Positions 1-64,000 of a stretch of DNA of 64,000 bases are shown here, piece by piece. This stretch comes from Bacilli bacterium. Its GTDB lineage: Bacteria; Bacillota; Bacilli; Paenibacillales; NBRC-103111. Location: positions 1 to 64,000 of the forward strand of contig JAQBPR010000190.1 of assembly GCA_028287395.1 (NCBI GenBank), read 5' to 3'. Both the position numbers and the translations under genes were made by a program. The notes below the pieces were generated by a model. It searched no databases, was not told where the DNA came from, and saw only the letters and a program-made list of their open reading frames with translations. The stretch's first letter is position 1, and each line of letters opens with the position of its first letter.

Positions 1-120
1 ATATATAATTTTTCTCTGTTATTTAGAATTATCCTGATATCATTTCTTATTAAGATGTTATATTAATCCGAAAATATTCATATTTTTTTATTTATTTATT
101 TATTTTCAATGTGAGAAGAC

Positions 121-150
121 AAAAAAAATTAGCCCCTTTAAAAGCGGGCT
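121..150 (-). terminator. Rho-independent terminator after the RNA methyltransferase
   Basis: Stem AGCCC (131-135) with GGGCT (146-150) and an A/T-rich loop. Read on the minus strand it is followed by a run of eight T. It lies downstream of the RNA methyltransferase and probably ends that transcript. Confidence 0.7.
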
Positions 151-165
151 GATGATTTAATACCA

Positions 166-281
166 TTATGCTTTTCGCGCTTCAATGACTGCAGAAACAA
201 TATATTTATTAATTTCGGTACCCGGTACCCAATCTTTTATGAATTCCTTTGATTGGTGGCAAACTGACTTACAACTCAGAC
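166..281 (-). other. Unassigned open frame without a start codon
   Basis: Between the methyltransferase stop codon (276-278) and the terminator there is a minus-strand frame of about 37 codons that ends in TAA at 166-168, just before the terminator. It contains the stretch KDWVPGTEINKYIVSAVIEA, which has protein-like composition, but no start codon or ribosome-binding site. It could be the 3' remnant of a lost gene or chance. I do not recognise the family. Confidence 0.2.
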
Positions 282-1103
282 ATTACTGCTGCAAAAATAC
301 CTTTGTCTCGCCGCTTCAAAGAGCAGCACCGTCGCAGCCATAGCCACATTAAGCGACTCTGCTTGTCCACGCATGGGAATGATAATCTGCTTGCTGACAA
401 ACGATTGGATCTCCGATGAAACCCCGCGACCCTCATTTCCGAAAATCAGCCAAGTGGCCGGGATCATATCAATTTCATAGCAATGCTGTTGTGCAGTTAG
501 GCTTGTACTGATGAGTTGAATGCCTTTTTCTCTTGCTAATGGCAGCAGCTTCGTTAAATCAACCTCAATCAGGGGTAAATGAAACAATGAACCCATCGTC
601 GAACGAACTGTTTTTGGATTATAAAGATCGACCGTACCATGACCTAAGATAATGCCGGTAGCTCCGACAGCGTCTGCGCTGCGAATGATTGTTCCTAAGT
701 TACCCGGATCCTGAACACCGTCAATGACTACAACAAGGGCATCTTTTTGCTGCAAAATTTGTTCCGCAGACCATGCAGGCTTCATTGCAATAGCCAAAAC
801 ACCCTGTGGCGATTCCGTGTCAGAGCATTTTGCCAACACGGCTTCACTTACAGCGATACACTCACACGTAACGCTGCCGCGATCAGGCAGTTCAGTTGGA
901 TAACCCCTTTCCAGCGAGAAAAGGATCGACTCCATTTCCACATGAGCTTTCAATGCTTCCTGCACAAGATGGACACCTTCCAATATAAATTTTCCTTGGC
1001 TTTCACGACCGCGTTTACTTAATAATTGACTCCATTGTTTTACTTTAGGATTATGTATCGAAACAATTTCTTGGGGCGTTAAAGCAGCTTGATGCTTTTT
1101 CAT
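276..1103 (-). CDS. TrmH/SpoU-family RNA 2'-O-methyltransferase (YsgA-like)
   Basis: 275 residues. The N-terminal ~95 residues form a substrate-binding domain (SIHNPKVKQWSQLLSKRGR start, typical of the RlmB/TsnR group). The C-terminal SPOUT domain shows motif 1 (VIDGVQDPGNLGTIIRSADA, about residues 125-144), motif 2 (IFGNEGRGVS, about 219-228) and motif 3 (IPMRGQAESLNVAMAA, about 240-255), the trefoil-knot SAM pocket. It probably methylates a ribose in rRNA or tRNA; the exact site cannot be read from sequence. The ATG is preceded by AAGGAGG at good spacing. The divergent neighbour is sspI, the same pairing as ysgA-sspI in Bacillus subtilis, which supports the name. Confidence 0.9.
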   Translation of the reverse strand: MKKHQAALTPQEIVSIHNPKVKQWSQLLSKRGRESQGKFILEGVHLVQEALKAHVEMESILFSLERGYPTELPDRGSVTCECIAVSEAVLAKCSDTESPQGVLAIAMKPAWSAEQILQQKDALVVVIDGVQDPGNLGTIIRSADAVGATGIILGHGTVDLYNPKTVRSTMGSLFHLPLIEVDLTKLLPLAREKGIQLISTSLTAQQHCYEIDMIPATWLIFGNEGRGVSSEIQSFVSKQIIIPMRGQAESLNVAMAATVLLFEAARQRYFCSSNV

Positions 1104-1223
1104 AGGACCCCTCCTTTTCCCAGTTCCCGCTCTTTTATATTACAGTATACCAAAAGCATAAACCCCCGCCTACATGCGCATATTAGTGAAGACAAACAAA
1201 TACTAAACGGAGGGTTACAATAA

Positions 1224-1430
1224 ATGAATCTAAATTTGCGGCAAGCTGTTATGCAAAGAGTACAAGATAAATCGAGTACAGAACTCATTCAAGTCATCGA
1301 AGAATCGATTGGCGGGGATGAACACGTGTTACCCGGATTAGGTGTTTTGTTCGAAGTCATTTGGAAAAACTGCGAAGAAACGATTCAGATTGAGCTTGCG
1401 AGCACGTTGAAAAATCATTTAACCCATTAA
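1224..1430 (+). CDS. sspI: Small acid-soluble spore protein SspI
   Basis: 68 residues, the usual length for SspI. The start MNLNLRQAVMQRV and the central LPGLGVLFEVIWKN block are the family hallmarks. It belongs to the minor small acid-soluble proteins of the forespore; in Bacillus its transcription needs the forespore sigma factor. ATG follows GGAGGG at 1209-1214. It is divergent from the YsgA-like methyltransferase, the conserved arrangement in spore formers. Its TAA is directly followed, in the same frame, by the remnant of a MarR-type gene, so sequence downstream of sspI has been rearranged. Confidence 0.93.
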   Translation: MNLNLRQAVMQRVQDKSSTELIQVIEESIGGDEHVLPGLGVLFEVIWKNCEETIQIELASTLKNHLTH

Positions 1431-1598
1431 AAATGGTTCTTATACGGATGTGTAACAGCAGAAGGCTCCAATACAGCGAAAAAAGCTTTAACGCTTGTCG
1501 AACAAGCAGATAAAGCTTTTTTTGCCGCGCTTGATCATAAACAAAGCTCATTTACAGCTATGTTAAACCGCTTAATACGCGAACAGGATAGAATGTTC
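1431..1598 (+). pseudogene. C-terminal remnant of a MarR-family regulator
   Basis: Starting at the codon after the sspI stop, the plus strand reads in frame through CVTAEGSNTAKKALTLVEQA and then FFAALDHKQSSFTAMLNRLI. This is the usual MarR ending: wing strand, TxxG turn, then the long dimerisation helix. No start codon, helix-turn-helix or ribosome-binding site precedes it, so only about the last third of a regulator remains. The end is approximate because the frame runs on antisense to map. Identification rests on pattern recognition. Confidence 0.5.
1479..1522 (+). terminator. Terminator-like hairpin after sspI, inside the MarR remnant
   Basis: Outer arms AAAAAAGCTTTA (1479-1490) and TAAAGCTTTTTT (1511-1522), inner arms GCTTGT/ACAAGC around a CGA loop, ending in seven T. 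It can work in both directions, between convergent sspI and map. The hairpin bases are also codons of the MarR remnant. Confidence 0.7.
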
Positions 1599-1612
1599 CG
1601 TCCGCTTGAATA

Positions 1613-2359
1613 TTATAGCTTCGTAAGAATCACAGGTCCCGCGCTTGTAATCGCGATGGTATGCTCATATTGCGCGGATAAACGACCGTCCAAAGTTCTT
1701 GCTGTCCAACCATCCGCATCCACTTTACAATGAAATGTCCCTGCATTCACCATCGGTTCAATCGTGATCACCATGCCTTCTTTCAAGCGGACTCCTTTAC
1801 CAGCAGCTCCATAATGCGGAACTTGCGGTTCCTCATGCATCTCTTGCCCGATCCCATGGCCGCAAAATTGACGCACGACTGAAAAGCCTTCTTTTTCTGC
1901 ATATCGTTGTACAGCATTGGAGATATCTCCAAGCCTATTCCCCACAATCGCATGTTCAATCCCTTTATAGAGAGATGCTTCGGTCACCTTCAACAAACGC
2001 TTCGCCTCTTCAGAAATTTCGCCAACGGGATAAGACCAAGCTGAATCAGCAAGCCAACCGTTTAAATTCACAACAAAATCGATCGTAACAATATCGCCAT
2101 TTTTCAATGGTTGTGTTGTCGGAAACCCATGACAAATCACATCATTCACTGAACCGCAGGTGGCAAATGGATAACCATGGTATCCCTTTTGCTCAGCCGT
2201 CGCGCCATGATCCAATATATACTGCTCGACAAATTGATCAATCTCCGCTGTTGTTACCCCTGGTTTAATTCTGGAAGCAATTTCTTGATGGCATGCCGCT
2301 AAAATTAAACCCGCTTGACGCATATTCGATATTTCTTGCTGTGTTTTCACAATAATCAT
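1613..2359 (-). CDS. map: Type I methionine aminopeptidase
   Basis: 248 residues, a full-length single-domain bacterial MetAP. It removes the initiator methionine from new proteins in the cytoplasm. Metal ligands of the pita-bread fold can be placed: Asp in VTIDFVVNLNGWLADSAW (two aspartates), His in FCGHGIGQEMHEEPQVPHYG, Glu in ITIEPMVNAG and Glu in QYEHTIAIT. HGF (about 78-80) provides the substrate-binding His. ATG follows GAGGTGATAAT. It stands alone, not in the usual ribosomal-protein operon, so it may be a second MetAP of this genome. Confidence 0.93.
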   Translation of the reverse strand: MIIVKTQQEISNMRQAGLILAACHQEIASRIKPGVTTAEIDQFVEQYILDHGATAEQKGYHGYPFATCGSVNDVICHGFPTTQPLKNGDIVTIDFVVNLNGWLADSAWSYPVGEISEEAKRLLKVTEASLYKGIEHAIVGNRLGDISNAVQRYAEKEGFSVVRQFCGHGIGQEMHEEPQVPHYGAAGKGVRLKEGMVITIEPMVNAGTFHCKVDADGWTARTLDGRLSAQYEHTIAITSAGPVILTKL

Positions 2360-2407
2360 ATTATCACCTCATGTATATATTACAAAAAAAAGACCATAGA
2401 TGCGAAT

Positions 2408-3502
2408 CTAAGGCTTAAATCCAACCGGTAATACTTCAGGGGAATCACAGGTACTTTGCATGATATAATGCTTTCCGTCTTGCGAAGCCTGATGAATGCC
2501 TATCATAGCTTCAAGTACATGGTAACCCAACTGACCGCTTGCCCGATGCTGCCGTCCGTTCAATATAGCTTGCGCCATATCCGCTGCACCAATTCCACGA
2601 GAATTGTCCTGAAATCCATGCGTCAAAGGAACTTCATTCCATTCGCCAGCACCCTTCTTACGAACTTTTACAGCACCGCCAAAGGTATTCGGATCCGGTA
2701 CCGATAAAGTACCCTCACTGCCATAAATCTCAATAAAAGGCAATCTTCCGCTGCTTGGCGTATCAAAGCTTGTAATCACGGTACCCACTGGACCCTGATG
2801 AAAATCAAGAATTCCGGTTACATGTGTGGGAACCTTAACCTGGATTTTGTCACCAAAGCTTGGTTTGCTCGTAATCGTACGTTCAGGAAACGAAATTCGC
2901 GCAGAACCCGTTACTCGTTGAATGGGTCCCAATAATGCAACCAACGCCGTTAAATAATACGGTCCCATATCAAACATCGGTCCGCCGCCTGTTTGGTAAT
3001 AAAAATGAGGTGCGGGATGCCAGCTCTCATGCCCACCGCAAAGCATAAATGCTGTAGCCGCTACAGGAACACCAATTGCACCGTCCTGTATCAATTTGAT
3101 ACAAGTTTGAATCCCGCCGCCAAGAAAAGTATCCGGTGCAGAACCAACCAATAACCCCTTCTGCTTAGCCAGCTGTAAAACTTCATTTGCTTCCGCTTGT
3201 GAAATTGCAAATGGTTTTTCAACATAAACATGCTTTCCAGCCTCCAAAGCTTGTAAGTTTACCTTGGCATGAGCTTGCGGAATGGTCAGGTTAATGACGA
3301 GTTGTATTTCCGGATCAGCCAATAACTGTTCAACTGAATAACCTTTGGCAATGCCATGCTGATCCGCTTTGGCACGCGCGCGCGCTACATCCAAATCAGC
3401 ACAAGCCACAACCTCCAACCCTGTAAAAAGCGACTTCCCATTCTGCAAATAAATTTCACTTATATTCCCGCAGCCAATAATACCAACTTTAATTTTGCTC
3501 AT
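2408..3502 (-). CDS. Gfo/Idh/MocA-family sugar dehydrogenase
   Basis: 364 residues from the chosen ATG, which has GGGAG eight bases upstream; an in-frame TTG at 3526 is a weaker alternative. The N-terminal Rossmann fold starts KVGIIGCGNISEIYLQN (NAD(P) binding). EKPFA (about 96-100) is the family signature, with the catalytic-site Lys. The C-terminal alpha/beta domain carries GGGPMFDMGPYYLTALVALLG. Such enzymes oxidise or epimerise cyclic sugars or inositols; the substrate is unknown. It follows the ThuA-like gene at 3527 directly, so the two form an operon, a common pairing in Paenibacillus sugar-utilisation loci. Confidence 0.88.
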   Translation of the reverse strand: MSKIKVGIIGCGNISEIYLQNGKSLFTGLEVVACADLDVARARAKADQHGIAKGYSVEQLLADPEIQLVINLTIPQAHAKVNLQALEAGKHVYVEKPFAISQAEANEVLQLAKQKGLLVGSAPDTFLGGGIQTCIKLIQDGAIGVPVAATAFMLCGGHESWHPAPHFYYQTGGGPMFDMGPYYLTALVALLGPIQRVTGSARISFPERTITSKPSFGDKIQVKVPTHVTGILDFHQGPVGTVITSFDTPSSGRLPFIEIYGSEGTLSVPDPNTFGGAVKVRKKGAGEWNEVPLTHGFQDNSRGIGAADMAQAILNGRQHRASGQLGYHVLEAMIGIHQASQDGKHYIMQSTCDSPEVLPVGFKP

Positions 3503-3526
3503 CCCTTTGTCTCCCTTTTGCGTCAA

Positions 3527-4150
3527 TTACTTAGCTGCCCATACAAAACCGCGTTTCATGATCGCAAGTGTTTCAGGCATACTCACAATGTCTGCTTGAT
3601 GACCCAGCGAGCAATAAAACACCTTCCCATCACCGTATGTTTTCGTCCAAACGACCGGCATTTCTACTTCACCAAAATTTGTTGTGGCCAGCACTTGAAT
3701 AGCGGGATCAACATGCATATAATACTGCTCTGAACAGACCTGGAAATCTTCCAATCCCGCCATTAACGGATGATCCTTACGCTTAATATGAACGGTATAA
3801 TTTACCCCGTCATTTCCAGGGTGAGCTACCCACTGTCCACCAACCATGTACTGAAACTCCGTTTCGTTACGAAATGAATCCCCCAGCCCGCCATGGCAGC
3901 CAGCAATGCCAACACCGCTTTTCACTGCCGCTAACAGCGGATTTAATTGCTCAGGGGAAATGCTCCCCATCGTCCAAACAGGTACAATTAAATGCAAACC
4001 AAGCAGCTTTTCTCCATCCATCAAGCTGTCCAGAGTATCGGAAACTTCAACTGTGAAATTTTCCTTACGCAGCAATTCGGCGAATATTTCTGCAACCTCT
4101 TTAGGTTGATGTCCGTCCCAGCCACCTTGCACAATCAATGCTTTTTTCAT
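3527..4150 (-). CDS. ThuA-like domain protein
   Basis: 207 residues covering one ThuA (class I glutamine-amidotransferase-like) domain. Visible features are the start QGGWDGHQPKEVAEIF, the turn GIAGCHGGLGDSF, and HIKRKDHPLMAGLEDF followed by PVVWTKTYGDGKVFYCSLGH. ThuA proteins occur in trehalose and other sugar catabolic operons, but their reaction is poorly defined. ATG follows GGAGGAAGGAA. First gene of a two-gene unit with the Gfo/Idh oxidoreductase; both probably act on the same sugar derivative. Confidence 0.85.
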   Translation of the reverse strand: MKKALIVQGGWDGHQPKEVAEIFAELLRKENFTVEVSDTLDSLMDGEKLLGLHLIVPVWTMGSISPEQLNPLLAAVKSGVGIAGCHGGLGDSFRNETEFQYMVGGQWVAHPGNDGVNYTVHIKRKDHPLMAGLEDFQVCSEQYYMHVDPAIQVLATTNFGEVEMPVVWTKTYGDGKVFYCSLGHQADIVSMPETLAIMKRGFVWAAK

Positions 4151-4303
4151 CTATATTTCCTTCCTCCGTCTCTAATGCAATATTAACTTACATTTCGCTT
4201 ATTTTCACCTAATGTCGTTGTGAAATCGAACTCTTTCCTTACGTTGCCGAAGTTATGAAACTCATGCGATAATAGAGCATAGTCACCAGAAGGAGGAGTC
4301 CAT

Positions 4304-5005
4304 ATGAAAATATTGATCGCAGAAGACGATTTATCTGTCTGTGAAATGCTGCGGCTTTTTATGCAAAAGGAGCCTTTTACGGTAACCTATGCTCATCATG
4401 GTCTCACTGCTGAGCAGCATTTTCAGCAAGAAGCATGGGATCTGATTATTCTCGATTGGATGCTGCCTGGAAAAGACGGGATTACCTTGTGCCGTGAATT
4501 TCGTCAAGCGAAAAACACACCGATTATTTTATTGACCGCCAAAGACGGTGAGCAAGATCGCATCCTGGGATTGGAGCTCGGGGCAGACGATTATGTAACT
4601 AAGCCATTCAGTCCGATGGAGCTTATTGCGAGAATTAAAGCGGTTACGCGCCGCTATAAAGGCAATTCCCAAGAAGATAGAACGGACCCTTTTCCGTCTA
4701 TTGATGCAGCAATACTACGCTATCAGGGGATTATAATCAACCTTACTTCCCGCAGTGTTTCGATAAATGACCACTCCATTAGTAATTTGACACCTAAGGA
4801 ATTCGATTTATTCTGTCTTTTTGTTAAATATCCCAAAAGAGTATTTACGCGAGAGCAGCTGCTTGAAAGCATTTGGGGGTTCGACTATTTTGGCGAGGAA
4901 CGTACGGTAGATGTACATATAAAGCGGCTGCGCAACAAAATTTCCACTCCAGAACATCCATTTATCGGAACCGTATGGGGTATAGGTTATAAACTGGAGG
5001 AGTAA
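4304..5005 (+). CDS. OmpR/PhoB-family response regulator
   Basis: 233 residues. The receiver domain has the acidic pair EDD (about 7-9), phospho-acceptor Asp in LIILDWMLPGKDG (about 52), Thr in LLTAKDG and Lys in TKPFSP. The C-terminal winged helix (about 135-232) has LTPKEFDLFCLF and RTVDVHIKRLRNKI. AAGGAGGAG precedes the ATG. The stop overlaps the ribosome-binding region of the histidine kinase that starts four bases later, so the two form one transcription unit. The regulon is unknown. Confidence 0.93.
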   Translation: MKILIAEDDLSVCEMLRLFMQKEPFTVTYAHHGLTAEQHFQQEAWDLIILDWMLPGKDGITLCREFRQAKNTPIILLTAKDGEQDRILGLELGADDYVTKPFSPMELIARIKAVTRRYKGNSQEDRTDPFPSIDAAILRYQGIIINLTSRSVSINDHSISNLTPKEFDLFCLFVKYPKRVFTREQLLESIWGFDYFGEERTVDVHIKRLRNKISTPEHPFIGTVWGIGYKLEE

Positions 5006-5009
5006 AAAC

Positions 5010-6461
5010 GTGAGAAATACGAAGCCAGCTTTTCGTTATCGTTTCACTTTTTTTCAGCGGCAGTTTCTTAGCCATATGATCATAGCTGTCCTCATTCTAT
5101 CGCTAGTCGGCGTAGGTCTAACTTATAATTTCAAACAAAATAGTTATGTTCAGAAAAAAAATGAACTCAATAGCGCTAGCAATGGCATTGTCAAATCGCT
5201 GCAAAAGGAGGACAATCCTGCTGCCAGTCTTCTATTTCTGCGTACATTTTTGCGAGAACAAAATATTGCCTTCATTTTAATGAATCCAAGTGGAGAAGTC
5301 GAATATAAAGATGTCGCCGCTGTTAGCTCACCGTTAAAAAACAAAAGTTTCATTGACAGCCTGCATAATAAAATAAATGGTTTGAAGGGGGTTCAATCCT
5401 TTGTCGTAGATGAAAACACAAAAAGCCCCTATGTTGTTTCTGCCCGTTCCATTCGGACTAAAGCACCCAAAGAATCCTTGTATTTATTTGTCTACTCTTT
5501 GCTGCCAGGACTTTCTCAAGGCGGTAAACAAATAGATCAGACGATTCTCTATACTTTAATCGCTGCATTTTTTCTTGCCATCGTTGTAAGCTGGTTGATC
5601 TCAAGAAATTTGAGTCGAAGTGTGAACATGCTGCGACAAGCAACGAAGGAGATTTCTTTAGGTAACTTTACTACACGCTCGCATGGAGGACGATCCGATG
5701 AATTAGGCGATCTATCCCAAGACTTTAATCGGATGGCAGAACGTTTAGAAGCCGCTTCCCTTAAGCTAGAGCAGTTCGAGCAGAGAAGAGTTCGCTTTCT
5801 GGTCGATGTCTCCCACGAGCTGCGTACGCCGCTAACTTCCATTCGCGGCATCATCGAAGGGTTCAAAAATCAATTGATCACCGACCCAGAGGAGCAGCGC
5901 AAATATTTTGCGATTATTGAAAAAGAAACCTTCCGCTTAATTCGTCTGATTAATGAGCTGCTAGACTTGGAAAAGATCCAGAATGGTCAATTTACGCTCA
6001 AATCTGAAGCTTATAATGCGCTTGAACTTCTGGAAGTGATTGCAGAATCTTTAGAAGTGTTGATTGAAGAAAAAAACTTGCAAATTCAAATTTCATGCCG
6101 CTCTGATATTGAAATTTACGGGGATTATGACCGTTTGACGCAAATCGGAATTAATTTGATCAAAAATAGCATTCAATTCACTGAATACGGTACGATTCGT
6201 GTAACAGCCACGATGAACGAAACAGAGACAATGATTGAAATTACAGATACAGGCAGAGGGATGTCGAAGCAGGAGCTGGAATTCATTTGGGATCGTTTTT
6301 ATAAATCAGATCCATCCAGAGCCAAAGAAAAAAGCGAGACAGGACTTGGATTGTCCATCGTTAAACAGCTTGTAACAGCCCACCATGGTTCAATCGAAGT
6401 CCAAAGCGAGCTAGGAATTGGCACAACATTTCGTTTAAAATTCCCGCGTAAACGGTTGTAG
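5010..6461 (+). CDS. Sensor histidine kinase
   Basis: 483 residues starting at GTG, with GGAGGAG at 4996-5002 inside the end of the response regulator gene. Two membrane helices (about 17-38 and 176-198) flank an extracellular sensor region of about 135 residues. A HAMP domain follows, then the H-box VSHELRTPLTSIRG with phospho-His near residue 269, N-box NLIKNSIQFTEYG, and G-boxes DTGRGMS and GLGLSIVK. It phosphorylates the regulator encoded just upstream. The sensor region matches no ligand-binding domain I can name. It ends two bases before the convergent YheC/YheD gene. Confidence 0.92.
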   Translation: MRNTKPAFRYRFTFFQRQFLSHMIIAVLILSLVGVGLTYNFKQNSYVQKKNELNSASNGIVKSLQKEDNPAASLLFLRTFLREQNIAFILMNPSGEVEYKDVAAVSSPLKNKSFIDSLHNKINGLKGVQSFVVDENTKSPYVVSARSIRTKAPKESLYLFVYSLLPGLSQGGKQIDQTILYTLIAAFFLAIVVSWLISRNLSRSVNMLRQATKEISLGNFTTRSHGGRSDELGDLSQDFNRMAERLEAASLKLEQFEQRRVRFLVDVSHELRTPLTSIRGIIEGFKNQLITDPEEQRKYFAIIEKETFRLIRLINELLDLEKIQNGQFTLKSEAYNALELLEVIAESLEVLIEEKNLQIQISCRSDIEIYGDYDRLTQIGINLIKNSIQFTEYGTIRVTATMNETETMIEITDTGRGMSKQELEFIWDRFYKSDPSRAKEKSETGLGLSIVKQLVTAHHGSIEVQSELGIGTTFRLKFPRKRL

Positions 6462-6463
6462 GT

Positions 6464-7216
6464 TCATTTTACTGTTTTTAATTTTCGCACGTAACGGATG
6501 ATTTTTGCGTAAATCATTTTATTGGGCAGTCTTTTGAAAATATAGGGATCCGGTTTTGTATTGACCTCTAATATCCACGGTTTAAATTGATAATCTATCG
6601 CTACATCGACCCCAATTTCCTTAAGTCCCGGAAAACGTCGTTGTAGTTGTTTTGCAGTTAAAACGCCTATTCTTTGCAATCTTTGAATAAAGGGCTGTAT
6701 CTCCGAATGTTTCAGATGAGACGCCAGCAATAATTCCACGGCCATCGGAGTTCCGCCGCTGTGATAATTGGTCACGATCTTATGCGGATGCGCCAACCGA
6801 CCAATCCATCCAGTAGACTCCCATTTATTATGCAAATTTTTCTGTACCATGATACGGATATCAAATCTGCGTTTTCTGTATTTCAAAAGATGAATCCCTT
6901 TTTGCACCAAATAGCTTCTTCCTCTGGTTAATTTTATGATATCGCTATACATGGATTCGAATGATTTAAACACACGAGGTCGAACCCCTAATTGATATTG
7001 GTAACTGGAACCATATTCTTGATTTAACTCTACACGCATCACTCCATTCCCGAATGTGCCGATATCAGGCTTAATGTACACCATACTATATTGCTGCAGC
7101 ATCGATTGCATATTTGTGCTAGTCATACGCAGTGTAGTTGGGATATAAGCTTTAAGCTCATCGTTTTTCAACAAGACCTCCGTTTTAATCCATTTGCTTC
7201 TAACATATCTAAACAT
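6464..7216 (-). CDS. YheC/YheD-family ATP-grasp protein (spore-coat associated)
   Basis: 250 residues. The conserved block MVYIKPDIGTFGNGVMRVE (about 45-63) is the ATP-grasp nucleotide-binding lysine and glycine loop, and GVDVAIDYQFKPWILEVNTKPDP (about 203-225) holds the acidic metal-binding residues. Bacillus YheC and YheD are endospore coat-associated proteins of unknown ligase activity. The neighbouring CotSA-like glycosyltransferase, 26 bp upstream on the same strand, fits a role in spore surface assembly. This is a short form lacking the longer N-terminal region of some homologues. Confidence 0.85.
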   Translation of the reverse strand: MFRYVRSKWIKTEVLLKNDELKAYIPTTLRMTSTNMQSMLQQYSMVYIKPDIGTFGNGVMRVELNQEYGSSYQYQLGVRPRVFKSFESMYSDIIKLTRGRSYLVQKGIHLLKYRKRRFDIRIMVQKNLHNKWESTGWIGRLAHPHKIVTNYHSGGTPMAVELLLASHLKHSEIQPFIQRLQRIGVLTAKQLQRRFPGLKEIGVDVAIDYQFKPWILEVNTKPDPYIFKRLPNKMIYAKIIRYVRKLKTVK

Positions 7217-7241
7217 TGCACAACACTTCCTTTCTCACGCT

Positions 7242-8351
7242 TTACATTCCATATAGATTGCTAAGATTATTAGCCGTATGCGTCCAACTAAAACGATTGA
7301 CTACATCTTTCCTAGCCTGTTTACCTAATGAGCTTGCCAAAGCCGGATTTCGCGCTAATTTCTCCATTATGATTGCAAAATCATGAGCGCTGCTGTAGCG
7401 ATTAATGAGATAACCATTTTTCGCATGACTTATAATTTCTTTAATGCCGCCTATTCGCGAAGCTACAACCGGAATACCTGCAGCCATCGCTTCCACATTA
7501 ACGAGCCCAAATGCTTCATGCTTTTGCGATGGACATACAAAGCAATCAGCTAACCAATATACCTCATGCATGCTGTGGTGTGATTTATATCCAATGAATT
7601 TGGCAGTAATATGCAAGCGTTTGGCCAAATCTTTCAATTTTGCGATATAGCCTGGTTTCCCGTTTCCCGCAATGATCATTTTTACATTTGGCACCGATTT
7701 ACGCACTTGACTAAGCGCTTTCATCATGACTGGAATCCCTTTACGCGAAATGATTCTCCCCGCGAACGCGAAGACAAACGAACCTTTAAGCCCATATCTA
7801 CTACGCAGCTGCTTGCGTTGAGTTAATGTGGGCGGTCGAAATTGATTTAAATCAACACCCAAATATACCTGCTTTATTTTGTCATGCAAATGATTAAATC
7901 GCGACTTTAATTCACGTTCTAAGGAGCTGCTATTTGCTACAATCATATCCGCTCTAGACAAATGCTTTGCAGCACGATCCCTTGATATCATCGGTGCTGA
8001 CACAAAGGTTAAGGAATGCAAAAACAAGGAAATGGGTATGTTCGGAAAAAGATTTTTAATGGGTGTGATGAAACGCGGACGGTTGTCAATTTGAATCCAA
8101 TCATAATGTTTACCACGAAGGTATGCCAGCACAGATGCCAAATAACGGCCTGGGGTTCCTGATGGAACACGGATATACTTTAAATTCCGTGAAGTCGAAA
8201 CATGCGGATACTTAGGATGGCGACGACTAATAAGCGTTACTTTGTGATGGCGAGCGATTTTCTTCGCAATGGCGTGCATGCATATTTCCACAGAGCCGCC
8301 TTTGAAAGCGGGTACCGGGATTTGTTCAGGCGCAATCATTAAAAGATGCAT
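7242..8351 (-). CDS. GT4-family glycosyltransferase (CotSA-like)
   Basis: 369 residues with a GT-B fold. The N-terminal acceptor domain starts MHLLMIAPEQIPVPAFKGGS. The C-terminal nucleotide-sugar domain includes VFAFAGRIISRKGI (about 193-206) and the EX7E retaining motif in HEAFGLVNVEAMAAGIPVV (about 284-302). It transfers a sugar from an activated donor, acting in the cytoplasm. Similarity in layout to spore coat protein CotSA and the adjacent YheC/YheD gene suggest spore-coat polysaccharide. ATG follows AAAGGAAGTG. Donor and acceptor are not readable. Confidence 0.87.
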   Translation of the reverse strand: MHLLMIAPEQIPVPAFKGGSVEICMHAIAKKIARHHKVTLISRRHPKYPHVSTSRNLKYIRVPSGTPGRYLASVLAYLRGKHYDWIQIDNRPRFITPIKNLFPNIPISLFLHSLTFVSAPMISRDRAAKHLSRADMIVANSSSLERELKSRFNHLHDKIKQVYLGVDLNQFRPPTLTQRKQLRSRYGLKGSFVFAFAGRIISRKGIPVMMKALSQVRKSVPNVKMIIAGNGKPGYIAKLKDLAKRLHITAKFIGYKSHHSMHEVYWLADCFVCPSQKHEAFGLVNVEAMAAGIPVVASRIGGIKEIISHAKNGYLINRYSSAHDFAIIMEKLARNPALASSLGKQARKDVVNRFSWTHTANNLSNLYGM

Positions 8352-8498
8352 TATCCGCTACACTTCCTTTTATGCCAACATCATAATTTGAATATGCATC
8401 ATTATCGTATGTAAAATAAAGGCTTTTGTTCAAGACATCTTCGATTTTCAGGAATCGTGACCGCAAACACCCTTCAGAACCCGCCAAACAGCTAGACA

Positions 8499-8682
8499 AC
8501 TGCAAAAGTGCAACTGCATTCGGTCAAAAACGGGTTTTAGAGCCTTCTTACTGCAAAAATACAGGTAGATTTGCTGATGGGAGACCATTTTAACGAATAT
8601 GGAGTCAATCAACTGTATTTTTGCAGGTAATCGGCTGGATAATGGGATAATCGAGCTTATAAGCTGTACTTTTGCAGTTGGC
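8499..8682. repeat. Four-copy symmetric CTGCAAAARTRCAG repeat array
   Basis: Copies at 8500-8513 and 8551-8564 read CTGCAAAA-; copies at 8613-8626 and 8664-8677 are in inverse orientation (CTGTAYTTTTGCAG). Start-to-start distances are 51, 62 and 51, so copies 1/4 and 2/3 share one symmetry centre at 8588.5, while the DNA between them is not palindromic. Copies 2 and 3 are perfect 14-base inverted repeats. A minus-strand frame crosses the array, but its translation has low complexity and no ribosome-binding site, so I do not call a gene. The flanking stretch 8352-8498 shows nothing recognisable. Confidence 0.75.
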
Positions 8683-8726
8683 AGCTTTGAGGCGGCAATT
8701 AGAAAGAATGCTAATAGAGTGAGTTC

Positions 8727-8747
8727 AAAAAGTGGCGACGAGGAGTA
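8727..8747 (+). repeat. 21-base head sequence shared with the region upstream of larE
   Basis: The 21 bases contain GTGGCGACGAGGAGTAA and recur with one difference on the minus strand at 21343-21363. They end where the structured element begins. GAGGAG resembles a ribosome-binding site, and an 11-codon frame starts at ATG 8748, but it ends inside the first hairpin. Confidence 0.6.
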
Positions 8748-8971
8748 ATGGGTGTGCTTGTAAAGTCGAAAGTTTTGCTTTAGCAAAACTGGCTTCGGAA
8801 GCATATGCTTGTGCCGACTTTGAAAATGAGTTTCCTCCCTACTACTAACGGGCAACGAATAAGGTTGCCTGTTAGCAGTATTCGTCCATTCAAGAAACTC
8901 ATTTTGAACTGAGGTAAAAGTTTTCGTAAGAAAACTCACTTCGTAAGCATGAGCTTAAAGCACATTCATTA
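8746..8971 (+). ncRNA. Structured 226-nt intergenic element, possible RNA or palindromic mobile repeat
   Basis: A closing helix pairs 8746-8759 with 8958-8971 (14 pairs, two of them G-U only when read as plus-strand RNA). Inside, in order: 8762-8768 with 8815-8821, enclosing the perfect hairpin 8771-8790 and the palindrome AAGCATATGCTT (8799-8810); 8821-8834 with 8894-8907 (13 of 14), enclosing a 17-pair hairpin 8840-8856/8864-8880 with one mismatch and one G-U; the hairpin 8919-8936; and the hairpin 8944-8957, which abuts the closing helix. The blocks 8767-8810 and 8916-8955 are diverged direct copies of each other. No coding gene fits. I cannot match it to a named RNA family. Confidence 0.55.
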
Positions 8972-9020
8972 CGCAACATAGCTATTCTTTTTATACAAAC
9001 TCTATATAGAGCATATATGA

Positions 9021-9110
9021 TCAGAATGTGCGAAGAATGATGACCAATAAGATGTAAAGCACCAATATAAAGCCTATACCTGTATGAAGATATCCTCCTA
9101 CCGCGCCCAT
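9021..9110 (-). CDS. YjcZ-like sporulation/small membrane protein, 29 residues
   Basis: The product starts MGAVGGY and continues with a hydrophobic tail GFILVLYILLVIILRTF, a single membrane helix near the C-terminus. A glycine-rich start followed by (I/V)LFILLVII is the signature of the YjcZ/SscA group, very small proteins linked to sporulation in Bacilli. The ribosome-binding site AGAGGAGGA lies eight bases before the ATG, which strongly supports translation. It stands alone between the structured element and several hairpins. The glycine-tyrosine repeat of classical YjcZ is short here. Confidence 0.7.
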   Translation of the reverse strand: MGAVGGYLHTGIGFILVLYILLVIILRTF

Positions 9111-9392
9111 TTGCAATTCCTCCTCTTTTCAGATAATCAAATGTGTTTTCCTTAGCATTGTATGTTTTCCTCCGCGAATTGCCATGGACAATCGTCTAAT
9201 TTTCAAGACATTTCTCCCATATAAGTGCGTGTTCATACTCTATAACAAATGCCTTCTTCATCTCGTACGGTATTTGTTATGTTAAGAAAGAGCCCTCCAA
9301 TGGCGGGCTCAGCCTGTTGAACAAGCCTGTTTTATTGGGCCAACTTTTTTATAAACGATGAATCAATTAGTTTTAATGCCAAAAATATATAA

Positions 9393-9430
9393 AAGATCGC
9401 ATTCACTAATAGCTTAGAGAATGCGATCTT
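9393..9430. terminator. Strong bidirectional hairpin
   Basis: Perfect 12-base arms AAGATCGCATTC (9393-9404) and GAATGCGATCTT (9419-9430) with a 14-base loop, followed by TTTTATATATTTTT on the minus strand. It is a factor-independent terminator or stable palindrome; no gene ends directly at it. Confidence 0.6.
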
Positions 9431-9464
9431 CTTCATGTTCTGGCAAGCAGCTCGAGCACTTTCT

Positions 9465-9535
9465 TTCGTCTAATCGAAGATGCCCTTTCAAGAATCGGCC
9501 GAAGCCGACATACAATTCTGTAATGTCCATGGTTT
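9465..9535 (-). repeat. Copy 1 of a dispersed repeat (second copy at 36829-36900)
   Basis: Read on the minus strand, the segment AAACCATGG... through TATGTCGGCTTCGGCCG to GATTAGACGAA aligns over about 70 bases with 36829-36900 on the plus strand, with about nine substitutions and small indels. The outer inverted arms present in the second copy are missing here. Confidence 0.7.
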
Positions 9536-9548
9536 ATCTATAGCCCAA

Positions 9549-9567
9549 AGCCCGCCAATGGCGAGCT
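9549..9567 (-). terminator. Hairpin downstream of prfC
   Basis: AGCTCGCC/GGCGGGCT stem with an ATT loop when read along prfC, followed by only a short T run. It is probably the prfC terminator. A near-identical hairpin lies at 9291-9309. Confidence 0.5.
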
Positions 9568-9580
9568 TCAAAGCTTTGTT

Positions 9581-11167
9581 TTAAGGCGCTGTTTCCAAAA
9601 ACTTAGCGTTCGGATTTTTGTCGATTGCCGTTCTAAGCGCATACTCATTTTCAAATAATGCAACATAATTCCCTTTTTTATCTTTGACTAGCTGAGAGTT
9701 AATGCGGAATTTTCCGGGATCGATATGATCATCAATCAACCAACGTGCAAATTGAAAATTCATGCGATGCAGTTGAATATCTACACCATATTCTGATTTC
9801 ATGCGATGCTCGAGAACTTCAAACTGAAGCTGTCCCACCACACCAAGGATCATTTCATCAAAACCACCTATGTTACGAAATACTTGAATGGTGCCTTCTT
9901 CGGTTAATTGATCAATACCTTTTTGGTATGACTTTTGTTTTAAAGCATTTTTCACAGTCACCTTGCTAAATAATTCGGGCGAGAAGGTAGGCAGCTCATC
10001 GAAAATAACCTCTCCACCTTGACATAACGAATCACCAATTCGAAAAATACCGGGGTCAAACAGACCAATAATATCACCAGGATAGGCAACATCCACAATA
10101 TCGCGATCCTGAGCCAAAAATTGCTGCGGCTGAGAGAGCTTAATATCTTTTCCGGCGCGAATATGCTTCACACTCATGCCTCGTTCAAATTTACCAGAGC
10201 AAATACGCAAAAATGCGATTCGGTCCCGATGTGCAGGGTTCATATTCGCCTGAATTTTAAATACATAGCCTGTGAATTGTTCTCCAAACGGTGAAATTTC
10301 TCCTGCACTGCTATTTCTTGGTTCTGGAAATGGCGCCAATTGTAAAAAATTATCAAGGAAGGTTTGAACCCCAAAATTATTGATTGCACTGCCGAAAAAC
10401 ACAGGGGTTAATTCCCCCTGTCTTACTTTATCGTAATCCAACGGATCACCAGCCACATCAAGCAATTCTAGATCTTCACACAGCCTTTGATGTAAATAAT
10501 CGCCTGCGATTTGTTTCACCAACGGGTCTTGATATCCATCAACTTTGGCAACCTGTATTTCATTATGCTCTCCGCCTTGAAACAGCTCCAATTGCACCTT
10601 CACACGGTCATAGACACCGCAAAACTGCTTCCCCGAACCAATCGGCCAGTTCATAGGAAATGATCTAATCCCTAATACCTGCTCCAATTCCTCTAATAAT
10701 TCAAATGGACTTTGTCCTTCACGATCCATTTTATTAATAAATGTAAAAATCGGGATGCCCCGCTTCCGGCATACTTGAAACAGCTTCTTCGTTTGCGTCT
10801 CTACACCTTTGGCAGAATCAATTAACATCACGGCGCTATCAGCCGCAGTCAATGTACGATAAGTATCCTCACTGAAATCTTGATGGCCTGGCGTATCCAA
10901 TATATTGACACGATTTCCGTTATAATCAAACTGCATGACGCTTGAAGTAACCGAAATTCCTCTTTGCTTTTCAATCTCCATCCAATCCGATGTAGCATGC
11001 TTGCTTGCCTTACGTGCCTTTACTGTACCTGCAAGGCGAATCGCTCCGCCAAAAAGCAGCAGTTTTTCCGTCAATGTCGTTTTACCCGCATCAGGATGTG
11101 AGATAATCGCAAACGTCCTTCTTTTCTGAACCTCTGCCTGTATTTCTTCGCTTAATGATGTTGTCAT
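9581..11167 (-). CDS. prfC: Peptide chain release factor 3
   Basis: 528 residues, full length. The N-terminal GTPase domain has the P-loop SHPDAGKTTLTE (about 24-35), switch II DTPGHQDFSEDTYR (about 90-103) and NKMDRE for guanine recognition. It is followed by EF-G-like domains 2 and 3 (PAHRDRIAFLRICSGKFERG; QFARWLIDDH near the C-terminus). RF3 releases RF1/RF2 from the ribosome after termination. ATG follows GGGAACAAGGGA. It is transcribed toward the hairpins at 9549-9567. RF3 is not universal in Firmicutes, but this one looks intact. Confidence 0.95.
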   Translation of the reverse strand: MTTSLSEEIQAEVQKRRTFAIISHPDAGKTTLTEKLLLFGGAIRLAGTVKARKASKHATSDWMEIEKQRGISVTSSVMQFDYNGNRVNILDTPGHQDFSEDTYRTLTAADSAVMLIDSAKGVETQTKKLFQVCRKRGIPIFTFINKMDREGQSPFELLEELEQVLGIRSFPMNWPIGSGKQFCGVYDRVKVQLELFQGGEHNEIQVAKVDGYQDPLVKQIAGDYLHQRLCEDLELLDVAGDPLDYDKVRQGELTPVFFGSAINNFGVQTFLDNFLQLAPFPEPRNSSAGEISPFGEQFTGYVFKIQANMNPAHRDRIAFLRICSGKFERGMSVKHIRAGKDIKLSQPQQFLAQDRDIVDVAYPGDIIGLFDPGIFRIGDSLCQGGEVIFDELPTFSPELFSKVTVKNALKQKSYQKGIDQLTEEGTIQVFRNIGGFDEMILGVVGQLQFEVLEHRMKSEYGVDIQLHRMNFQFARWLIDDHIDPGKFRINSQLVKDKKGNYVALFENEYALRTAIDKNPNAKFLETAP

Positions 11168-11197
11168 TCCCTTGTTCCCTTCGTTACACTTAGATAA

Positions 11198-11839
11198 TTA
11201 TCCAATCAGAAAAGCACGAGCCGGTGAAGCTTCAATTCCAGAAACCTTTAATGGCGCAATAACCATAAAATAGTTCCCACCAGGAACTTCTTTAAGCCGC
11301 AGCCCTTCAACGACGTGAATACCAGCACCTAACAATGACCGATGCGTACCGTAGTTCGGTTGTGCTCGTTCAATACCTAATCCGTCCGTACCTATACCCT
11401 TTACATGCAAATCACGTAAATAATGCGCGCCATCTTCCTTCAAATAAATAAATTCGAAGTCAAATGCCTCAGAAAGCGAATTTCGCGTTTTAAATAACAG
11501 CCATTCACCCGCTTGAATTGCAAACGGCTCTAAATCCGCCTTTGTGATTCCGTCATGAACATGGGTCAAATCCAGTACTCTGGCTGGCCCAACTAAAGAG
11601 TCCAACGAGATAGAATCCATGGTTTGCCCATTTTCGATCATATGCAGCGGAGCATCAATATGTGTGCCTGTATGTGCATCTAGCGTAAGCTGTGTTTCAT
11701 ATGCTTTTCCCGTAACGAAGTTAGACATGTTTTTGAAAATAGGTTTTTTCTCTTCTTTGTTTTTATATACCTGCATACCTGCATCAATCGTCATTGAAAT
11801 ATCGTAAAACGTTGACATAATCCCATTCACAACCTTCAT
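11198..11839 (-). CDS. Cyclase/arylformamidase-family metal hydrolase
   Basis: 213 residues. The motif HTGTHIDAPLHM (about 57-68) is the HxGTHxDxPxH metal-binding signature of the cyclase family (kynurenine formamidase KynB and relatives). WLLFKTRNS and GTDGLGIE are further family blocks. The substrate is uncertain; no tryptophan-degradation genes are nearby. It starts three bases after the zwf stop on the same strand, so it is probably cotranscribed with zwf. A second ATG eight codons in (11815) is an alternative start, because no clear ribosome-binding site precedes the first. Confidence 0.85.
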   Translation of the reverse strand: MKVVNGIMSTFYDISMTIDAGMQVYKNKEEKKPIFKNMSNFVTGKAYETQLTLDAHTGTHIDAPLHMIENGQTMDSISLDSLVGPARVLDLTHVHDGITKADLEPFAIQAGEWLLFKTRNSLSEAFDFEFIYLKEDGAHYLRDLHVKGIGTDGLGIERAQPNYGTHRSLLGAGIHVVEGLRLKEVPGGNYFMVIAPLKVSGIEASPARAFLIG

Positions 11840-11842
11840 ATG

Positions 11843-13405
11843 TTAGATATGTTCGCCAACCCAAACAACTTCACTCTCATCCTGCCCATTGACCGGCCAC
11901 CAATGGAAACCATCCTTTTCCAATAGTTTATGCGCCTCATCAGGCCCCCAAGATCCCGCAGGGTATAATTGCAAATCTTGACTGTTTTCTGCCCAAGCAG
12001 CCGCAATTTTATCTACATACTGCCATGCCAACGCTACCTCATCCCATCTTGTAAAATAGGTCGAATCGCCGCACGCAGCATCGTAAATCAACAACTCATA
12101 TGCTTCTGGCGTGTTGTGTCCAACTTGGCAGCTTTGACAGAATTCCATTGCAACCGGAACAATCATCGATTCTGAACCATTCGATCCAGGCTGCTTCGCA
12201 TTGATTTTGATATAAATTCCTTCAAGTGGATTAACACGGAATACCAGCAAATTCGGCTGCAGTTTATTCTTTTTCGCTAAATATACGTTATCAGGTATGT
12301 TTTTAAATTCCACAACAACCTCGGTTGTTTTCACCGGCAAATTTTTCCCTGTTCGTATGTAAAAAGGAACGCCCGCCCAACGAAAATTGTCAACATTGAC
12401 CTTTGCGGCAAAATAAGTCGCCGTCGTCGAAACGGGACTGACTGACGTCTCAGCGCGATAAGCTGGTTTGAGCTTTCCTTTTACTGTCCCCTCGATATAT
12501 TGTCCGCGAACAACATTGGTACGCACCTCATCATTCGATGTGAACACTCTGAGCGATCTCAGCACCTTGACCTTTTCATCGCGAATATCTTCTGCATTCT
12601 GACTGCTTGGCGGCTCCATCGCCATCATCGTAATCATTTGCAGCATATGATTCTGACCCATGTCGCGAAGCGCACCTGAATGGTCGTAATAACCGCCGCG
12701 TTCCTCGACTCCAACGGTTTCACTAAGCGTAACCTGGATATTGGCAATATATTTATTGTTCCACAAAGGTTCAAATAAGGCGTTTGCGAAACGGACAACG
12801 CCGATATTCTGCACCATTTCTTTTCCTAAATAATGATCGATTCGATATACTTCCGTTTCATCAAAAACCTTACGAATTTCTTCATTCAGATTTTTAGCCG
12901 ATGCCAAATCAAAACCAAATGGTTTCTCAATGACTAAACGATGCCAGCCTTTCGAATCCAGCAAGCCGCATTCTCGAAGGTGATTAGCCACACTGCCGAA
13001 TAAATCCGGCGCTAAAGCCAAGTAAAATAAACGATTCCCGGCAATATCAAATTTCTGTTCTAAACGTTCGGCTACCACATTCAATTCTTTAAATGCATCT
13101 CCATTGTTAATATCTAACGACATATAAGAAAAATGCTCGGCAAATCTTGTCCAGTTTTCATCCGCCTCTACACCCTTATATCTTGCAAACTCTTGAATAG
13201 ATTCTAATAATTCACTATGGAATTGTTCCTGTGTCCATGGTCGTCTTGCTAGGCCGATCACCGCAAATTTTTCCGATATTTTCCCTTCGCGATATAAACT
13301 ATATATAGCAGGGAAAAGCTTGCGATGAGCCAAATCCCCTGTTGCACCAAAAATGAAAAATACGGCTCCCGTTTGTTTAATTGCTTCATGTTTCGCTTCG
13401 CTCAT
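11843..13405 (-). CDS. zwf: Glucose-6-phosphate 1-dehydrogenase
   Basis: 520 residues, usual length. The N-terminal GATGDLAHRKLFPAIYSL (about 20-37) binds NADP. The active-site signature RIDHYLGKEMVQNI (about 190-203) carries the catalytic His and substrate Lys. EKPFGFDL (about 161-168) and the FYIRTGKNL substrate loop are present. It catalyses the first step of the oxidative pentose phosphate pathway. It lies upstream of the cyclase-family gene in the same unit. No gnd or pgl gene adjoins it; a lactonase-family gene lies 30 kb away. Confidence 0.96.
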   Translation of the reverse strand: MSEAKHEAIKQTGAVFFIFGATGDLAHRKLFPAIYSLYREGKISEKFAVIGLARRPWTQEQFHSELLESIQEFARYKGVEADENWTRFAEHFSYMSLDINNGDAFKELNVVAERLEQKFDIAGNRLFYLALAPDLFGSVANHLRECGLLDSKGWHRLVIEKPFGFDLASAKNLNEEIRKVFDETEVYRIDHYLGKEMVQNIGVVRFANALFEPLWNNKYIANIQVTLSETVGVEERGGYYDHSGALRDMGQNHMLQMITMMAMEPPSSQNAEDIRDEKVKVLRSLRVFTSNDEVRTNVVRGQYIEGTVKGKLKPAYRAETSVSPVSTTATYFAAKVNVDNFRWAGVPFYIRTGKNLPVKTTEVVVEFKNIPDNVYLAKKNKLQPNLLVFRVNPLEGIYIKINAKQPGSNGSESMIVPVAMEFCQSCQVGHNTPEAYELLIYDAACGDSTYFTRWDEVALAWQYVDKIAAAWAENSQDLQLYPAGSWGPDEAHKLLEKDGFHWWPVNGQDESEVVWVGEHI

Positions 13406-13494
13406 GGCATCCTCATTCTTTTCGTATTTTTAGTTTATGATGTTCAGTTTATCATATCCAAATACACTGCAACAAGAATTACAACAAAAAGAAA

Positions 13495-13535
13495 AATCCA
13501 GACATTTGGTTTTCCCCAAAAAACCGTTCTGGATT
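13495..13535 (-). terminator. Terminator of the acetyltransferase gene
   Basis: AATCCAGA (13495-13502) pairs with TCTGGATT (13528-13535), with an inner GGTTTT/AAAACC stem. On the minus strand TTTTTCTTTTTG follows. It sits 18 bp after the stop codon of the GNAT gene. Confidence 0.75.
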
Positions 13536-13552
13536 GCAGTGCTTTTAGTAAA

Positions 13553-13993
13553 TTACAAATCTTTGCGAAGTAAAAAACAATGAATTTGAGGCGTGTATTC
13601 CAGCACTTGGTACCCTTTATTAGCATAAAAAGTTAAGGCATGCGCATTTTTTTCATCTACCCAGACTTGAGCAATAGAACAGTTCATTCTTTTAGCATAT
13701 TTCTCACCTGCAATAATTAACTTGCTGCCCCAGCCTTTATTCTCACTCGTAGAATCAACAGCCAACAGATCGATGAATAAAATGTTTTGTATGATTTTCA
13801 AGCTAATAAAACCGAAAGGAGCCTGACCTCTTTTTGCTGCAACAAAAACCTTCCCCGTTCCTAATCGATGAATCAACGATTGTTTTCCAATTCGCAATTC
13901 AGGCTGCGTCTTTCTAGCAAAAGGAACGAGTCGCTTCACAATCAACCGATATAGATACAGGTCATCCTTCGAAGGCAGCCTTAAACGAATCAT
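13553..13993 (-). CDS. GNAT-family N-acetyltransferase
   Basis: 146 residues from the chosen ATG at 13993, which has AGGGGTGAAGG upstream; the frame is open ten codons further. The acetyl-CoA motif is LLAVDSTSENKGWGSKLIIA (about 82-101), followed by NCSIAQVWVDEKNAHALTFYANKGY, the typical GNAT C-terminal half. It transfers an acetyl group to an unknown amine. Single-gene unit with its own terminator. No neighbour suggests a substrate. Confidence 0.8.
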   Translation of the reverse strand: MIRLRLPSKDDLYLYRLIVKRLVPFARKTQPELRIGKQSLIHRLGTGKVFVAAKRGQAPFGFISLKIIQNILFIDLLAVDSTSENKGWGSKLIIAGEKYAKRMNCSIAQVWVDEKNAHALTFYANKGYQVLEYTPQIHCFLLRKDL

Positions 13994-14062
13994 ACCTTCA
14001 CCCCTAACTAATCCAACGTACATTACATCTTATGTACTTTGCAAGCAAGCGGAACCTGTAAA

Positions 14063-14152
14063 TTAGCCTCTATATTTCCTGCCAAACCATCTTAAAAACC
14101 AAATGGAAAGAATAATCACAATGACAATAATGGTCCATTGCATGAAGTTCAT
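14063..14152 (-). CDS. Small single-pass membrane protein, 29 residues
   Basis: Starts MNFMQWTIIVIVIILSIWFL and ends with a basic tail RWFGRKYRG. One membrane helix with a positive C-terminus is typical of small inner-membrane proteins. GGAGAG and TAGG lie 9-14 bases upstream of the ATG. Its stop is 69 bp from the acetyltransferase start, so it could be the first gene of that unit. No family recognised. Confidence 0.5.
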   Translation of the reverse strand: MNFMQWTIIVIVIILSIWFLRWFGRKYRG

Positions 14153-14307
14153 TGGACCTACTCTCCTTGCTCCTTAGGACTTATGAATCATTTTCAAAAA
14201 ATTTCCACTTGACAACTTACGAAATTAGCATATGGATGATATAATTAAACTAACTATTAGTCTAAATAGTAATATTATAATATTTTTTTAAGAGGACGTG
14301 TTGCGTC

Positions 14308-15549
14308 ATGGTAGCAATCAATTCTACAAATGCATTGAACAGCTATCAGAATTACAACAGCTTTTTTTCACTAGCGAAAACCCCAAAAAATTCTGATAGT
14401 TCGAACAAACTAACCTTTTCAAGCTACGCAAGTGCACTATTCGCAAAAACCGCCGCAACAGGCTTAGCAGCTATTTTGAACTCTGCTAATCAACTAAACT
14501 CAACGGTCGCTTCCTTGCGCAATGTGGGAACTTCTTCTTTGCTGTCTAATCGAATCTCCTCTTCAGATCCCTTTTCTATTAAAGCTGTCGCAACCAAAGA
14601 AACGAATCTTCCTTCTACTAAAATTAGTGTTCAGTCGCTTGCCGCTGCACAAAAGAATAGTGGAGCATCTTTTGCGGCGTTCTCCCCAACGACTTTCCAA
14701 AGTGGAAAACAGCAATTCTCGATAACGATGGGCAATAAAACAACTCAAATTTCTTTCTTCTCTAATAATACAGATATATACAAAACCTCGCTGAGTAAAA
14801 TGAGAGATGCAATAAATGCATCGGATAGTGGTGTTTCTGCCAAATTAGTCACGAATCCGATTACAAGTCGCATTCATTTGGACATAACAGGCAATGAACC
14901 AGGTACGAATCACAGCTTTAGCTTAGCTGACACTAACGGCAATGCGGTAGGGGCAACAAAAAGTAATTCTGTGACTGCAAGCGCATCTGACGCTGCTTAT
15001 CGCTTAGATGGCGGCACTCAATTAACATCTTCTACGAATGAGATCAAACTTGATCACGGAAATATTACGGTCACTCTACTAAAGACAACCTCTCAGGATG
15101 TCACTTTATCACCAAAGCCAGATGCAAATGCCATAGTAAAACAGACCAAGCAGTTAGTTGACGATTATAACACGCTTCATGCTGCTATTACAGATCAGTC
15201 CGGCTATCTGAATTCAAATGTTAAAAAGAATCTGGAAAGCGCATTAAATAGCTATGCTTTGGATACGCTTGGCATTTCAAAAAAGTCAGACGGCACTTTA
15301 TCATTGAACGAAAACAAATTAAAAGACAGCATCCAGACAAACTTTGATCAAGTCTCCCAAAGCTTGGGTGGATTTAACGGTATTGCTACCAAATTGAGCA
15401 AAGCTACGGAACGGTTGCAAGCTTCACCATCAGAAGCTTTATTAAATGTAAATAACAGCGAGTATAAACGTTATAGCAATTATCAATTTAATCAACAATT
15501 TTACTCACAACTTCCGACTAGCGGATTATTATTGAATCGATTTTTCTAA
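14308..15549 (+). CDS. FliD-like (flagellar filament cap family) protein, orphan
   Basis: 413 residues, serine-, asparagine- and alanine-rich, no signal peptide. The N-terminal part is helical (SALFAKTAATGLAAILNSAN). A FliD_N-like segment follows (KISVQSLAAAQKNSGASF, about 110-127), then beta-rich domains, and a FliD_C-like coiled end (TKQLVDDYNTLHAAITDQSG, about 276-295; LGISKKSDGTLSLNENKL). Canonical FliD is 450-550 residues and lies in a flagellar operon with fliS; neither applies here. It may be a cap paralogue or a secreted filament or adhesion protein using the flagellar export route. ATG follows AAGAGGACG. Confidence 0.7.
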   Translation: MVAINSTNALNSYQNYNSFFSLAKTPKNSDSSNKLTFSSYASALFAKTAATGLAAILNSANQLNSTVASLRNVGTSSLLSNRISSSDPFSIKAVATKETNLPSTKISVQSLAAAQKNSGASFAAFSPTTFQSGKQQFSITMGNKTTQISFFSNNTDIYKTSLSKMRDAINASDSGVSAKLVTNPITSRIHLDITGNEPGTNHSFSLADTNGNAVGATKSNSVTASASDAAYRLDGGTQLTSSTNEIKLDHGNITVTLLKTTSQDVTLSPKPDANAIVKQTKQLVDDYNTLHAAITDQSGYLNSNVKKNLESALNSYALDTLGISKKSDGTLSLNENKLKDSIQTNFDQVSQSLGGFNGIATKLSKATERLQASPSEALLNVNNSEYKRYSNYQFNQQFYSQLPTSGLLLNRFF

Positions 15550-15558
15550 AAAATTAAA

Positions 15559-16203
15559 TTATTTCACTAGACCATTCTTAAAAGCATAGATAGCTGCTTG
15601 AGTACGATCTTCCACACCCAGCTTTGCAAGAATGTTGGTCACATGAAATTTAACCGTTTTAATCCCGATATATAAAGTGTCTGCTGTTTCTTGATTTGAT
15701 TTACCTTGCGCGATCAAGCAAAGCACTTCCATTTCACGCTCCGTCAAATCTTCATGCAGCGCTGCAGCAGGTTTGGGTTGGCGAAAACGCAGCATAATTT
15801 TGGAAGCCACCTGTGATTCCAGAATAGGTTGGCCTATTGCTGCTGAACGAATAGCTTGGGCAATTTCACCAGCACGTGATGTTTTCAATAAATAACTAAA
15901 TGCACCCGCTTCAATAACAGGATACATTTTCTCATCATCTAAGAAACTAGTAAGGACAATAACCTTACACTCCGGATACAATTGCAATAATTTTCGTGTT
16001 GTTTCAATCCCATCCATTCCTTCCATGACCAGATCCATCAAAACGACATCAGGTCTATATTGCTGTGCCAAGCGAATACCATCCGCACCATTGCTTGCTT
16101 CCCCTACTACCTCTATGCCTTCCTCCGTACCCAGCACCGCAGCCAATCCGATTCGTACCATCTCATGATCATCCACTAACAGAACCTTTATTACACTTTC
16201 CAT
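15559..16203 (-). CDS. liaR: NarL/LuxR-family response regulator LiaR
   Basis: 214 residues. Receiver domain with acidic pair DDH, phospho-acceptor Asp in DVVLMDLVMEGMDG (about 56) and Lys in LLKTSRAGE. The C-terminal LuxR-type helix-turn-helix is LTEREMEVLCLIAQGKSNQE (about 149-168) followed by IKTVKFHVTNILAKLGVEDR. It starts inside the 3' end of liaS. Order liaF-liaS-liaR and the PspA homologues upstream identify it as the regulator of the cell-envelope stress response. It faces the FliD-like gene, ten bases from stop to stop. Confidence 0.9.
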   Translation of the reverse strand: MESVIKVLLVDDHEMVRIGLAAVLGTEEGIEVVGEASNGADGIRLAQQYRPDVVLMDLVMEGMDGIETTRKLLQLYPECKVIVLTSFLDDEKMYPVIEAGAFSYLLKTSRAGEIAQAIRSAAIGQPILESQVASKIMLRFRQPKPAAALHEDLTEREMEVLCLIAQGKSNQETADTLYIGIKTVKFHVTNILAKLGVEDRTQAAIYAFKNGLVK

Positions 16204-17255
16204 TTACTTTCATCTCCCTCATCCGCCCGCATGAGTGGAACGCGAATTTCAATTCTCGTCCCTTTATCAGGAGCAGTGACAATACTTAAAGATCCGCCAA
16301 TCTCATTTACGCGCTCTCGCATGGAAACGAGACCATATGAAGTATGTTTTTGTAAATCCGAATCAAAGCCAATCCCATTGTCATGGACGGAAAGTCGAAC
16401 AGCATCCGTTGGACGCTGCAGCTTAATATCCATCTTGGTCGCTTTGGAATGACGCAAAGTATTGGATAAAGCCTCTTGTACAATACGAAACAGATGATCT
16501 TCGATGCCTTTAGGAAGCTGAATATTGGCATCCATTTCCCAAGAGATATCAATAGGTACTTTGGCCTTCAACTCTTGAAGGAGCTCCAGCAAGCCTTCCG
16601 ATAATTTTTTCCCTTCCAAATGCACAGGACGCAAATGGAGCAGTAATGCTCTCATCTCCGATTGGGCGACTGAGGCCATTTCTTCGATCAAATGAATTTG
16701 TCTGCGCGCTTTTTCAAAGTCTTTATCCAAGGTTCTTCCAACCGCAGTTGCCGTCATCGATATCGCAAATAGCTGTTGACTGACCGCATCATGTAAATCT
16801 CTTGCCAAGCGTTGTCTTTCTTCAACTACTGCAGAATATTTGGCCTTTTCCGCCAGTTGAGCATTATTTGTAGATAATCGTTGTAAAGAGGAAACTTGTT
16901 CTTCCCACTTTCTGCTGATCCGATTCAACTGTTCTCCAAGTCGTCCGATTTCGTCTTCACCTAAGGAAGGAACCGAATGACTTAAATTCCCCTTTTCCAA
17001 ATAAAGCATCAATTCATTTAATTGCTCCAGCCTCCGGCTAACCCGATAGCTGGACCAAAATCCATAAGCCAGACAAATGACGCCTACGATAAAAAACAGC
17101 CCAAAACTAAATTTAATCCCCATTTGCCATGTGGCAAAAGGATTCGTAAAATCCCGAGAATATAGATCATATATGACCGCGCCGCATAGAATAAAACAGA
17201 GCCAAATAGATTCACTCATACTACGCCAGATCATATTGGTCAGCCGCTTATTCAC
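16191..17255 (-). CDS. liaS: Sensor histidine kinase LiaS
   Basis: 354 residues from GTG at 17255, which has AAAGGA eight bases upstream; a TTG at 17276 is less likely. Two membrane helices near the N-terminus enclose a very short extracellular loop (YDLYSRDFTNPFATWQ), the intramembrane-sensing layout of LiaS/VraS kinases. A HAMP domain, the HisKA_3 block RQRLARDLHDAVSQQLFAIS (phospho-His about 155) and an ATPase domain follow (N-box EALSNTLRHS, G-box DNGIGFD). Partner of LiaR (overlap of 13 bp); LiaF from the gene 35 bp upstream is the expected inhibitor. Confidence 0.9.
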   Translation of the reverse strand: MNKRLTNMIWRSMSESIWLCFILCGAVIYDLYSRDFTNPFATWQMGIKFSFGLFFIVGVICLAYGFWSSYRVSRRLEQLNELMLYLEKGNLSHSVPSLGEDEIGRLGEQLNRISRKWEEQVSSLQRLSTNNAQLAEKAKYSAVVEERQRLARDLHDAVSQQLFAISMTATAVGRTLDKDFEKARRQIHLIEEMASVAQSEMRALLLHLRPVHLEGKKLSEGLLELLQELKAKVPIDISWEMDANIQLPKGIEDHLFRIVQEALSNTLRHSKATKMDIKLQRPTDAVRLSVHDNGIGFDSDLQKHTSYGLVSMRERVNEIGGSLSIVTAPDKGTRIEIRVPLMRADEGDESKWKV

Positions 17256-17290
17256 GAGATCATTCCTTTCTATCAAGCGTTCTAAAGTTT

Positions 17291-17950
17291 CTAGATAATT
17301 TTCACATCAATATCTGCTACGATATAGGATACAATTAGTTTCACTTTATTCGTGCTTGAATGGTAATTAGGAGATTGCCACATAATCTTATTCAACACGC
17401 CCGCTTCTTTTTCTCGCTCCACCTCGATTTGTCCGAAGACAACCGAGCTCATCACAGAAATGCCGACATTCTCTGGTACGATAACATCAATATCACCAAA
17501 AACGCCTTGTAGAATGATAGTGACGTCCGGTTCCTCCCAAATGGCAAAGCCAAAATCAAGCTTTATCTCACCAACCACATTCCAAATACTCATTGGCAGC
17601 AGACTCCAGGGTCTTTTGTTCCATTGAATGCTCTCGATTAATTTCTGTTTTTGTACATAAGCTCCATTCCAATGGGTCCGTTTTGATTTCAGATAAAATA
17701 AACCCAAGGAAAGTAGAACGATTCCTACAATAATTGCAAAAAAATGACCAATTAGAATAACTACGCCAATCCCTAGAAAAATATAGCCTTTTTTCGACGA
17801 TCCGTTACGCAGAGAAAGAATCCCAAAGCATATGCATACGATCGAAACGACAGTAGAGAATCCAAATATTTTATCCACTAATAAAAAAATACCCGCTGCA
17901 ATTAATATAAGATAGGTATTCCGCTTTCGGTTGTTGTGGTCATTCTCCAT
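17291..17950 (-). CDS. liaF: LiaF-like membrane inhibitor of LiaS
   Basis: 219 residues. Four hydrophobic helices within the first ~90 residues, then a beta-helical C-terminal domain (NVVGEIKLDFGFAIWEEPDV, then GVFGDIDVIVPENVGISVMS) of the kind found in LiaF/VraT. In Bacillus LiaF keeps the kinase LiaS off until the envelope is damaged. ATG follows AGGAGGTGACGAC. A terminator separates it from the upstream pspA, so liaFSR probably has its own promoter besides read-through from the psp genes. Confidence 0.87.
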   Translation of the reverse strand: MENDHNNRKRNTYLILIAAGIFLLVDKIFGFSTVVSIVCICFGILSLRNGSSKKGYIFLGIGVVILIGHFFAIIVGIVLLSLGLFYLKSKRTHWNGAYVQKQKLIESIQWNKRPWSLLPMSIWNVVGEIKLDFGFAIWEEPDVTIILQGVFGDIDVIVPENVGISVMSSVVFGQIEVEREKEAGVLNKIMWQSPNYHSSTNKVKLIVSYIVADIDVKII

Positions 17951-18008
17951 GTCGTCACCTCCTGTATGCCTGCTCTGGGAAACTTAGTTATACATACTAT
18001 AGAAAAGA

Positions 18009-18043
18009 AAAGCCATACAGGCTTAAGCTCGCCTTATGGCTTT
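18009..18043 (-). terminator. Terminator between pspA and liaF
   Basis: AAGCCATA/TATGGCTT stem with an inner AGGC/GCCT stem, followed on the minus strand by TTTTCTTTTC. It would partly end the psp transcript before liaFSR. Confidence 0.7.
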
Positions 18044-18084
18044 CCCTTTCATAGCATAACATACTTCATATCACCGCTCCAACA

Positions 18085-18819
18085 CTATTTTGCAGTGTTT
18101 TCAGCCGCATTTTCTTTGATTAATAAAGGCTCATTTGCTGCTGAATTCTGGCTTACACCCAGTTTTTCTTTCAGCAATCGCATTTGTTCGTCCAGCAATT
18201 GTTTCTTTGCTTCATCCGCTGTATTCAATGTGCCGCCCGTTGGAGAATAAGGTCTGCGAACGACCGTTGCTTCCACTTCCAGCTGCATGATCTTTTCTTC
18301 CATCCGGTGGAAACCGCGTGATGCATGCCCGCCTTCGATGACGTTAGTGAAGCTGATTTGTGCCATTTGTTTTTGTGCTTTCGCCATTTGAGCACGAGAA
18401 ACCAGTTCATTGCGTTTATTCCGCATTTGATAAAATTCGTCTTTCATTTCATGCAATTGATTCATTAAATCTTCAGCTTGAACCTTAGCCTGCGCATGCA
18501 TTTCACCATATTCGTTGATCTTTTGATCGTAATACAGTTTTTCCTCCAAGGCCTGTCTTGCTACTGCCTCTTGATTGCTTTTTAAAGCAATTGTTGCCTT
18601 TGATTCACGATCCGCGCTAGTTCGAACTGCTCCATGCAAGCGTTCCTGCAATTTGCGTTCGTTAGCAATCTGCTTCGCTACGGTAACCTCCGCCAAGGCA
18701 ATTTCCTCTTCCATATCACGCAAATATTGATTTAACATAATAACCGGATCTTCTACTTTATCCAATACCTCATGAATCGATGCTTTAGTCATGTCCTTAA
18801 GTCTAGTAAAAACTCCCAT
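18085..18819 (-). CDS. PspA/IM30 family protein (LiaH-like)
   Basis: 244 residues, mostly long charged coiled coil. It starts [25 protein letters not shown], the PspA amphipathic helix and first domain, with the DP-x6-YLRDMEEEI block. PspA/LiaH proteins form large ring or rod assemblies (ESCRT-III type) on the inner face of a damaged membrane. It follows pspC by two bases. An acidic tail of about 40 residues ends the protein. It is one of two PspA paralogues in this operon. Confidence 0.9.
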
Positions 18820-18821
18820 AA

Positions 18822-19262
18822 TTACACTTCTCCCTTCTCATATTGAGCCAATTTGGCACGTAATTGTTGTAATTCAGTATGCAATGCTTTTTGTTCGATA
18901 TCTTTCATCATTTCGTCAATATTGTTGGAACTGCCTGGTGTCGTAGATTTCGGTTGCTGCGCATAGCTGCTCCACGCTCCTGCTCCATATGCCATTGAAG
19001 GATTCATTGAACCTGACGGCTGCTTTGAAGTGCTATAGCTCGGTTGTTCCCATCCATACATCGAACCCGTATCATATAAAGGTTCTTTAGGAATGGCAAT
19101 ACTCGCGATGACATATAGCGCAATAACGGTTCCACCTGTAAAAAAAGTTGTGACAACAACAACTAAACGAAGCAGAGTTACATCCACATTCATTGCTTGA
19201 GCTAAACCACCGCACAAGCCGAATAACTTTTTATTGCTGCGGGAACGATATATTTTACTCAT
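18822..19262 (-). CDS. PspC-domain membrane protein
   Basis: 146 residues. The PspC domain covers residues 1-62: [20 protein letters not shown], then [35 protein letters not shown] with one membrane helix pair. A flexible serine/glycine/tyrosine-rich linker and a short coiled C-terminus ([19 protein letters not shown]) follow, which may contact the PspA coiled coils encoded on both sides. It overlaps the upstream pspA paralogue by four bases (ATGA), so translation is coupled. Confidence 0.9.
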
Positions 19263-19939
19263 AGCTGAGATCCACTCTCCCTTTCCAGCTTTTTACGCAG
19301 ATTGCTTAATTCCTGCTCCAATAAATGCGAAACAGCACTGCCTGCTTGGTATAAAACTTCTTTACTCATTCTGCGTACATCACGCAGGGATCTTGTTTCC
19401 AACTCCAAATCAGAAACCTTCTCTTCTAAACGATTGAACATCCGCGGAGTTGAATGACGTCCTATATCATTCATCCGTTCATTCATCCGTCGTTGTAGTC
19501 GGACAGACTCGAGACGCGCTTGGTAATAATTCCTTTTTGCAGCTATTTCAACATAATCCGCTTTCATCGCTTGCAATTGATCTTCCAATTCAATAATGGC
19601 TAGCTTACTCTGTTCATACAGCTCACGATATTGCTCCCATTTTTGTTCCTGCAGCATTTTATCCTGCAGCGCCAATCGAGCTGTTTCTTCTTCTCCTGCC
19701 TTTAATGCTAACAAGGCTTGCTGTTCACGCTTTTCCTTCCACTGCTCTGCACTCAGATACTGTGTCCGCAAAGATTGAGCATGTTGAACGCACTGCTGAT
19801 GTAACCGTTCCGACTGCTGAATTTGTTCTCTTTGTGAAACTAAGTACTGATCAATCAAACGGACAGGGTCTTCCGACCGTTCCAGTTTTTCATTGAGCGT
19901 GGCAGCGGTCATATCTCTCATCCGCCTAAGTATGCTCAT
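19259..19939 (-). CDS. Second PspA/IM30 family protein
   Basis: 226 residues, glutamine- and arginine-rich coiled coil. N-terminus MSILRRMRDMTAATLNEKLERSEDPVRLIDQYL matches the PspA start but is more basic than its paralogue at 18085. It has the same length of helical core and no long acidic tail. Two different PspA proteins around one PspC suggest mixed assemblies or division of labour. It lies 18 bp after the small LiaI-like membrane gene. ATG follows GGAGGAAG. Confidence 0.87.
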   Translation of the reverse strand: MSILRRMRDMTAATLNEKLERSEDPVRLIDQYLVSQREQIQQSERLHQQCVQHAQSLRTQYLSAEQWKEKREQQALLALKAGEEETARLALQDKMLQEQKWEQYRELYEQSKLAIIELEDQLQAMKADYVEIAAKRNYYQARLESVRLQRRMNERMNDIGRHSTPRMFNRLEEKVSDLELETRSLRDVRRMSKEVLYQAGSAVSHLLEQELSNLRKKLERESGSQL

Positions 19940-19957
19940 GTTTCTTCCTCCATTCGC

Positions 19958-20254
19958 TTAATACGCTTTATTTTTCTTCAGCATCGAAACGCCGATAACT
20001 ATCAGTGCAATCGCCAGGATTATGCCAATCAAACCTGCTAATTTACCGAATAAAATGACTGCGCCCAGCAGCATGACTCCACCGCCAATTAGTCTTTTGC
20101 CCCCTTGGAATCCGATATATCCGAAAATGAGCATTGCAATCGGGATGATTAAGCCGAACAAATGTCCGATGCCAAATCCAATCCTATCCAAAACCATTAA
20201 AGCGCCACAGCCGATTAAAAATAGTGCAAATCCGCTTTTTCTATTAATCTCCAT
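19958..20254 (-). CDS. Small LiaI/LiaF-TM-like membrane protein
   Basis: 98 residues, nearly all hydrophobic: SGFALFLIGCGALMVLDRIG, then GHLFGLIIPIAMLIFGYIG and further glycine-rich helices up to SMLKKNKAY. The layout is that of LiaI or the membrane part of LiaF. In Bacillus LiaI anchors LiaH (PspA) at the membrane. It is the first gene of the psp operon, after a promoter with a candidate LiaR operator (20323-20344). ATG follows AAGGGTGGTG. Confidence 0.8.
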   Translation of the reverse strand: MEINRKSGFALFLIGCGALMVLDRIGFGIGHLFGLIIPIAMLIFGYIGFQGGKRLIGGGVMLLGAVILFGKLAGLIGIILAIALIVIGVSMLKKNKAY

Positions 20255-20297
20255 CGTTTCACCACCCTTCCGTTGTTTATCGCTTTCCTATGTCCTT

Positions 20298-20344
20298 ATT
20301 GTAGACCAAAGCAAAGCTCTCTAGAACAGTCCTACGACGGTTCT
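20298..20344 (-). promoter_or_regulatory. Candidate LiaR operator and promoter of the psp operon
   Basis: Inverted repeat AGAACAGTC (20323-20331), four-base spacer, GACGGTTCT (20336-20344), eight of nine pairs matching. About 20 bp downstream on the minus strand is a -10-like TACAAT (20303-20298) with no good -35 box, as expected for an activator-dependent promoter. LiaR binding is inferred from position and symmetry. Confidence 0.5.
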
Positions 20345-20393
20345 TTGCACTAGACTTGAGGCGGGGTGCGGGTAAGCCTTAGGGGCATAACGC

Positions 20394-20439
20394 AAAAAAA
20401 AACCGCAAATCCAATGCGCAATGACGCATAGATTACGGT
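20394..20439 (-). terminator. Terminator of larE
   Basis: Imperfect stem of about 14 pairs (20402-20418 with 20425-20439) followed on the minus strand by nine T. It lies 65 bp past the larE stop. Confidence 0.75.
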
Positions 20440-20503
20440 CTTTTTAAAATGGAATCTTTAAATAAGTTTCGATACGATGGGAATTTGGTTTTTGTCCGCT
20501 ATT

Positions 20504-21316
20504 TTAAACATGTGTCAGCACTTCATTCAAGCTGCCAGAACGGTATCCTTTCAAGTCCAGGCTAACATATGTATAGCCGATCTCCTGCAGCTTTGCAGTT
20601 ATAGTATCTGCTACTGCGACAACTTCCGCTAAATGCGCAGGAGCCACTTCGATTCGGGCAAGCTTCTCATGCTGGCGTACACGGACCTGACGGAAACCAA
20701 GCTGCATCATGAACGCCTCTGCTTGATCAATCATTGTAAGTTTTTCTTGCGTAATCAATTCTCCATAAGGTATACGTGAAGACAAGCAGGCAAAAGACGG
20801 CTTATCCCAGGTTCTAAGTCCAAATTGACGAGATATATGGCGAATCTCTGCTTTGGTGATCCCTGCTTCAAGCAGCGGTGCTCGCACTCCGCGATCATGC
20901 GCCGCTTGCAAACCTGGGCGATGCTCACCTAAGTCATCCGCGATAGCGCCAAAAATCACATGCTCGAAGCCGCGTTCCTTGGCAATCGGGATGAGATGCG
21001 AGAATAGTTCGTTTTTGCAAAAATAGCAACGATTGGTCGGATTTTCTGCATAACCCGGGATGTCCAATTCGCTCGTATGAATGACCTCATGCGGTGCCCC
21101 GATCTCTAAAGCGAGAGCAATGGCCTCATCTTTCTCCCGCTGCGGATATGTTTCTGAATCGGCCGTTATTGCCAATACTCGTTCCGGTCCTAAAAATTCT
21201 ATGGCTGCTTTTAGCAAAAGTGCGCTGTCGACTCCTCCAGAGAATGCGACGACAACCTTATCAAGCGATTGCAGCAATTGCCCAAGCTGCACATATTTCT
21301 GTTCTATATTGTCCAT
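20504..21316 (-). CDS. larE: ATP-dependent sacrificial sulfur transferase LarE
   Basis: 270 residues, full length. The PP-loop VVVAFSGGVDSALLLKAA (about 21-38) adenylates the substrate carboxylate. NPTNRCYFCKNELF and WDKPSFACLSSRIPYG carry conserved cysteines; the Cys in FACLSSR corresponds to the sulfur-donating Cys of Lactobacillus LarE, which is consumed in the reaction. LarE adds sulfur during synthesis of the nickel-pincer nucleotide cofactor of lactate racemase. larA, larB and larC are not in the window. ATG follows AAGGAGG. Downstream of moaA but separated from it by a terminator. Confidence 0.9.
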   Translation of the reverse strand: MDNIEQKYVQLGQLLQSLDKVVVAFSGGVDSALLLKAAIEFLGPERVLAITADSETYPQREKDEAIALALEIGAPHEVIHTSELDIPGYAENPTNRCYFCKNELFSHLIPIAKERGFEHVIFGAIADDLGEHRPGLQAAHDRGVRAPLLEAGITKAEIRHISRQFGLRTWDKPSFACLSSRIPYGELITQEKLTMIDQAEAFMMQLGFRQVRVRQHEKLARIEVAPAHLAEVVAVADTITAKLQEIGYTYVSLDLKGYRSGSLNEVLTHV

Positions 21317-21342
21317 TCAATAGCCTCCTTTTTACACTTATT

Positions 21343-21363
21343 TACTCCTCGTCGTCACTTTTC
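21343..21363 (-). repeat. Second copy of the 21-base head sequence
   Basis: Read on the minus strand this matches 8727-8747 at 20 of 21 positions (GTGACGACGAGGAGTAA core). It lies between the moaA terminator and the larE ribosome-binding site. The structured element that follows the first copy is absent. Confidence 0.6.
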
Positions 21364-21366
21364 CAG

Positions 21367-21391
21367 CAAAAATCACCCTTTCGGATGATTT
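21367..21391 (-). terminator. Terminator of moaA
   Basis: Minus-strand hairpin AAATCATCC-GAAA-GGGTGATTT followed by TTG; a GNRA-type loop closes it. Confidence 0.7.
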
Positions 21392-21436
21392 TAAAAAATA
21401 TGCTAACTGAAGGCTGCAAGAGCTTCGGTTTTTATT

Positions 21437-22441
21437 TTATCCGCCAATTTGCGACATACGACGTAAAGTTGGAACATGAGATTGTACTTGATCCAGAAGC
21501 GCTTGCGCCATTTCGTGATTTTCCGGTTTCAGATCCAACGCTTTAAAAAACACCTGGGCAATTGCCTCGTCATCTCCAATATAAGAACGAATATTGAATT
21601 CATCCGACCAGTACAAACAAGGTTTAATATTGCCGTCTGCAGTCAATCTAAGACGATTGCAGGTTTCGCAAAAATGATCGCTCACCGGATGAATAAGTCC
21701 AAAAACTCCTTTGGCTCCGGCAATACGATAATTTTGTGATGGACCATTGCCATATACTTCGTCTGCAGGACTAAATTTCCATCCCATCTGATCACAGCGT
21801 TCCAACACAACACTAAGCGGCAAATATCCTGCTTTCCACCCCTCATCGTGATGACCAATTGGCATGTATTCAATAAAACGGACATGTATTTTCTGCTCTA
21901 ATGTCATCCGTAGAAAGTCATCTATTTCATCATCATTAACGCTTTTCATCAGGACCACATTAATTTTGATCGGGTCGAGTCCAACACGGACGGCTGCTTC
22001 AAGACTTTCTAATACCCTCCGGATATCACCACCGCGTGTAATCATTGCGAAACGATCTGCACGTAATGAATCCAAGCTAATATTAATTCTGGTTAAGCCT
22101 GCTGCGCGAAATTTATCAGCTTTGGCGGCGAAATAAATCCCATTGGTAGTCAAGGCAATATCTTCGATACCAGGAATCACGGCTAAGGATGCAATCAATT
22201 GATCTAAATCCTTGCGCACCATCGGCTCCCCGCCAGTTAAACGCAGCTTGCGAACACCATACCCTGCAAGAACACGTACAACCTCTGTAATTTCGTCAAA
22301 ACGCAGCAATTTATCATCGGGCTCGAACTCCATACCTTCTGCAGGCATGCAGTAAACACAGCGCAAATTACATTTATCTGTTACGGATATTCGCAGATAA
22401 TCATGTACACGATCGAAGCGATCGACCAATTGTCTTTGCAT
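21437..22441 (-). CDS. moaA: GTP 3',8-cyclase MoaA
   Basis: 334 residues from ATG 22441, with AGGAGGGG seven bases upstream; the frame is open 11 codons further. Radical SAM motif CNLRCVYC (about 22-29) binds the first Fe-S cluster. KLRLTGGEP follows. The C-terminal cluster cysteines are in CETCNRLRLTADGNIKPC (about 250-267). It turns GTP into the first cyclic intermediate of molybdenum cofactor synthesis. The usual last two residues Gly-Gly are present (SQIGG end). It precedes larE; a MOSC-domain gene lies just upstream, fitting a cofactor context. Confidence 0.95.
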   Translation of the reverse strand: MQRQLVDRFDRVHDYLRISVTDKCNLRCVYCMPAEGMEFEPDDKLLRFDEITEVVRVLAGYGVRKLRLTGGEPMVRKDLDQLIASLAVIPGIEDIALTTNGIYFAAKADKFRAAGLTRINISLDSLRADRFAMITRGGDIRRVLESLEAAVRVGLDPIKINVVLMKSVNDDEIDDFLRMTLEQKIHVRFIEYMPIGHHDEGWKAGYLPLSVVLERCDQMGWKFSPADEVYGNGPSQNYRIAGAKGVFGLIHPVSDHFCETCNRLRLTADGNIKPCLYWSDEFNIRSYIGDDEAIAQVFFKALDLKPENHEMAQALLDQVQSHVPTLRRMSQIGG

Positions 22442-22517
22442 TCTGTGACCCCTCCTAAAAATTTGCATAAGCAAAACTATTTATTCTCATTATGACACAT
22501 TTAGACTGTAAAATATA

Positions 22518-23153
22518 TTAATCCGATAGTCGTTTGCTCAGTGTTTCCCGCCAACTATCCGACAGTGCATTCACAGCTAATATAGCTCGCACACCATCCA
22601 TATCTTTTTTATCCCCATACATCATATGATTGGCAAATGAAACAGACACCCGAAGCGGATGAATTTCCATGAGTTTAATCGGATGCTTTACATCAATCCA
22701 ACCCTCTTTTAACACTCTAAAATAATACCCTGTATAGCCGGTCTGCTGCACTAGCAGAGGCAAATCATCTATATTATGTCGTTTGGCCAGCTTATAGCAA
22801 GGCTGACGAGGTTGGCTTACCTGCACCAAAGCATCGCCAATTTGGTAAACATTCCCCAGATACACTTGCGATTCCAGCATGCCTGCTATGGTAAAGTTCT
22901 CACCAAACGCGCCAAAAGTCAATGGACGAGCCAATTCTTGCTCCCAATAAGCATAATGCTCCTGACAGTATACACAAATGGCTTTATCCAAACCGCCATG
23001 ATGGACTAAATCCGCTTGCTCGTCCCCAGAAAGATTGTAGGAGGATAAAAAAATCGGCGATTGTATGGGAAGCTTATGAAAGGCTGTTATAATTTCTTTT
23101 TGCTGACTTACAAGAGTTTGCGGTTTAGCTACTTGAATTGAAACCAAATGCAT
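22518..23153 (-). CDS. MOSC domain protein (YiiM-like)
   Basis: 211 residues. The MOSC core is LVHHGGLDKAICVYCQEHYAYWEQEL followed by FGENFTIAGM and QVSQPRQPCYKLAKRH, with the conserved Cys (about 137) that binds sulfur or the cofactor. YiiM-type proteins use the molybdenum cofactor to reduce N-hydroxylated compounds. The adjacent moaA, which makes that cofactor, supports a cofactor-bound role. ATG follows GGAGTGTTG. Separate short intergenic gaps; possibly one unit with moaA. Confidence 0.85.
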   Translation of the reverse strand: MHLVSIQVAKPQTLVSQQKEIITAFHKLPIQSPIFLSSYNLSGDEQADLVHHGGLDKAICVYCQEHYAYWEQELARPLTFGAFGENFTIAGMLESQVYLGNVYQIGDALVQVSQPRQPCYKLAKRHNIDDLPLLVQQTGYTGYYFRVLKEGWIDVKHPIKLMEIHPLRVSVSFANHMMYGDKKDMDGVRAILAVNALSDSWRETLSKRLSD

Positions 23154-23194
23154 ATCAACACTCCATTCAAAAGACGAGCATCATCTCTATGCTT

Positions 23195-23791
23195 TTATTT
23201 AATAAGCGTTTGTAAGTGCTTGGTACAATTAAAAAGCAAGCATTTCCAGCCTGCTTCTGTATGCTGCTCATCCCACTCGATCATGGTTACACAAGTGTTA
23301 TCCAAAAATGTAATTTCCATTTCTTTAAATAATTCCGCAAGTAAAGTACGAATCCAGGCACCATGGCTAACGAGTAGAATTTTCCCGTTCGGATAACGAA
23401 TGGTCATTTCCTGTAAAAAGTCAAGACTGCGTAAAAGCATATGCTGATCGCTTTCCTCGCCATGATCCAACTCTCGCCAATTTTCGCCCCACTTCTCGAT
23501 TCGTTCCGCAACCGTTGTACCATCCAAACGCCCATGTGTTTTTTCACGGAGTCTGGGGTCAAATCCAGTTATCTGCTTACCCAACTGCGATGCAATCATT
23601 TCCGCAGTTGCGCTTGCCCTGCGCAGATCACTCGTGTAAATCATATCCCAATCTTCTTCGGCCAACCTCCGAGCTAATACATCTGCTTGTTTAACACCAT
23701 CCGCATTAAGAGCGACATCTTGCTGACCTTGTGCCCTGCCCTGTTGATTCCAATCTGTCACTCCATGTCTCACGATGCCTATAATCGTCAT
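23195..23791 (-). CDS. Histidine phosphatase family protein (phosphoglycerate mutase-like)
   Basis: 198 residues. The catalytic motif IGIVRHGVTDWNQQGRAQG (about 4-22) contains the phospho-accepting His of RHG; SDLRRASATAEMI, REKTHGRLDG and LLVSHGAWIRTLLAEL (second catalytic His) complete the branch 2-like active site. It dephosphorylates small metabolites; substrate unknown. Its start overlaps the stop of the HxlR regulator by four bases, so the two are cotranscribed. Confidence 0.88.
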   Translation of the reverse strand: MTIIGIVRHGVTDWNQQGRAQGQQDVALNADGVKQADVLARRLAEEDWDMIYTSDLRRASATAEMIASQLGKQITGFDPRLREKTHGRLDGTTVAERIEKWGENWRELDHGEESDQHMLLRSLDFLQEMTIRYPNGKILLVSHGAWIRTLLAELFKEMEITFLDNTCVTMIEWDEQHTEAGWKCLLFNCTKHLQTLIK

Positions 23792-24102
23792 TTAGAGTCC
23801 CATACTTCCGCCCATTTTTGCACTTCACCCATAACCAATTGTAAAGCTCGGCCTTTTTCAGTAAGGTCATATTCGATTCGTACCGGAGTTTCAGGATAAA
23901 CGTGTCGTGTTAAGATGCCTGCCAATTCCAGCTCTTTAAACCTTTCTGAAAGCATACGATCACTCATACCCGTTATCGATTCGGATATATCTTTAAATCG
24001 TTTGGGACCATCCAACAGCACGCGAATGATGAGACCTGTCCATCGCTTTCCAAGTATTTCAAAAGCCGCTTCAAATTTTGGGCATAAATGTTGGCCATCC
24101 AT
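23788..24102 (-). CDS. HxlR-family transcriptional regulator
   Basis: 104 residues, the usual size. CPKFEAAFEILGKRWTGLIIRVL (about 6-28) has the N-terminal Cys and KW/KRW block of the family; the winged helix is RFKDISESITGMSDRMLSERFKELE, followed by YELTEKG-like YDLTEKGRAL. It binds as a dimer and often responds to electrophiles or redox stress. Upstream lies the inverted repeat TTACTT-N5-AAGTAA, a probable operator, and beyond it a broken pirin gene, the likely former target. Confidence 0.9.
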   Translation of the reverse strand: MDGQHLCPKFEAAFEILGKRWTGLIIRVLLDGPKRFKDISESITGMSDRMLSERFKELELAGILTRHVYPETPVRIEYDLTEKGRALQLVMGEVQKWAEVWDSK

Positions 24103-24135
24103 TCTACATCATCTCCTAAAGACATTTTACCATAG

Positions 24136-24152
24136 TTACTTGACAAAAGTAA
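24136..24152. promoter_or_regulatory. Candidate HxlR operator
   Basis: Perfect inverted repeat TTACTT-GACAA-AAGTAA, 34 bp upstream of the hxlR start and overlapping a TTGACA-like -35 on the plus strand. Short symmetric boxes of this type are usual for HxlR proteins; assignment is inferred from position. Confidence 0.55.
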
Positions 24153-24428
24153 GCGCCGGAAAAATGCGGATTAGAGCCTTCTTATGATCAAAAGCCTTTC
24201 ACAAACCAAGATGCGACTTTCTATCTTTCCACTTTGGAGCCTGATCACCAAATCAAGCATCACCAAGAAGCAAATCGACGTATGCTATTGTTCGTTATCA
24301 GCGGAGAGCTTTTATTAAACAATCAACAATCATTAAGTGAGGGTGATTCGGCGAGAATCACCGAGCTGGAGGAATTAAATTTATCCACTAGCAAGGGCAC
24401 CCAATTTTTTTTAATTGATTTAGCCTAA
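24153..24428 (+). pseudogene. C-terminal remnant of a pirin (YhhW-type quercetinase family) gene
   Basis: The plus frame after a stop at 24150 reads APEKCGLEPSYDQKPF, then ATFYLSTLEPDHQIKHHQEA and RRMLLFVISGELLLN, ending FFLIDLA. PEKxGLEPSYxQK and the C-terminal cupin strand pattern are those of YhhW-type pirins. The N-terminal cupin domain with its metal ligands (about 120 residues) is missing, and the segment between the two blocks is shorter than usual. No start codon with a ribosome-binding site precedes it; TTG at 24234 would give 64 residues. It is divergent from hxlR. Confidence 0.6.
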
Positions 24429-24457
24429 AAACGAATCCAAAACACTTTGCAAAAAGA

Positions 24458-24536
24458 GCCTCCTCAACTTGACCGCTATGAATCTGATCGACGAACTTCA
24501 TTTCGTCGATCAGACTCCCAGATCAGTTGAGGAGGC
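24458..24536. terminator. Large nested hairpin, terminator for the exporter gene and the pirin remnant
   Basis: Outer arms GCCTCCTCAACT (24458-24469) and AGTTGAGGAGGC (24525-24536). An inner perfect hairpin CTGATCGACGAA/TTCGTCGATCAG (24484-24513) has a six-base loop. T runs on both sides, five T on the minus strand, suit convergent genes. Confidence 0.75.
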
Positions 24537-24555
24537 TTTGTTTAAAGTGGGTACA

Positions 24556-26034
24556 TTAGCCTAACATCATTTTGGCTTCCAAAGCCGCTTCAGCATCCTC
24601 GATAGAGGCGGTTTTTGGTTTGCTGAGTGTAATCGCTAAAACAATCCCTACAATCGCAATAACAACAGTAACGAAAAAAGTATCCGCAAAGGAAGCGGTT
24701 AGTATGTCAAGCGTTGGTTTAGTACCTTGCGGTGTACGTGAAGTAATATGACTTGTCAAAATGGTCGCCAAGCCCGCAACGCAAAAGGAAGTCATGACCT
24801 GTTGAGCGGCGCTCGTTAAGGATGTGACGCGACCAACCAAATTTTGCGGCGCTGCTTGAATGAGATGGGTATTTAGCGGCATAAAGGCAAGCCCCATACC
24901 TGCTCCGAGAAGCGCAAGCGGAAGAATTAACGCAGAAGATGTCGCGGTACCCGAAATATGAGTAAGTAAGAATGCCGCAACGGTGACGAGGCCCATTCCC
25001 GTCATGACGAGAGGTCGTGCTCCGATCTTGTCAAACAAGCGACCGCTAATCGGCATGAATATTGCGGCGGCAAGAGCTTGCGGCAGCATGGTCAGCCCAG
25101 AGTGGAAGGCGGTAAAGCCTTTGGCTTGTTGAAGAAAAAGCGGAAGCATAAACATTGTACCGAAAAGAGCAATTTGCGAAACCCACTGAATGATAATAGC
25201 CCGGGTAAAATTAAAGGAACGAAATACCCGCAGTTCAAGCATAGGTTGTTTTTGACGAAGCTCTACGATGATAAAAAGCAGCAAAGCGATGACGCCTACA
25301 ACTATGCCTGTGATTGTTTTCGCGGATGTCCAATCTGAACCGCCTTCGCTGACACCATAGGATAATGAGGCAAAAGCGAGCGGTCCAAGCAGCATGCCCA
25401 GCACATCCAGCGAAGCAACGGTTTGCCGAACAATACGCGGCAGAGAGCGTATACCAATGAGCACGCCAACGATACCGATAGGAATATTAATGATGAATAT
25501 CCATTTCCAGCTTGCGTAATCGACTAGCCAACCTGCCAATACAGGGCCTAGCGCCGGTGCAAGCAGGATAGGAATTCCGAGCATGCCCATTACGGCTCCC
25601 ACTTTATCCGGCGGACTAAGACGGTAAATAAACGCCATTGCGATCGGCATAACCATACCGCCGCCGATGCCTTGAATGACTCGGAACGCAATTAATTGTG
25701 TAGGGTCTGTTGCCAAAGCACAAAGAAATGAACCTACAGTAAAAAATGAAACAGATAAAAGAAAAATTTGTTTTGCTCCAAAGCGGTCGGATAACCAACC
25801 GGACAAAGGAATCACTGCCGCCTGTGCGAGAGCATAGCCGGTAACTGCCCATTGCATCGTAGATAACGAGCTGTTAAAGTCTTTCACTAATCCGGGCAGC
25901 GCAACATTGACGGCTGTATTGTCGAGAACGACCATGAACAGACCGAAAATAATCGCAATAAGCGGTGCCATAATCTCTCGAATGGATTGGGGCTTCTTGG
26001 TTTGCAATGAATCATTTGAAGCAACAGTAGACAT
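24556..26034 (-). CDS. DHA2-family (EmrB/QacA, 14-helix) drug exporter
   Basis: 492 residues with about 14 membrane helices. Motif D1 is LDNTAVNVALPGL (about 37-49), motif A GWLSDRFGAKQIFL (about 78-91), and motif C is seen in MLGIPILLAPALGPVLAGWL (about 150-169). It exports lipophilic or cationic drugs in exchange for protons. The divergent TetR gene with two matching palindromes in between points to substrate-induced derepression. ATG follows CCAGGAGGTTGG. Confidence 0.92.
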   Translation of the reverse strand: MSTVASNDSLQTKKPQSIREIMAPLIAIIFGLFMVVLDNTAVNVALPGLVKDFNSSLSTMQWAVTGYALAQAAVIPLSGWLSDRFGAKQIFLLSVSFFTVGSFLCALATDPTQLIAFRVIQGIGGGMVMPIAMAFIYRLSPPDKVGAVMGMLGIPILLAPALGPVLAGWLVDYASWKWIFIINIPIGIVGVLIGIRSLPRIVRQTVASLDVLGMLLGPLAFASLSYGVSEGGSDWTSAKTITGIVVGVIALLLFIIVELRQKQPMLELRVFRSFNFTRAIIIQWVSQIALFGTMFMLPLFLQQAKGFTAFHSGLTMLPQALAAAIFMPISGRLFDKIGARPLVMTGMGLVTVAAFLLTHISGTATSSALILPLALLGAGMGLAFMPLNTHLIQAAPQNLVGRVTSLTSAAQQVMTSFCVAGLATILTSHITSRTPQGTKPTLDILTASFADTFFVTVVIAIVGIVLAITLSKPKTASIEDAEAALEAKMMLG

Positions 26035-26163
26035 ACTTCCAACCTCCTGGTTTTTTGAACTGGTATCGAATGGTACTGATTAAGCCCGCTTTATCCCTTG
26101 ACCAACTATGTATAATAGCGGTACAATGTTCTCACGATAGCTTAATTAATCCAACGAATCTAT

Positions 26164-26215
26164 AACGGACAATTGTCCGTTTCTTATTTTTTAAATATTA
26201 CCGGACAATTGTCCG
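26164..26215. promoter_or_regulatory. Twin palindromic operators of the TetR regulator
   Basis: AACGGACAATTGTCCGTT at 26164-26181 and CGGACAATTGTCCG at 26202-26215 are copies of one perfect palindrome, with centres 36 bp apart. They lie between the divergent exporter and TetR genes, next to the TetR start. Confidence 0.85.
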
Positions 26216-26261
26216 TTTGTCAATTGAATCAGTAATTATTTTCATGAAACGGGGTGAGGTT

Positions 26262-26864
26262 GTGCGATTTTGCAAAGAACGAAAAGATGCCGACGAACAC
26301 AGCCGCATCATTCTTCAAAAGGCGTTAGAGCTGTTTACCGAACATGGCGTTGATAAAGTTAGTATGCATCAGATTGCCAAGTCAGCCGGAATTGGACAAG
26401 GAACTTTATATAGACGTTACGCTCATAAAGGCGAATTATTTATGGATATTTTGCAAGAGAGCTTTCAGCAGCTTCGTGAGAAACTTGAACTGTATTTGAA
26501 CGCCAGTGCAGAAATTTCAGTTCGAGAGCGATTAGAAAAAGTCTTGCAGTATTGTTTGGATTTTACGGAAGAGAAGTCGCAATGGCTCGAAGCGATTCAA
26601 GCCCCCACCTGTGAGGGACGCCGCTCGATTCTATATCAATCGCCGCTCTATGAATCCATTCATTCTGTTATTCACGGACTTCTCTTAGAGGCTTCGCAAC
26701 AAGCGAATGGGCTGCCAAAGGACCCCATTTTTACAGCTCATGCGATCATGGCTTCGATGGCTCCGGATTTAAATTTGTTTCTTCTTCGGGAACTGGGCTA
26801 TTCCCCCAATGATATTAGCAATAATATACGAAGCCTGTATTTGGATCCTTTGTTTACAAAATAA
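26262..26864 (+). CDS. TetR-family repressor of the divergent exporter
   Basis: 200 residues from GTG 26262, with GGGGTGAGG just upstream; ATG 26244 in the same frame lacks a ribosome-binding site. The helix-turn-helix region is ILQKALELFTEHGVDKVSMH followed by IAKSAGIGQGTLYRRYAHKG. The C-terminal ligand domain is helical and variable. It binds, by inference, the CGGACAATTGTCCG palindromes directly upstream and controls both itself and the exporter. A terminator follows 14 bp after the stop. Confidence 0.9.
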   Translation: MRFCKERKDADEHSRIILQKALELFTEHGVDKVSMHQIAKSAGIGQGTLYRRYAHKGELFMDILQESFQQLREKLELYLNASAEISVRERLEKVLQYCLDFTEEKSQWLEAIQAPTCEGRRSILYQSPLYESIHSVIHGLLLEASQQANGLPKDPIFTAHAIMASMAPDLNLFLLRELGYSPNDISNNIRSLYLDPLFTK

Positions 26865-26877
26865 GCATATGCATGAA

Positions 26878-26923
26878 AATAATAGAACCAGTGAGTCCTC
26901 AAAGGATCACTGGTTCTATTATT
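26878..26923 (+). terminator. Terminator of the TetR gene
   Basis: Seventeen-base arms AATAATAGAACCAGTGA (26878-26894) and their complement (26907-26923), extended by TCCT/AGGA in the loop. A/T-rich outer pairs serve both directions. Confidence 0.75.
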
Positions 26924-27022
26924 GCAATCTTTGTAGGATAGCCCAAAACAACTTCCACATTATGCGTTAATCCATCGGCAATATCCGACAAGCGGTTTCC
27001 TTTTTTCTCATGATTTAACATT

Positions 27023-27053
27023 AAAAATGGACGGCCGGTAGTGCCAGCAGTCC
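27023..27053 (-). terminator. Terminator of the sugar ABC operon
   Basis: Ten-base arms 27029-27038 and 27044-27053 with one mismatch and one G-U, followed on the minus strand by TTTTTAA. It lies 20 bp past the stop of the binding-protein gene. Confidence 0.7.
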
Positions 27054-27073
27054 CTTTATTTTACTAAAATTGA

Positions 27074-28609
27074 TTATTTGTTTGCTGCCAAAAATTTGTC
27101 TAATTGTGCTTGTTTTTCAGTAATAATTTTGTCAATACCAGCAGCCTTAAGCTTCGCCAAGTATTCAGGAATTTTAACATCTGGATCAACTGAACCTGAG
27201 GTTAATGACGGATCATATTGCTTGGCAATATTATTTACTGCAGCAATTTCAGTTTTTACGGGTTCAGAGTTAAAGGTGAAACCCAGAGCAGGGGATTTAG
27301 TGCCTGCAGCGTTAAATGCTTTGAATTTCTCCCATTTCTTTGGATCTTCATTGGACCTCAAGTAGTTCAAAAATTGATTGCCCAGCTCCCAGTTTGCGCC
27401 CGGATTGTAATCAGCTGCGTTTGGACCTGCATCAATAATGCCATCCTTGCCAGCAACCTTCACATAATGCTTACCTTCAATACCAAAGTTAATCAAGTTA
27501 TTGAAATATGGATCAGAGTGCAGCAAAGCAATAATTTGGAAAGCCTTTTCCGGATTTTTTGATGTTTTGGAAATCGCCAACATTGCGCCGGAAGTATCAT
27601 TAGTTGAAATAGTTGGTTTAGTCATTTCTACTTGGCCTAACTTTTGACCCGTGTAGCTTTCTTCTTCTGCATCTTTACCAGGTTTTAGACCATCAGCCCA
27701 AGCAAATACTTTTCCTGTTTTTGCTTGATCATGTGGAAATACTGTGCTTGTAGCGGCATCTTTATTGATGTAGCCAGCTTTATTCCATTCACGCATTAAT
27801 TTTGCCGCTGCCAAGTATTCTGGAGTTTCTACAGCATTGACAACTTTAGTGTCCGTACCAATTTTACGAATAACACCCGGCACTGTTTCATCACCCAAGT
27901 AATCCCAATCCAATTGCGCCAGGATACCATTATTTTGTGAATTAGAGATATACCAAGGAGTAACATTCGGTTCGTTTTCTTTAATTGTTTTAAATACAGG
28001 CGTCCAATCCGCCCATGTTTTGATTGCAGACAAATCGATATTATACTTTGCCGCCAAGTCTTTACGCACTAACAAACCGCGTTGTGCCGATAACTCTTTG
28101 TTTGTTGGAATACCATAGTTTTTACCATCAATTTTAGAACCTGCGAAGAATGCTGGATCCAATTCTTTCTTAAGATCTGCACCTAATTTACCATCAATGT
28201 AAGGTCCAAGATCAATAAATGCTCCCTTGGCAACGTTGATTGAATATTGCTGCCATGCTGCTGTAAAAATAATATCTGCATTCTCACTTGATGCGATCAT
28301 CAAGTTCAATTTGTTTGTCCATTGTCCAAAATCAACTGCATTGATTTTGATGGAAAGATTCAATTTGTCTTTTAAATATTTGTTTGCTTCTGCTTCTACT
28401 GCTGCAACATCTTTTTGAGGCACGCCCGGATACATAAGATTAATTTCAGTTGTCGGACCATTGTCCTTAGGCGTATCCGAAGCCGCCGCTGATGATGTTG
28501 TTGTTGCTGCTGTTGAAGCAGCTGGTGTTGTTGTTGAGCCACATCCTGCAGCAACAAAGCTGAGTATCATGACAGTAAGCAAACTCACAAATCCAAATTT
28601 CTTTTTCAT
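27074..28609 (-). CDS. Sugar ABC transporter substrate-binding lipoprotein (YtcQ/LplA-like)
   Basis: 511 residues. A signal peptide ends in the lipobox VAAGC (Cys about 23), followed by a serine/threonine/alanine linker, so the protein is anchored outside the membrane. Long binding-protein fold of the family used for oligosaccharides (NSQNNGILAQLDWDYLGDE; GFTFNSEPVKTEIAAVNNI). It delivers its ligand to the two permeases encoded upstream. No ATPase gene is nearby, so a shared MsmX-type ATPase is expected. ATG follows GGGAGG. Last gene of the operon. Confidence 0.9.
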   Translation of the reverse strand: MKKKFGFVSLLTVMILSFVAAGCGSTTTPAASTAATTTSSAAASDTPKDNGPTTEINLMYPGVPQKDVAAVEAEANKYLKDKLNLSIKINAVDFGQWTNKLNLMIASSENADIIFTAAWQQYSINVAKGAFIDLGPYIDGKLGADLKKELDPAFFAGSKIDGKNYGIPTNKELSAQRGLLVRKDLAAKYNIDLSAIKTWADWTPVFKTIKENEPNVTPWYISNSQNNGILAQLDWDYLGDETVPGVIRKIGTDTKVVNAVETPEYLAAAKLMREWNKAGYINKDAATSTVFPHDQAKTGKVFAWADGLKPGKDAEEESYTGQKLGQVEMTKPTISTNDTSGAMLAISKTSKNPEKAFQIIALLHSDPYFNNLINFGIEGKHYVKVAGKDGIIDAGPNAADYNPGANWELGNQFLNYLRSNEDPKKWEKFKAFNAAGTKSPALGFTFNSEPVKTEIAAVNNIAKQYDPSLTSGSVDPDVKIPEYLAKLKAAGIDKIITEKQAQLDKFLAANK

Positions 28610-28658
28610 TTTAAACCTCCCATTTTTATACTATATACTAAACCGGATTAACCCGGGG

Positions 28659-29549
28659 TTAGCCCTTCACAGCACCAATCGTTAACCCTTTTACAAAATA
28701 TTTTTGAAAAAAAGGATAAGCGAACACGATTGGACCAATGCCCACAACGGCCATTGCCATTTGCAATGTTTTACTTGGAATATCTTTCAATGCTCCCTGA
28801 GCCAATAGAGCGCTTGCTGCATTGGGGTTCGAAGTAATATATTGGATATCCAAAAGTGTTTTGTACATTAAATATTGCAGGCTGATATGTTCACTCTTCG
28901 TAATATAAATCAAGCTAAGAAACCAATCATTCCAGTAGTTCAAAGTTGTAAATAGACCAACAGTTGCTAATACCGGAAGCGAAAGCGGCAGTACAATTTT
29001 CCGGAAAATAGTAAACTCCCCTGCACCATCAATCGTAGCTGATTCAATTACCGAGGCCGGGATGGTTGTTTCAAAAAACGTTCTCATGATAATAACGAAA
29101 AACGGTGAAACCAATAGGGGCAATATCAGCGCCCAAATCGAATCTTTAAGATGTAAAAATTTAACGTAGACCAAATACCAAGGGACAAGACCACTATTAA
29201 ATACCATGGTCAAAAATACAAAGAGTGCGAAAAACCCGCGATACCTTAGTTCTTTTCTTGATAATGGATAAGCGTAAAGTGCAATGATCGTCAAGCCGAG
29301 TAAAGTGCCTACAACGGTTACAGTTATCGATACGCCATAAGCGGTAATAATTTGAGAGAATTGGTCCCCGAGATATTTGTAAGCCGTAAAACTGAACTTT
29401 TCCGGTATAAATTTGTAACCATCTGAAAGTATCGCTGTCTCATCGGAGAATGAAATTCCGATTACTAGAAAAAGTGGAACTATGCAGACTAACGAAGCAC
29501 AGATTAAAAAGAGATGAAGAAGCATTTGTGATATTCTGAAATTTGCCAT
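28659..29549 (-). CDS. Carbohydrate ABC transporter permease (LplC/YtcP-like)
   Basis: 296 residues with six membrane helices. The EAA loop for ATPase contact is ESATIDGAGEFTIFRKIVLPLSLPVLATV (about 187-215). C-terminal QKYFVKGLTIGAVKG is typical of the LplC group. It pairs with the permease encoded 12 bp upstream and the lipoprotein downstream. ATG follows TAGGAGGAG. Confidence 0.92.
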   Translation of the reverse strand: MANFRISQMLLHLFLICASLVCIVPLFLVIGISFSDETAILSDGYKFIPEKFSFTAYKYLGDQFSQIITAYGVSITVTVVGTLLGLTIIALYAYPLSRKELRYRGFFALFVFLTMVFNSGLVPWYLVYVKFLHLKDSIWALILPLLVSPFFVIIMRTFFETTIPASVIESATIDGAGEFTIFRKIVLPLSLPVLATVGLFTTLNYWNDWFLSLIYITKSEHISLQYLMYKTLLDIQYITSNPNAASALLAQGALKDIPSKTLQMAMAVVGIGPIVFAYPFFQKYFVKGLTIGAVKG

Positions 29550-29561
29550 ATCTATCTCCTC

Positions 29562-30539
29562 CTAAAAGAGCGCGTTCTCTCTGCTGTATTTTTTTACTAA
29601 GTTGTTAGTTATTAAAACAAGTATCATCCCGACTACTGCTTGATAAATTCCTGCTGCAGAAGACATCCCAACATCACCGTTGACGAGAAATGTTCGATAA
29701 ACATAAGTGTCAATAACATTGGTCGTTGGATAAATCGCTCCCGAATTCAAGGGAACTTGAAAGAACAATCCGAAATCAGAATAGAATATTCTACCTACGG
29801 CAAGCAATGTGGTTATAATCATTAGCGGAGCTAGCATAGGAACTGTAATATAACGTGCTTGCTGCCATCTGGAGGCTCCATCAATTCTTGCAGCTTCATA
29901 GTATTCACTGTCAAATCCAATAATAGCTGCAAGATAGATTAAGGAGAAATAACCAATATTTTTCCACGAATTCACAATCGGTAAGATGTAAGGCCAAAAT
30001 TTATTGTTTGAGTACCAGTCAGCCGGTTGAAATCCGAGAGGCTCTAATATAGCTTTATTAATAAAACCTGTCTCTTCCCCTAAAAAGGCTAGAACAATAT
30101 ATCCAATGACGATAAACGATAAAAAATAAGGCAAAAAAATCATGGATTGATACAATTTCCCCATCAATTTACTTTTCACTTCATTAAACAGAATTGCCAG
30201 ACCGACACCCAGTATTAAATTCAATACGATAAACAGCCCATTGTACAGCAATGTGTTTCGGGTGATGATCCATGCATCCGCAGTCTGGAATAAAAAACGA
30301 AAGTTCGTCCAACCTACCCATGGGCTGTTTAAAATTCCAACTGTATAATTTACATTCTTAAATGCAATAATGAATCCGAACATCGGTATATAATTATTAA
30401 CAATTAAAAATAGTACGCCGGGTAAGAACATGAAATAGAGTACCTTATACTTTAAAATATTGTTTAAACCTGAATGTTTTTTGCGGACAACCGGTTTCGC
30501 TGTTTTGTCTAAGGCGGATAAAGCTGCCTCTTGATTCAT
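29562..30539 (-). CDS. Carbohydrate ABC transporter permease (LplB/YteP-like)
   Basis: 325 residues from ATG 30539 (AGGGG upstream); the frame extends 25 codons further without a better site. Six membrane helices. EAA loop EAARIDGASRWQQARYITVPMLAPLMIITTL (about 212-242). End NNLVKKYSRENALF is typical of the LplB group. First gene of the transporter operon. The YesMN-type genes upstream on the same strand, with a terminator between, are the likely regulators. Confidence 0.92.
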   Translation of the reverse strand: MNQEAALSALDKTAKPVVRKKHSGLNNILKYKVLYFMFLPGVLFLIVNNYIPMFGFIIAFKNVNYTVGILNSPWVGWTNFRFLFQTADAWIITRNTLLYNGLFIVLNLILGVGLAILFNEVKSKLMGKLYQSMIFLPYFLSFIVIGYIVLAFLGEETGFINKAILEPLGFQPADWYSNNKFWPYILPIVNSWKNIGYFSLIYLAAIIGFDSEYYEAARIDGASRWQQARYITVPMLAPLMIITTLLAVGRIFYSDFGLFFQVPLNSGAIYPTTNVIDTYVYRTFLVNGDVGMSSAAGIYQAVVGMILVLITNNLVKKYSRENALF

Positions 30540-30664
30540 GGTTGTCATCCCCCTATCATCCGGCAAGCTTTTCGTCTTGCTCCTATTGATTTGATTATAA
30601 AGTGCATCGGTCAATCATTCGATAGGTTTAGATGACCTGTTAACTTGTGTTATTGTGACTTCAA

Positions 30665-30705
30665 AATAAAAACCTCTATAGATAAGTGAACTTACCCAAG
30701 AGGTT
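30665..30705 (-). terminator. Terminator of the yesMN-like operon
   Basis: AACCTCT/AGAGGTT stem followed on the minus strand by TTTTATTTT, 36 bp past the regulator stop. Confidence 0.65.
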
Positions 30706-30740
30706 GCTATTTGTACTTTATGTATTGTGAGTTTTATAGA

Positions 30741-32036
30741 TTATGTATTTGTTTTACGATACTCCTGAGGCGTAAAGGCCGTATATCTTTTGAACATTTT
30801 TGTAAAGTGGGGAATATTCCCATAGCCAACCAAAGAAGCAATATCGCTGATTTTAACCTTGGTAGTCGCTAGTAAAGATTTCGCCTTTTCCATGCGTTTT
30901 TTCAGAATATAATCCGTCAAGGAATCGCCTGTTTCTTTACGGAACATGCGAGATAGATAAGCGGAGTTAAAATGAACAAATTCCGCGATCTGCTCCCTGC
31001 TCATCTCTTTCTGCAAATGTTCATCAATATAATCGTAAATTTTTTGGATGACTGAATCCTGTTCTTTATCTTCTAATTGCCTGACGTTTGTTCCAAAAGA
31101 TACGATTCGCTGTGACCATAAGTTAAATTGCGCCAACACTTTGTTGGATTGCGTCACATTGCTTCGTTCCATTTCTAAAAGCGAGATATACATTCTAAGC
31201 AGATCAGAAAAAACAGCAGCATTCCCAACATAGCAGGACAAATGACAATAAAAATATTGATTACTCGCTGTAAGATAATGTTCGCATCGTGCCATGATCT
31301 CTTCTATATGAATAGGATTCGCTTTATTTTCATAAAGAAGAATGAGATTATGTCCGCTGCGATCTTGAATAACACAGCCTTGGTTCTTTTGAACAATCAG
31401 TTCGGCTGCAACATTACGCAATGCATATTCCATGACCTCTTCTTCACGAACAGTCAATTCCTTTTTCCATAACTCTATGCTAATTAGAATAGGCAATACA
31501 GAAATATCTGTTGAAAGATTCAATTGATACGAGCTAAGCAGCTGCTCTAGCTCTGTTTGATAGGGGGGCATTCTCCGGGCAAAAAAGGCCTGCCAGAACC
31601 TCTCCTCCATCTGAGGCTTTTGAGATTGAAATAGCGAAGAATATTGCCGCTGCGTGCGATCATGGCTCAGTTTCTCTATAACTCGCGCTACAACCACCTT
31701 CAATTCTTCGTAATTAACCGGCTTCAATAAATAATCAAAGCTTCCAAGATGCAAAGCTCTGCGGGCATAGCTAAAATCAGCATGTCCTGTTATAAAAATC
31801 GTTTCTGTCTGTGGATACTGCTTCCTAATCCATTCCAACAAATCCAAGCCGCTTTTCATCGGCATTTCTATATCACAAATCACAATATCTACAGGGGATT
31901 GAGTAAATATTTGTTTAGCCGCTTCTACGTCAAAAGCCTCGAATACATGGGAAATGTTCATTTCTGACCAATCCATACCCTGAGTAATCCCTTTGACTGC
32001 ATATAATTCATCGTCTACAACCAATAGGCTATACAT
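30741..32036 (-). CDS. YesN-type response regulator with AraC DNA-binding domain
   Basis: 431 residues from ATG 32036, with GGAGG nine bases upstream; longer in-frame starts run into the kinase gene and are unlikely. Receiver domain MYSLLVVDDELY with phospho-acceptor Asp in VDIVICDIEMPMKSG (about 54). A central helical region follows, then the C-terminal AraC domain with two helix-turn-helix units (QIAEFVHFNSAYLSRMFRKE and KISDIASLVGYGNIPHFTKM). It probably activates the sugar ABC operon downstream. Overlaps the kinase gene by eight bases. Confidence 0.92.
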   Translation of the reverse strand: MYSLLVVDDELYAVKGITQGMDWSEMNISHVFEAFDVEAAKQIFTQSPVDIVICDIEMPMKSGLDLLEWIRKQYPQTETIFITGHADFSYARRALHLGSFDYLLKPVNYEELKVVVARVIEKLSHDRTQRQYSSLFQSQKPQMEERFWQAFFARRMPPYQTELEQLLSSYQLNLSTDISVLPILISIELWKKELTVREEEVMEYALRNVAAELIVQKNQGCVIQDRSGHNLILLYENKANPIHIEEIMARCEHYLTASNQYFYCHLSCYVGNAAVFSDLLRMYISLLEMERSNVTQSNKVLAQFNLWSQRIVSFGTNVRQLEDKEQDSVIQKIYDYIDEHLQKEMSREQIAEFVHFNSAYLSRMFRKETGDSLTDYILKKRMEKAKSLLATTKVKISDIASLVGYGNIPHFTKMFKRYTAFTPQEYRKTNT

Positions 32037-33798
32037 CGTCTTCTTCCTCCGTTTCATCAAAGTCCATAGGAATTCCGATGCTGATCTCGGCACCTTTATC
32101 CTCTCCATTTCGAAATAGAAGCTTTGCCTTTCCACCATAATGAATCTGCTGCCTTTGCAGCACATTTTGAATACCTAAATGTCCTTCTTCAAAAATCTCA
32201 TGCTGATAAGAACCATCCTGCAGACTTTGCAAGATGGATTCAGAAAAACCTTTTCCGCTATCGCTGACGATAATCCACAAAAAATAATCCGGCGCTTGCT
32301 CATCTGCAACGATTCGAATGTGAATATTGAATAATTCCTTTCGATCAGCGAACCCGTGAATGATTGCATTTTCAACAAAGGTTTGGATCGTTAAAGGAAG
32401 AATAATGCATTCCCGATACTGATCCGCAAGCTCTATCTCATAGGCAAGTTGATTAGGAAACCGCAGCTTTTGAATTTCCAAATAATTCCCTACATGTCTG
32501 GTTTCTTCTTCCAATGTAACGGTGCCTCGATTAGTATGAATGATAAAGCGGAAATATTCAGCCAAATGCTGGGTCATTTTTTGAATCAAAGCATATTCCT
32601 TAATCGATGCCAAACTATAAATGATATTAAGCGAATTCAAATAAAAGTGCGGGCGAATTTGCACCTGAAGCAGACGAAAGCCCGCTTGCTGCGTATGTAA
32701 TTTTTCTTCATAAACGTCTATTTTCAATCGTGAAATTTCTAATACCATCGTATTAAACGTTCCTATTAAAAAAGCAAACTCACTTGAATGATTTTCATTT
32801 AATTGTACATTTAAATCACCCCGTATTAACTGGTTCATCCCATGCATTAAAGTTTTCATCGGCTTTAACAGAATATTCCGCAGTAATATCAGATAAAATA
32901 ATAATAGCAACACACCGCCTAGAGGAATGATGTATACGGCAAGTCGAAAGAACGGAAGATTTTGCAGTATGTTTGCCTCAGGGATCAAAGCGGAATAAGT
33001 AATATTCGCTGCCGAAGAAGGTACTCCTATCAATAAATATTTTTTTCCATCGGCTTGATCGGAAACGATTTGATAGAGTTTCCCAGACATTTTTGGTGCT
33101 GAATTGGCCACTTTTAGCTTGGAATTAGAGAGCGAACCACCCGATTTGGTTGTCCCTGAAACGGCAACGCCATCATTAGAGACAATAATGGCTCCACCGG
33201 ATTCACCCATATCCAAAAATAGCAATGATTTAACAAGACTATCTGTTTTCACAACCGCACCTGCAAAAAAATTATCATTGATGCGAAAAAACTTAATCAA
33301 GGAATAGCGATTCCCTGAATTAATCAACTTCCATTTGGGGGTGTCTGAATCATCTTTTCCAGTTAATTCAGCAGGAATTTGACTTAATATGGTTTCCTCT
33401 TCAGAATAATAATCCATTGTAGACGCGAAAGCTAAGTCCTTCCCTTTAATATTATATAGAAAAAAGGAATCCACATATTGATAATAATTCAAATTCGTGC
33501 GAAAACGGTTAACAACCCGTTGTTTTGCAATCGTATAATCATCGCTATTAAAATCTAAAAAATTAAGCGAATTAATATCCGCTTCATTCTCGTTTACCAA
33601 TTTAAGATAATTATTCGTACTAAAGAGCATTGTATCGATTTGGTTTACATGCTGGGCCAGCAAATTAGTATTGGTTTTGGACACTTGCTCACGCACCACA
33701 TTTGACGCATATATATTATTAAACAACAAAAATAAAACAAGTGGGATAATAATCATCAAAAAACCAACAACAAATTTAAAGCGCAATGAATTTCTCAT
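32029..33798 (-). CDS. YesM-type sensor histidine kinase
   Basis: 589 residues from ATG 33798, which has AAGGAGG six bases upstream; two earlier ATG codons lie on the ribosome-binding site. One N-terminal membrane helix, a large extracellular dCache-like sensor (about 35-285), a second helix (LAVYIIPLGGVLLLLFYLIL), HAMP, then the His_kinase block QIRPHFYLNSLNIIYSLA with phospho-His (about 387) and an ATPase domain (N-box VENAIIHGF, G-box DSGKGFS). It probably senses an extracellular sugar directly or through the binding protein. Confidence 0.92.
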   Translation of the reverse strand: MRNSLRFKFVVGFLMIIIPLVLFLLFNNIYASNVVREQVSKTNTNLLAQHVNQIDTMLFSTNNYLKLVNENEADINSLNFLDFNSDDYTIAKQRVVNRFRTNLNYYQYVDSFFLYNIKGKDLAFASTMDYYSEEETILSQIPAELTGKDDSDTPKWKLINSGNRYSLIKFFRINDNFFAGAVVKTDSLVKSLLFLDMGESGGAIIVSNDGVAVSGTTKSGGSLSNSKLKVANSAPKMSGKLYQIVSDQADGKKYLLIGVPSSAANITYSALIPEANILQNLPFFRLAVYIIPLGGVLLLLFYLILLRNILLKPMKTLMHGMNQLIRGDLNVQLNENHSSEFAFLIGTFNTMVLEISRLKIDVYEEKLHTQQAGFRLLQVQIRPHFYLNSLNIIYSLASIKEYALIQKMTQHLAEYFRFIIHTNRGTVTLEEETRHVGNYLEIQKLRFPNQLAYEIELADQYRECIILPLTIQTFVENAIIHGFADRKELFNIHIRIVADEQAPDYFLWIIVSDSGKGFSESILQSLQDGSYQHEIFEEGHLGIQNVLQRQQIHYGGKAKLLFRNGEDKGAEISIGIPMDFDETEEEDDV

Positions 33799-33885
33799 TT
33801 CCATCCTCCTTTTCAAAGGAACAAATAAATAATAGCTTAATATATTTCGCTTCCTCTCTTCATTCTCCTTTATAGTGAAAAAAAT

Positions 33886-33929
33886 AGAGACTGTCCCATA
33901 GTCTTTATCAGACTTTTGGAACAGCCTCT
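33886..33929 (-). terminator. Terminator of the Fur-controlled lipoprotein gene
   Basis: Imperfect stem 33886-33904 with 33910-33929 (AGAGRCTGT... pattern), followed on the minus strand by ATTTTTTTT. 70 bp past the lipoprotein stop. Confidence 0.75.
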
Positions 33930-34002
33930 AAAATATCCAATGGAGATACATAACCTTTTATTGTGATAAAACATCCGCATTTACAGCAGATTTACCAGCA
34001 CT

Positions 34003-34386
34003 CTAATTTGAGTTCAATTGCTTTAGTGCTGCATTAAGTTCATCATTAAGTTGGCCTAGCAATGCAAAATCAAGGGACGATTGCTTTGCGCCAGAGATTA
34101 AAGGATCTAAACTAGTTTCTACTTTATTGTAGCCATCCGGAAATTTAGCCTTCACGCTATCTTCAAAAGTCGCCCAGTCATCTTCCAGTTTAGGCGTAGT
34201 CCCTTTTATTTTTTTCGCATCTTTACTTTGCAAATCTGCCTTAAGCTCGTCAGAGTGAGCGATCATTTTTGTTAATCCGGTTTGTGGATCGACAACCTCG
34301 GCTTTTGTTTCCGGTTTCTTTGCACAGCCGCTTAGTGCTAGACTGCAACCAATGGTCAGAACAACAATATACTTAAATAATTTCAT
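34003..34386 (-). CDS. Small Fur-regulated lipoprotein, EfeM/FTR1-associated-like
   Basis: 127 residues from ATG 34386, with GGGGG and TTAGG upstream; the open frame beyond translates the Fur box and is not coding. Signal peptide with lipobox ALSGC (Cys about 21). The mature part is helical and acidic: LTKMIAHSDELKADLQSKDA, then DDWATFEDSVKAKFPDGYNK. This resembles the small helical domain found with EfeM/FTR1-type iron uptake, seen by pattern only. A perfect 19-base Fur box lies 31 bp upstream, so iron starvation should induce it. Confidence 0.7.
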   Translation of the reverse strand: MKLFKYIVVLTIGCSLALSGCAKKPETKAEVVDPQTGLTKMIAHSDELKADLQSKDAKKIKGTTPKLEDDWATFEDSVKAKFPDGYNKVETSLDPLISGAKQSSLDFALLGQLNDELNAALKQLNSN

Positions 34387-34416
34387 CCTAATACCCCCGT
34401 ATAATTTCTGAAATTC

Positions 34417-34435
34417 GATAATGATAATCATTATC
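34417..34435. promoter_or_regulatory. Fur box
   Basis: GATAATGATAATCATTATC, identical to the 19-base Fur consensus and perfectly palindromic. It overlaps the promoter region of the lipoprotein gene on the minus strand and is 153 bp before ycnI. Confidence 0.92.
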
Positions 34436-34512
34436 ATTTAATGGCACAAAATTTATATTAACGTATCCCTGCACAATCTGTCAATACTTAATCAAAAACA
34501 AAAATAGCCCTG

Positions 34513-34542
34513 TTGAGTCATATCGCCACAAGCAAATATACT
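34513..34542 (+). promoter_or_regulatory. Possible promoter of the YcnI gene
   Basis: TTGAGT (34513-34518), 18-base spacer, TATACT (34537-34542), 45 bp before the ATG. Confidence 0.45.
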
Positions 34543-34587
34543 GTAAATTTAAAAAGGATTACAATATAGAAAGGAAGTTTTTATACA

Positions 34588-35193
34588 ATGAAAAAAATGA
34601 TCGTTACTTTATCTGCGCTTATGGTTTCCATGCTGTTGTTTGCAGGAATCGCCAGCGCACATGTTGTCGTATTTCCCAAAGAAACCACGCAAGGCACCTA
34701 TGAAAAATTCACAGTACGCGTCCCGACTGAGAAAGACGTACCTACGATTAAAGTTGAATTAAAAATTCCAGCCGATGTTGAAATTTCAAGTACACAGCCC
34801 GTCTTCGGCTGGAAAGCTGATTTGGTTAAGGACGCCAATGGAAAAGTGACAAGTATCGTATGGACTGCAACGGGCGACGGTCTATCCCCCAGCGAATTTG
34901 GAGAATTCAGCCTTCAAGGAAAAGTGAGTGCGAAAACAACTTCCATTCAATGGAAAGCAGATCAAACTTATAAAGACAACAGTGTTGTTTCTTGGACCGG
35001 AGATGAAAAAAGTGACCATCCCGCATCTATAACCAAAGTTAATCCTGTTCCGGCAAATGCTACGGTCGCGGCCGACGGAGATATGGTTACAACCGACTCA
35101 AGCACTTCTAAGCTGCCGTTATATTTTTCCATTGGTGCCGCTGTTTTAGCCCTACTGTCCTTAATCACTGTATGGATGCGTAAAACAAAATAA
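34588..35193 (+). CDS. YcnI-like DUF1775 copper-binding membrane-anchored protein
   Basis: 201 residues. The signal peptide ends ASA, making His the first mature residue (HVVVFPKETTQGTYEKFTVR), as in Bacillus YcnI, where this His coordinates copper. GWKADLV and the WTATGDGLSPSEFGEFSLQG block belong to the DUF1775 domain. A C-terminal membrane helix (LYFSIGAAVLALLSLITVWM) with a basic tail anchors it outside. It is thought to serve copper handling. The usual ycnJ/ycnK partners are absent; a cytochrome c gene follows instead. Confidence 0.88.
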   Translation: MKKMIVTLSALMVSMLLFAGIASAHVVVFPKETTQGTYEKFTVRVPTEKDVPTIKVELKIPADVEISSTQPVFGWKADLVKDANGKVTSIVWTATGDGLSPSEFGEFSLQGKVSAKTTSIQWKADQTYKDNSVVSWTGDEKSDHPASITKVNPVPANATVAADGDMVTTDSSTSKLPLYFSIGAAVLALLSLITVWMRKTK

Positions 35194-35226
35194 ACCCCTC
35201 ACAACTGCATATCAATGAAACAACAC

Positions 35227-35264
35227 AACGCATAGTATTGGGCATTGTTCCGAAACTGTGCGTT
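35227..35264 (+). terminator. Terminator of the YcnI gene
   Basis: AACGCATAGT (35227-35236) pairs with ACTGTGCGTT (35255-35264) with one G-U, followed by TTAATATT. Confidence 0.55.
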
Positions 35265-35351
35265 TAATATTCAAACAATGTTCTTAATTTAGACAACATA
35301 TTGCATATTCTATCTTCTCACCAAATATTTTTATTGATTTACTGTTTTTTT

Positions 35352-35381
35352 TTGCTTAAAATTGTGCCTAGTGAGTATAAT
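35352..35381 (+). promoter_or_regulatory. Promoter of the cytochrome gene
   Basis: TTGCTT (35352-35357), 18-base spacer, TATAAT (35376-35381); 113 bp before the ATG. Confidence 0.5.
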
Positions 35382-35494
35382 TTATATGTTGGATAAAATG
35401 CGCTCAAAACGTGCATGCTACTTTAAATTCCAACGAGCTTTGTGCCATATTTTAGATATGAAATGGTTTATATTTGCGGAAAGGAGGAATCACG

Positions 35495-35860
35495 ATGTAC
35501 AAATGGATCTTATTCATTCTGTTAATAGGTGCTTTTACCCTTGGGATTACGGAACTATTCGTGAAAGCCAATGAACACCAGCAAGCTTTGGAACAGGCAA
35601 AAATTCCTGAAAAGGTTTCGGACGTGCCATTGGATGCTCCTGCAGCAGAAGCTCTTTATAAGCAATCCTGTATCTCCTGCCACGGTGTGAATTTAGAAGG
35701 TGGCGTTGGACCTAACTTAACAAAGGTTGGCAGTAAATTGACTGAAACTCAAATTGTGAAGCAAATTGCTAATGGCGGCGGCATTATGCCGGCATTTAAA
35801 GGTAATCTGAAAGATGATCAAATTGCGAATCTAGCTAAATGGCTTGCCGCAAAAAAATAA
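35495..35860 (+). CDS. Membrane-anchored c-type cytochrome (c551-like)
   Basis: 121 residues from ATG 35495, with AAAGGAGG seven bases upstream. An N-terminal membrane helix (WILFILLIGAFTLGITELFV) serves as anchor. The haem motif is CISCHG (about 54-59) and the axial Met is in GGIMPAFKG (about 95-103). One class I cytochrome c domain of about 75 residues. It carries electrons outside the membrane, probably to or from a terminal oxidase. Own promoter and a strong terminator. Confidence 0.92.
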   Translation: MYKWILFILLIGAFTLGITELFVKANEHQQALEQAKIPEKVSDVPLDAPAAEALYKQSCISCHGVNLEGGVGPNLTKVGSKLTETQIVKQIANGGGIMPAFKGNLKDDQIANLAKWLAAKK

Positions 35861-35880
35861 TTGAATTTTTCTGCACTTAT

Positions 35881-35918
35881 AAAGCTTTCGATACGATAAA
35901 GTATCGGCAGCTTTTTTA
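35881..35918 (+). terminator. Terminator of the cytochrome gene
   Basis: Stem AAAGCT..CGATAC (35881-35894) with GTATCG..AGCTTT (35901-35914), then TTTTATTTT. Confidence 0.8.
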
Positions 35919-35971
35919 TTTTGACTAAAGGGGAGTACCATGGAAAACATCTGTAAACGCGATGGAATGAA

Positions 35972-36310
35972 TTAAAGCTTTTTCTTTCTCAGCATGCCAG
36001 CTATGGCTTTTCGAGGTAGTAAACGGGGAAATAGCGCTGAAAAATAATTTTGCCTGCCATCGATCACAAAGCTTTTCCCCTTGGCCAAGGATTTAAAAGC
36101 AGTTTCCACGACTTGCTCCGTTGTACGAACTTGACCAACGATGACATCGCCAGCAATATTAAAGAAATTGGTTTTTGTTGCTCCTGGACAAAGCGCCAGT
36201 ATTTTAATGCCCTTAGCTCGATATTCTTCCCATAGCGCTTCTGAAAAAGAAAGCGCAAACGCTTTGCCAATACCTGAGGACGCACCTGTAATCAGAGCGG
36301 TCTGATTCAT
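35972..36310 (-). pseudogene. Short-chain dehydrogenase with large in-frame internal deletion
   Basis: Only 112 residues instead of about 260. The start TALITGASSGIGKAFA is the intact NAD-binding glycine motif. It runs straight into LSFSEALWEEYRAKGIKILALCPGATKTNFF, which in intact relatives follows the YxxxK catalytic motif. About 130 codons, including the NAG motif and the catalytic Tyr, are missing without a frameshift; the joint lies where KAFALSF-like sequence occurs in both parts. It is translationally coupled to the DUF3052 gene (ATGA overlap). It cannot be an active SDR. Confidence 0.8.
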
Positions 36311-36705
36311 CGATTTCCTCCATCTTTCGTTGGTCTAAAACGCATTGCCGACCAAACATCATTGATTGAAATCATCGATACTCCATCCATGCCAATTTGA
36401 TGCATCTTCGCCCACAGCTCGTCACGATTTAGATCACTTTTCATTTTCGAGCTTTTTTTGGGATAGGAAATCCATAAAAGTCCATCGTGTTTTACAGCTT
36501 GTACAACCTTTTCTTTATATAATTCCAGTTCGGCAAAATCTTTCACAAAAAGCTGAAGAAAATCAACGGGCTGTTCCGTTTCTTTCACAAACAGTACATC
36601 CTCAGGCAGCTCACCTAGTAAATCGATATATCCTTCAGGAGCATTTATTAAAATCATTTTATAATCCTTTTTCATATTCAGTTTTTTAGCGAGATTGTTC
36701 CCCAA
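36307..36705 (-). CDS. DUF3052-family protein
   Basis: 132 residues from TTG 36705, which has AAGGTGG seven bases upstream and gives the usual NNLAKKLNMKK family start. ILINAPEGYIDLLGELPEDV, VDFLQLFVKDFAEL and LLWISYPKKSSKMKSDLNRD are the conserved blocks, ending WSAMRFRP. The fold is unknown to me beyond a likely alpha/beta domain; no function is established. It overlaps the deleted SDR gene by four bases. Confidence 0.82.
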   Translation of the reverse strand: MGNNLAKKLNMKKDYKMILINAPEGYIDLLGELPEDVLFVKETEQPVDFLQLFVKDFAELELYKEKVVQAVKHDGLLWISYPKKSSKMKSDLNRDELWAKMHQIGMDGVSMISINDVWSAMRFRPTKDGGNR

Positions 36706-36817
36706 AATATATCCACCTTTTCCGTATTATTGTCATACTCAATAATATCATAAAGGATAGAGTAAGAGTCAATCTTATCGTAAAAGATAAACGGCTACGC
36801 CGTCTTTTAAGAGGGTC

Positions 36818-36972
36818 AGGCTGTTGAGAAACCATTGAACATTACAGATTTATATGTCGGCTTCGGCCGCTTTTGAAATGGCATCCTACGATTAGACGAA
36901 TGGATACGATGCCATTTCAAAGGCGGCTCATGAACTTTTCGCTCGACATCACTTCTGGTTTCTCAACAGCCT
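36818..36972. repeat. 155-bp nested palindromic element, copy 2 of a dispersed repeat
   Basis: Perfect outer arms of 17 bases (36818-36834 and 36956-36972, AGGCTGTTGAGAAACCA) enclose a second pair of 20-base arms (36866-36885 and 36908-36927, 19 of 20 matching). Six T follow, as in a terminator. The left half (36829-36900) matches 9465-9535 in inverse orientation. It sits between the DUF3052 gene and the broken phnC. No gene lies in 36706-36991. Confidence 0.8.
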
Positions 36973-36991
36973 TTTTTGACTAAATCCTTCT

Positions 36992-37182
36992 TCAATTCAC
37001 CGCGTTAATTTCCCCATCTGTTATTTCATGAAGACGGTTGATTGACCTTAACATCGTTGACTTCCCTGCACCGGATAATCCGACAATAACCACAAACTCC
37101 CCTGGTTTTATCTTAATGTGAATATCCTTTAAACCGACCATACCATTCGGAAATACTTTGGATCATGATTAAATTCGATCAT
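36992..37182 (-). pseudogene. phnC: Truncated, frameshifted phosphonate ABC ATPase gene
   Basis: After ATG 37182 the frame reads MIEFNH and then shifts; in the next frame it continues [15 protein letters not shown], Walker [21 protein letters not shown] and HEITDGEI, then stops at 36992. This is the first ~65 residues of PhnC (usually about 255). The rest, with the signature and Walker B motifs, is gone; the palindromic element lies 20 bp beyond the break. Confidence 0.75.
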
Positions 37183-37277
37183 AGCGGCCTACTTTCTTTG
37201 ATTTGTCGACGTTCGTTCCCGTAACTTAGTTCGACAAATTGAAAGTTGATACCTCTTAAAAATTGCTCCTTTACCAT
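37179..37277 (-). pseudogene. Possible 3' end of a gene before phnC
   Basis: A 32-codon frame starting MVKEQFLRGINFQFVELSYG ends in TGA overlapping the phnC ATG (ATGA), a hallmark of coupled genes. It stays open a few codons upstream (SHYVE), up to the terminator. I do not recognise the family; it may be a remnant of an operon partner of phnC. Confidence 0.3.
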
Positions 37278-37296
37278 TTCAACATAATGGGACAAA

Positions 37297-37336
37297 CTAA
37301 AAAACCCGCTGATCTCCAAGAAGGAGACGGCGAGTT
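37297..37336 (-). terminator. Terminator after the small genes at 37388-37710
   Basis: Minus-strand hairpin AACTCGC/GCGGGTT with inner TCTCC/GGAGA, followed by TTTTTTAG. Confidence 0.75.
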
Positions 37337-37387
37337 ATAATTGTGCTTTATTTCCTTACTGTTCTTCGTGATTTTGCCCATTAGGAT

Positions 37388-37438
37388 CTATTGAACCCTG
37401 CAAATAACTCCGCCCAGCATAGAAGCACCGCGAAACAT
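37388..37438 (-). CDS. Possible 16-residue peptide
   Basis: MFRGASMLGGVICRVQ, with AAAGGGAGG seven bases before the ATG. It lies 20 bp after the DUF5132-like gene on the same strand and before the terminator. The good ribosome-binding site is the only support; no family recognised. Confidence 0.3.
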   Translation of the reverse strand: MFRGASMLGGVICRVQ

Positions 37439-37458
37439 GTGAAAGCCTCCCTTTGTTT

Positions 37459-37710
37459 TTAATGATGTTCCACAGTTTCAATTATGCCCGATGCAGGATG
37501 AATAAAGCCTTGCTGCTCGATAGTGTCTTCATTTCCCACTCGGGTTAAATTTCTTATTCCCTCCGTAGCATCTTTTATTTGATCTGTTAAATCCAGCAAC
37601 GTTTCTGTTCCCTTTACGGCAAATTTTCGCACAGATTTTCTCGCTTCCGGCGATAACGTGAGGATTATAGCTATCGCTGCAACGGCAAATCCAATCGGTG
37701 ATTTGAACAT
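37459..37710 (-). CDS. Small membrane protein, DUF5132/YtxH-like
   Basis: 83 residues. One N-terminal hydrophobic segment (SPIGFAVAAIAIILTLSPEA), then an amphipathic charged helix (KFAVKGTETLLDLTDQIKDA) and a short His-containing tail ending VEHH. The layout equals that of the gene at 42439. Divergent from the double P-type ATPase, 156 bp apart, and probably part of the same system. ATG follows AAGGAGG. Confidence 0.65.
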   Translation of the reverse strand: MFKSPIGFAVAAIAIILTLSPEARKSVRKFAVKGTETLLDLTDQIKDATEGIRNLTRVGNEDTIEQQGFIHPASGIIETVEHH

Positions 37711-37866
37711 GGTTAAGCCTCCTTTTTCGCTTCATTTAAACCTTGCCATTATATTTCCTTAAAATCCAATAAATATGCTCACACATTTTATATTTGGATG
37801 AATAAATCAAATCATTCCGTGTAAAAATAGTGGTTACAGTTCAATTCGATTGGGGGAGTACTTAGT

Positions 37867-40800
37867 ATGTTTTCAATTGGAAATAAAAGCAGAGATCTTC
37901 ATATACTGCCGGGAAGGATCCGTTTATCCATTATCGGACTAAAAGGAAGCATCCCCATGGCCGAGCTTCTTTTAAAGCAGTTCTCGCAGCTGAATGGCAT
38001 CCAAAAAATCGAACCCAGTATACTGACAGGTAGACTTCTTCTTGTCTTTGATGAAAATTGTATTTCGACTCAACAAATTTTACATATTGTGCATTCAATT
38101 GAAGCAGGGAGCCAAGAAATAGCCGTAACAAGCGAATCAAAACGAAAAGCCATTCCGTTGCCCTTGGCATTATCCATGGGCGGTTTAGCTGTATTAGGAG
38201 CAAAAAGAATATTTTGGGGTCAATCCACTTTAGCTAAAAGTGCCCTTCCTTTTTATTTGTCCGGTTTAGTTTCTGTTCTTTCCGGTTACCCATTTCTTAA
38301 GCGTGGTGTGAAGCAATTTTCCCAAGATAGCAAATTCAATTTCGATTTACTTTTAGGAACAAGTGCTTTAGCTCTTGCTCTTGTACGCGAAAATGTAGTT
38401 GTATTGGCAGGGCTTAGTATTTTGCAATATATAAATTGGCAGCGAAGTCAAACCGAATTGGAATTGATCCAAAATGTTTATTTATCTCCAGAAATAGAGG
38501 CATATAGTCACAAAGCAAGCAAATGGGGGATGATTGCTGCCGGGACGACCTTGGCTGTTACCCGAGATCCCCTAAGAGCCATAGCGATACTTTTAGCTGC
38601 TAACCCCCGTCCAGCAACGATTCTCAGCGAATTTACATGGAACCAGGCCGAGCTTGTGGCGCATGAGCAAAAATATCCAATCCCGAAAAATGGATCTTTA
38701 GCGCAATTATCCAGAACAAAAACGATTTTATTGGAAGATACAACACTTCTTTTCGAGGAAATCGAAAGAGTCCATGGTATTGAGTGCATGTCTAATGAAA
38801 AGGATACGGATAAAATAATATGCTTAGCAGGTTCTCTTATGGAGAAAAGCAATCATCCTTGGAAAAAGGAAGTCTGCCAGAAGGCACAATCAACATGTCG
38901 TACTATGCGTACCGCTTATCATGTGGAAGAGAAAGAACACGGAATAAAAGGACGGATCAACGACTCTGAGGTTCTCTTAGGAACCCTTGCTTACTTACAA
39001 CAATACGGTGTATCAACGTGCGATCAATACCTGATTGAGGAAAACAGGCTGCGAAGAAAAGGCTTTGATGTATTATTCGTTGCGAAGCAAATCAATAAAA
39101 CCAATCAATGCTTAGGTTTGTTAATCAAACAGCGGCAAATAACTACTGAATATAATCCTCTTTTGAAAAGACTAGCTGAAAAAGATTGGAAAATCAGTTT
39201 TTTACAAGACAGTATCAACATTAGACACACTGAATTTCCACGATATGAATTAGACTATAGCTGGCTATCCTGCCAAGAGGGAGAAATTATCGAAAAGATT
39301 GCTGCGATGAACCAACAAGGAAAAGAGGTGCTTTTTGTAGCTGCGAATGAAACAAGCTTGTGGAACGGATATTTAAAAACAGCTGGGGTTCCCACTCTAT
39401 TTTTGCATCAAATGGAGCAGATAATGAAATCCTCGGATTTTGCACTTGCCGTTGATCAGACCGTAAATCTACATTTCCGGCTTACTAAACAATGGAATAT
39501 TTGGGGAACCCTTTTGGCCGCATTTGGTATGATTAGTGCTCCAGTAACTAATTTAATGGCCGACGCGCTTTCTTTAGTGTTCCTTTCCAGATCTAAACAG
39601 GTACATGAGGACCCAGTTACATTTCCATTTGATCAGCATTACATACAAGAGGCAGCCGTTACCTCTGAGGCTATTGCATGGCATACTGAATCGATGGAAC
39701 AAGCTCTAAATCATCATAAAGTCGATGAACAGTGGGGATGCACAACGGATCAAGTTCTTCTTTCTAGACAAAGGTTTGGAATGAACCAGCTCGAAGGAAG
39801 AAAAACGACGCCTTTTTTTATTGCATATTTAGCGCAGTTCAAAGAATTTACTACACTTATATTACTGGGTACTTCTGTTTTTGCGCTTTTTACAGGCGGA
39901 TTATTTGATGGAATTGCGATGGGAAGCATTTTGCTAGTCAACGCAGCCATTGGAACCTTTCAAGAACGAAAAGCCGAAAAAGTAGTCGAAACTTTAAATC
40001 ATTTACAGCCTCATTATTGTAAAGTAATTCGCGAGGGAAAGCAGGTTGAGCTATCTGCGACACAACTCGTTCCAGGCGATATCGTTCACCTTGAGGCAGG
40101 CAATCGAATACCTGCTGATTTACGTTTGCTTCGCACTTGGAATTTACAAGTAAGTGAGGCGGCTCTTACGGGTGAATCCTTGCCCGTTGATAAATACGAA
40201 TCCGCTATTGAGCAAGATATTCCGTTACCCGAAAGAAACAATATGCTTTATATGGGGACTGATGTTTGTCGCGGGAAATGTGTGGCAATTGTCGTCAAGA
40301 TTGGCATGGACACCGAAATGGGGCATTTGGTTGCTCTTTTAAAAAGTGAGGAAAAAGAAGTAACTCCGCTGCAAGAAAAGATAACTTCGATCAGTAAAAC
40401 CTTTGTTAAAGGGGCTTTGATTGCCGGGGGAGTTGTATTCTTAGCTGGGCTTTTGCGTGGAATACCAATCACAGAAATGATCACAACCTCTGTAATATTG
40501 GCTGCCTCTGCTATTCCTGAAGGACTTCCTGTGACAATTACCATTGCGTTAAGTGCCGGTATATTCCGAATGGCCAAAAAAAATGCATTGATCCGAAAGC
40601 TTTCCGCCTTAGAGACCTTAGGAAGAACGACTGTTATTTGTACAGATAAGACAGGCACATTAACAAAAAATGAGATGACTGTTAAAGCGATTGCAACGAT
40701 TGATCGATTGTGGTCTGTAACAGGCAATGGATATGAGCCCATCGGTAATATTGAGGAAATGGTTACTGAAGAAGTAGCGGCATCCTCTACTGCTATACTT

Positions 40801-42417
40801 GATAAAGAGCTTGGCATTGAACCCATCCAGCATCCCGAATTACAACGGCTTCTACAAATAGGATTGCTTTGTAACAACAGTACACTTCATAAGCAGGAAG
40901 ACCATTGGATCATTAAAGGAGACCCTACAGAAGGGGCTTTACTCACCTTAGCGGCAAAAGCAGCTTTATGGCAGCATGACATGCCAAGGTGGCATCGTGG
41001 AGTTGAAGTACCCTTTGACTCCAATACTGGAAAAATGAGCGTGGTTTGTAAAGATTCTGAAACTATAAACCAGCAATGTTTTGTTTTTTCCAAAGGAGCC
41101 TTGGAAACGATTATCCGTTACTGCAGCTACTATCAGCTAAACGGTGAAATTCGCGCTTTAACCGATGATCATAAACAAATTATTATGCAGCAAAACGAAA
41201 AATTAGCCAGTGATGCCTTACGCGTTTTGGGATTTGCTTACCGACCGATAAATGACCATGAACATGAAAAAGGCTTGGATGAAAAAGAAATGATTTATGT
41301 AGGCATGGTTGGCATGATTGATCCACCTAAATCGGAAGTTGAGCTCAACATCCGCGAAGCCTTCGAGCTTGGAGTAAAGCCAGTCATGATTACAGGCGAT
41401 CACCCAATCACAGCTATTGCGATTGCCAAGCAGCTCGGCATTTATGATGGCACCCAAAAGGTTCTATCTGGACATGAATTACAGCACTTAACGGAAGAAG
41501 AATTAATTGCTTTAGTGGATGACATATCTATTTTTGCGCGAGTAACGCCTGAGCATAAGCTTCGTATCGTCGCAGCCTTTCAAAAGCGTGGCCATATCGT
41601 TGCTATGACAGGTGATGGCGTTAACGATACGCCTGCTATCAAACAAGCGAATATTGGCATCGCTATGGGGCTGACAGGTACTGAAGTGACTAAGCAAACC
41701 GCTGTTATGGTTTTAAAAGAAGATCATTTTGGCTCGATCATTGAAGGCGTCAAAGAAGGGCGAACGATTATCAGCAATATTCGCAAAGCACTTGGTTGCT
41801 TACTAACCGGTAATTTAGCAGAGATTCTTGTAACTAGCGCAGCTGTTATAATCGGTTTACCTATCCCCTTTGTACCAATTCAAATATTGCTGATGAATCT
41901 TTTAACGGATGCTTTACCTGCAATGATTTTAGCTGTAAATCCGGGTAATAAAACAAAGCAAACGAAACGTGTCGATATTGTGGATAAGGAGCTGTACCAA
42001 AAGGTTGTCAGCAAGGGTGTCCTGCTTGGTTTAGGATCGCTTGGGCTATACGCAGCTAGTCTTGCAGCTGGAGCACCGATTGCCGTAGCACAAAGCGTCG
42101 CTTTTGCTACTTTAGTTTCCGGACAGTTAATCCAGACATTCTCTTGGAGACAAGAAGGTACCGAAGAGACAGCCGGAGATTGGTCCAAAGATCGTTTTCT
42201 CATTGGTGCGCTTGGCATTTCTTGTTTAGCTTTATTAACCGCTTTATATGTTCCAGGAGTGTCAGGCTTCTTCCATACCGCACCGTTATCGCTGAAATAT
42301 TGGTTGCCCATCTTACTTGTCGCTGGCTCTATTTCGTTTTTCTCAAAAACCTTGCTGTCCCTCATTTCCACCATATCTGTTCAACCCATGAAAACCCTTG
42401 CGAGTGAATCCATCTAA
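37867..42417 (+). CDS. Double P-type ATPase: degenerate P1-like half fused to active P2-type cation pump
   Basis: 1516 residues. Residues 1-85 form an HMA-like domain without CxxC. Residues ~90-600 copy a heavy-metal ATPase in layout, but the phosphorylation site DKTGTLT is replaced by LEDTTLLFEE, while HP (NHPWKKEV) and the GIKGRINDSEVLLG loop persist. Residues ~620-1500 form a complete P2 ATPase: TGES (ALTGESLPVDK, ~766), PEGLP in helix 4, ICTDKTGTLTKNEMTV (Asp ~927), KGDPTEGALL and MTGDGVNDTPAIKQANIGIA (~1246). Length and architecture resemble mycobacterial CtpI/CtpH. The ion is not readable; PEGLP fits Ca, Mn or Mg. ATG follows GGGGGAG. Followed by two small genes. Confidence 0.88.
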   Translation: MFSIGNKSRDLHILPGRIRLSIIGLKGSIPMAELLLKQFSQLNGIQKIEPSILTGRLLLVFDENCISTQQILHIVHSIEAGSQEIAVTSESKRKAIPLPLALSMGGLAVLGAKRIFWGQSTLAKSALPFYLSGLVSVLSGYPFLKRGVKQFSQDSKFNFDLLLGTSALALALVRENVVVLAGLSILQYINWQRSQTELELIQNVYLSPEIEAYSHKASKWGMIAAGTTLAVTRDPLRAIAILLAANPRPATILSEFTWNQAELVAHEQKYPIPKNGSLAQLSRTKTILLEDTTLLFEEIERVHGIECMSNEKDTDKIICLAGSLMEKSNHPWKKEVCQKAQSTCRTMRTAYHVEEKEHGIKGRINDSEVLLGTLAYLQQYGVSTCDQYLIEENRLRRKGFDVLFVAKQINKTNQCLGLLIKQRQITTEYNPLLKRLAEKDWKISFLQDSINIRHTEFPRYELDYSWLSCQEGEIIEKIAAMNQQGKEVLFVAANETSLWNGYLKTAGVPTLFLHQMEQIMKSSDFALAVDQTVNLHFRLTKQWNIWGTLLAAFGMISAPVTNLMADALSLVFLSRSKQVHEDPVTFPFDQHYIQEAAVTSEAIAWHTESMEQALNHHKVDEQWGCTTDQVLLSRQRFGMNQLEGRKTTPFFIAYLAQFKEFTTLILLGTSVFALFTGGLFDGIAMGSILLVNAAIGTFQERKAEKVVETLNHLQPHYCKVIREGKQVELSATQLVPGDIVHLEAGNRIPADLRLLRTWNLQVSEAALTGESLPVDKYESAIEQDIPLPERNNMLYMGTDVCRGKCVAIVVKIGMDTEMGHLVALLKSEEKEVTPLQEKITSISKTFVKGALIAGGVVFLAGLLRGIPITEMITTSVILAASAIPEGLPVTITIALSAGIFRMAKKNALIRKLSALETLGRTTVICTDKTGTLTKNEMTVKAIATIDRLWSVTGNGYEPIGNIEEMVTEEVAASSTAILDKELGIEPIQHPELQRLLQIGLLCNNSTLHKQEDHWIIKGDPTEGALLTLAAKAALWQHDMPRWHRGVEVPFDSNTGKMSVVCKDSETINQQCFVFSKGALETIIRYCSYYQLNGEIRALTDDHKQIIMQQNEKLASDALRVLGFAYRPINDHEHEKGLDEKEMIYVGMVGMIDPPKSEVELNIREAFELGVKPVMITGDHPITAIAIAKQLGIYDGTQKVLSGHELQHLTEEELIALVDDISIFARVTPEHKLRIVAAFQKRGHIVAMTGDGVNDTPAIKQANIGIAMGLTGTEVTKQTAVMVLKEDHFGSIIEGVKEGRTIISNIRKALGCLLTGNLAEILVTSAAVIIGLPIPFVPIQILLMNLLTDALPAMILAVNPGNKTKQTKRVDIVDKELYQKVVSKGVLLGLGSLGLYAASLAAGAPIAVAQSVAFATLVSGQLIQTFSWRQEGTEETAGDWSKDRFLIGALGISCLALLTALYVPGVSGFFHTAPLSLKYWLPILLVAGSISFFSKTLLSLISTISVQPMKTLASESI

Positions 42418-42438
42418 AAAACTATATGGAGGTTTACT

Positions 42439-42717
42439 ATGAAGCAAAAAAGCGTAGAACAAATCATTGTTGGTGCCGCACTAACATTGGCGGCATCCGC
42501 TTTACTTCCCATCGTAAAAACTACGATTCGTCCCATTGCAATATCGGGAATACAAGGGGCTAAAGCATTAACAACCCAGGTAAAATCAACCTTTCAAAGA
42601 ACACGGGAAGAATTGGAAGACATTGTAGCCGAAGCAAAATTTGAACGATTGAAAAAACAACTCGATCATGAAATTGCGAGCCTGGAGCCTAAAGAGGGAG
42701 GATCAAAGCTTGGATGA
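42439..42717 (+). CDS. DUF5132-like small membrane protein
   Basis: 92 residues. Hydrophobic IIVGAALTLAASALLPIV (about 9-26), basic linker, then a charged helix TREELEDIVAEAKFERLKKQ. Glycine-rich membrane start plus EELEDIVAEA is the DUF5132 pattern. It lies 21 bp after the ATPase gene and has GGAGG upstream, so it is cotranscribed. Probably an accessory or regulatory subunit; that role is inferred. Confidence 0.75.
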   Translation: MKQKSVEQIIVGAALTLAASALLPIVKTTIRPIAISGIQGAKALTTQVKSTFQRTREELEDIVAEAKFERLKKQLDHEIASLEPKEGGSKLG

Positions 42718-42955
42718 GCTAAATATGGAACGGGAAGAGCAAACGATTGATTATCATTTGCATAAAGCCCTTTCCCACCTGGAAATCGCCTTGAATATAA
42801 GTGTTAATAAGGTTCTGGAAAACGAAAGTACCAAAAAACAGGTTGGACAAAAATGGGAAGGATTTCTCGGTGAATTCTTTAGCATCATGCGAGAGAAGGG
42901 GAAAAAGTCCAAAATCAATTTGTTAAGCTGGCTTACTTTCCCGCGGATTCGATAA
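42710..42955 (+). CDS. Unknown 81-residue helical protein, coupled to the DUF5132 gene
   Basis: TTG start at 42710 inside the end of the preceding gene (TTGGATGA), with GGGAGG eight bases upstream. A charged helical product: EEQTIDYHLHKALSHLEIAL, then QKWEGFLGEFFSIMREKG, ending LSWLTFPRIR. No signal or membrane segment. Third gene of the ATPase unit. Its 3' end overlaps the convergent lactonase gene by 23 bp. No family recognised. Confidence 0.6.
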   Translation: MDELNMEREEQTIDYHLHKALSHLEIALNISVNKVLENESTKKQVGQKWEGFLGEFFSIMREKGKKSKINLLSWLTFPRIR

Positions 42956-44024
42956 TAGCAGGCATCATTTGCAAACAAACGGGTTTGGAAATTTCATAGC
43001 TCTGTCCTGTTGGAATTGGAATGCCATCCATACCTAGCCGCATCACAACAATCGAATCGGAATCTTGATTGGCAACCAATATAAATTTTCCATCCGGAGT
43101 GATGATAAAATTACGCGGGGTCTTACCCATCGTTGAGGTATATCCCACAGATTCAAGCATCCCATTGTTTAAAATGCGGAAAGTGGCAATGCTGTCGTCT
43201 CCTCGATTGGAGCCATAAAGATAGTGACCCGAAGGCGAAACGTGAATATCAGCACAGTAACTAGTTCCTAAAAATTCACCAGGCAGCGTATGAACTGATT
43301 GCAGTAAAGAAAGTAAGCCTTTAATATTGTCATACGAATACACTGCGATGGTATTATTTAATTCATGTATGACGTAAGCGAATGAAGCATTGGGGTGGAA
43401 GGCAATATGTCTGGGTCCTGCACCTGGCTGGGACTCTACCTTAGCATGGAGCTTTAATCCAGCCTCAATTGAATCATTTCGATAAATATAAATATGATCC
43501 GTTCCTAAATCAGGTACTAACAGATACGACGATGACGGAATGCTTACAACCGAATGGGGATGCGGTCCCTCCTGACGATCTGCTTGCACACTATGCCCTG
43601 CATGTTGAACATCATCTGCCAGAGCACCAATCGCACCATTTTTCTCGATCGAGAACAACTCCACACTGCTGCCCTTTTGATAATTAACTGAATATAGCCA
43701 ATTTCCCTGTTTATCTAGACTTAAATAGCAAGGCGATGACCCCTTAGTGAATTGTCGATTTATTTCGTTTAATTTTCCAGTGCTTTGGTCAATGGTATAA
43801 GAAGCAACAAACCCATCAGCAACTTCACCAACGGCAAATAATCGAAATCTCTGTGGATCCAGAGCAAGGAAAGATGGATTTTCTATACCTGAAATTCCAT
43901 CCAGTCTTTTAAGATTGCCCGCCTCAGAATCAAATAAAAGCAAGCTTATTCCCTCGTGATCTGAACTTGAGTAGGAGCCAGTGAAGACGTACCAATAACG
44001 ATGATTAACCTGTGTTTCCTTCAT
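42933..44024 (-). CDS. Lactonase-family beta-propeller protein (6-phosphogluconolactonase YkgB-like)
   Basis: 363 residues from ATG 44024, which has AGGAGG six bases upstream. Seven-bladed propeller repeats: GIENPSFLALDPQRFRLFAV, SSPCYLSLDKQGNWLYSVNY, GPRHIAFHPNASFAYVIHEL, DIHVSPSGHYLYGSNRGDDS and TPRNFIITPDGKFILVANQD. The family hydrolyses 6-phosphogluconolactone or other lactones in the cytoplasm. With zwf elsewhere in the window it could supply the second oxidative pentose step. Single gene, separate from the ABC operon upstream by 17 bp only. Confidence 0.88.
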   Translation of the reverse strand: MKETQVNHRYWYVFTGSYSSSDHEGISLLLFDSEAGNLKRLDGISGIENPSFLALDPQRFRLFAVGEVADGFVASYTIDQSTGKLNEINRQFTKGSSPCYLSLDKQGNWLYSVNYQKGSSVELFSIEKNGAIGALADDVQHAGHSVQADRQEGPHPHSVVSIPSSSYLLVPDLGTDHIYIYRNDSIEAGLKLHAKVESQPGAGPRHIAFHPNASFAYVIHELNNTIAVYSYDNIKGLLSLLQSVHTLPGEFLGTSYCADIHVSPSGHYLYGSNRGDDSIATFRILNNGMLESVGYTSTMGKTPRNFIITPDGKFILVANQDSDSIVVMRLGMDGIPIPTGQSYEISKPVCLQMMPAIIESAGK

Positions 44025-44040
44025 TTCAAACCTCCTATCA

Positions 44041-44574
44041 TTATCTTCTTTTTCTTCTATAAACGACAACTGCAATCAGTGATAGGATCATGATAGCAGG
44101 CATCCCGAATGTAACAGCTTGAACGGCGCCAATATCCATCTTAGAATTACTAATAATATCGATTGGAATGGCGATACTGGATTGAATAGAAGGAATTTGA
44201 GTTGAGATAGCAGTCACATACAAGAAATAGCTGCTTGTATAAACAAATCGTACCGGAAGCTCGACCTCTCTCGATTCCTTTGCTTTCAATTCACCAATAA
44301 CAATTGGCTTATCAGCGCTATAATCCTCCAGATTAACCGTCATATGTTTATGGATATCTGCCATTGTAATATAAGCCATGACATCGGGTATCGTTGAATC
44401 TGTGAGATTCGTGATCTTAGCCTTTACTAGTTGTTCTATCCCGGGAAACCCATGAACTTCAGTGGGTGACAACAATTCAACGCTTAGCTTTGACGCTTCT
44501 TGAGCACTCACTTTAAGGGGAGATAGACCTACTATAAGAATAGCAGCCATAAGACATAAGCTCCATATTCTCAT
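44041..44574 (-). CDS. Membrane-anchored extracytoplasmic subunit of an ABC-2 transporter
   Basis: 177 residues from ATG 44574, which follows the permease stop by one base and has GGAGGTG upstream. Signal peptide (MRIWSLCLMAAILIVGLSPL), an immunoglobulin-like extracellular domain of about 110 residues (VELLSPTEVHGFPGIEQLVK; NLTDSTIPDVMAYITM), and a C-terminal helix with a basic end YRRKRR. Domain type resembles CARDB/NEW3-like folds. Third gene of an ATPase-permease-anchored protein operon; role unknown. Confidence 0.7.
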   Translation of the reverse strand: MRIWSLCLMAAILIVGLSPLKVSAQEASKLSVELLSPTEVHGFPGIEQLVKAKITNLTDSTIPDVMAYITMADIHKHMTVNLEDYSADKPIVIGELKAKESREVELPVRFVYTSSYFLYVTAISTQIPSIQSSIAIPIDIISNSKMDIGAVQAVTFGMPAIMILSLIAVVVYRRKRR

Positions 44575-44575
44575 T

Positions 44576-45334
44576 CTACTCACCTCCAAGTAATGTCAAT
44601 TTTTTAGTTGCAAAACGCAAGAATATTAACGTCAGGACGGCGAATACAAAGATAGATAAAGCATCATTTAGGATGTGACTCGTTGAAAGCTTGTTAATAA
44701 ACATGTCAGTCATTATATTCTTCGCTCCAGACAAAGGACTGATGGAGTCGATAATTTTACCAAAGCCTGCTTTTTTCACAGAAGTCCCAAGAAAAGCCGG
44801 CAAAGCAAAAATTAGAAATACCGCAACAGCTACCATAATGGCATTTTTGCTTGAATGAAGTAAGGAGGAAAGTGCCAGAGCAAATGCGGTAAAGGAAGCG
44901 GTGAATAAAGTTGCAAAGCCAAACAAAAATAGTAAAATCACGTTATGTAACGAAGTACCACCTGCTAATGTCATCACATACGGTGTAGCGATTATTGCGA
45001 TCATGAGCCAAATAGCCAGAACACTCATAAACTTGCTGGCAACCAGCTTTCCTTTCGAAAGAGGCGTAAGCAACAAGCTTTCTAACGTTCCTTGTTCCTT
45101 TTCATTGGAAATGGAGGATGCCGCAAAAATGATGGTAAGCAATAAACCAAAGCCCAAAACGACCTGCATAAATGTCGAAATAATCGACGCTTGAGCAAGA
45201 ATGCTCAATTCTTTGACAGTAATAAAACTGTAAGTTAGAGCGCTGAACATGATTGTTGCCATCATCATCCAAAGCACACCCTTGAAGGATGCTATATTTT
45301 CTTTTATTTCTTTGATAAATAAATGTATGAACAT
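44576..45334 (-). CDS. ABC-2 type permease (NosY-like)
   Basis: 252 residues with six membrane helices. The N-terminal coupling region is IKEIKENIASFKGVLWMMMA, and EKEQGTLESLLLTPLSKGKLVASKF (about 82-106) is the conserved NosY/ABC2_membrane_2 loop. It exports an unknown substrate with the ATPase encoded 15 bp upstream. ATG follows GGGGGGAAGG. Confidence 0.88.
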   Translation of the reverse strand: MFIHLFIKEIKENIASFKGVLWMMMATIMFSALTYSFITVKELSILAQASIISTFMQVVLGFGLLLTIIFAASSISNEKEQGTLESLLLTPLSKGKLVASKFMSVLAIWLMIAIIATPYVMTLAGGTSLHNVILLFLFGFATLFTASFTAFALALSSLLHSSKNAIMVAVAVFLIFALPAFLGTSVKKAGFGKIIDSISPLSGAKNIMTDMFINKLSTSHILNDALSIFVFAVLTLIFLRFATKKLTLLGGE

Positions 45335-45349
45335 GGCCTTCCCCCCTTT

Positions 45350-46087
45350 CTATGAGCTTGTCATCGCTAAAAAGATTTCTTCTAACGAGCCTTTCTTGCC
45401 TTCAGCGATTAGATACCTTTGTTTCAAATCAGATACTAAACCTTCCTCAAGTAACTGACCCTTCTTAACAATCGCTACACGGTTGCACATCTCATCAATT
45501 TCTTTAAGCAGATGCGATGTTATGAATATCGTCACATTCAATTGTCGATTTAATTCCAATATCAACTGTTGAATATCCTTCTGCCCTTGTGGATCAAGTC
45601 CTAAGGTGGGTTCATCTAAGATTATAATCTTAGGCTGATGGATGATCGTTTTAGCTAGACCTAGCCTTTGTTTCATGCCTCTCGAGTATTGCTTAATCGG
45701 AACCCTCGTTTTATCGTGGAGATTTACTCTCTCTAGCAGCTCATCCACCCTTTTATTTCTCAAGACGTCGTTCATTCCGTACATTTTTGCAAAAAACGAT
45801 AAATATTCCTTCCCCGTCATCCAACCATAGAAGCCGTGTGACTCTGGAAGTACTCCAATGATGCGGCGAATGTCATCTGTCTGCTTTTGAACGTCCATTC
45901 CATCTACTAAAACGCTTCCAGAAGTAGCTTCTATCAAGCCTGTAATCATCCGTATTGTAGTCGTTTTTCCTGCCCCATTCGGTCCAAGGAAACCATAAAT
46001 ATCACCCTTTTGCACATGAATGGACATGGTCTGAACAGCCATAAAGCCATTGTCATATCGCTTTGATAATCCTTTAGTTTGAATCAC
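45350..46087 (-). CDS. ABC transporter ATP-binding protein (NosF/CcmA-like)
   Basis: 245 residues, GTG start. Walker A GPNGAGKTTTIRMI (about 35-48), signature YSRGMKQRLGLAKTI (about 134-148), Walker B KIIILDEPTLGLDPQG and H-loop TSHLLKE. First gene of the three-gene exporter operon. The two-component genes upstream on the same strand are separated by a terminator that overlaps the kinase stop codon. Confidence 0.93.
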   Translation of the reverse strand: MIQTKGLSKRYDNGFMAVQTMSIHVQKGDIYGFLGPNGAGKTTTIRMITGLIEATSGSVLVDGMDVQKQTDDIRRIIGVLPESHGFYGWMTGKEYLSFFAKMYGMNDVLRNKRVDELLERVNLHDKTRVPIKQYSRGMKQRLGLAKTIIHQPKIIILDEPTLGLDPQGQKDIQQLILELNRQLNVTIFITSHLLKEIDEMCNRVAIVKKGQLLEEGLVSDLKQRYLIAEGKKGSLEEIFLAMTSS

Positions 46088-46173
46088 TGGAACTCATCCC
46101 CTTTCTGCTTAATAAAATTATCATAATCGTGAATAGTGACACGAACATAATAGGAAAATGAAAATTTGCTGAG

Positions 46174-46200
46174 AAAAAAACCCTCCTTTAAAAGGAAGGC
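46174..46200 (-). terminator. Terminator overlapping the stop codon of the histidine kinase gene
   Basis: Minus-strand GCCTTCCTTT-TA-AAGGAGGG followed by seven T. The TAA stop (46190-46188) forms the loop, so the last codons of the kinase make the left arm. Confidence 0.75.
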
Positions 46201-47555
46201 TGTTCCACAGGATAGGGGAGAAATACCTCCACTACTGTTCCCACATTTTCTTCACTGAATATTTTAATATCACCTTTACTCTGCTTTACTATGCTTTGTG
46301 CTATCGATAGTCCTAAACCTGCTCCACCAGTTTGCCGTTGGCGTGCACGATCGACGCGATAAAAACGATTGAATACATGCTTTAATTCTTCCTTCGGTAT
46401 ACCAATACCCCGATCCTTTATCCGAAAGTACACACCGGCTTGATCCTTAAACAGACTAATTATAATTGGTGTTTTACTGTATTTCAAAGCATTATCTAGG
46501 AGAATGAGCAAGAGTTGTTTAAGTTTCATGCTATCAGCAGATATCAGAATATGAGAATATTCCGATTGTATTTCGATATCGCGTTTATACATTCTGCGCA
46601 TAACTTTGGCAGTTTGGCCACACAATTCCATCATATTCACAGTTTGTAAAGATACAGCGCCTCCATCATCTAACGAAACTAAATCTAACAGATGTTGGGT
46701 AAGCTGTTTCATTCTTACCGATTCCTCGTAAATGGTTGCAATAGCTTCTCTCTGCACCTTTTCATCATTCATTCCCCATCTTCGCAGCATTTTTGCATAG
46801 CTCTCAATGATCGTGATCGGAGTTTTCAGCTCATGAGAGGCATCGGATACGAATTGCTGTTGCTTAACAAAGCTTTGTTCAATGCGCCCCATCATCCGGT
46901 TAAACGTCTCCACCATTTTATGAAGCTCGTCTTTCTCCCTATGCTTTAACGGGATCTGTTTAAAAATGAGACTGCCTTCAATCTCTTCCATCGTATGAAT
47001 AATTCGGCTGATGGGTCTGAGAATAAGCTTAGATAGAAAAAGTCCACTAATAACCGATAATATAAGCGCCCCTACAGTAGAAAAAACTAAAATATATACT
47101 AATGTATTAATATTACCTTCTAGAGCCTCGAGCCTTTCAACAATTTCTAAAGAACCCATGACTTGGTTTCCAGAGAGTATGGGTAATCGAACGATAAGGA
47201 TTTGTTGTCCTGCATTCCTATATAACTCAGACTCCGTAGTGCTCACAAACTCAGGTGTTATCTTTGCTAACTCCTCATCATTGGCGACAGAATTAATAAT
47301 CTTGGAACTTTTGTCCAGCACGCGGATTGCAGCATTTTCCGGCAAAAACTTTTGTAAAATTACAGATTGATTCGGTTTCATGATCTCATCAGGTTTCGTT
47401 TGCTCTAACAAAAGCTCCATCTTACTCTGCAGCGTCTCCTTCTCATTACTGGTTACAATTTTGATAAATGAAAAATAGACGATAAGATTGACTCCGATTA
47501 AAATACAGATCAACCAAAATGTTGTTAATAGCGTAATTTTGTTCTTAATATTCAT
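46188..47555 (-). CDS. Sensor histidine kinase
   Basis: 455 residues. Helices at about 10-32 and 150-175 flank an extracellular region of about 115 residues; HAMP follows, then the H-box SDASHELKTPITIIESYA (phospho-His about 239), N-box LILLDNALKYSK and G-boxes KDRGIGIPKEE and GAGLGLSIAQSIV. It overlaps the response regulator by four bases (ATGA). It probably controls the divergent PepSY protein gene. ArlS/CssS-like architecture. Confidence 0.92.
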   Translation of the reverse strand: MNIKNKITLLTTFWLICILIGVNLIVYFSFIKIVTSNEKETLQSKMELLLEQTKPDEIMKPNQSVILQKFLPENAAIRVLDKSSKIINSVANDEELAKITPEFVSTTESELYRNAGQQILIVRLPILSGNQVMGSLEIVERLEALEGNINTLVYILVFSTVGALILSVISGLFLSKLILRPISRIIHTMEEIEGSLIFKQIPLKHREKDELHKMVETFNRMMGRIEQSFVKQQQFVSDASHELKTPITIIESYAKMLRRWGMNDEKVQREAIATIYEESVRMKQLTQHLLDLVSLDDGGAVSLQTVNMMELCGQTAKVMRRMYKRDIEIQSEYSHILISADSMKLKQLLLILLDNALKYSKTPIIISLFKDQAGVYFRIKDRGIGIPKEELKHVFNRFYRVDRARQRQTGGAGLGLSIAQSIVKQSKGDIKIFSEENVGTVVEVFLPYPVEQPSF

Positions 47556-48253
47556 TTGATCTCCTTAATGCAGTAACCCACCCCGCGATAGGTTTGAATT
47601 AGCTGCAGCTTAAAAGGATAATCTATCTTTTTGCGCAGATAACGAACGTAAACATCCACAACATTGGTATCACCTAAAAAATCAAATCCCCACACCTGAT
47701 TAATAATCTGCTCGCGCGTAAGAACTTGGTTTTTATTTTCTAACAAGTAAACTAATAAATCGAATTCTTTAGGAGTAAGTTCTATAGAAGTATTCTCCCG
47801 AACAACTTCTCGTGTGATTGGATTCACGGTTAATTCATTTATGAAAAGTATTTTTTGGAGTTTAGGCTCCAGTTCATGTTCCATTTGACTCGATTTGCGC
47901 AAGCAAGAACGAATTCTCGCTAATACCTCTTCAATTTCGAAGGGCTTTGTAATATAATCATTGGCACCAAAATCTAAGCCGCTAACCTTGTCAGGTGTTG
48001 CATCTCGAGCGGTAATAAGAATAATCGGTGTACGCAAATCGGTATTCCGAATTCTTCTTAATACCTCTAATCCATTTAATCCTGGGAGCATGATATCGAG
48101 AAGGACTAAGTCCCATTCTCGGGACAATGCTTTTTCTAGTCCTTCTCTTCCAGTTGTGGCCAATTCTACGGTATAGCCTTCGTATGTCAATTCCAATTCT
48201 AATAGCCTGGATATTTTTTGTTCGTCTTCAATAATAAGTAGATTTAACGTCAT
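47552..48253 (-). CDS. OmpR-family response regulator
   Basis: 233 residues. Receiver with acidic pair EDE, phospho-acceptor Asp in DLVLLDIMLPGLNG (about 52), Lys in YITKPFEIEE. The winged helix carries IELTPKEFDLLVYLLENKNQ and VVDVYVRYLRKKIDYPFKLQ. AAAGGAG precedes the ATG. Direct repeats of TTCTCAT 11 bp apart in the divergent promoter region (48364-48381) are its probable binding site. Promoter shared with the PepSY gene. Confidence 0.92.
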   Translation of the reverse strand: MTLNLLIIEDEQKISRLLELELTYEGYTVELATTGREGLEKALSREWDLVLLDIMLPGLNGLEVLRRIRNTDLRTPIILITARDATPDKVSGLDFGANDYITKPFEIEEVLARIRSCLRKSSQMEHELEPKLQKILFINELTVNPITREVVRENTSIELTPKEFDLLVYLLENKNQVLTREQIINQVWGFDFLGDTNVVDVYVRYLRKKIDYPFKLQLIQTYRGVGYCIKEIK

Positions 48254-48363
48254 TTAAAAGCTCCTTTGGATTGCTTCAGAAAACCAGCATCGTAATCATA
48301 TATTAGCTTTCTGTCTATTATAACCATAAAATATTAAATTTTGCTGAGAACCATTTCTTGGAG

Positions 48364-48419
48364 TTCTCATTCAATTCTCATCTCATCGTCTGCTTCCTCA
48401 CATATAAGCGGGTTATAAT
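48364..48419 (+). promoter_or_regulatory. Candidate OmpR-type operator and promoter of the PepSY gene
   Basis: Direct repeats TTCTCAT at 48364-48370 and 48375-48381 (one helical turn apart), then a -10 box TATAAT at 48414-48419 with a poor -35. A tandem site upstream of a weak -35 is usual for OmpR-type activation. Confidence 0.5.
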
Positions 48420-48451
48420 AATCTTGTAAGATAAACGAAGGAGGCATTCAA

Positions 48452-48943
48452 ATGAAGAAAGTAATATTAACAACAGGCTTATCACTAGCATTATTAGCTG
48501 GTGGAGCAATGGCCGCGCAAGCAGCTGGACTACCGGTTTTTAAAACAGCCACCGTTTCAAGCACACCAGTTGTAATTACAGGACAAGCCACTCCTGAGCA
48601 AGCAGATCCAACTGAAGTAAAAGGAACTGAAACTAATGACACAGCGGATAAAGAAATCAATCCAGCTGATGAGCAAGCACAGTTGCAGTCCCAAGCAAAA
48701 GTTACAACAGAGCAAAGCAAAGCAGCAGCACTGAATAAGGTCAGCGGAACTGTACAAAGTGTTACATTAGAGGACGAAGATAATACTGCTGTTTATAATG
48801 TAGCAGTAAAGGACAGCACTGGAAAGATTCAAGAGGTCAAGGTAAACGCACAAACTGGAGTCGTTATAAAAGTGGACAGCTCTGATGGAGAAAAGCAAGA
48901 TAACGAAGGATCCGATACAGAAACAGCAGATGATAATAAATAA
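48452..48943 (+). CDS. Secreted PepSY-domain protein
   Basis: 163 residues. Signal peptide (KKVILTTGLSLALLAGGAMA, cleavage near AQA), an acidic linker rich in Thr, Glu and Asp, then one PepSY domain (TEQSKAAALNKVSGTVQSVT; VKDSTGKIQEVKVNAQTGVV), and an acidic tail. PepSY proteins act outside the cell, often as protease inhibitors or in signalling. Divergent from the two-component genes, it may be their target or feed back on the kinase. ATG follows AAGGAGG. Confidence 0.8.
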   Translation: MKKVILTTGLSLALLAGGAMAAQAAGLPVFKTATVSSTPVVITGQATPEQADPTEVKGTETNDTADKEINPADEQAQLQSQAKVTTEQSKAAALNKVSGTVQSVTLEDEDNTAVYNVAVKDSTGKIQEVKVNAQTGVVIKVDSSDGEKQDNEGSDTETADDNK

Positions 48944-48968
48944 TTAAAATTTTTACATTCAATAAAAA

Positions 48969-49005
48969 GCAGTTTGCCCTTTAAATAGAAGCGAACTGCC
49001 TTTTT
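48969..49005. terminator. Terminator between the PepSY gene and the convergent oxidoreductase
   Basis: GCAGTTTGC (48969-48977) pairs with GCGAACTGC (48991-48999), flanked by AAAAA and TTTTT; works in both directions. Confidence 0.75.
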
Positions 49006-49028
49006 ATATATCTTAAACTTTAGATGCT

Positions 49029-50150
49029 TCATATATATTCGCTTCTCGTGTTAAACATTTCCGGTTTTAAATTGTACCACGGTTCAAACGTTGTAGTAAG
49101 CTCATAACGTTTTCCTAATAATCCTGACTCATAGGCTCCAAACATAATCTCATGTACATGAAGCTGTATTCTTGCTGATTGCTTAGGCTGTTGTTTATTC
49201 CTTAAACAGTTTATGAAGTGCCCCATGATATCTTCTTCCTGCTCGGGGAATGAGCGTTTATTCGGGACAAAACAATGATCCAGTCCACGCCATATCACTT
49301 GTTTGGCATCGGGAATCGGCCTATGAGGAGAATGAATAACTAGGTCAAATCCGGAGTCGTTTAAAGCAATCGTCCCTTCGCGTCCATAGATAATGGTATT
49401 GTTCTGCTTAAAAGCGATTCCCCACAAAGTACGGATTACCGCATGCTGTCCACCAGAAAATTCCACAATGACTGTGGCATTGTCATCAACATCACTATTC
49501 ACAACCTTACCAGCGCTTATAATACGTTTCGGAATTAACGTGTTCACTTCCGCTAAAACACTTTTCGCCGGGCCCAGTAAAGAGATAAGCCGACTGACCG
49601 GATACACCATACAGTCCAGAACAGCACCTCCTTGAGCAATGGAGCGGTTATAGTACCAATTGTCTCTTCCGGGTCCGGGAAAGGAAAGTTGGGTTTCGGC
49701 GCCGGTAATTTTACCAATCACTTCTTCTTTCATATATTCTGTCGCAGCCATAAAGGAAGGGTTAAGGTCGTATGGCAAATTCATAAAAATCCTCTCGTGC
49801 GCTTCTGCTTCTTCCACCATTCTTTTACAGTCCGAAAAACTGGTAGCCATGGGCTTTTCATTAAGTACATGCAATCCTCTCTCAAACGCCGCCAAAACTA
49901 CTTCAGCATGAACAGAATGCGGTGTTGTCACAACAACGGCATCAAGCTGTTCGTTTTCCATCATTTGAATGTAGTCGTCATACCAACGTGGAATTTGATA
50001 AATCTTCGCTTTCTTTTCCGCATTTGCCAAATGCTTGGCACAGGTGGCTACAAACTTCACATTTTCCAAACGAGCTGCCTGTTCGAAAAAACGGTTACTA
50101 ATATCCCCGCTACCTACCATACCGAGTCTAATTTCTTTATTATTTATCAT
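49029..50150 (-). CDS. Gfo/Idh/MocA-family oxidoreductase
   Basis: 373 residues. Rossmann start RLGMVGSGDISNRFFEQAAR, signature NEKPMA (about 96-101), C-terminal domain with GGAVLDCMVYPVSRLISLLG. Substrate unknown, likely a sugar acid or a cyclic polyol, given its place as last gene of the catabolic operon. The intergenic gap to the malic enzyme gene is 77 bp. Distant from the paralogue at 2408. Confidence 0.88.
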   Translation of the reverse strand: MINNKEIRLGMVGSGDISNRFFEQAARLENVKFVATCAKHLANAEKKAKIYQIPRWYDDYIQMMENEQLDAVVVTTPHSVHAEVVLAAFERGLHVLNEKPMATSFSDCKRMVEEAEAHERIFMNLPYDLNPSFMAATEYMKEEVIGKITGAETQLSFPGPGRDNWYYNRSIAQGGAVLDCMVYPVSRLISLLGPAKSVLAEVNTLIPKRIISAGKVVNSDVDDNATVIVEFSGGQHAVIRTLWGIAFKQNNTIIYGREGTIALNDSGFDLVIHSPHRPIPDAKQVIWRGLDHCFVPNKRSFPEQEEDIMGHFINCLRNKQQPKQSARIQLHVHEIMFGAYESGLLGKRYELTTTFEPWYNLKPEMFNTRSEYI

Positions 50151-50227
50151 TTATAATACACACTCCCTGGTAATAGTAATGTGATTCTACTAAGTATCAG
50201 CAGCAATTATTACAGTTGATTCATTGC

Positions 50228-51655
50228 CTAAAATATATCTTTAAACTCTCTAGGCGTTTTACGCGCAACGCCAGTCCGAATGGCTTCTTGTATTACTGCT
50301 TTTCGTACCGCAGGAACGACTTTTTCATTGAACACACTGGGAATAATGTAATATTCATTCAGTTCTTCCTCCGACACTATAGAGGCAATCGCTTTAGCTG
50401 CAGCAAGCTTCATTTCCTCGTTGATCGTCGATGCTCTTGCATCCAAGGCTCCCCTGAAAATACCGGGAAATGCTAGAACATTATTCAATTGATTCGGGTA
50501 ATCCGACCTCCCGGTAGCAAAGACACGTACATACCGTCCCGCATCTTCAGGCGTAATCTCCGGATTTGGATTTGCCATTGCGAATACTATAGGATTTTGT
50601 GCCATTTGCTGAATGTCTTGGGACTTGAGAACACCCGGTCTGGACAATCCGATAAACACATCTGCTTGCTTGATAACTTCCGATAATGTGCCTTTAATAT
50701 TTTGAGGATTGGTTAATGATGCGTATTCATTCCAAACCGAATTTTCATAAACAACGCTTCTGTGAATAGCACCGTCCTTGTCAACACCTATAAGCTCTTT
50801 CACTCCTGCGGCAAGTAGGATCTTTGAGCATGCTATACCAGCTGCACCCACACCGCAGACGACCACTTTAATCTCTTTGATAGACTTTTTGACAATCTTC
50901 AAGGCATTCAAGAGCCCCGCAAGCAACACGACTGCCGTTCCATGTTGGTCATCATGAAATACAGGGATATCCAATTCTTGCTTTAACCTTTGCTCAATTT
51001 CAAAGCACCTAGGGGAAGAGATATCCTCTAGATTAATCCCGCCAAATGCGGGAGAAATCAATTTCACAATTTTAATAATCTCTTCCGTATCTTTGGTGTC
51101 TAAACAAATGGGGAATGCATCCACATCTGCAAGTTCTTTGAATAGCATCGCTTTCCCTTCCATTACCGGCATGGCGGCGAAAGGTCCTATATCCCCTAAA
51201 CCTAGTACTGCTGTCCCGTCTGAGACCACAGCAATCATGTTTCTTTTCACAGTAAGTGTGTAAGCTTTCTGCGGATCATTATGAATAGCCATGCATACTT
51301 TGGCAACCCCTGGAGTGTAAATCCTTGACAGATCGTCTCTATTCTTCAAAGGGATTTTTGAGGTTATTTGAATCTTCCCTCCTAAATGCAGCAGAAACGT
51401 ACGATCCGAAACGTGAATTATGCGTGTACCTATTATTGCACTTACGGCATTCGTAATTTGAGTCACTTCCGAAGGATCTGCCATACTGACGGTTAAATCA
51501 CGAATTTCTAATCTTTTCCCTGGTTCAATGACGTCAATCGCAATGATATCTCCACCTGCCTTACTGATTATGGAGGCTACATCACCGAAGGATACGATGG
51601 TTTTATCCATTTCAAGACGAAGAATGACGCTCGTGCTATCTTCCATTATCCTCAT
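50228..51655 (-). CDS. NAD(P)-dependent malic enzyme with N-terminal ACT domain
   Basis: 475 residues from ATG 51655; a TTG five codons upstream is an alternative. Residues ~5-80 form an ACT domain. Malic domain: SRIYTPGVAKVCMAI, then VVSDGTAVLGLGDIGPFAAM and ICLDTKDTEEI with catalytic Lys and metal ligands, HDDQHGTAVV. NAD domain: VVCGVGAAGIACSKILL. It decarboxylates malate to pyruvate. Placed between aldehyde dehydrogenase and Gfo/Idh genes, it would withdraw TCA-cycle carbon made from 2-oxoglutarate. Confidence 0.92.
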   Translation of the reverse strand: MRIMEDSTSVILRLEMDKTIVSFGDVASIISKAGGDIIAIDVIEPGKRLEIRDLTVSMADPSEVTQITNAVSAIIGTRIIHVSDRTFLLHLGGKIQITSKIPLKNRDDLSRIYTPGVAKVCMAIHNDPQKAYTLTVKRNMIAVVSDGTAVLGLGDIGPFAAMPVMEGKAMLFKELADVDAFPICLDTKDTEEIIKIVKLISPAFGGINLEDISSPRCFEIEQRLKQELDIPVFHDDQHGTAVVLLAGLLNALKIVKKSIKEIKVVVCGVGAAGIACSKILLAAGVKELIGVDKDGAIHRSVVYENSVWNEYASLTNPQNIKGTLSEVIKQADVFIGLSRPGVLKSQDIQQMAQNPIVFAMANPNPEITPEDAGRYVRVFATGRSDYPNQLNNVLAFPGIFRGALDARASTINEEMKLAAAKAIASIVSEEELNEYYIIPSVFNEKVVPAVRKAVIQEAIRTGVARKTPREFKDIF

Positions 51656-51688
51656 CACACCTTCTTCCAAATGACTGCTAACTAAACT

Positions 51689-53143
51689 TTAGGACTTAAT
51701 AAACACTGTTTTAATGGACGTGAAAAATTCAATCGCTGCTTGTCCTTGTTCTCGGGAATGTGAGCTGGACTGCTTCATACCTCCGAATGGAGCCTGAAGC
51801 TCTACACCAGCTGTCTCTGAATTGATCCGTACTAACCCAGCATCTATATCATGGATGAATTTTAAAATATTCCCGATATCTTTAGTAAAGATGGAAGCGC
51901 TAAGTCCATATTCCACATCATTGGCTAATTCGATCGCTTCCTCCATATTGTTCACCGAAATAAGGGCAAGAACAGGTCCGAAAATTTCTTCCTTAGCTAA
52001 GGTCATATTACGAGTGACACCTTCAAAAATCGTTGGTTCCAAAAAGAATCCTTTTTTCAAGATGCCGGCATTCAATCGTGCTCCCCCTGTTAACAAAGTT
52101 GCGCCTTCCTCTATGCCTTGTTTGATTTTTTGAATGACAGTATTTAACTGCTTTTCGCTTGCGCAAGGACCCATCCATACATCTTGACTTTGACCGTTCC
52201 CGACATTAATTTCCGCAGTTTTTGCAAGTAACCGTTGCTTAAATGAATCATAAATTTCTTTGATAACGATCACCCGGCTTGTCGCTGTACATTTTTGTCC
52301 AGTCGAACGGAATCCTCCAGAAATCGTGGCATCTACCGCCAAGTCTATGTCTGCGTCTGCCGCCACGATAATTGGGTTTTTTCCACCCATCTCCAATTGA
52401 TATTTGGCACCACGGGCTAAAGCTATCTGTCCAATCATTTTTCCGACTAAATTAGAGCCTGTAAATGTAATTCCTTGAATCAATGGATGTTCAACCATCC
52501 CCTGCCCAATGACCGTTCCCTTTCCGTTCACCATATTGATGACTCCGTTCGGAAAGCCGGCTTCATCAAAGCACTCCACGACCATCGCCGCTGTAATTGC
52601 CGATTCTTCAGCCGGTTTAAGAATGACCGTATTTCCATAAATTAATGCTGGAGCCGATTTCCATAGGGGGATAGCGACTGGAAAATTCCATGGGGGAATC
52701 ACACCAATAACACCTAAGGGGCAGCGTGTGGAATACATTAATGCGCTGCTGTCTGTCGATGGAATAACATCTCCAACCTTCCGCATGCCTTCTCCTGCAT
52801 AGTATCGCAAAATAGCGATTCCACGAGCTGTTTCTCCCTTCGCTTCCGAATAGGTCTTTCCCATTTCCCGTGTCATGCAAAGCGCAATTTCATCTAAACG
52901 CCGCTCCATAATATTTGCCACTTTAAATAAATAGTCACCTCTTGCAGCGCCTGATAGATTCCGCCAGCCTCGTTTGGCTTGATTAGCTGAGGTAACCGCA
53001 GCATCCAGATCATTTATATTCGACATTTGATAGTACCCGACTACCTCTTCTTGATTTGCAGGGTTAAAGCTTGTAGACACTTCCCCGGATGTCGAAGCAA
53101 TCCATTTTCCATTAATATAATTTAGAAATGTTTTTGTTTCCAT
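51689..53143 (-). CDS. NAD(P)-dependent aldehyde dehydrogenase, alpha-ketoglutarate semialdehyde dehydrogenase-like
   Basis: 484 residues, full length. [10 protein letters not shown] (about 148-157) with the catalytic-site Asn, [11 protein letters not shown] with the general-base Glu (about 252), and [15 protein letters not shown] with the catalytic Cys (about 287). The C-terminal [19 protein letters not shown] block resembles Bacillus YcbD (GucD), which oxidises alpha-ketoglutarate semialdehyde in glucarate breakdown. Two DapA-family genes in the operon fit that pathway. Succinate or vanillin semialdehyde are other possible substrates. Confidence 0.88.
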
Positions 53144-53207
53144 TTAATGTGAACCTTCCTCTCTTTAAGCTTAATAATAAAAAACAGCCTGGATTAAACT
53201 TAGCTCA

Positions 53208-53828
53208 TCATTCCTTGGCCTTAATAATATTTAAGACAAATTCATACACTTGATAGCATACCCAGGCTCCGCCGTCGATGTTGCCTTGAGCGCGCTCACC
53301 CAGCCAACTTGAACGGCCGATCTTGGAGACCAGGAAAGCCGTTTCTTCTGCCGACCGTTTTGCTGTTGCAGTTACCTCATTTAGTATTTGTATAGGATTC
53401 CAACCTTTTTCAACACTATCGCTGAAGGTTTGCAAAGCGGGAACGAATGCATCCAATATGGTCTTATCCCCTAGCTTCGCACCGCCACGCATCTGAATTT
53501 CTTCTACCATACTTTTCTGGATGATTACCCAATCATTTAGGGTCAAATTCTCTTTGTTTTCTTCGATCGACTTTCCCGCTTTGATCATTGCTGAAGCAAT
53601 TAAAATACCCATCGTGGATGGAGCCGCCTTACGAAGCGCTTTGCCGCCTTCCTGAAACCATTCTTTAACCGAGCTGCACGTTTCCGCACTTGCCGCCAAA
53701 GCATTAGCACCCAGAACAATCGTAATGCCTAAATCTCCATCCCCTTGAGCGCCGTCGAGTGCATTCCACTTATCTTTATTGCGTTCGGCGAATTCAACCA
53801 ATAAAGGGCTTATCTTTTTAAAATTCAT
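53208..53828 (-). CDS. dhaL: Dihydroxyacetone kinase subunit DhaL
   Basis: 206 residues. The nucleotide site DGAQGDGDLGITIVLGA (about 25-41) holds the Asp residues that bind Mg-ADP or ATP. AAPSTMGILIASAMIKAGK and MRGGAKLGDKTILDAFVPAL are family blocks. It works with DhaK, encoded three bases upstream. No DhaM (PTS donor) gene is present, so ATP or a distant DhaM is the phosphate source. ATG follows GGGAGGG. Confidence 0.9.
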   Translation of the reverse strand: MNFKKISPLLVEFAERNKDKWNALDGAQGDGDLGITIVLGANALAASAETCSSVKEWFQEGGKALRKAAPSTMGILIASAMIKAGKSIEENKENLTLNDWVIIQKSMVEEIQMRGGAKLGDKTILDAFVPALQTFSDSVEKGWNPIQILNEVTATAKRSAEETAFLVSKIGRSSWLGERAQGNIDGGAWVCYQVYEFVLNIIKAKE

Positions 53829-53831
53829 TTT

Positions 53832-54845
53832 TCATTCCCTCCCGAATTGTTTAAAGAAAGGAGATTCCGCAGGGGCGTCTAAATATGGCTTCAATACTTC
53901 ATCCAATTTAAGCAAGGTCACCGAACATCCTGCCATTTCCATTGAGGTCGCATATTCACCTACATAGGTCCTGTAAATGTTAATATTACGCTTGAACAGC
54001 AGGAGATGAACCTCTCGATTCACAATATACAACTCTTCAAGAGGCGTAGCACCAGAACCGTTTATTAGAACAGCAACTTCATCGCCGGATTTCAATGCCA
54101 AATCTTCAGTCAAATATTGAATGATCTCTTCTGAAATTTCTTTGGCACCTTCAAGTTTGCTGCGTTTGATACCTGGTTCTCCGTGGATACCCATACCGAT
54201 TTCCATCTCATCTTCTCCAATCGTGAAAGTCGATTTTCCCGAAGCCGGACTGATACAGGAGGTCAGAGCAACACCCATCGTTGCCAGATTGGCAGCCGTT
54301 TTTTCAGCTATTTCTTTCACCTTATCCAAAGAAGCCATCGTTTCCGCACATGCTCCCGCGATCTTATAGGCAAAAAAGATACCGGCTACCCCCCGTCGGT
54401 TCTGCCAATTTTTTCGGGGTGCAGACGCGACGTCATCCGAGACACGAATAGTTTTCACGATAATATTTTCATCTTCCTCTAACATTTCGGCAGCTAAATC
54501 AAAATTCATTTTATCTCCAAAATAATTTCCATATAGGAAGAGGACTCCTTTTCCCCCGTGGATTTCTTTCACTACATTAATAATCGCATCCGCACTAGGA
54601 GAAGTGAAAACATTCCCAACGGACGAACCGTCCGCAAGGCCTTTACCTACATAACCAAGAAATAGAGGGAGATGTCCTGAGCCGCCGCCTGTTGCTATTG
54701 CCACTTTGCTTTTAACTGGCGCATCCGCACGAACAATTCCCCTCTTTTCACCATCCGTAAAGCGGAGTTGGTTTGGATGGGCATAAACGATCCCTTCCAA
54801 CGTTTCATCTACAAAAGCTATGGGGTCATTCATAATTTTTTTCAT
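53832..54845 (-). CDS. dhaK: Dihydroxyacetone kinase subunit DhaK
   Basis: 337 residues. ATGGGSGHLPLFLGYVGKGL (about 51-70) forms the substrate pocket, and MGIHGEPGI (about 217-225) holds the His that binds dihydroxyacetone or another short ketose covalently. VLFLYGNYFGDKMNFDLAAE is conserved. Together with DhaL it phosphorylates dihydroxyacetone, or in related systems erythrulose. ATG follows AGAGGTG. A 206-bp gap with an inverted repeat separates it from the upstream DapA-family gene. Confidence 0.92.
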   Translation of the reverse strand: MKKIMNDPIAFVDETLEGIVYAHPNQLRFTDGEKRGIVRADAPVKSKVAIATGGGSGHLPLFLGYVGKGLADGSSVGNVFTSPSADAIINVVKEIHGGKGVLFLYGNYFGDKMNFDLAAEMLEEDENIIVKTIRVSDDVASAPRKNWQNRRGVAGIFFAYKIAGACAETMASLDKVKEIAEKTAANLATMGVALTSCISPASGKSTFTIGEDEMEIGMGIHGEPGIKRSKLEGAKEISEEIIQYLTEDLALKSGDEVAVLINGSGATPLEELYIVNREVHLLLFKRNINIYRTYVGEYATSMEMAGCSVTLLKLDEVLKPYLDAPAESPFFKQFGRE

Positions 54846-54945
54846 TCGGTTACACCTCTACAATTTAAGATGGGTAAAGCCTTGGTTCTTTACTATGGAG
54901 CGAAAGGAAAACATTTGCCTTGGACCGCTGTTAAGTCGGGTGGGA

Positions 54946-54979
54946 ATATCTGTCTTCATCGCTGATTTTCGACAGATAT
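54946..54979. repeat. Inverted repeat between dhaK and the DapA-family gene
   Basis: Perfect nine-base arms ATATCTGTC (54946-54954) and GACAGATAT (54971-54979) with a 16-base loop. There is no T run, so it is an attenuator or operator candidate rather than a terminator. It could split expression of the operon. Confidence 0.4.
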
Positions 54980-55051
54980 CCAACCAACCACAATGAGTTT
55001 GAATTTGATTCATAGGTGAAACGTTAACACCCTGGAAAAACTCTATTCGTC

Positions 55052-55972
55052 TTAGACATTAACTGCTTTTAGAAATCCTGCTTCCACAAGTCGCTGACGG
55101 ATCTGATTCTTCTTCTCTTCCGTTGGCGGCATAATTGGACTACGCGCGATTCCAACCTCGCGTCCAAGCATTTTAATCGCTGTTTTCGCAAGATACGGCA
55201 TATCAGGCCCTTGGATTGCACGCCAAATTGGAAGCAATCGATCATGTATAGCTTTTGCACCCTTGTGGTCGCCTGCCTGCACCTTGTTGTATAAATCAAG
55301 TGTTACTTCAGGAAACACTGCCAACAAACAGGAGATAGCGCCGTCCACTCCCATACAAAATGTTGGATACAAAAGATCGTCGATACCTGTAGTGATGGGT
55401 ACCAAGTCGTGAATTAGATGCAGCATATCCGCCACCTTATGCATGTCCCCGCCACTTTGCTTGACTCCCAAAACCCAAGGCACATTTTCGATGATTTCTT
55501 TCATCGCATAAACATCAATATCTACCCATGGAACCACATTATAAATTAAAATAGGAAGCTCAACCGCTTCACCTACTCTTCGAAAATGCTGAACTAATCC
55601 CTCTGTTGTGGGTACCCACAAATAATGAGGCGGTGTCAACTGTAAAGATGACACTCCTGCTTCCTTTGCTGCTAGAGATTTTTGAATAGCCTCTGCCGTT
55701 GTATCTGCAATAACTCCACCTATGACTTGAACTCGACCCCGAGTCTGGTCTACGACTGTCTTACATAGCGTGTAAATTTCTTTTTCCGATAATCCTGCAC
55801 CTTCTCCAGTGCTTCCACCAATGCACAAACCATGTACCCCTGCTTGAATTAAGTATTCTGTTTCCGCTTGAATAGCCTTTATATCCAATTCTTCTGTATC
55901 AGACGTAAAAGGAGTCACCATTGGTGGAATAATACCTTTTAGATTTAAACTCAAACCCATATGTTTCTTCAT
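55052..55972 (-). CDS. DapA-family lyase/dehydratase 1
   Basis: 306 residues, a TIM barrel. GGSTGEGAGLSEKE (about 53-66) binds the pyruvate-like part; Tyr in LIYNVVP (about 143) and Schiff-base Lys in VLGVKQSGG (about 171) are catalytic. The Arg of true dihydrodipicolinate synthases (YNVPxRT) is replaced by PWV, so this is not a lysine-synthesis enzyme. Relatives act on 2-keto-3-deoxy sugar acids. ATG follows GAGGGAGAG. Confidence 0.88.
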   Translation of the reverse strand: MKKHMGLSLNLKGIIPPMVTPFTSDTEELDIKAIQAETEYLIQAGVHGLCIGGSTGEGAGLSEKEIYTLCKTVVDQTRGRVQVIGGVIADTTAEAIQKSLAAKEAGVSSLQLTPPHYLWVPTTEGLVQHFRRVGEAVELPILIYNVVPWVDIDVYAMKEIIENVPWVLGVKQSGGDMHKVADMLHLIHDLVPITTGIDDLLYPTFCMGVDGAISCLLAVFPEVTLDLYNKVQAGDHKGAKAIHDRLLPIWRAIQGPDMPYLAKTAIKMLGREVGIARSPIMPPTEEKKNQIRQRLVEAGFLKAVNV

Positions 55973-56008
55973 CTTAATCTCTCCCTCGAAAATGTGTCTA
56001 TGATAAAA

Positions 56009-56902
56009 TTATAAAAATGAGGATTGAATTAATGCACGTTTAATATTTTCAAGTTCGATCCCTGTGGTTTCCAAGATCGGCTTTCTCGCCTTGCCGACGT
56101 TTCTGCCTAACAGGTTTAAAGCTGCCTTGATCCTACCCGGAAATGCTCTGCCTTCAATAGTTCGCCATACTGGTAGAATTCGGTAATGGATCTCTTTTGC
56201 TAGATCGTAGTTTCTGGCCTGAACGGCATTCCATTGCTGCACGCACAATTCTGGAAATAGTGCTATTATCGCTGATATTGCGCCGACCGCACCCAATTCG
56301 TAGGAAATATACATGAGATCGTCCTGTGCGCCAAAAATTGAAATCTTATCACCGCACTCAGCAATCATGTCTGTTAATCCGTGAATGCCACGGCCTCCTA
56401 TACTTTGTTTAATACCAATTATATTATCGATATTTGCAATTTTCTTCATCGCGCTAGGCAAAATCGGATTGTCACTGACAACATTGTAAATGACAATGGG
56501 CAAACCTACCTTGCTTGCAAGTTCTTTAAAATATACATAGTTGCCTTCCTCAGAAGTGCCATGATAAAACGTCGGTGTTATCATCAGCACATTTGCCCCA
56601 GCTTGTTTTGCTGCAAGTCCGGCACTGAGAGCATCTTTCAGTGAGTTGCGGATGATCCCGCATAAAACCGGAAGTGACAATGTGTTTTCTTCTTGAACTA
56701 TTGTAATGCCGCGTGCCAGTTCTTCATCACTTAAAAGAGCTCCTTCACCCGTACTGCCGCCGAAACTGATCCCGTGAATACCCGTTTTTAATAAATACTT
56801 AACTTCTTCCCTCAGCTTTTTCTCATCCATCTGCTCATTTTCGTCGAATGGCGTAACTACCGGTGGGATAATGCCTGTCAATAACTTTTTAATAAGAATC
56901 AT
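56009..56902 (-). CDS. DapA-family lyase/dehydratase 2
   Basis: 297 residues, paralogue of the downstream gene. GGSTGEGALLSDEE (about 49-62), Tyr in VIYNVVSDN and Schiff-base Lys in IIGIKQSIGG. It also lacks the dihydrodipicolinate synthase Arg. First gene of the catabolic operon, behind a promoter with a palindrome over the -10 box. The ATG directly touches its AAGGAG, which is too close; an ATT three codons in would have ideal spacing, so the true start is uncertain. Confidence 0.87.
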   Translation of the reverse strand: MILIKKLLTGIIPPVVTPFDENEQMDEKKLREEVKYLLKTGIHGISFGGSTGEGALLSDEELARGITIVQEENTLSLPVLCGIIRNSLKDALSAGLAAKQAGANVLMITPTFYHGTSEEGNYVYFKELASKVGLPIVIYNVVSDNPILPSAMKKIANIDNIIGIKQSIGGRGIHGLTDMIAECGDKISIFGAQDDLMYISYELGAVGAISAIIALFPELCVQQWNAVQARNYDLAKEIHYRILPVWRTIEGRAFPGRIKAALNLLGRNVGKARKPILETTGIELENIKRALIQSSFL

Positions 56903-56927
56903 CTCCTTAATGTTAGATCATACAATA

Positions 56928-56943
56928 TGACGTCAGACAATTT
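56928..56943. promoter_or_regulatory. Operator-like half-site, proximal
   Basis: TGACGTCAGACAATTT, inverse of AAATTGTCTGATGTC at 57004-57018. The pair flanks the transcription start region of the DapA-family operon and shares the TCAGACA core with 61179-61194. Confidence 0.5.
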
Positions 56944-57003
56944 ACTGGAATTGTTACCAGATAAAAACCTTTGCCCGATGATGGGTGAGATCTCTACTTC
57001 CCG

Positions 57004-57018
57004 AAATTGTCTGATGTC
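57004..57018. promoter_or_regulatory. Operator-like half-site, distal
   Basis: AAATTGTCTGATGTC, inverse partner of 56928-56943, placed just downstream of the -10 box. TGTCTGAT recurs as a palindrome at 61179-61194 upstream of the TRAP genes. Confidence 0.5.
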
Positions 57019-57025
57019 CTACAAT

Positions 57026-57058
57026 AATTATTCTAAGTTAGAATAATTTACTTGTCAA
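57026..57058 (-). promoter_or_regulatory. Promoter of the catabolic operon with overlapping 23-bp palindrome
   Basis: Minus strand: TTGACA (57058-57053), 17-base spacer, TAGAAT (57035-57030). A perfect palindrome with 11-base arms AATTATTCTAA/TTAGAATAATT (57026-57048) covers the -10 box and part of the spacer, as expected for a repressor site. Confidence 0.8.
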
Positions 57059-57110
57059 TACTAAAAATGTCTCATCTTCGCTTTCTACCTTTTTGGGGCT
57101 AATCAAAGAA

Positions 57111-58028
57111 TTAAATCTCACTAATCATATGATTGGTTAATCTGCCAAGTTTTTCAATCTCTATGGTCACTACATCTCCGTCTTTAAGAAAGAATTGTTT
57201 ATCTTCCGGGTATCCCAGCACAACCCCTTCAGGAGTTCCTGTTAGGATTATATCTCCGGGCTCCAAAGTAAAATGTTGGGAAATGTAGCTTACGATCTCT
57301 TCACAACGAAAAATCATATCAGCAGTATTGGATTGCTGTCGCACTTCTCCGTTGACTAAACAGCGAATTTCTAATTGATTCGGATCGCCGATTTCATCCG
57401 AAGTCACGAGATAAGGCCCGATTGGAGAGAAACCATCGCATGTTTTGCCGAGAAGCCATTGGTTCGTTCTCGACTGTAAATCACGTGCGGATAGATCATT
57501 TGCGTTACAGTAACCGAATACACAATTCAAAGCGACTTCCTTTTCTACATCCTTCGATTTTTTACCAATGACAATCGCAAGCTCTGCTTCGTAATCGACT
57601 TTCTTAGATACCTTTGGTAGTAAAACTGCAGAGCCATGTCCATTGAGCGTATTGTTAAACTTGCTAAACAAAATAGGATATTCAGGAATCAGCGAATTGG
57701 TTTCTTCCGCATGTTTACGATAATTCAAGCCAACGCAAATGATTTTGTTCGGATATGGGACGCAAGCCCCAAAGGAAATTTCCTCCTCATTTAGAAGATA
57801 CTTAGCTTGAATACTTGATTCAGTTTCAGCAAGAGCCTGATCGATGAAACTTTGCAGTGTGTAAAGGGCTTCCCTTCCTCCTTCTATCGCTTCATGCATC
57901 GTACGAACAATATCTCCGTTGTTAGTTACAACTGAAATCGCTGTTTCTACATCGACAATACCTCGTTCCGTCTTAACACCTAATCGATATTTGCCTTCCA
58001 TAATAAAATTTAATAGCTTCAATTCCAT
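57111..58028 (-). CDS. Fumarylacetoacetate hydrolase (FAH) family protein
   Basis: 305 residues. The C-terminal FAH domain has CVGLNYRKHAEE (about 99-110), KVDYEAELAIVIGKKSKDV with metal-binding Glu residues (about 147-165), and GDIILTGTPEGVVLGYPED. Family members cleave C-C bonds or hydrate/dehydrate keto acids; some dehydrate 2-keto-3-deoxy sugar acids. The start is unclear: ATG lies two bases from AGGAGG, while TTG two codons later has ideal spacing. Last gene of the TRAP unit. Confidence 0.88.
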   Translation of the reverse strand: MELKLLNFIMEGKYRLGVKTERGIVDVETAISVVTNNGDIVRTMHEAIEGGREALYTLQSFIDQALAETESSIQAKYLLNEEEISFGACVPYPNKIICVGLNYRKHAEETNSLIPEYPILFSKFNNTLNGHGSAVLLPKVSKKVDYEAELAIVIGKKSKDVEKEVALNCVFGYCNANDLSARDLQSRTNQWLLGKTCDGFSPIGPYLVTSDEIGDPNQLEIRCLVNGEVRQQSNTADMIFRCEEIVSYISQHFTLEPGDIILTGTPEGVVLGYPEDKQFFLKDGDVVTIEIEKLGRLTNHMISEI

Positions 58029-58043
58029 TTCCTCCTACAAAGA

Positions 58044-59117
58044 TTACTTATCTTTCTCTACTTCATCTTTAACAGCTTTAACTACATCAGCTCCATATTC
58101 AGTTTCGGCCCACTTATACATTGGTTCTGCTGCTTTTTTAAAACTTTCTAAGTCAGGTTGAACGACAGTTAGCTTTTCTTTCATAGTTTTCAAAAGCTCA
58201 TCTGAATGCTGTTTCGTATTTTGACGATGGATTTTAGCAACATCCTTAGCTGCTTCTACAACCATTTTTTGTTGATCAGGGTTTAACTTAGACCACGACT
58301 GCTCGCTCATAACAAGTATTGTTGGGCTATAAACGTGATGTGTAAGAATTAGATACTTTTCGACCTCATATAATTTATTATTATTTATAATTTCAAGTGG
58401 ATTTTCCTGGCCTTCAACAACACCTTGTGAGAGCCCCATGTATACTTGCCCTAAATCCATAGGAGTCGGATTTGAACCCAACGTTTTCCACAATTGAAGA
58501 GATGCTGGAATTTGCGGAGTTCTAATTTTTAACCCATTCAAGTCACCAGCCGTCTTTACAAGTTTACTTTTTGTAGTTAAATCTCGAAAACCGTTCTCCC
58601 AGTAAGCAAGCGGATGGATTCCTTTTGCAATTAATCCATTTGCTAAATCTTGGCCAATTTGGCTGTCCATCACCTTCCAAGCTTGTTCTAGGCTGCTATA
58701 TAAAAAGGGTAAGCTTAATGCACTTAATTTCTTGTCATAGCTCGAAAATAACCCTAAATCAGTGACATTAATATCTGTTGTCCCTGCGACTATTTGTTGA
58801 ACAACCTGAGCATCTCCACCAAGAACCCCGTTAGAAAGGTAATCGATCTGTACAGAACCCTTTGTTTTATCTTCAACCTCCTTTTTAAATAAATTGGAGG
58901 CATCGTATAATGTAGACCCTTGAACAGCAGTATTCCCAAACCGTAGTTTTAACGTTGGTTGGGACGAGGACGAGGACGAAGTTTCTCCCTTAGCAGGTGA
59001 TGCCGTATTCAAGGCTTCATTGCTCCCTTTTGATTTTATTGAACATCCCGTAATATTTACCATAATTACCAATGCAAAAGACATTAAAACAACCGATCCG
59101 ATTTTAGCTTTTTTCAT
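58044..59117 (-). CDS. TRAP transporter substrate-binding lipoprotein DctP
   Basis: 357 residues. Signal peptide with lipobox NITGC (Cys about 25). DctP fold: LRFGNTAVQGSTLYDASNLF, then VDYLSNGVLG-like segment, GLKIRTPQIPASLQLWKTLG with the carboxylate-binding Arg (about 199), and PTPMDLGQVYMGLSQGVVEGQENP. It binds an acidic solute outside and delivers it to the fused permease encoded 16 bp upstream. ATG follows AGGAGG. Confidence 0.92.
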   Translation of the reverse strand: MKKAKIGSVVLMSFALVIMVNITGCSIKSKGSNEALNTASPAKGETSSSSSSQPTLKLRFGNTAVQGSTLYDASNLFKKEVEDKTKGSVQIDYLSNGVLGGDAQVVQQIVAGTTDINVTDLGLFSSYDKKLSALSLPFLYSSLEQAWKVMDSQIGQDLANGLIAKGIHPLAYWENGFRDLTTKSKLVKTAGDLNGLKIRTPQIPASLQLWKTLGSNPTPMDLGQVYMGLSQGVVEGQENPLEIINNNKLYEVEKYLILTHHVYSPTILVMSEQSWSKLNPDQQKMVVEAAKDVAKIHRQNTKQHSDELLKTMKEKLTVVQPDLESFKKAAEPMYKWAETEYGADVVKAVKDEVEKDK

Positions 59118-59133
59118 AAGTTAATTCCTCCTA

Positions 59134-60948
59134 TTATTTATTGAATATTTTGGATAACCCTAGCGCTAAGTCTGGAAAAATGATTACAAGCAGCAAAACT
59201 AAAATTGTTGTCATTACAAAAGGAATGATTTCTCGCGTCGCTTGCCCTAAAGGTACTTGTGTAAGTGAAGTAGCCGTATAAAGTCCAATGCCCATCGGTG
59301 GGAGAATCAAACCTATCGCAGAATTAAGCATTACAGTGATGCCGAAAAGTACAGGACTAATTCCTAATTGCAATAATAAAGGTAATATAATCGGTACAAC
59401 AATAAGGATGGTGGATCCTGTCTCCATAAAAGTATGAATAATCATTAAAAACAATTGGATCAACAGTAATATGATAATTGGATTATTAGAAATAGAAGAT
59501 AAGTAGTGTGTTATATTCTGAGGAACATGATTCACTGTCAAAAACCAACCAAAAATCATAGCCATTGCCAAGACGAATGTAACCCTAGATGTCATTACGG
59601 CGGAATTCTCTAGAATAGTAAATAGATCTTTCCATTTTAAATCCCGATGAGCGAATATACTTACTAAAAGAACGTAAACAATCGCAACAACACCTGCTTC
59701 TGTAGCTGTAAAAATCCCACCTAAAATTCCACCTAATATAATAATTGGAGCAAGTAAAGAAAATCCCGCTAGTTTAAAAGCATGAATAATTTCCGTAGGT
59801 CCTTTCCATTTGTCAATGGGATAATTTCGTTTTTTTGATACAAAATAATTCACTATAGCAAACCCGATCGCTACAAGAAAACCAGGTACAAAACTAGACA
59901 AAAATAATTGTGCAACAGAGATTTGTGCTACCATTGCAAAAATGATCATACTAGTACTTGGTGGAAAGAGCATACCGAGTGAGCCTGCTGCCGCCTGTAG
60001 AGCAGTGACATAAGGCTTATGGTAACCTTTTTCAACCATCCCAGGTATCATAACGGAACCAATAGCGGCTGTATCTGCTACTGCAGAACCGGAAATATCT
60101 GCAAATAACACACTTGCTCCAATATTAGCCGTCCCAAGCCCGCCTCGAAATCCTGAGACTAATGATGATACAAATAAAACAAGCCGTTTTGCGACTCCTC
60201 CTTTCTCCATGATTCCGCCTGCAAGTATGAAAAATGGAATGGCTAATAATGCAAAAGAATCTAGTCCGCCGAACATTTGTTGAGGTAAAATTTGTAAATT
60301 TGCAGCTCCGGTTGTAATAATAGCCCAATAACTTGAAATACCTAACGAGATGGCTACCGGAATACCTATTAGTAAAAATAAAATCAGTAGAATAAAAATT
60401 AAGGCTACCCCATTCTGCAAGTTCAACCAGCTGCTTAGCTCCACTAATCCATAGCTCAATAAAATGGTAATGAAAACCCCTAACCAGGGGCGGTTAAATA
60501 ATTTTGAAGATTCCGCAAGCGTAAAAAGAAACATTAATAAAGCTGAAGTTGGAATAGCAAGCGTCGGCCATCCCATACTTATTTGCATAGCAGCAGAATT
60601 AGCTTCCCATGAACTAACCGTTGCTTGATAACCATGTAAAAATAAAACAATAAAAAATGAACAGCTGATTATGCATTTTGCTCTGTGGAGCTGCAACTGA
60701 ATAGATTTAGATAAATAATTTACAATAATATCAATATTTGGATGTGTTCGCTTGTAAATTCCTAAAGCTGCTCCTAATAAGGCCAACCAAATAAAAAGAT
60801 ATCTAGCAAGCTCTTCAGACCAAGGTAAAGAATGATTAAAAACATATCTCGAAATGACTTGTAAAAAAATAACCAATACCATTAAAAAAATCAATGCAAT
60901 AGTAATAATTCTTGTAAATCGATATAATAAAGTTTTCAGTAATTCCAT
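59134..60948 (-). CDS. Fused TRAP transporter permease DctQM
   Basis: 604 residues from ATG 60948, with GGAGG seven bases upstream. Residues 1-165 are the four-helix DctQ part (SRYVFNHSLPWSEELARYLF), and ~175-604 the DctM part with about 12 helices (GVALIFILLILFLLIGIPVA; ADISGSAVADTAAIGSVMIP; PPSTSMIIFAM). Na-driven import of a carboxylated solute. The single-chain QM form is also known from sialic acid TRAP systems. First gene of the TRAP-FAH unit. Confidence 0.93.
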   Translation of the reverse strand: MELLKTLLYRFTRIITIALIFLMVLVIFLQVISRYVFNHSLPWSEELARYLFIWLALLGAALGIYKRTHPNIDIIVNYLSKSIQLQLHRAKCIISCSFFIVLFLHGYQATVSSWEANSAAMQISMGWPTLAIPTSALLMFLFTLAESSKLFNRPWLGVFITILLSYGLVELSSWLNLQNGVALIFILLILFLLIGIPVAISLGISSYWAIITTGAANLQILPQQMFGGLDSFALLAIPFFILAGGIMEKGGVAKRLVLFVSSLVSGFRGGLGTANIGASVLFADISGSAVADTAAIGSVMIPGMVEKGYHKPYVTALQAAAGSLGMLFPPSTSMIIFAMVAQISVAQLFLSSFVPGFLVAIGFAIVNYFVSKKRNYPIDKWKGPTEIIHAFKLAGFSLLAPIIILGGILGGIFTATEAGVVAIVYVLLVSIFAHRDLKWKDLFTILENSAVMTSRVTFVLAMAMIFGWFLTVNHVPQNITHYLSSISNNPIIILLLIQLFLMIIHTFMETGSTILIVVPIILPLLLQLGISPVLFGITVMLNSAIGLILPPMGIGLYTATSLTQVPLGQATREIIPFVMTTILVLLLVIIFPDLALGLSKIFNK

Positions 60949-61010
60949 AACCCATCCTCCAGATAAAATAGTACAGAGAGATAAAGTCGTGCAAGATCTC
61001 AAAGTTACTA

Positions 61011-61058
61011 TCAAGAGTCATTAAAGAATAAAACCCATGCTGCCTCAATCTTTTCCAT
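61011..61058 (-). CDS. Possible 15-residue leader peptide before the TRAP genes
   Basis: MEKIEAAWVLFFNDS with AAGGTGAG five bases before the ATG. It ends 62 bp before the permease start. The strong ribosome-binding site is the only support. Confidence 0.3.
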   Translation of the reverse strand: MEKIEAAWVLFFNDS

Positions 61059-61090
61059 ATTTACTCACCTTTCATACGATTCCTTATCTT

Positions 61091-61104
61091 CGTAAGCGAT
61101 TTCA
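61091..61104 (-). promoter_or_regulatory. Possible CcpA (cre) site in the TRAP leader
   Basis: TGAAATCGCTTACG on the minus strand fits the 14-base cre consensus at 13 positions. It would give catabolite repression of the TRAP genes. Nearby ATTCGCGAAT (61114-61123) is a further perfect palindrome. Confidence 0.4.
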
Positions 61105-61178
61105 TATTGGATAATTCGCGAATCATATAGCATAAAAAACTGGAACCCTAACTTGTATATATTAATTATCTTTATTTT

Positions 61179-61194
61179 TGTCTGCCATCAGACA
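61179..61194. promoter_or_regulatory. Operator-like palindrome upstream of the TRAP genes
   Basis: TGTCTG-CCAT-CAGACA, perfect six-base arms. Its half-site TCAGACA is shared with 56928-56943 and 57004-57018, suggesting one regulator for both units. Confidence 0.5.
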
Positions 61195-61202
61195 TAGATT
61201 GT

Positions 61203-61255
61203 TCTAAATAAGACCCTATAAGTAAAAATATAGAGTTTCAATATACTTATTTAGA
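61203..61255 (-). terminator. Inverted repeat after the second sugar ABC operon
   Basis: Ten-base arms TCTAAATAAG (61203-61212) and CTTATTTAGA (61246-61255) with a long A/T-rich middle. It may end the ABC operon 34 bp downstream of its stop, though no T run follows. Confidence 0.35.
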
Positions 61256-61288
61256 TTGTGTCTACGCGCTTTCCAGCATGTTTTCAGC

Positions 61289-62101
61289 TTATTTCATACC
61301 ACTTGTTGTTTCAGTTCTGACAATGTATTTTTGGAAAATAAAATAAATAATTATTACAGGTAATACAATTAGGACAGCTCCTGCCATGAACATGTTTTTG
61401 TCCGTTTCATATTGCCCTACTGAAATAGCGATTCCGACCACTAGTGTATATAATTTCGAACTGTTAATGGCAATAAGCGGCCATAAAAACATATTCCATT
61501 TCCACGTGAATGAAAAGATTGCCAATGTAATCAAACTTGACCGAGCCATAGGAAGAAAGATGTACAAAAAGGTCTTTAAACGGTTGCAGCCGTCTATTAG
61601 TGCTGCCTCTTCCATCTCTTGAGGAATGTTTTTGAAAAATTGGGTCAACAAAAATACCCCAAAGACACTCTCATTGACTGGTATAGCCACAGACCAAAAT
61701 GTATTCAATAGTTTTAATTTATCCATGATGATGTATAAAGGCACAATGTAAACAGCTAAAGGCAGCATCAATGTAGATATTATTAAACGGTATAACACAT
61801 TTTTTCCGCGAAACGGTAACCGGGCAAATGCATAACCAGCAAGTGAACAAATTACCAAATTGATAATAGTGCCCAGTAAAGCAATATAAAGACTATTAAA
61901 CAGCCAATTAATCGCTGGTATCGCTTGAAACAATTTCTTCCATGCTGAAAGTGTCGGTTGTCTCGGGATAAGAAGTAATGGATGTGAATACACTTCCGTT
62001 ATGTTTTTCAGAGAAATGGACAGTGCATAAAGAATTGGCAATAAAATAATTATGGACAAACCAGTTAGAAAAATATAAGACGGAACCTTTTTAAGTTTCA
62101 C
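61289..62101 (-). CDS. Carbohydrate ABC transporter permease (MalG-like)
   Basis: 270 residues from GTG 62101, which has AAGGAG six bases upstream; ATG 62119 is the alternative. Six membrane helices; EAA loop EEAALIDGCNRLKTFLYIFLPMARSSLITL (about 183-212). C-terminal FQKYIVR is typical of the family. It overlaps or abuts its partner permease gene. ATPase not encoded here. Confidence 0.9.
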   Translation of the reverse strand: MKLKKVPSYIFLTGLSIIILLPILYALSISLKNITEVYSHPLLLIPRQPTLSAWKKLFQAIPAINWLFNSLYIALLGTIINLVICSLAGYAFARLPFRGKNVLYRLIISTLMLPLAVYIVPLYIIMDKLKLLNTFWSVAIPVNESVFGVFLLTQFFKNIPQEMEEAALIDGCNRLKTFLYIFLPMARSSLITLAIFSFTWKWNMFLWPLIAINSSKLYTLVVGIAISVGQYETDKNMFMAGAVLIVLPVIIIYFIFQKYIVRTETTSGMK

Positions 62102-62111
62102 TGAAATCTCC

Positions 62112-63014
62112 TTAATCATATCTCACTTCCTTGATCAGTTTGAAGGGAAGCGTCGCTATTATAAAAGTAACAATTAACATTAAAAATCCCATGGCAGATG
62201 CATAGCCCAAATTTTGATCCCTAAATGCACTTTGATATATATATAAATCCATCGATATTGTGGAATAGGAAGGACCCCCCGCCCCCATGCCCATACCACT
62301 TCCTGTTAATGTCCAGACTAAGGGAAAAATTTGAAATGATAGAACAATCCCTGTCACAGCCACATAGACTAGAACATTGCTTAACAGGGGAAGCGTTATC
62401 GAAAAAAAACTACGAATTTTCCCCGCTCCATCAATGGTAGCAGCTTCATAATAGGAGGTAGGAATCTCCTGCAAGCCAGTATACAAAATACTCATAACAT
62501 ACCCCAAGTACACATATACCCATACGAACATTACTGCGATAATTGCTGTTGACATCTTTGTCAACAATCCCACATTCACCCATTCATTCCAGCCCATCAT
62601 TTTAAATATAACTCCAAAAACACCGGTTTTCGGTTGAAAAATGGAGGTGAAAATAAACCCGTGAACCGCCATTGGAATAATATAAGGCATAAAGAGGATT
62701 GTTCTGAACAATCTCTTTCCACGTTTAACTTGATGTATGGATAAAGCCGTTAGCATCGATATTACAAATAATGGAACTATGCCCAATACATAAATTAGCG
62801 TGTTTTTTAATGCTTTCAAGAAAATGGGATCGGAAATCGCCTTTATATAATTATCAAACCATGTAAACCTGATATCACCTAACAATGGGTATTCTGTAAA
62901 ACTCATGATTGCCCCACCGACCAAAGGCGTTAAATTAAATACTAAAAAAAATAAAAGAAAAGGTCCTAAAAATAAGATGAGCGTCCAGCCATTTTTCTTT
63001 TCCACTAGCTCCAC
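62112..63014 (-). CDS. Carbohydrate ABC transporter permease (MalF-like)
   Basis: 300 residues from GTG 63014; a second GTG three codons in (63005) has better ribosome-binding-site spacing. Six membrane helices, NLTPLVGGAIMSFTEYPLLG near the N-terminus, EAA loop YEAATIDGAGKIRSFFSITLPLLSNVLVYV (about 186-215). Pairs with the MalG-like permease downstream and the binding protein upstream. Confidence 0.92.
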   Translation of the reverse strand: MELVEKKNGWTLILFLGPFLLFFLVFNLTPLVGGAIMSFTEYPLLGDIRFTWFDNYIKAISDPIFLKALKNTLIYVLGIVPLFVISMLTALSIHQVKRGKRLFRTILFMPYIIPMAVHGFIFTSIFQPKTGVFGVIFKMMGWNEWVNVGLLTKMSTAIIAVMFVWVYVYLGYVMSILYTGLQEIPTSYYEAATIDGAGKIRSFFSITLPLLSNVLVYVAVTGIVLSFQIFPLVWTLTGSGMGMGAGGPSYSTISMDLYIYQSAFRDQNLGYASAMGFLMLIVTFIIATLPFKLIKEVRYD

Positions 63015-63051
63015 CTTCCAAAATAAAGGTTAAGGGTCCCTCCCTTAATTT

Positions 63052-64000
63052 TCATTTAAGTGATTCATTAATCCCTTTATCAATATTTCCCAACGCCTGA
63101 TCAATGGTCATAGTCTTGCTATAAACACCTTCAAGAGAAGGAACAATATACTTGTAGATCATTGTATCGCCTTTCTTATTATATGGGTTCATAAACAATT
63201 TACCTTTCATCATTTCCGCAGTTTTGGCAATTGGTTGCAATTTCGGGTTCTCAGCATATTTCTCACGTGCTTTCAATTGTGCTGGAACGTTACCTGAACC
63301 CATTCCCCACTTTGCTGCATTTTCCGTCGTCTCCACCCATTGGACAAATTCCATAGCTGCTTTTGTTTTTACTTCATCACTGCGAGTAAAAGCAAACACA
63401 TGCATATTAGCAAAAGCCGCGTAATCGCCCGAACCTAATTGAGGTACCATCGCGGTCTCGTATGGCGTTTTCGACTCTTCTAGTGCCGGAATCAGCCAAG
63501 ACCCGTGCAACAACATCGCCACCGATCCTTCGTTAAAGCGGGAAAAGGCTGTTTTCCAATCCATCACACCTTCTGGAACCACTTTCTTATCATCCTGTAG
63601 GCTGATTAAATATTGCAAAGTCTCTTTAGCTGCTTTCGAATTAAACTCACTTTTCGTTTGGTCACTGTTATACAAAGTACCACCGTTCTGTAGGAAGAAG
63701 CCCCAAAAGTCCCAAAAGGAATGAATTGCAGTTTGCTTAAATGCAAAACCTTTTACGGTATCACTAGTTAAGGCCTTAGCATCCTTTTCAAATTCTTCTT
63801 TTGTAATCGGTCGGTCTTTGGGCAATAGTTCCAAACCTGCTTTCTTAAATAAATCGGGACGGTAATAGAGAACATAAGGATGGGTATCCAGAGGGATTCC
63901 ATATTGTTTTCCATCAAAAAGTGTTTTCGACCATAGATTCTTATCGAAATCAGCCATATTGATATTACCCTTCACCAAATCATCAATCGGTTTGAACATT
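63052..64000 (-). CDS. Sugar ABC transporter substrate-binding protein, partial
   Basis: C-terminal ~315 residues; the start lies beyond the right edge. Family features: GKQYGIPLDTHPYVLYYRPDLFKKAGLELLP, FSRFNEGSVAMLLHGSWLIPALEESK and VEGVYSKT-like end (EGVYSKTMTIDQALGNIDKG). A periplasmic-type solute-binding protein of the MalE/UgpB group for sugars. First visible gene of the operon with the two permeases; 37 bp before MalF. Confidence 0.9.
   Translation of the reverse strand, partial: MFKPIDDLVKGNINMADFDKNLWSKTLFDGKQYGIPLDTHPYVLYYRPDLFKKAGLELLPKDRPITKEEFEKDAKALTSDTVKGFAFKQTAIHSFWDFWGFFLQNGGTLYNSDQTKSEFNSKAAKETLQYLISLQDDKKVVPEGVMDWKTAFSRFNEGSVAMLLHGSWLIPALEESKTPYETAMVPQLGSGDYAAFANMHVFAFTRSDEVKTKAAMEFVQWVETTENAAKWGMGSGNVPAQLKAREKYAENPKLQPIAKTAEMMKGKLFMNPYNKKGDTMIYKYIVPSLEGVYSKTMTIDQALGNIDKGINESLK

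Follow-up and report, generated by a model that had tools for sequence, protein, structure and literature searches.

A multibranched 226-nt palindromic structure in a Paenibacillales genome is very probably the inner part of a small transposable repeat that carries host leader hairpins

A 226-nt sequence at 8746-8971 folds into a closed structure with several branches and occupies part of a 1.2-kb intergenic region whose two neighbors, prfC (9581-11167; release factor 3) and a gene for a group 1 glycosyltransferase (7242-8351), are both located on the minus strand. It lies in a stretch of 64,000 nt (hereafter the window) from a bacterium of the order Paenibacillales, and a preliminary description had regarded it as a free-standing plus-strand RNA. 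This locus raises the question of whether such a structure is a single RNA at all. The plus strand was predicted to fold at -86.3 kcal/mol, against -49.8 +/- 4.5 kcal/mol for shuffled sequences (z -8.06), and none of the 200 shuffles was as good. The minus strand also gave a strong fold (-77.8 kcal/mol, z -6.9). The predicted plus-strand fold agreed with the architecture described earlier, that is, a 14-pair closing helix including two G-U pairs, branches nested inside it, and a last hairpin abutting it. We found no protein-coding gene within the element, in accordance with the same description; a 163-aa ORF on the minus strand (8448-8939) was rejected as a mechanical reading frame crossing repeats. 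The fold of this stretch is real, yet it is not one single RNA.

The 226 nt make up the interior of a many-copy small transposable repeat (MITE). A BLAST search of the element against its own genome found matches in dozens of places, mostly as pieces, because stretches 32-75, 104-145 and 180-221 of the query are optional. Copies lacking these stretches measure 166 bp, and their ends read GAGTGTGTTCAAAAA...TTTTTGAACACACTC. These termini lie outside 8746-8971, indicating that the bounds given to the element were too small and that it extends to inverted repeats on both sides (Table 1). The terminal inverted repeat (TIR) had 53 matches in the genome with one mismatch or fewer, while its reversed control had one. 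About 40 elements were bounded by the TIR on both sides, either complete or internally deleted; their TIR-to-TIR lengths range from 68 to 286 bp, with clusters near 166, 206 and 245 bp. As expected of a MITE, the elements are short and non-coding (no gene occurs in the window copy), and dispersed copies have the TIRs in common. A second subfamily (B) has the ends GAGTGTGTTTAATAAGT. Bare copies, copies with one insert and copies with two inserts are all present in the genome, and three further copies (L013-L015) appear as deletions between the two modules. The window copy is longer than the bare 166 bp because of three palindromic inserts of ~42 nt each. Adjoining it, at 8477-8695, there is another dispersed repeat (CAACTGCAAAAGTGCAACTGCATTCGG...), whose other copies in the genome show 92%, 88% and 67% identity.

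Table 1. Features of the element in the window
Feature	Position	Strand	Remarks
Whole element: MITE, A subfamily, 286 bp (166 bp without inserts)	8717..9002	+	Flanks 5' TAATA, 3' TATAT; target duplication no longer exact
Left terminal inverted repeat	8717..8733	+	Consensus GAGTGTGTTCAAAAAGT; this copy GAGTGAGTTCAAAAAGT
Right terminal inverted repeat, decayed in this copy (TTTTTATACAAACTC)	8986..9002	-	TIR matches in genome
Inner closing helix, 5' arm (the closing helix of the preliminary description)	8746..8759	+	Fold, copy comparison
Inner closing helix, 3' arm (pairs with the 5' arm)	8958..8971	+	Fold, copy comparison
Central hairpin of MITE core, 5' arm	8823..8834	+	Fold, copy comparison
Central hairpin of MITE core, 3' arm	8894..8905	+	Fold, copy comparison
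Insert 1: leader hairpin module copy, ~40 nt	8766..8810	- (sense = minus)	Covariance model; absent from bare copies L060, L061, L065, L067
Insert 2: 42-nt palindrome of another repeat family, CTAACGNGCAAC...GTTGC	8839..8880	+	In central-hairpin loop
Insert 3: second leader hairpin module copy	8914..8956	-	Covariance model

An exact 5-bp target duplication, such as TATAA, TTTTA, CTTTA or TTTAA, flanked 11 of the 38 copies (2.1 expected; shuffle maximum 7), and no flank identity was seen at 4 or 6 bases in these 38 copies. The count of copies in the same genome, which had been proposed as a check on the structure, thus turned out in favor of a mobile palindromic repeat: ~40 TIR-bounded copies with 5-bp target duplications. 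The duplication of the window copy itself has decayed (Table 1). Substitution was highest at the MITE ends (10.1%; closing helix 2.9%, central hairpin 2.1%), and such fast decay of the ends is what one might expect of an immobile element. We found no transposase with matching TIRs in the assembly, which is 89% complete and comprises 268 contigs, of which several begin within B-subfamily elements. A TA-type target with an IS630/mariner transposase had been suspected from the flanking TA; it was replaced by the 5-bp duplication, and the assembly, at its 89% completeness, contains no match to Pfam DDE_3 (PF13358). A 1.66-kb TIR pair in another genome (G024; L192:905-2562) was considered as an autonomous element and rejected, as it consists of two MITEs around a peptidase-like gene, together resembling a composite element, and encloses no transposase.

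The three inserts of the window copy differ in kind. Insert 2 is a clean 42-nt insertion found in none of the other MITE copies read, and its palindrome gave 14 strand hits in the genome (L361-L372) and none in the control. The other two were matched by a covariance model of a leader hairpin module. Site 1 alone is occupied in L007-L009, site 3 alone in L005, L010 and L012, and neither in L060, L061 and L067. At both sites 4-5 nt were replaced, so these are not clean insertions, and, insert 2 excepted, we infer the direction of the change, gain or loss of modules. The blocks 8767-8810 and 8916-8955 had been interpreted as an ancient duplication. Their relatedness was borne out, but they are two members of a widespread repeat that occur separately in other copies. 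Modules are also carried by B-subfamily MITEs (L020-L025) and by MITEs from two or more further genomes (in G024, L197 and L203; in G392, L209). In genome G369 (L154), module copies are followed by a sequence like the MITE interior, with no Shine-Dalgarno sequence. The modules inside the MITE have no Shine-Dalgarno sequence and are probably passengers.

Outside the MITEs, the module consists of a conserved GCUUACGAWG and a hairpin, standing directly before a Shine-Dalgarno sequence or 5S rRNA. The covariance model was built from 32 copies of other genomes and gave 89 matches in the window genome, including a few that score weakly or fall on the other strand of a palindrome. Under a strict rule (Shine-Dalgarno sequence, start codon and open frame), 37 of 48 non-MITE modules precede a gene, compared with 0 of 48 in antisense and 1.0% of random positions; part of the spacing to AGGAGG is owed to the model itself, whose last two columns coincide with the AG of the Shine-Dalgarno sequence. 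A looser reading placed 42 of the 48 before a Shine-Dalgarno sequence. The same position was found for 27/30 modules in G001, 8/10 in G021 and 6/10 in G055, where the remaining four stand directly before 5S rRNA. At L380:1501-1544 and L383:1501-1544 the module lies between 23S and 5S, and the 5S identified by Rfam begins at the next base. Leader modules between the 23S and 5S rRNA genes were also seen at L041, L045 and L046. According to NCBIfam, the genes behind modules include rpmI, rplQ, rpsT, hslU, accC, glyA, lspA, rapZ, rimP and dapA, some being partial sequences below the curated cut-off. In the atp operon (L094), the intercistronic gaps are filled with tandem units, namely 2, 2 and 3 before atpG, atpD and atpC. 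Three whole genomes gave 61, 25 and 78 module matches. Among 300 genomes of the class, the listed matches (at most 20 per genome) were almost confined to the order, and in a search of 84,980 species genomes all 119 stretches among the matches listed belonged to Paenibacillus/Paenibacillaceae. Phage and plasmid collections gave no match. Head-to-tail module arrays with a 40-42 bp period were observed at G015:C1:1735599-1736058 (at least 11 copies) and G048:C31:54530-54769 (at least 6 copies).

The same TIRs and plan were found in genomes G024, G022, G048 and G392, G395 being a longer and less clear case. No fewer than three further genera of Paenibacillaceae have diverged relatives, and the MITE is older than the window genome. 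Its core keeps a constant length across genera (163-172 bp) with a diverging interior. These relatives bear on the proposal of a free-standing plus-strand structured RNA, present in several copies and acting through its closed multibranch fold. Such an RNA would account for a fold far beyond chance and for core helices less substituted than the loops (2.1-2.9% vs. 6.8% for the rest), a difference that leaves room for structural constraint and was counted against an explanation by the MITE only. It would also agree with the retention of the closing helix across genera despite changed sequence. The arms of this helix were very different between lineages and complementary within each element; they were compared within each element because MAFFT misaligned the changed helix, and RNAalifold on the cross-genus alignment recovered the TIR helix only. 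This is real conservation of a palindrome, and judging from the sequences it would fit selection on either DNA or RNA. In the other-genus elements, which share ancestry, G-U exceeded A-C by 21 to 4 on the window's plus strand. However, TIRs and target duplications delimit the unit, its branches are optional inserts differing between copies, and the closing helix decays within the genome without compensatory changes, none being found in this helix or the central hairpin among 30 copies. The preliminary description had favored the plus strand on the basis of pairs that are G-U there and C-A on the minus strand. This argument was weakly echoed in the genome, where counting substitutions at one base of a pair yielded 34 G-U vs. 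13 A-C by copies and just 14 vs. 8 by distinct events. Moreover, promoter-like and terminator-like sites were no commoner than in shuffles, and no Rfam family scored above its gathering score in the window, at the module loci or when five loci were searched permissively; the threshold was reached by rRNA and tRNA genes alone. The free-standing RNA was not supported, and we regard it as extremely improbable.

Another explanation is that the element has been domesticated as a minus-strand cis-acting element of the prfC-glycosyltransferase gap, affecting the mRNA of both genes as other transcribed structured MITEs can. Both neighbors are on the minus strand, on which the modules are also in sense, and the structured repeats BOX, Correia and ERIC are reported to affect co-transcribed genes (PMC3049150). 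Against this, the distance from the element is ~365 nt to the start of the glycosyltransferase gene and ~580 nt to the stop of prfC, the two window modules have no Shine-Dalgarno sequence, and a promoter-like site (8378-8350) stands between the element and the glycosyltransferase start codon, making such a role very unlikely. As for the ~40-nt module, it might be a mobile palindromic repeat whose insertion before ribosome-binding sites is simply tolerated, with no function there. Its occurrence in MITEs, tandem arrays and many loci points in this direction, as do its varying copy number at orthologous gene junctions (none to several in 30 genomes) and the equal numbers of G-U and A-C in its stem. 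The strict rule of strand and spacing relative to the Shine-Dalgarno sequence and 5S speaks against it. In addition, GCUUACGAWG is retained while the stem covaries (6 of 8 pairs, 22 double-change cells, 0/500 shuffles; weaker on the MAFFT alignment), and the module precedes the same genes in different genera, e.g., accC and atp genes. A functionless module therefore seems rather unlikely to us.

We consider it very probable that the 226-nt structure forms the interior of a non-autonomous MITE, spread by a transposase supplied in trans and holding two host leader modules and one unrelated palindrome. The core of this MITE would be a 166-bp set of nested palindromes, made of the terminal repeats, the inner closing helix and the central hairpin, which presumably multiplied in the genome by transposing into AT-rich targets of 5 bp with the putative trans-acting transposase. 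The window copy would then have taken up three short palindromes, two of them 5'-leader hairpin modules of the host and one an unrelated repeat. The leader module is likely to be a separate feature of the host lineage that travels in the MITE as a passenger. The composite resembles one designed multibranched RNA because every insert folds on itself, and it illustrates that stacked palindromic repeats can yield a convincing "designed" RNA fold.

Neither the MITE nor the leader module was described in the open-access literature searched. BOX of Streptococcus pneumoniae, with the arrangement boxA-boxB(n)-boxC, has been proposed to be a non-autonomous MITE (PMC3049150). Compared by plan only, it is likewise structured, intergenic and many-copy, with outer parts that pair and optional self-folding inner modules (PMC3049150), but it belongs to another host lineage, and the inner modules of the window element are a host leader hairpin that also stands alone before ribosome-binding sites. 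RUP, Correia/NEMIS and similar structured MITEs are also short, non-coding, TIR-bounded and strongly folding with target duplications, whereas the window MITE has a 5-bp target duplication and no IS with matching ends was identified. Insert 2 and the leader module are short many-copy palindromes, nearest in kind to REP/REPIN with RAYT transposases (PMC3733652, PMC3116915); the MITE differs from these in its long TIRs and target duplications. The main text of a REP survey makes no mention of Paenibacillus (PMC3733652).

The MITE belongs to a known kind, and the surprising part is the leader hairpin. We tentatively propose RNA processing or 5'-end protection of the downstream RNA as its most likely role, and this is preferred over a purely translational role because the module also precedes 5S rRNA. 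Bacillus mRNAs have 5'-terminal stabilizing hairpins, and a hairpin close upstream of the Shine-Dalgarno sequence could similarly protect the downstream RNA; the leader module differs in that a single conserved unit recurs in each genome at tens of genes, forms tandems and precedes 5S rRNA as well. There is a nearly even chance that Paenibacillaceae and their relatives use a repeated RNA unit before the ribosome-binding sites of tens of housekeeping genes and 5S as a processing or stability signal, which MITEs captured and can carry to new places. The hairpin marks the ribosome-binding sites of core genes, including those of ATP synthase subunits, ribosomal proteins L35, L17 and S20, HslU, AccC, RimP and RapZ, and it also marks 5S rRNA across Paenibacillus-type bacteria. 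If the module directs RNA processing or decay, it would constitute a global, lineage-specific layer of expression control.

Follow-up and report, generated by a model that had tools for sequence, protein, structure and literature searches.

The closest described relatives in architecture of the pump reported here are found in FUPA24 (TC 3.A.3.24), which is represented by the mycobacterial proteins CtpH and CtpI. According to the available portions of a 2012 in-silico study, these proteins are about twice the normal length of a P-type ATPase and contain functional motifs only in their C-terminal part; in the same portions, the identity of the extra half is not stated, nor is it called a P1B pseudo-ATPase (PMC3573892). 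The accessible sections of a 2023 review describe CtpH/CtpI as uncharacterised and as a potentially unique family (PMC10654040), and our literature search found no text on FUPA24 beyond PMC3573892. A second point of comparison is PacL (DUF1490) of M. tuberculosis, described in the available parts of two papers as a small single-TM protein that is encoded with P-type ATPases, stabilises and clusters the pumps, and has DUF6110 relatives in Firmicutes (PMC9374683, PMC13043812).

The stretch of Bacilli DNA analysed here (the window, 64,000 nucleotides) contains an open reading frame of 1516 amino acids at 37867-42417 on the forward strand, where an earlier, sequence-only reading had placed it. Pfam matches and motifs indicate a fused pump, composed of an N-terminal P1B-like half without catalytic motifs (dead half) and a C-terminal P2A-like half with a complete set (live half). 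Its intact relatives measure 1394-1686 amino acids. As in the available descriptions of FUPA24, the roughly twofold length is due to a large N-terminal segment, and the functional P-type motifs are confined to the C-terminal part. The likeness to CtpI/CtpH proposed in the sequence-only reading is plausible at the level of this published architecture, the comparison being one of descriptions and not of sequences. Mycobacteria do not form endospores, unlike the spore-forming host of the window pump.

The live half (residues 600-1516; 39664-42414, forward strand) carries TGES at residue 768, PEGL at 884, DKTGT at 927, TGDHP at 1176 and TGDGVND at 1248, together with the ion-site motifs PEGL, GNLAE and MNLLTD, and passes the Pfam cut-offs for E1-E2_ATPase, Cation_ATPase_N/C and the hydrolase domains. 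In a 57-row family alignment, PEGL and DKTGT are intact in all 54 rows with letters at these sites and TGES or SGES is present in 54/54, as expected from the earlier claim of a catalytically complete second half. The ion-site motifs PEGL, GNLAE and MN-x-x-TD are likewise retained across the alignment. The best matches among solved structures are Ca2+-ATPases, namely Listeria Lmo0841 (7e-153), SPCA1 and SERCA. While the domains and motifs are the same as in the P2A Ca2+-ATPases (Listeria Lmo0841/LMCA1, SPCA/PMR1, SERCA), the window pump differs from them by the N-terminal dead P1B half, by three partner genes (P2, P3 and P4) and by scores under the NCBIfam Ca2+-pump equivalog cut-offs (622.8 vs 798.3 bits for the PMR1 type, 516.5 vs 703.4 bits for the SERCA type). 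Since these cut-offs are missed, we name the live half P2A-like and not PMR1-type or SERCA-type. Its ion-site motifs and structure matches point to Ca2+ as the most likely ion.

The dead half begins with an HMA_2 ferredoxin-like domain (residues 1-92; 37867-38142, forward strand; PF19991, E 7.2e-10), which was found in 45/45 scanned family members. In the window it contains a single cysteine (Cys65) and no CxxC, so heavy-metal binding via such a motif was rejected. The domain is followed, on the same strand, by a membrane part with helices MA, MB and M1-M4 in the predicted fold (residues 93-270; 38143-38676), a degenerate P domain recognised by profile match, predicted fold and structure match (residues 271-512; 38677-39402), into which a nucleotide domain is inserted (residues 301-424; 38767-39138), and the predicted helices M5-M6 (residues 513-582; 39403-39612). 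A 6-row profile of the dead half matches L. pneumophila CopA (3rfu) with E 3.2e-12. The predicted fold of residues 1-600 (mean pLDDT 84.7) matches P1B structures: the model of the nucleotide domain aligns with CopA at Z 17.3 and rmsd 2.0 over 116 residues, and the remainder with CopA/CadA/ZntA at Z 16-17 and rmsd 8-9. The absence of an ATPase fold from residues 90-600, which the sequence-only reading had named as a refuting outcome, is contradicted by the predicted fold and the 3rfu match, both of which show a P1B-type ATPase.

The motifs required for catalysis have been replaced. EDTTL at residues 290-294 stands in the place of DKTGT, with E290 at the position of the catalytic Asp and D291 at that of the Lys, and DKTGT is absent at the aligned site in all 57 rows; the LEDTTLL claimed at the lost phosphorylation motif is confirmed. 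Where P1B pumps have CPx, M4 contains N246-P247-R248, with NPR in 56/57 rows and NPK in the remaining one. R174-E175-N176 is located between M1 and M2; its invariance arises partly by construction, as the patterns used for locus selection included [VI]REN, while NPR was absent from them. In the model, the M2-M3 linker comprises only ~12 residues at the place of the P1B actuator domain, which is therefore missing, and no match to E1-E2_ATPase (Pfam) was found before residue 713 or in the dead half of the scanned family members. The dead half thus shares with CopA, ZntA and CadA the HMA-type domain, the MA/MB helices with a GYP kink, M1-M6 and the P and N domain folds, but differs from them by the lack of the actuator domain and, in a motif check over the alignment rows, of CPx, DKTGT and the GDGxND/Mg site. 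The heavy-metal ATPase layout proposed for the first ~600 residues stands for the fold, the P and N domains and M1-M6, and fails for the actuator domain, which is gone as a whole. Judged by profile and predicted fold, residues 93-582 are a P1B (copper/zinc-type) ATPase that is predicted to be catalytically dead, which gives an identity to the extra half in a family of CtpH/CtpI-like architecture.

The sequence-only reading had suggested that the dead half binds ATP via its retained nucleotide domain and thereby regulates the live pump allosterically. In the window, the fold of this domain is intact, as its close match to the CopA N domain indicates, and H330 and the GxxG loop are retained in most rows possessing the domain. 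Across the family, however, the domain is dispensable. It is deleted in 14/56 loci, which constitute all 14 of one Bacillaceae clade (tree support 100/99, with 10 of the 14 taken into the tree), and was lost separately in 8 standalone dead-half forms of a second family, while the membrane part stays in both groups. The P of the HP motif is missing in 8/43 rows that have the domain. In addition, the P-domain remnant is the least conserved piece of the dead half, with a mean pairwise identity of 23.8% among 12 chosen diverse rows, compared to 52.6% for the membrane part, the best conserved piece. The regulatory claim is not supported in view of these losses, and we consider ATP sensing by the dead half distinctly unlikely. 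Because the membrane part is its best conserved piece, we read the dead half as a structural subunit. A decaying relic on its way to disappearance would likewise be expected to shed catalytic motifs and entire domains, but this reading is contradicted by the conservation of the membrane part in the 12 diverse rows, by the near-invariant NPR and by the intact state of 50/56 loci, and is extremely improbable.

The fusion is carried by 56 named genomes, all Bacillota, whose loci were found by a profile search of genome contigs with an alignment query and patterns, the raw N-half query having given no match. Apart from the intact fused ORFs, the set contains three that are cut by a contig end and three that are shortened; these six were kept in the alignment and account for gaps in the motif counts. 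A chance fusion absent in relatives had been the other refuting outcome named for the gene; the 56 genomes contradict it and rule out an assembly artefact. A plasmid-borne or mobile origin was rejected as well, as the dead half matched 27 plasmid records only in part, through heavy-metal or copper pumps of the ordinary kind. In a further search, 13/398 genomes matched, the window's own included, and six others that were examined are module loci. One of the remaining six resembled a normal P1B pump in a reading that had the right frame for three of seven loci.

Three small genes accompany the pump. P2 (37459-37710, reverse strand) is divergent to it and encodes 83 amino acids with one TM helix and an amphipathic helix, both predicted from the sequence; homologues are in place at 52/55 other loci with room. 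P3 (42439-42717, forward strand; 92 amino acids, one predicted TM helix) is in place at 52/53 such loci, and P4 (42710-42955, forward strand; ~81 amino acids, soluble-looking), whose probable start codon, a TTG at 42710, lies within the last bases of P3, at 50/53. P2 and P4 of the window match no Pfam family. P3 is DUF5132-like: in the window, it matches PF17195 with 23.1 bits, under the gathering cut-off of 25, and 12/24 members of its family match DUF5132 at E 0.01 or better, the best at 1.6e-7. The earlier description of both flanking proteins as DUF5132-like is thus upheld for P3 alone, below the cut-off, and not for P2. The conserved positions support the proposal that the small flanking membrane proteins are probable partners of the pump. 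Like PacL and the DUF6110 proteins, as far as the available texts describe them, they are small single-TM proteins encoded beside a P-type ATPase. Unlike PacL, the P3 family matches DUF5132, P3 of the window has no His-rich tail, and the pump is of the P2A and not of the P1B type. DUF1490, the PacL family, is matched by a single P3 family member of 24, weakly (E 0.005), and PacL membership of P3 is regarded as doubtful. A literature search on DUF5132 found no mention of it. Four features were overlooked in the sequence-only reading: a third small gene that is conserved, the absent actuator domain, NPR in M4 and the endospore link described below.

The dead half also exists as a separate gene. 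At four loci, it is accompanied by P3 and P4 (4/4), P2 (3/4) and adjoining live HMA_2-P2A pumps (4/4), and these loci contain a second dead pump, of the P2 ATPase type. At six distant loci, the dead half is adjoined by live P2A pumps or fused to a live half. To our knowledge, dead P-type ATPases have not been established as a class of conserved separate subunits. In 8 genomes of one family, a reduced dead half of 370-511 amino acids is found with P3 (8/8) and P2 (7/8), and no live pump or P4 is present within the sequence stretch examined, an arrangement that a pure pump-subunit role leaves unexplained. These 8 genomes and the four separate genes would fit a dead half that works independently of the live pump, for instance in spore membrane organisation, and is fused to it for co-regulation only. 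Yet a live partner adjoins the dead half both at the four separate-gene loci and at the six distant loci, and the trees of the dead and live halves agree in major clades (the live tree by a quick method only); we regard such an independent function as unlikely. The natural deletion series, the separate-gene forms and the partner genes make the role of the dead half directly testable.

SpoIVA was found in all 44 module genomes tested, an association that is confounded by ancestry: 38/38 in Bacilli, compared to 268/398 in the class sample (hypergeometric 1e-7), and 6/6 outside Bacilli. The module is present in only 38 of the 268 SpoIVA-positive genomes of the class sample, and most spore formers are without it. 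The divergent promoter region between P2 and the pump (37711-37866) was assessed by its sequence and by family-wide enrichment. On the pump strand of the window, TGAATA (37799-37804) and AAAAATA (37823-37829), spaced by 18 bases, form a weak sigma-G/F-like site, poorer than that of most relatives, with two or more mismatches to the sigma-G/F models. Sigma-G-like sites with at most one mismatch occur in 24/50 pump-gene upstream regions vs 14/462 controls (Fisher 6e-18), with preset, unfitted consensus strings and related loci not independent. Support is weaker in an independent set of 20 loci (placed of 30), where 4 sites were found vs 0.3 expected at one mismatch or fewer, and 14 vs 6.5 at two or fewer. 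Among positive controls, the CATACTA -10 element was detected at only 3/6 SASP genes of the same genome. Taken as sequence patterns, these sites suggest that the pump module is expressed in the forespore.

We propose, with moderate confidence, that the products of the locus form a membrane pump complex, synthesised in the forespore and then carried by the spore, its forespore expression being read from the patterns above. The live half would most likely expel Ca2+ from the cytoplasm of the spore or the germinating cell. A P1B metal ATPase would be the ancestor of the dead half, which has since been deprived of its actuator domain, of phosphorylation and, by the change of CPx to NPR, of metal binding. 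This half may now be a fixed membrane subunit of the pump that works as a scaffold, as a stabiliser or as the platform on which P2, P3 and P4 dock, and would neither transport ions nor sense ATP. The physical complex and a role at germination or outgrowth are presumed. Alternatively, the protein could be an ordinary vegetative export pump for Ca2+ or Mn2+ that has inherited the dead extension, and the spore link could be a side effect of ancestry. The sparse occurrence of the module among SpoIVA-positive genomes and the weak promoter of the window would be in line with this, while SpoIVA in every tested module genome and the forespore-type promoter enrichment at the fused loci, though weaker in the independent set, argue against it, making a vegetative pump somewhat unlikely.

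If the forespore link is true, the proposed spore-carried complex is a concrete candidate for restoring low cytosolic Ca2+ when the calcium-loaded spore wakes. It is possible, as a tentative generalisation, that several classes of endospore formers share a specialised Ca2+ exporter of several subunits, which is packaged in the spore and clears core Ca2+ as Ca-dipicolinate dissolves at germination. One or two dead P-type ATPases (P1B-derived, sometimes also P2-derived) would be its obligate structural subunits, beside the live P2A pump and P2, P3 and P4. In the available portions of the literature searched for P-type Ca2+ pumps of spores or forespores, no description of this module was found.

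The sigma-A, E, K, B, H, W and M consensus showed no notable enrichment on the pump strand, and such promoters were rejected for the pump. On the P2 strand, sigma-H sites are somewhat enriched, with 12 found vs 3.0 expected at two mismatches or fewer.

The fused pump is encoded by an ORF at 37867-42417 on the forward strand (1516 residues). Pfam assigns an HMA_2 domain to residues 12-92 and a complete P2-type pump after about residue 604, with no domain over cut-off from residue 93 to about 604. Despite this gap, a profile match and a fold match indicate that the first, dead half is derived from P1B metal ATPases. The A2 profile, built from six relatives, matches L. pneumophila CopA (E 3.2e-12). 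A structure model of residues 1-600 (45 input sequences, mean pLDDT 84.7) resembles the CopA, CadA and ZntA structures with Z 16-17; for the CopA nucleotide domain taken alone the match has Z 17.3 and an rmsd of 2.0 over 116 residues.

The phospho-Asp site of the window protein reads E290-D291-T-T-L. Across the aligned rows E predominates at the first position, with D, H or K in some; D, N or E comes next, and DKTGT is absent. The M4 CPx motif is replaced by NPR in 56 of 57 rows and by NPK in one, while unrelated letters occupy the TGDN and GDGxND positions. In the fold model the actuator domain is missing, leaving an M2-M3 link of about 12 residues. The HMA_2 domain of the window pump contains a single Cys and no CxxC.

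The live half carries TGES, PEGL, DKTGT, GDPTE, TGDHP and TGDGVND, and among solved structures it most closely matches the Listeria Ca2+-ATPase Lmo0841 (7e-153), SPCA1 and SERCA. M4 PEGL, M5 GNLAE and M6 MN-x-x-TD, the sites of most Ca2+ ligands in SERCA, are retained in almost every row that has letters at these positions. At one aligned M5 position the window-pump family has E where the Listeria pump has A. Since the live half falls short of the NCBIfam Ca2+-pump equivalog cut-offs, it is named P2A-like.

Strong pump matches (E below 1e-150) occur in 6 of the 59 genomes near the window's own, which is included; counting weak P1B matches gives 11/59. Matches were found in 27 of 104 genomes of the family and 38 of 398 in the class sample. 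A scan of named genomes yielded 56 pump loci from Paenibacillus, Cohnella, Brevibacillus, Aneurinibacillus, Bacillus, Priestia, Thermoactinomycetaceae, Desulfosporosinus and others, and the fused ORF is intact at 50 of them (1394-1686 aa). At L101, L104 and L105 a stop or frameshift cuts it to 1239, 1234 and 1105 aa, which may reflect either genuine truncation or faulty assembly.

Three small genes flank the pump: P2 (37459-37710, reverse strand), P3 (42439-42717, forward, DUF5132-like) and P4 (42710-42955, forward). Omitting the window, which matches itself, P2 is in place at 52 of the 55 loci with room, divergent upstream of the pump in most; downstream, P3 and P4 are in place at 52/53 and 50/53. 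At one locus, L094, where the usual P2 and P4 positions are empty, additional genes resembling P2, P3 and P4 (L094:15263-18554) lie a few kb away from the module.

Natural deletions show that the nucleotide domain of the dead half is dispensable, as judged from the sequences. It is missing from every one of the 14 loci in one Bacillaceae group, which keep the membrane part and NPR; the 10 included in the tree form a single clade (support 100/99). The fold of one such protein (model pLDDT 71) matches P1B pumps with Z 14.2 over 299 residues. Eight genomes of another family encode the dead half as a standalone protein of 370-511 aa, lacking the nucleotide domain in those read. It is adjoined by P3 in 8/8 and P2 in 7/8, with neither pump nor P4 within the fetched stretch. 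Among 12 chosen rows, the membrane part is the best conserved piece of the dead half (52.6% mean pairwise identity) and the P-domain remnant the least (23.8%). The reduced standalone dead half lies beside P3, and mostly P2, at L139-L146; in a gene-by-gene reading of two of these, L141 and L143, its neighbours resemble by sequence an mraZ/ftsI cell-division cluster.

Four further loci (L133-L136) encode the dead half in a gene of its own (616-678 aa), accompanied by P3 and P4 in 4/4 and P2 in 3/4, beside live HMA_2-P2A pumps of 1019-1082 aa (HMA_2 by a Pfam test on two pumps). Another catalytically dead ATPase, this one P2-type (869-1046 aa, e.g. L134:4175-6946), lies nearby; in 4/4 it has lost every one of the TGES, PEGL, DKTGT, TGDHP and GDGVND sites. 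One genome (G217) has both forms, and fused and separate genes may represent two states of a single partnership. Six loci fetched from outside Bacilli provide a graded series. The fused L168 protein contains two E1-E2_ATPase and two Hydrolase stretches, its N half retaining the actuator domain and DKTGT. The separate P1B partner at L172 has SPR in M4 and intact catalytic motifs, the fused dead halves of L169 and L170 have NPS, and L171 encodes the dead half separately. This series suggests that loss of the ion site in the P1B partner preceded loss of catalysis. Full-length HMA_2-P1B ATPases also adjoin the fused pumps at L168:11040-13181 (TGE and CPx lost, DKTGT kept) and L170:3608-5875.

SpoIVA, an endospore-formation marker, is encoded in 38/38 module-positive genomes of the class sample versus 268/398 overall (hypergeometric 1e-7) and in 6/6 module genomes outside Bacilli, both comparisons being confounded by ancestry. 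Using preset rather than fitted consensus strings, we found the sigma-G-like GYATA-N17/18-CATNNTA on the pump strand upstream of 24/50 pump genes versus 14/462 control regions with at most one mismatch (Fisher 6e-18), and 44/50 versus 128/462 with at most two (Fisher 6e-17). Consensus strings for sigma-A, E, K, B, H, W and M gave no notable enrichment there. On the P2 strand, GTATA-N15/16-GGNNANANT is enriched (14/50 versus 12/462, at most one mismatch). Support was weaker in an independent set of 30 loci, 10 of which could not be placed: 4/20 versus 0.3 expected with at most one mismatch, 14/20 versus 6.5 with at most two. In the window's genome, 3 of six SASP genes have CATACTA at -10. The sigma-F consensus is similar to that of sigma-G, according to PMC3789822. 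As a pattern, these sites are consistent with transcription of the pump in the forespore.

Sequence comparison establishes the homology, catalytic-motif loss, conservation, partner genes and separate-gene forms. With Arg in the place of the ion, the dead half is unlikely to act as a normal cation pump. It probably contacts the live half and P2-P4 through its conserved membrane face and the turn between M1 and M2, by analogy with the PacL-organised pump platforms of PMC9374683 and PMC13043812.

P2A pumps export cytosolic Ca2+, so the live half would move Ca2+ out of the forespore or spore. Such export would fit germination, as Ca-dipicolinate dissolves; alternatively, it could act earlier, holding forespore Ca2+ low ahead of loading. 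Against a forespore pump complex, the module is absent from most spore formers (38 module genomes versus 268 with SpoIVA in the class sample), the eight genomes with a standalone dead half retain it without a nearby pump, and the window pump's own site, TGAATA-N18-AAAAATA, is weak.

Elsewhere in the window, a 112-aa short-chain dehydrogenase-like ORF (35972-36310, reverse strand) passes from a nucleotide-binding motif at its start to the C-terminal part; the middle appears deleted, and it is possibly a pseudogene.
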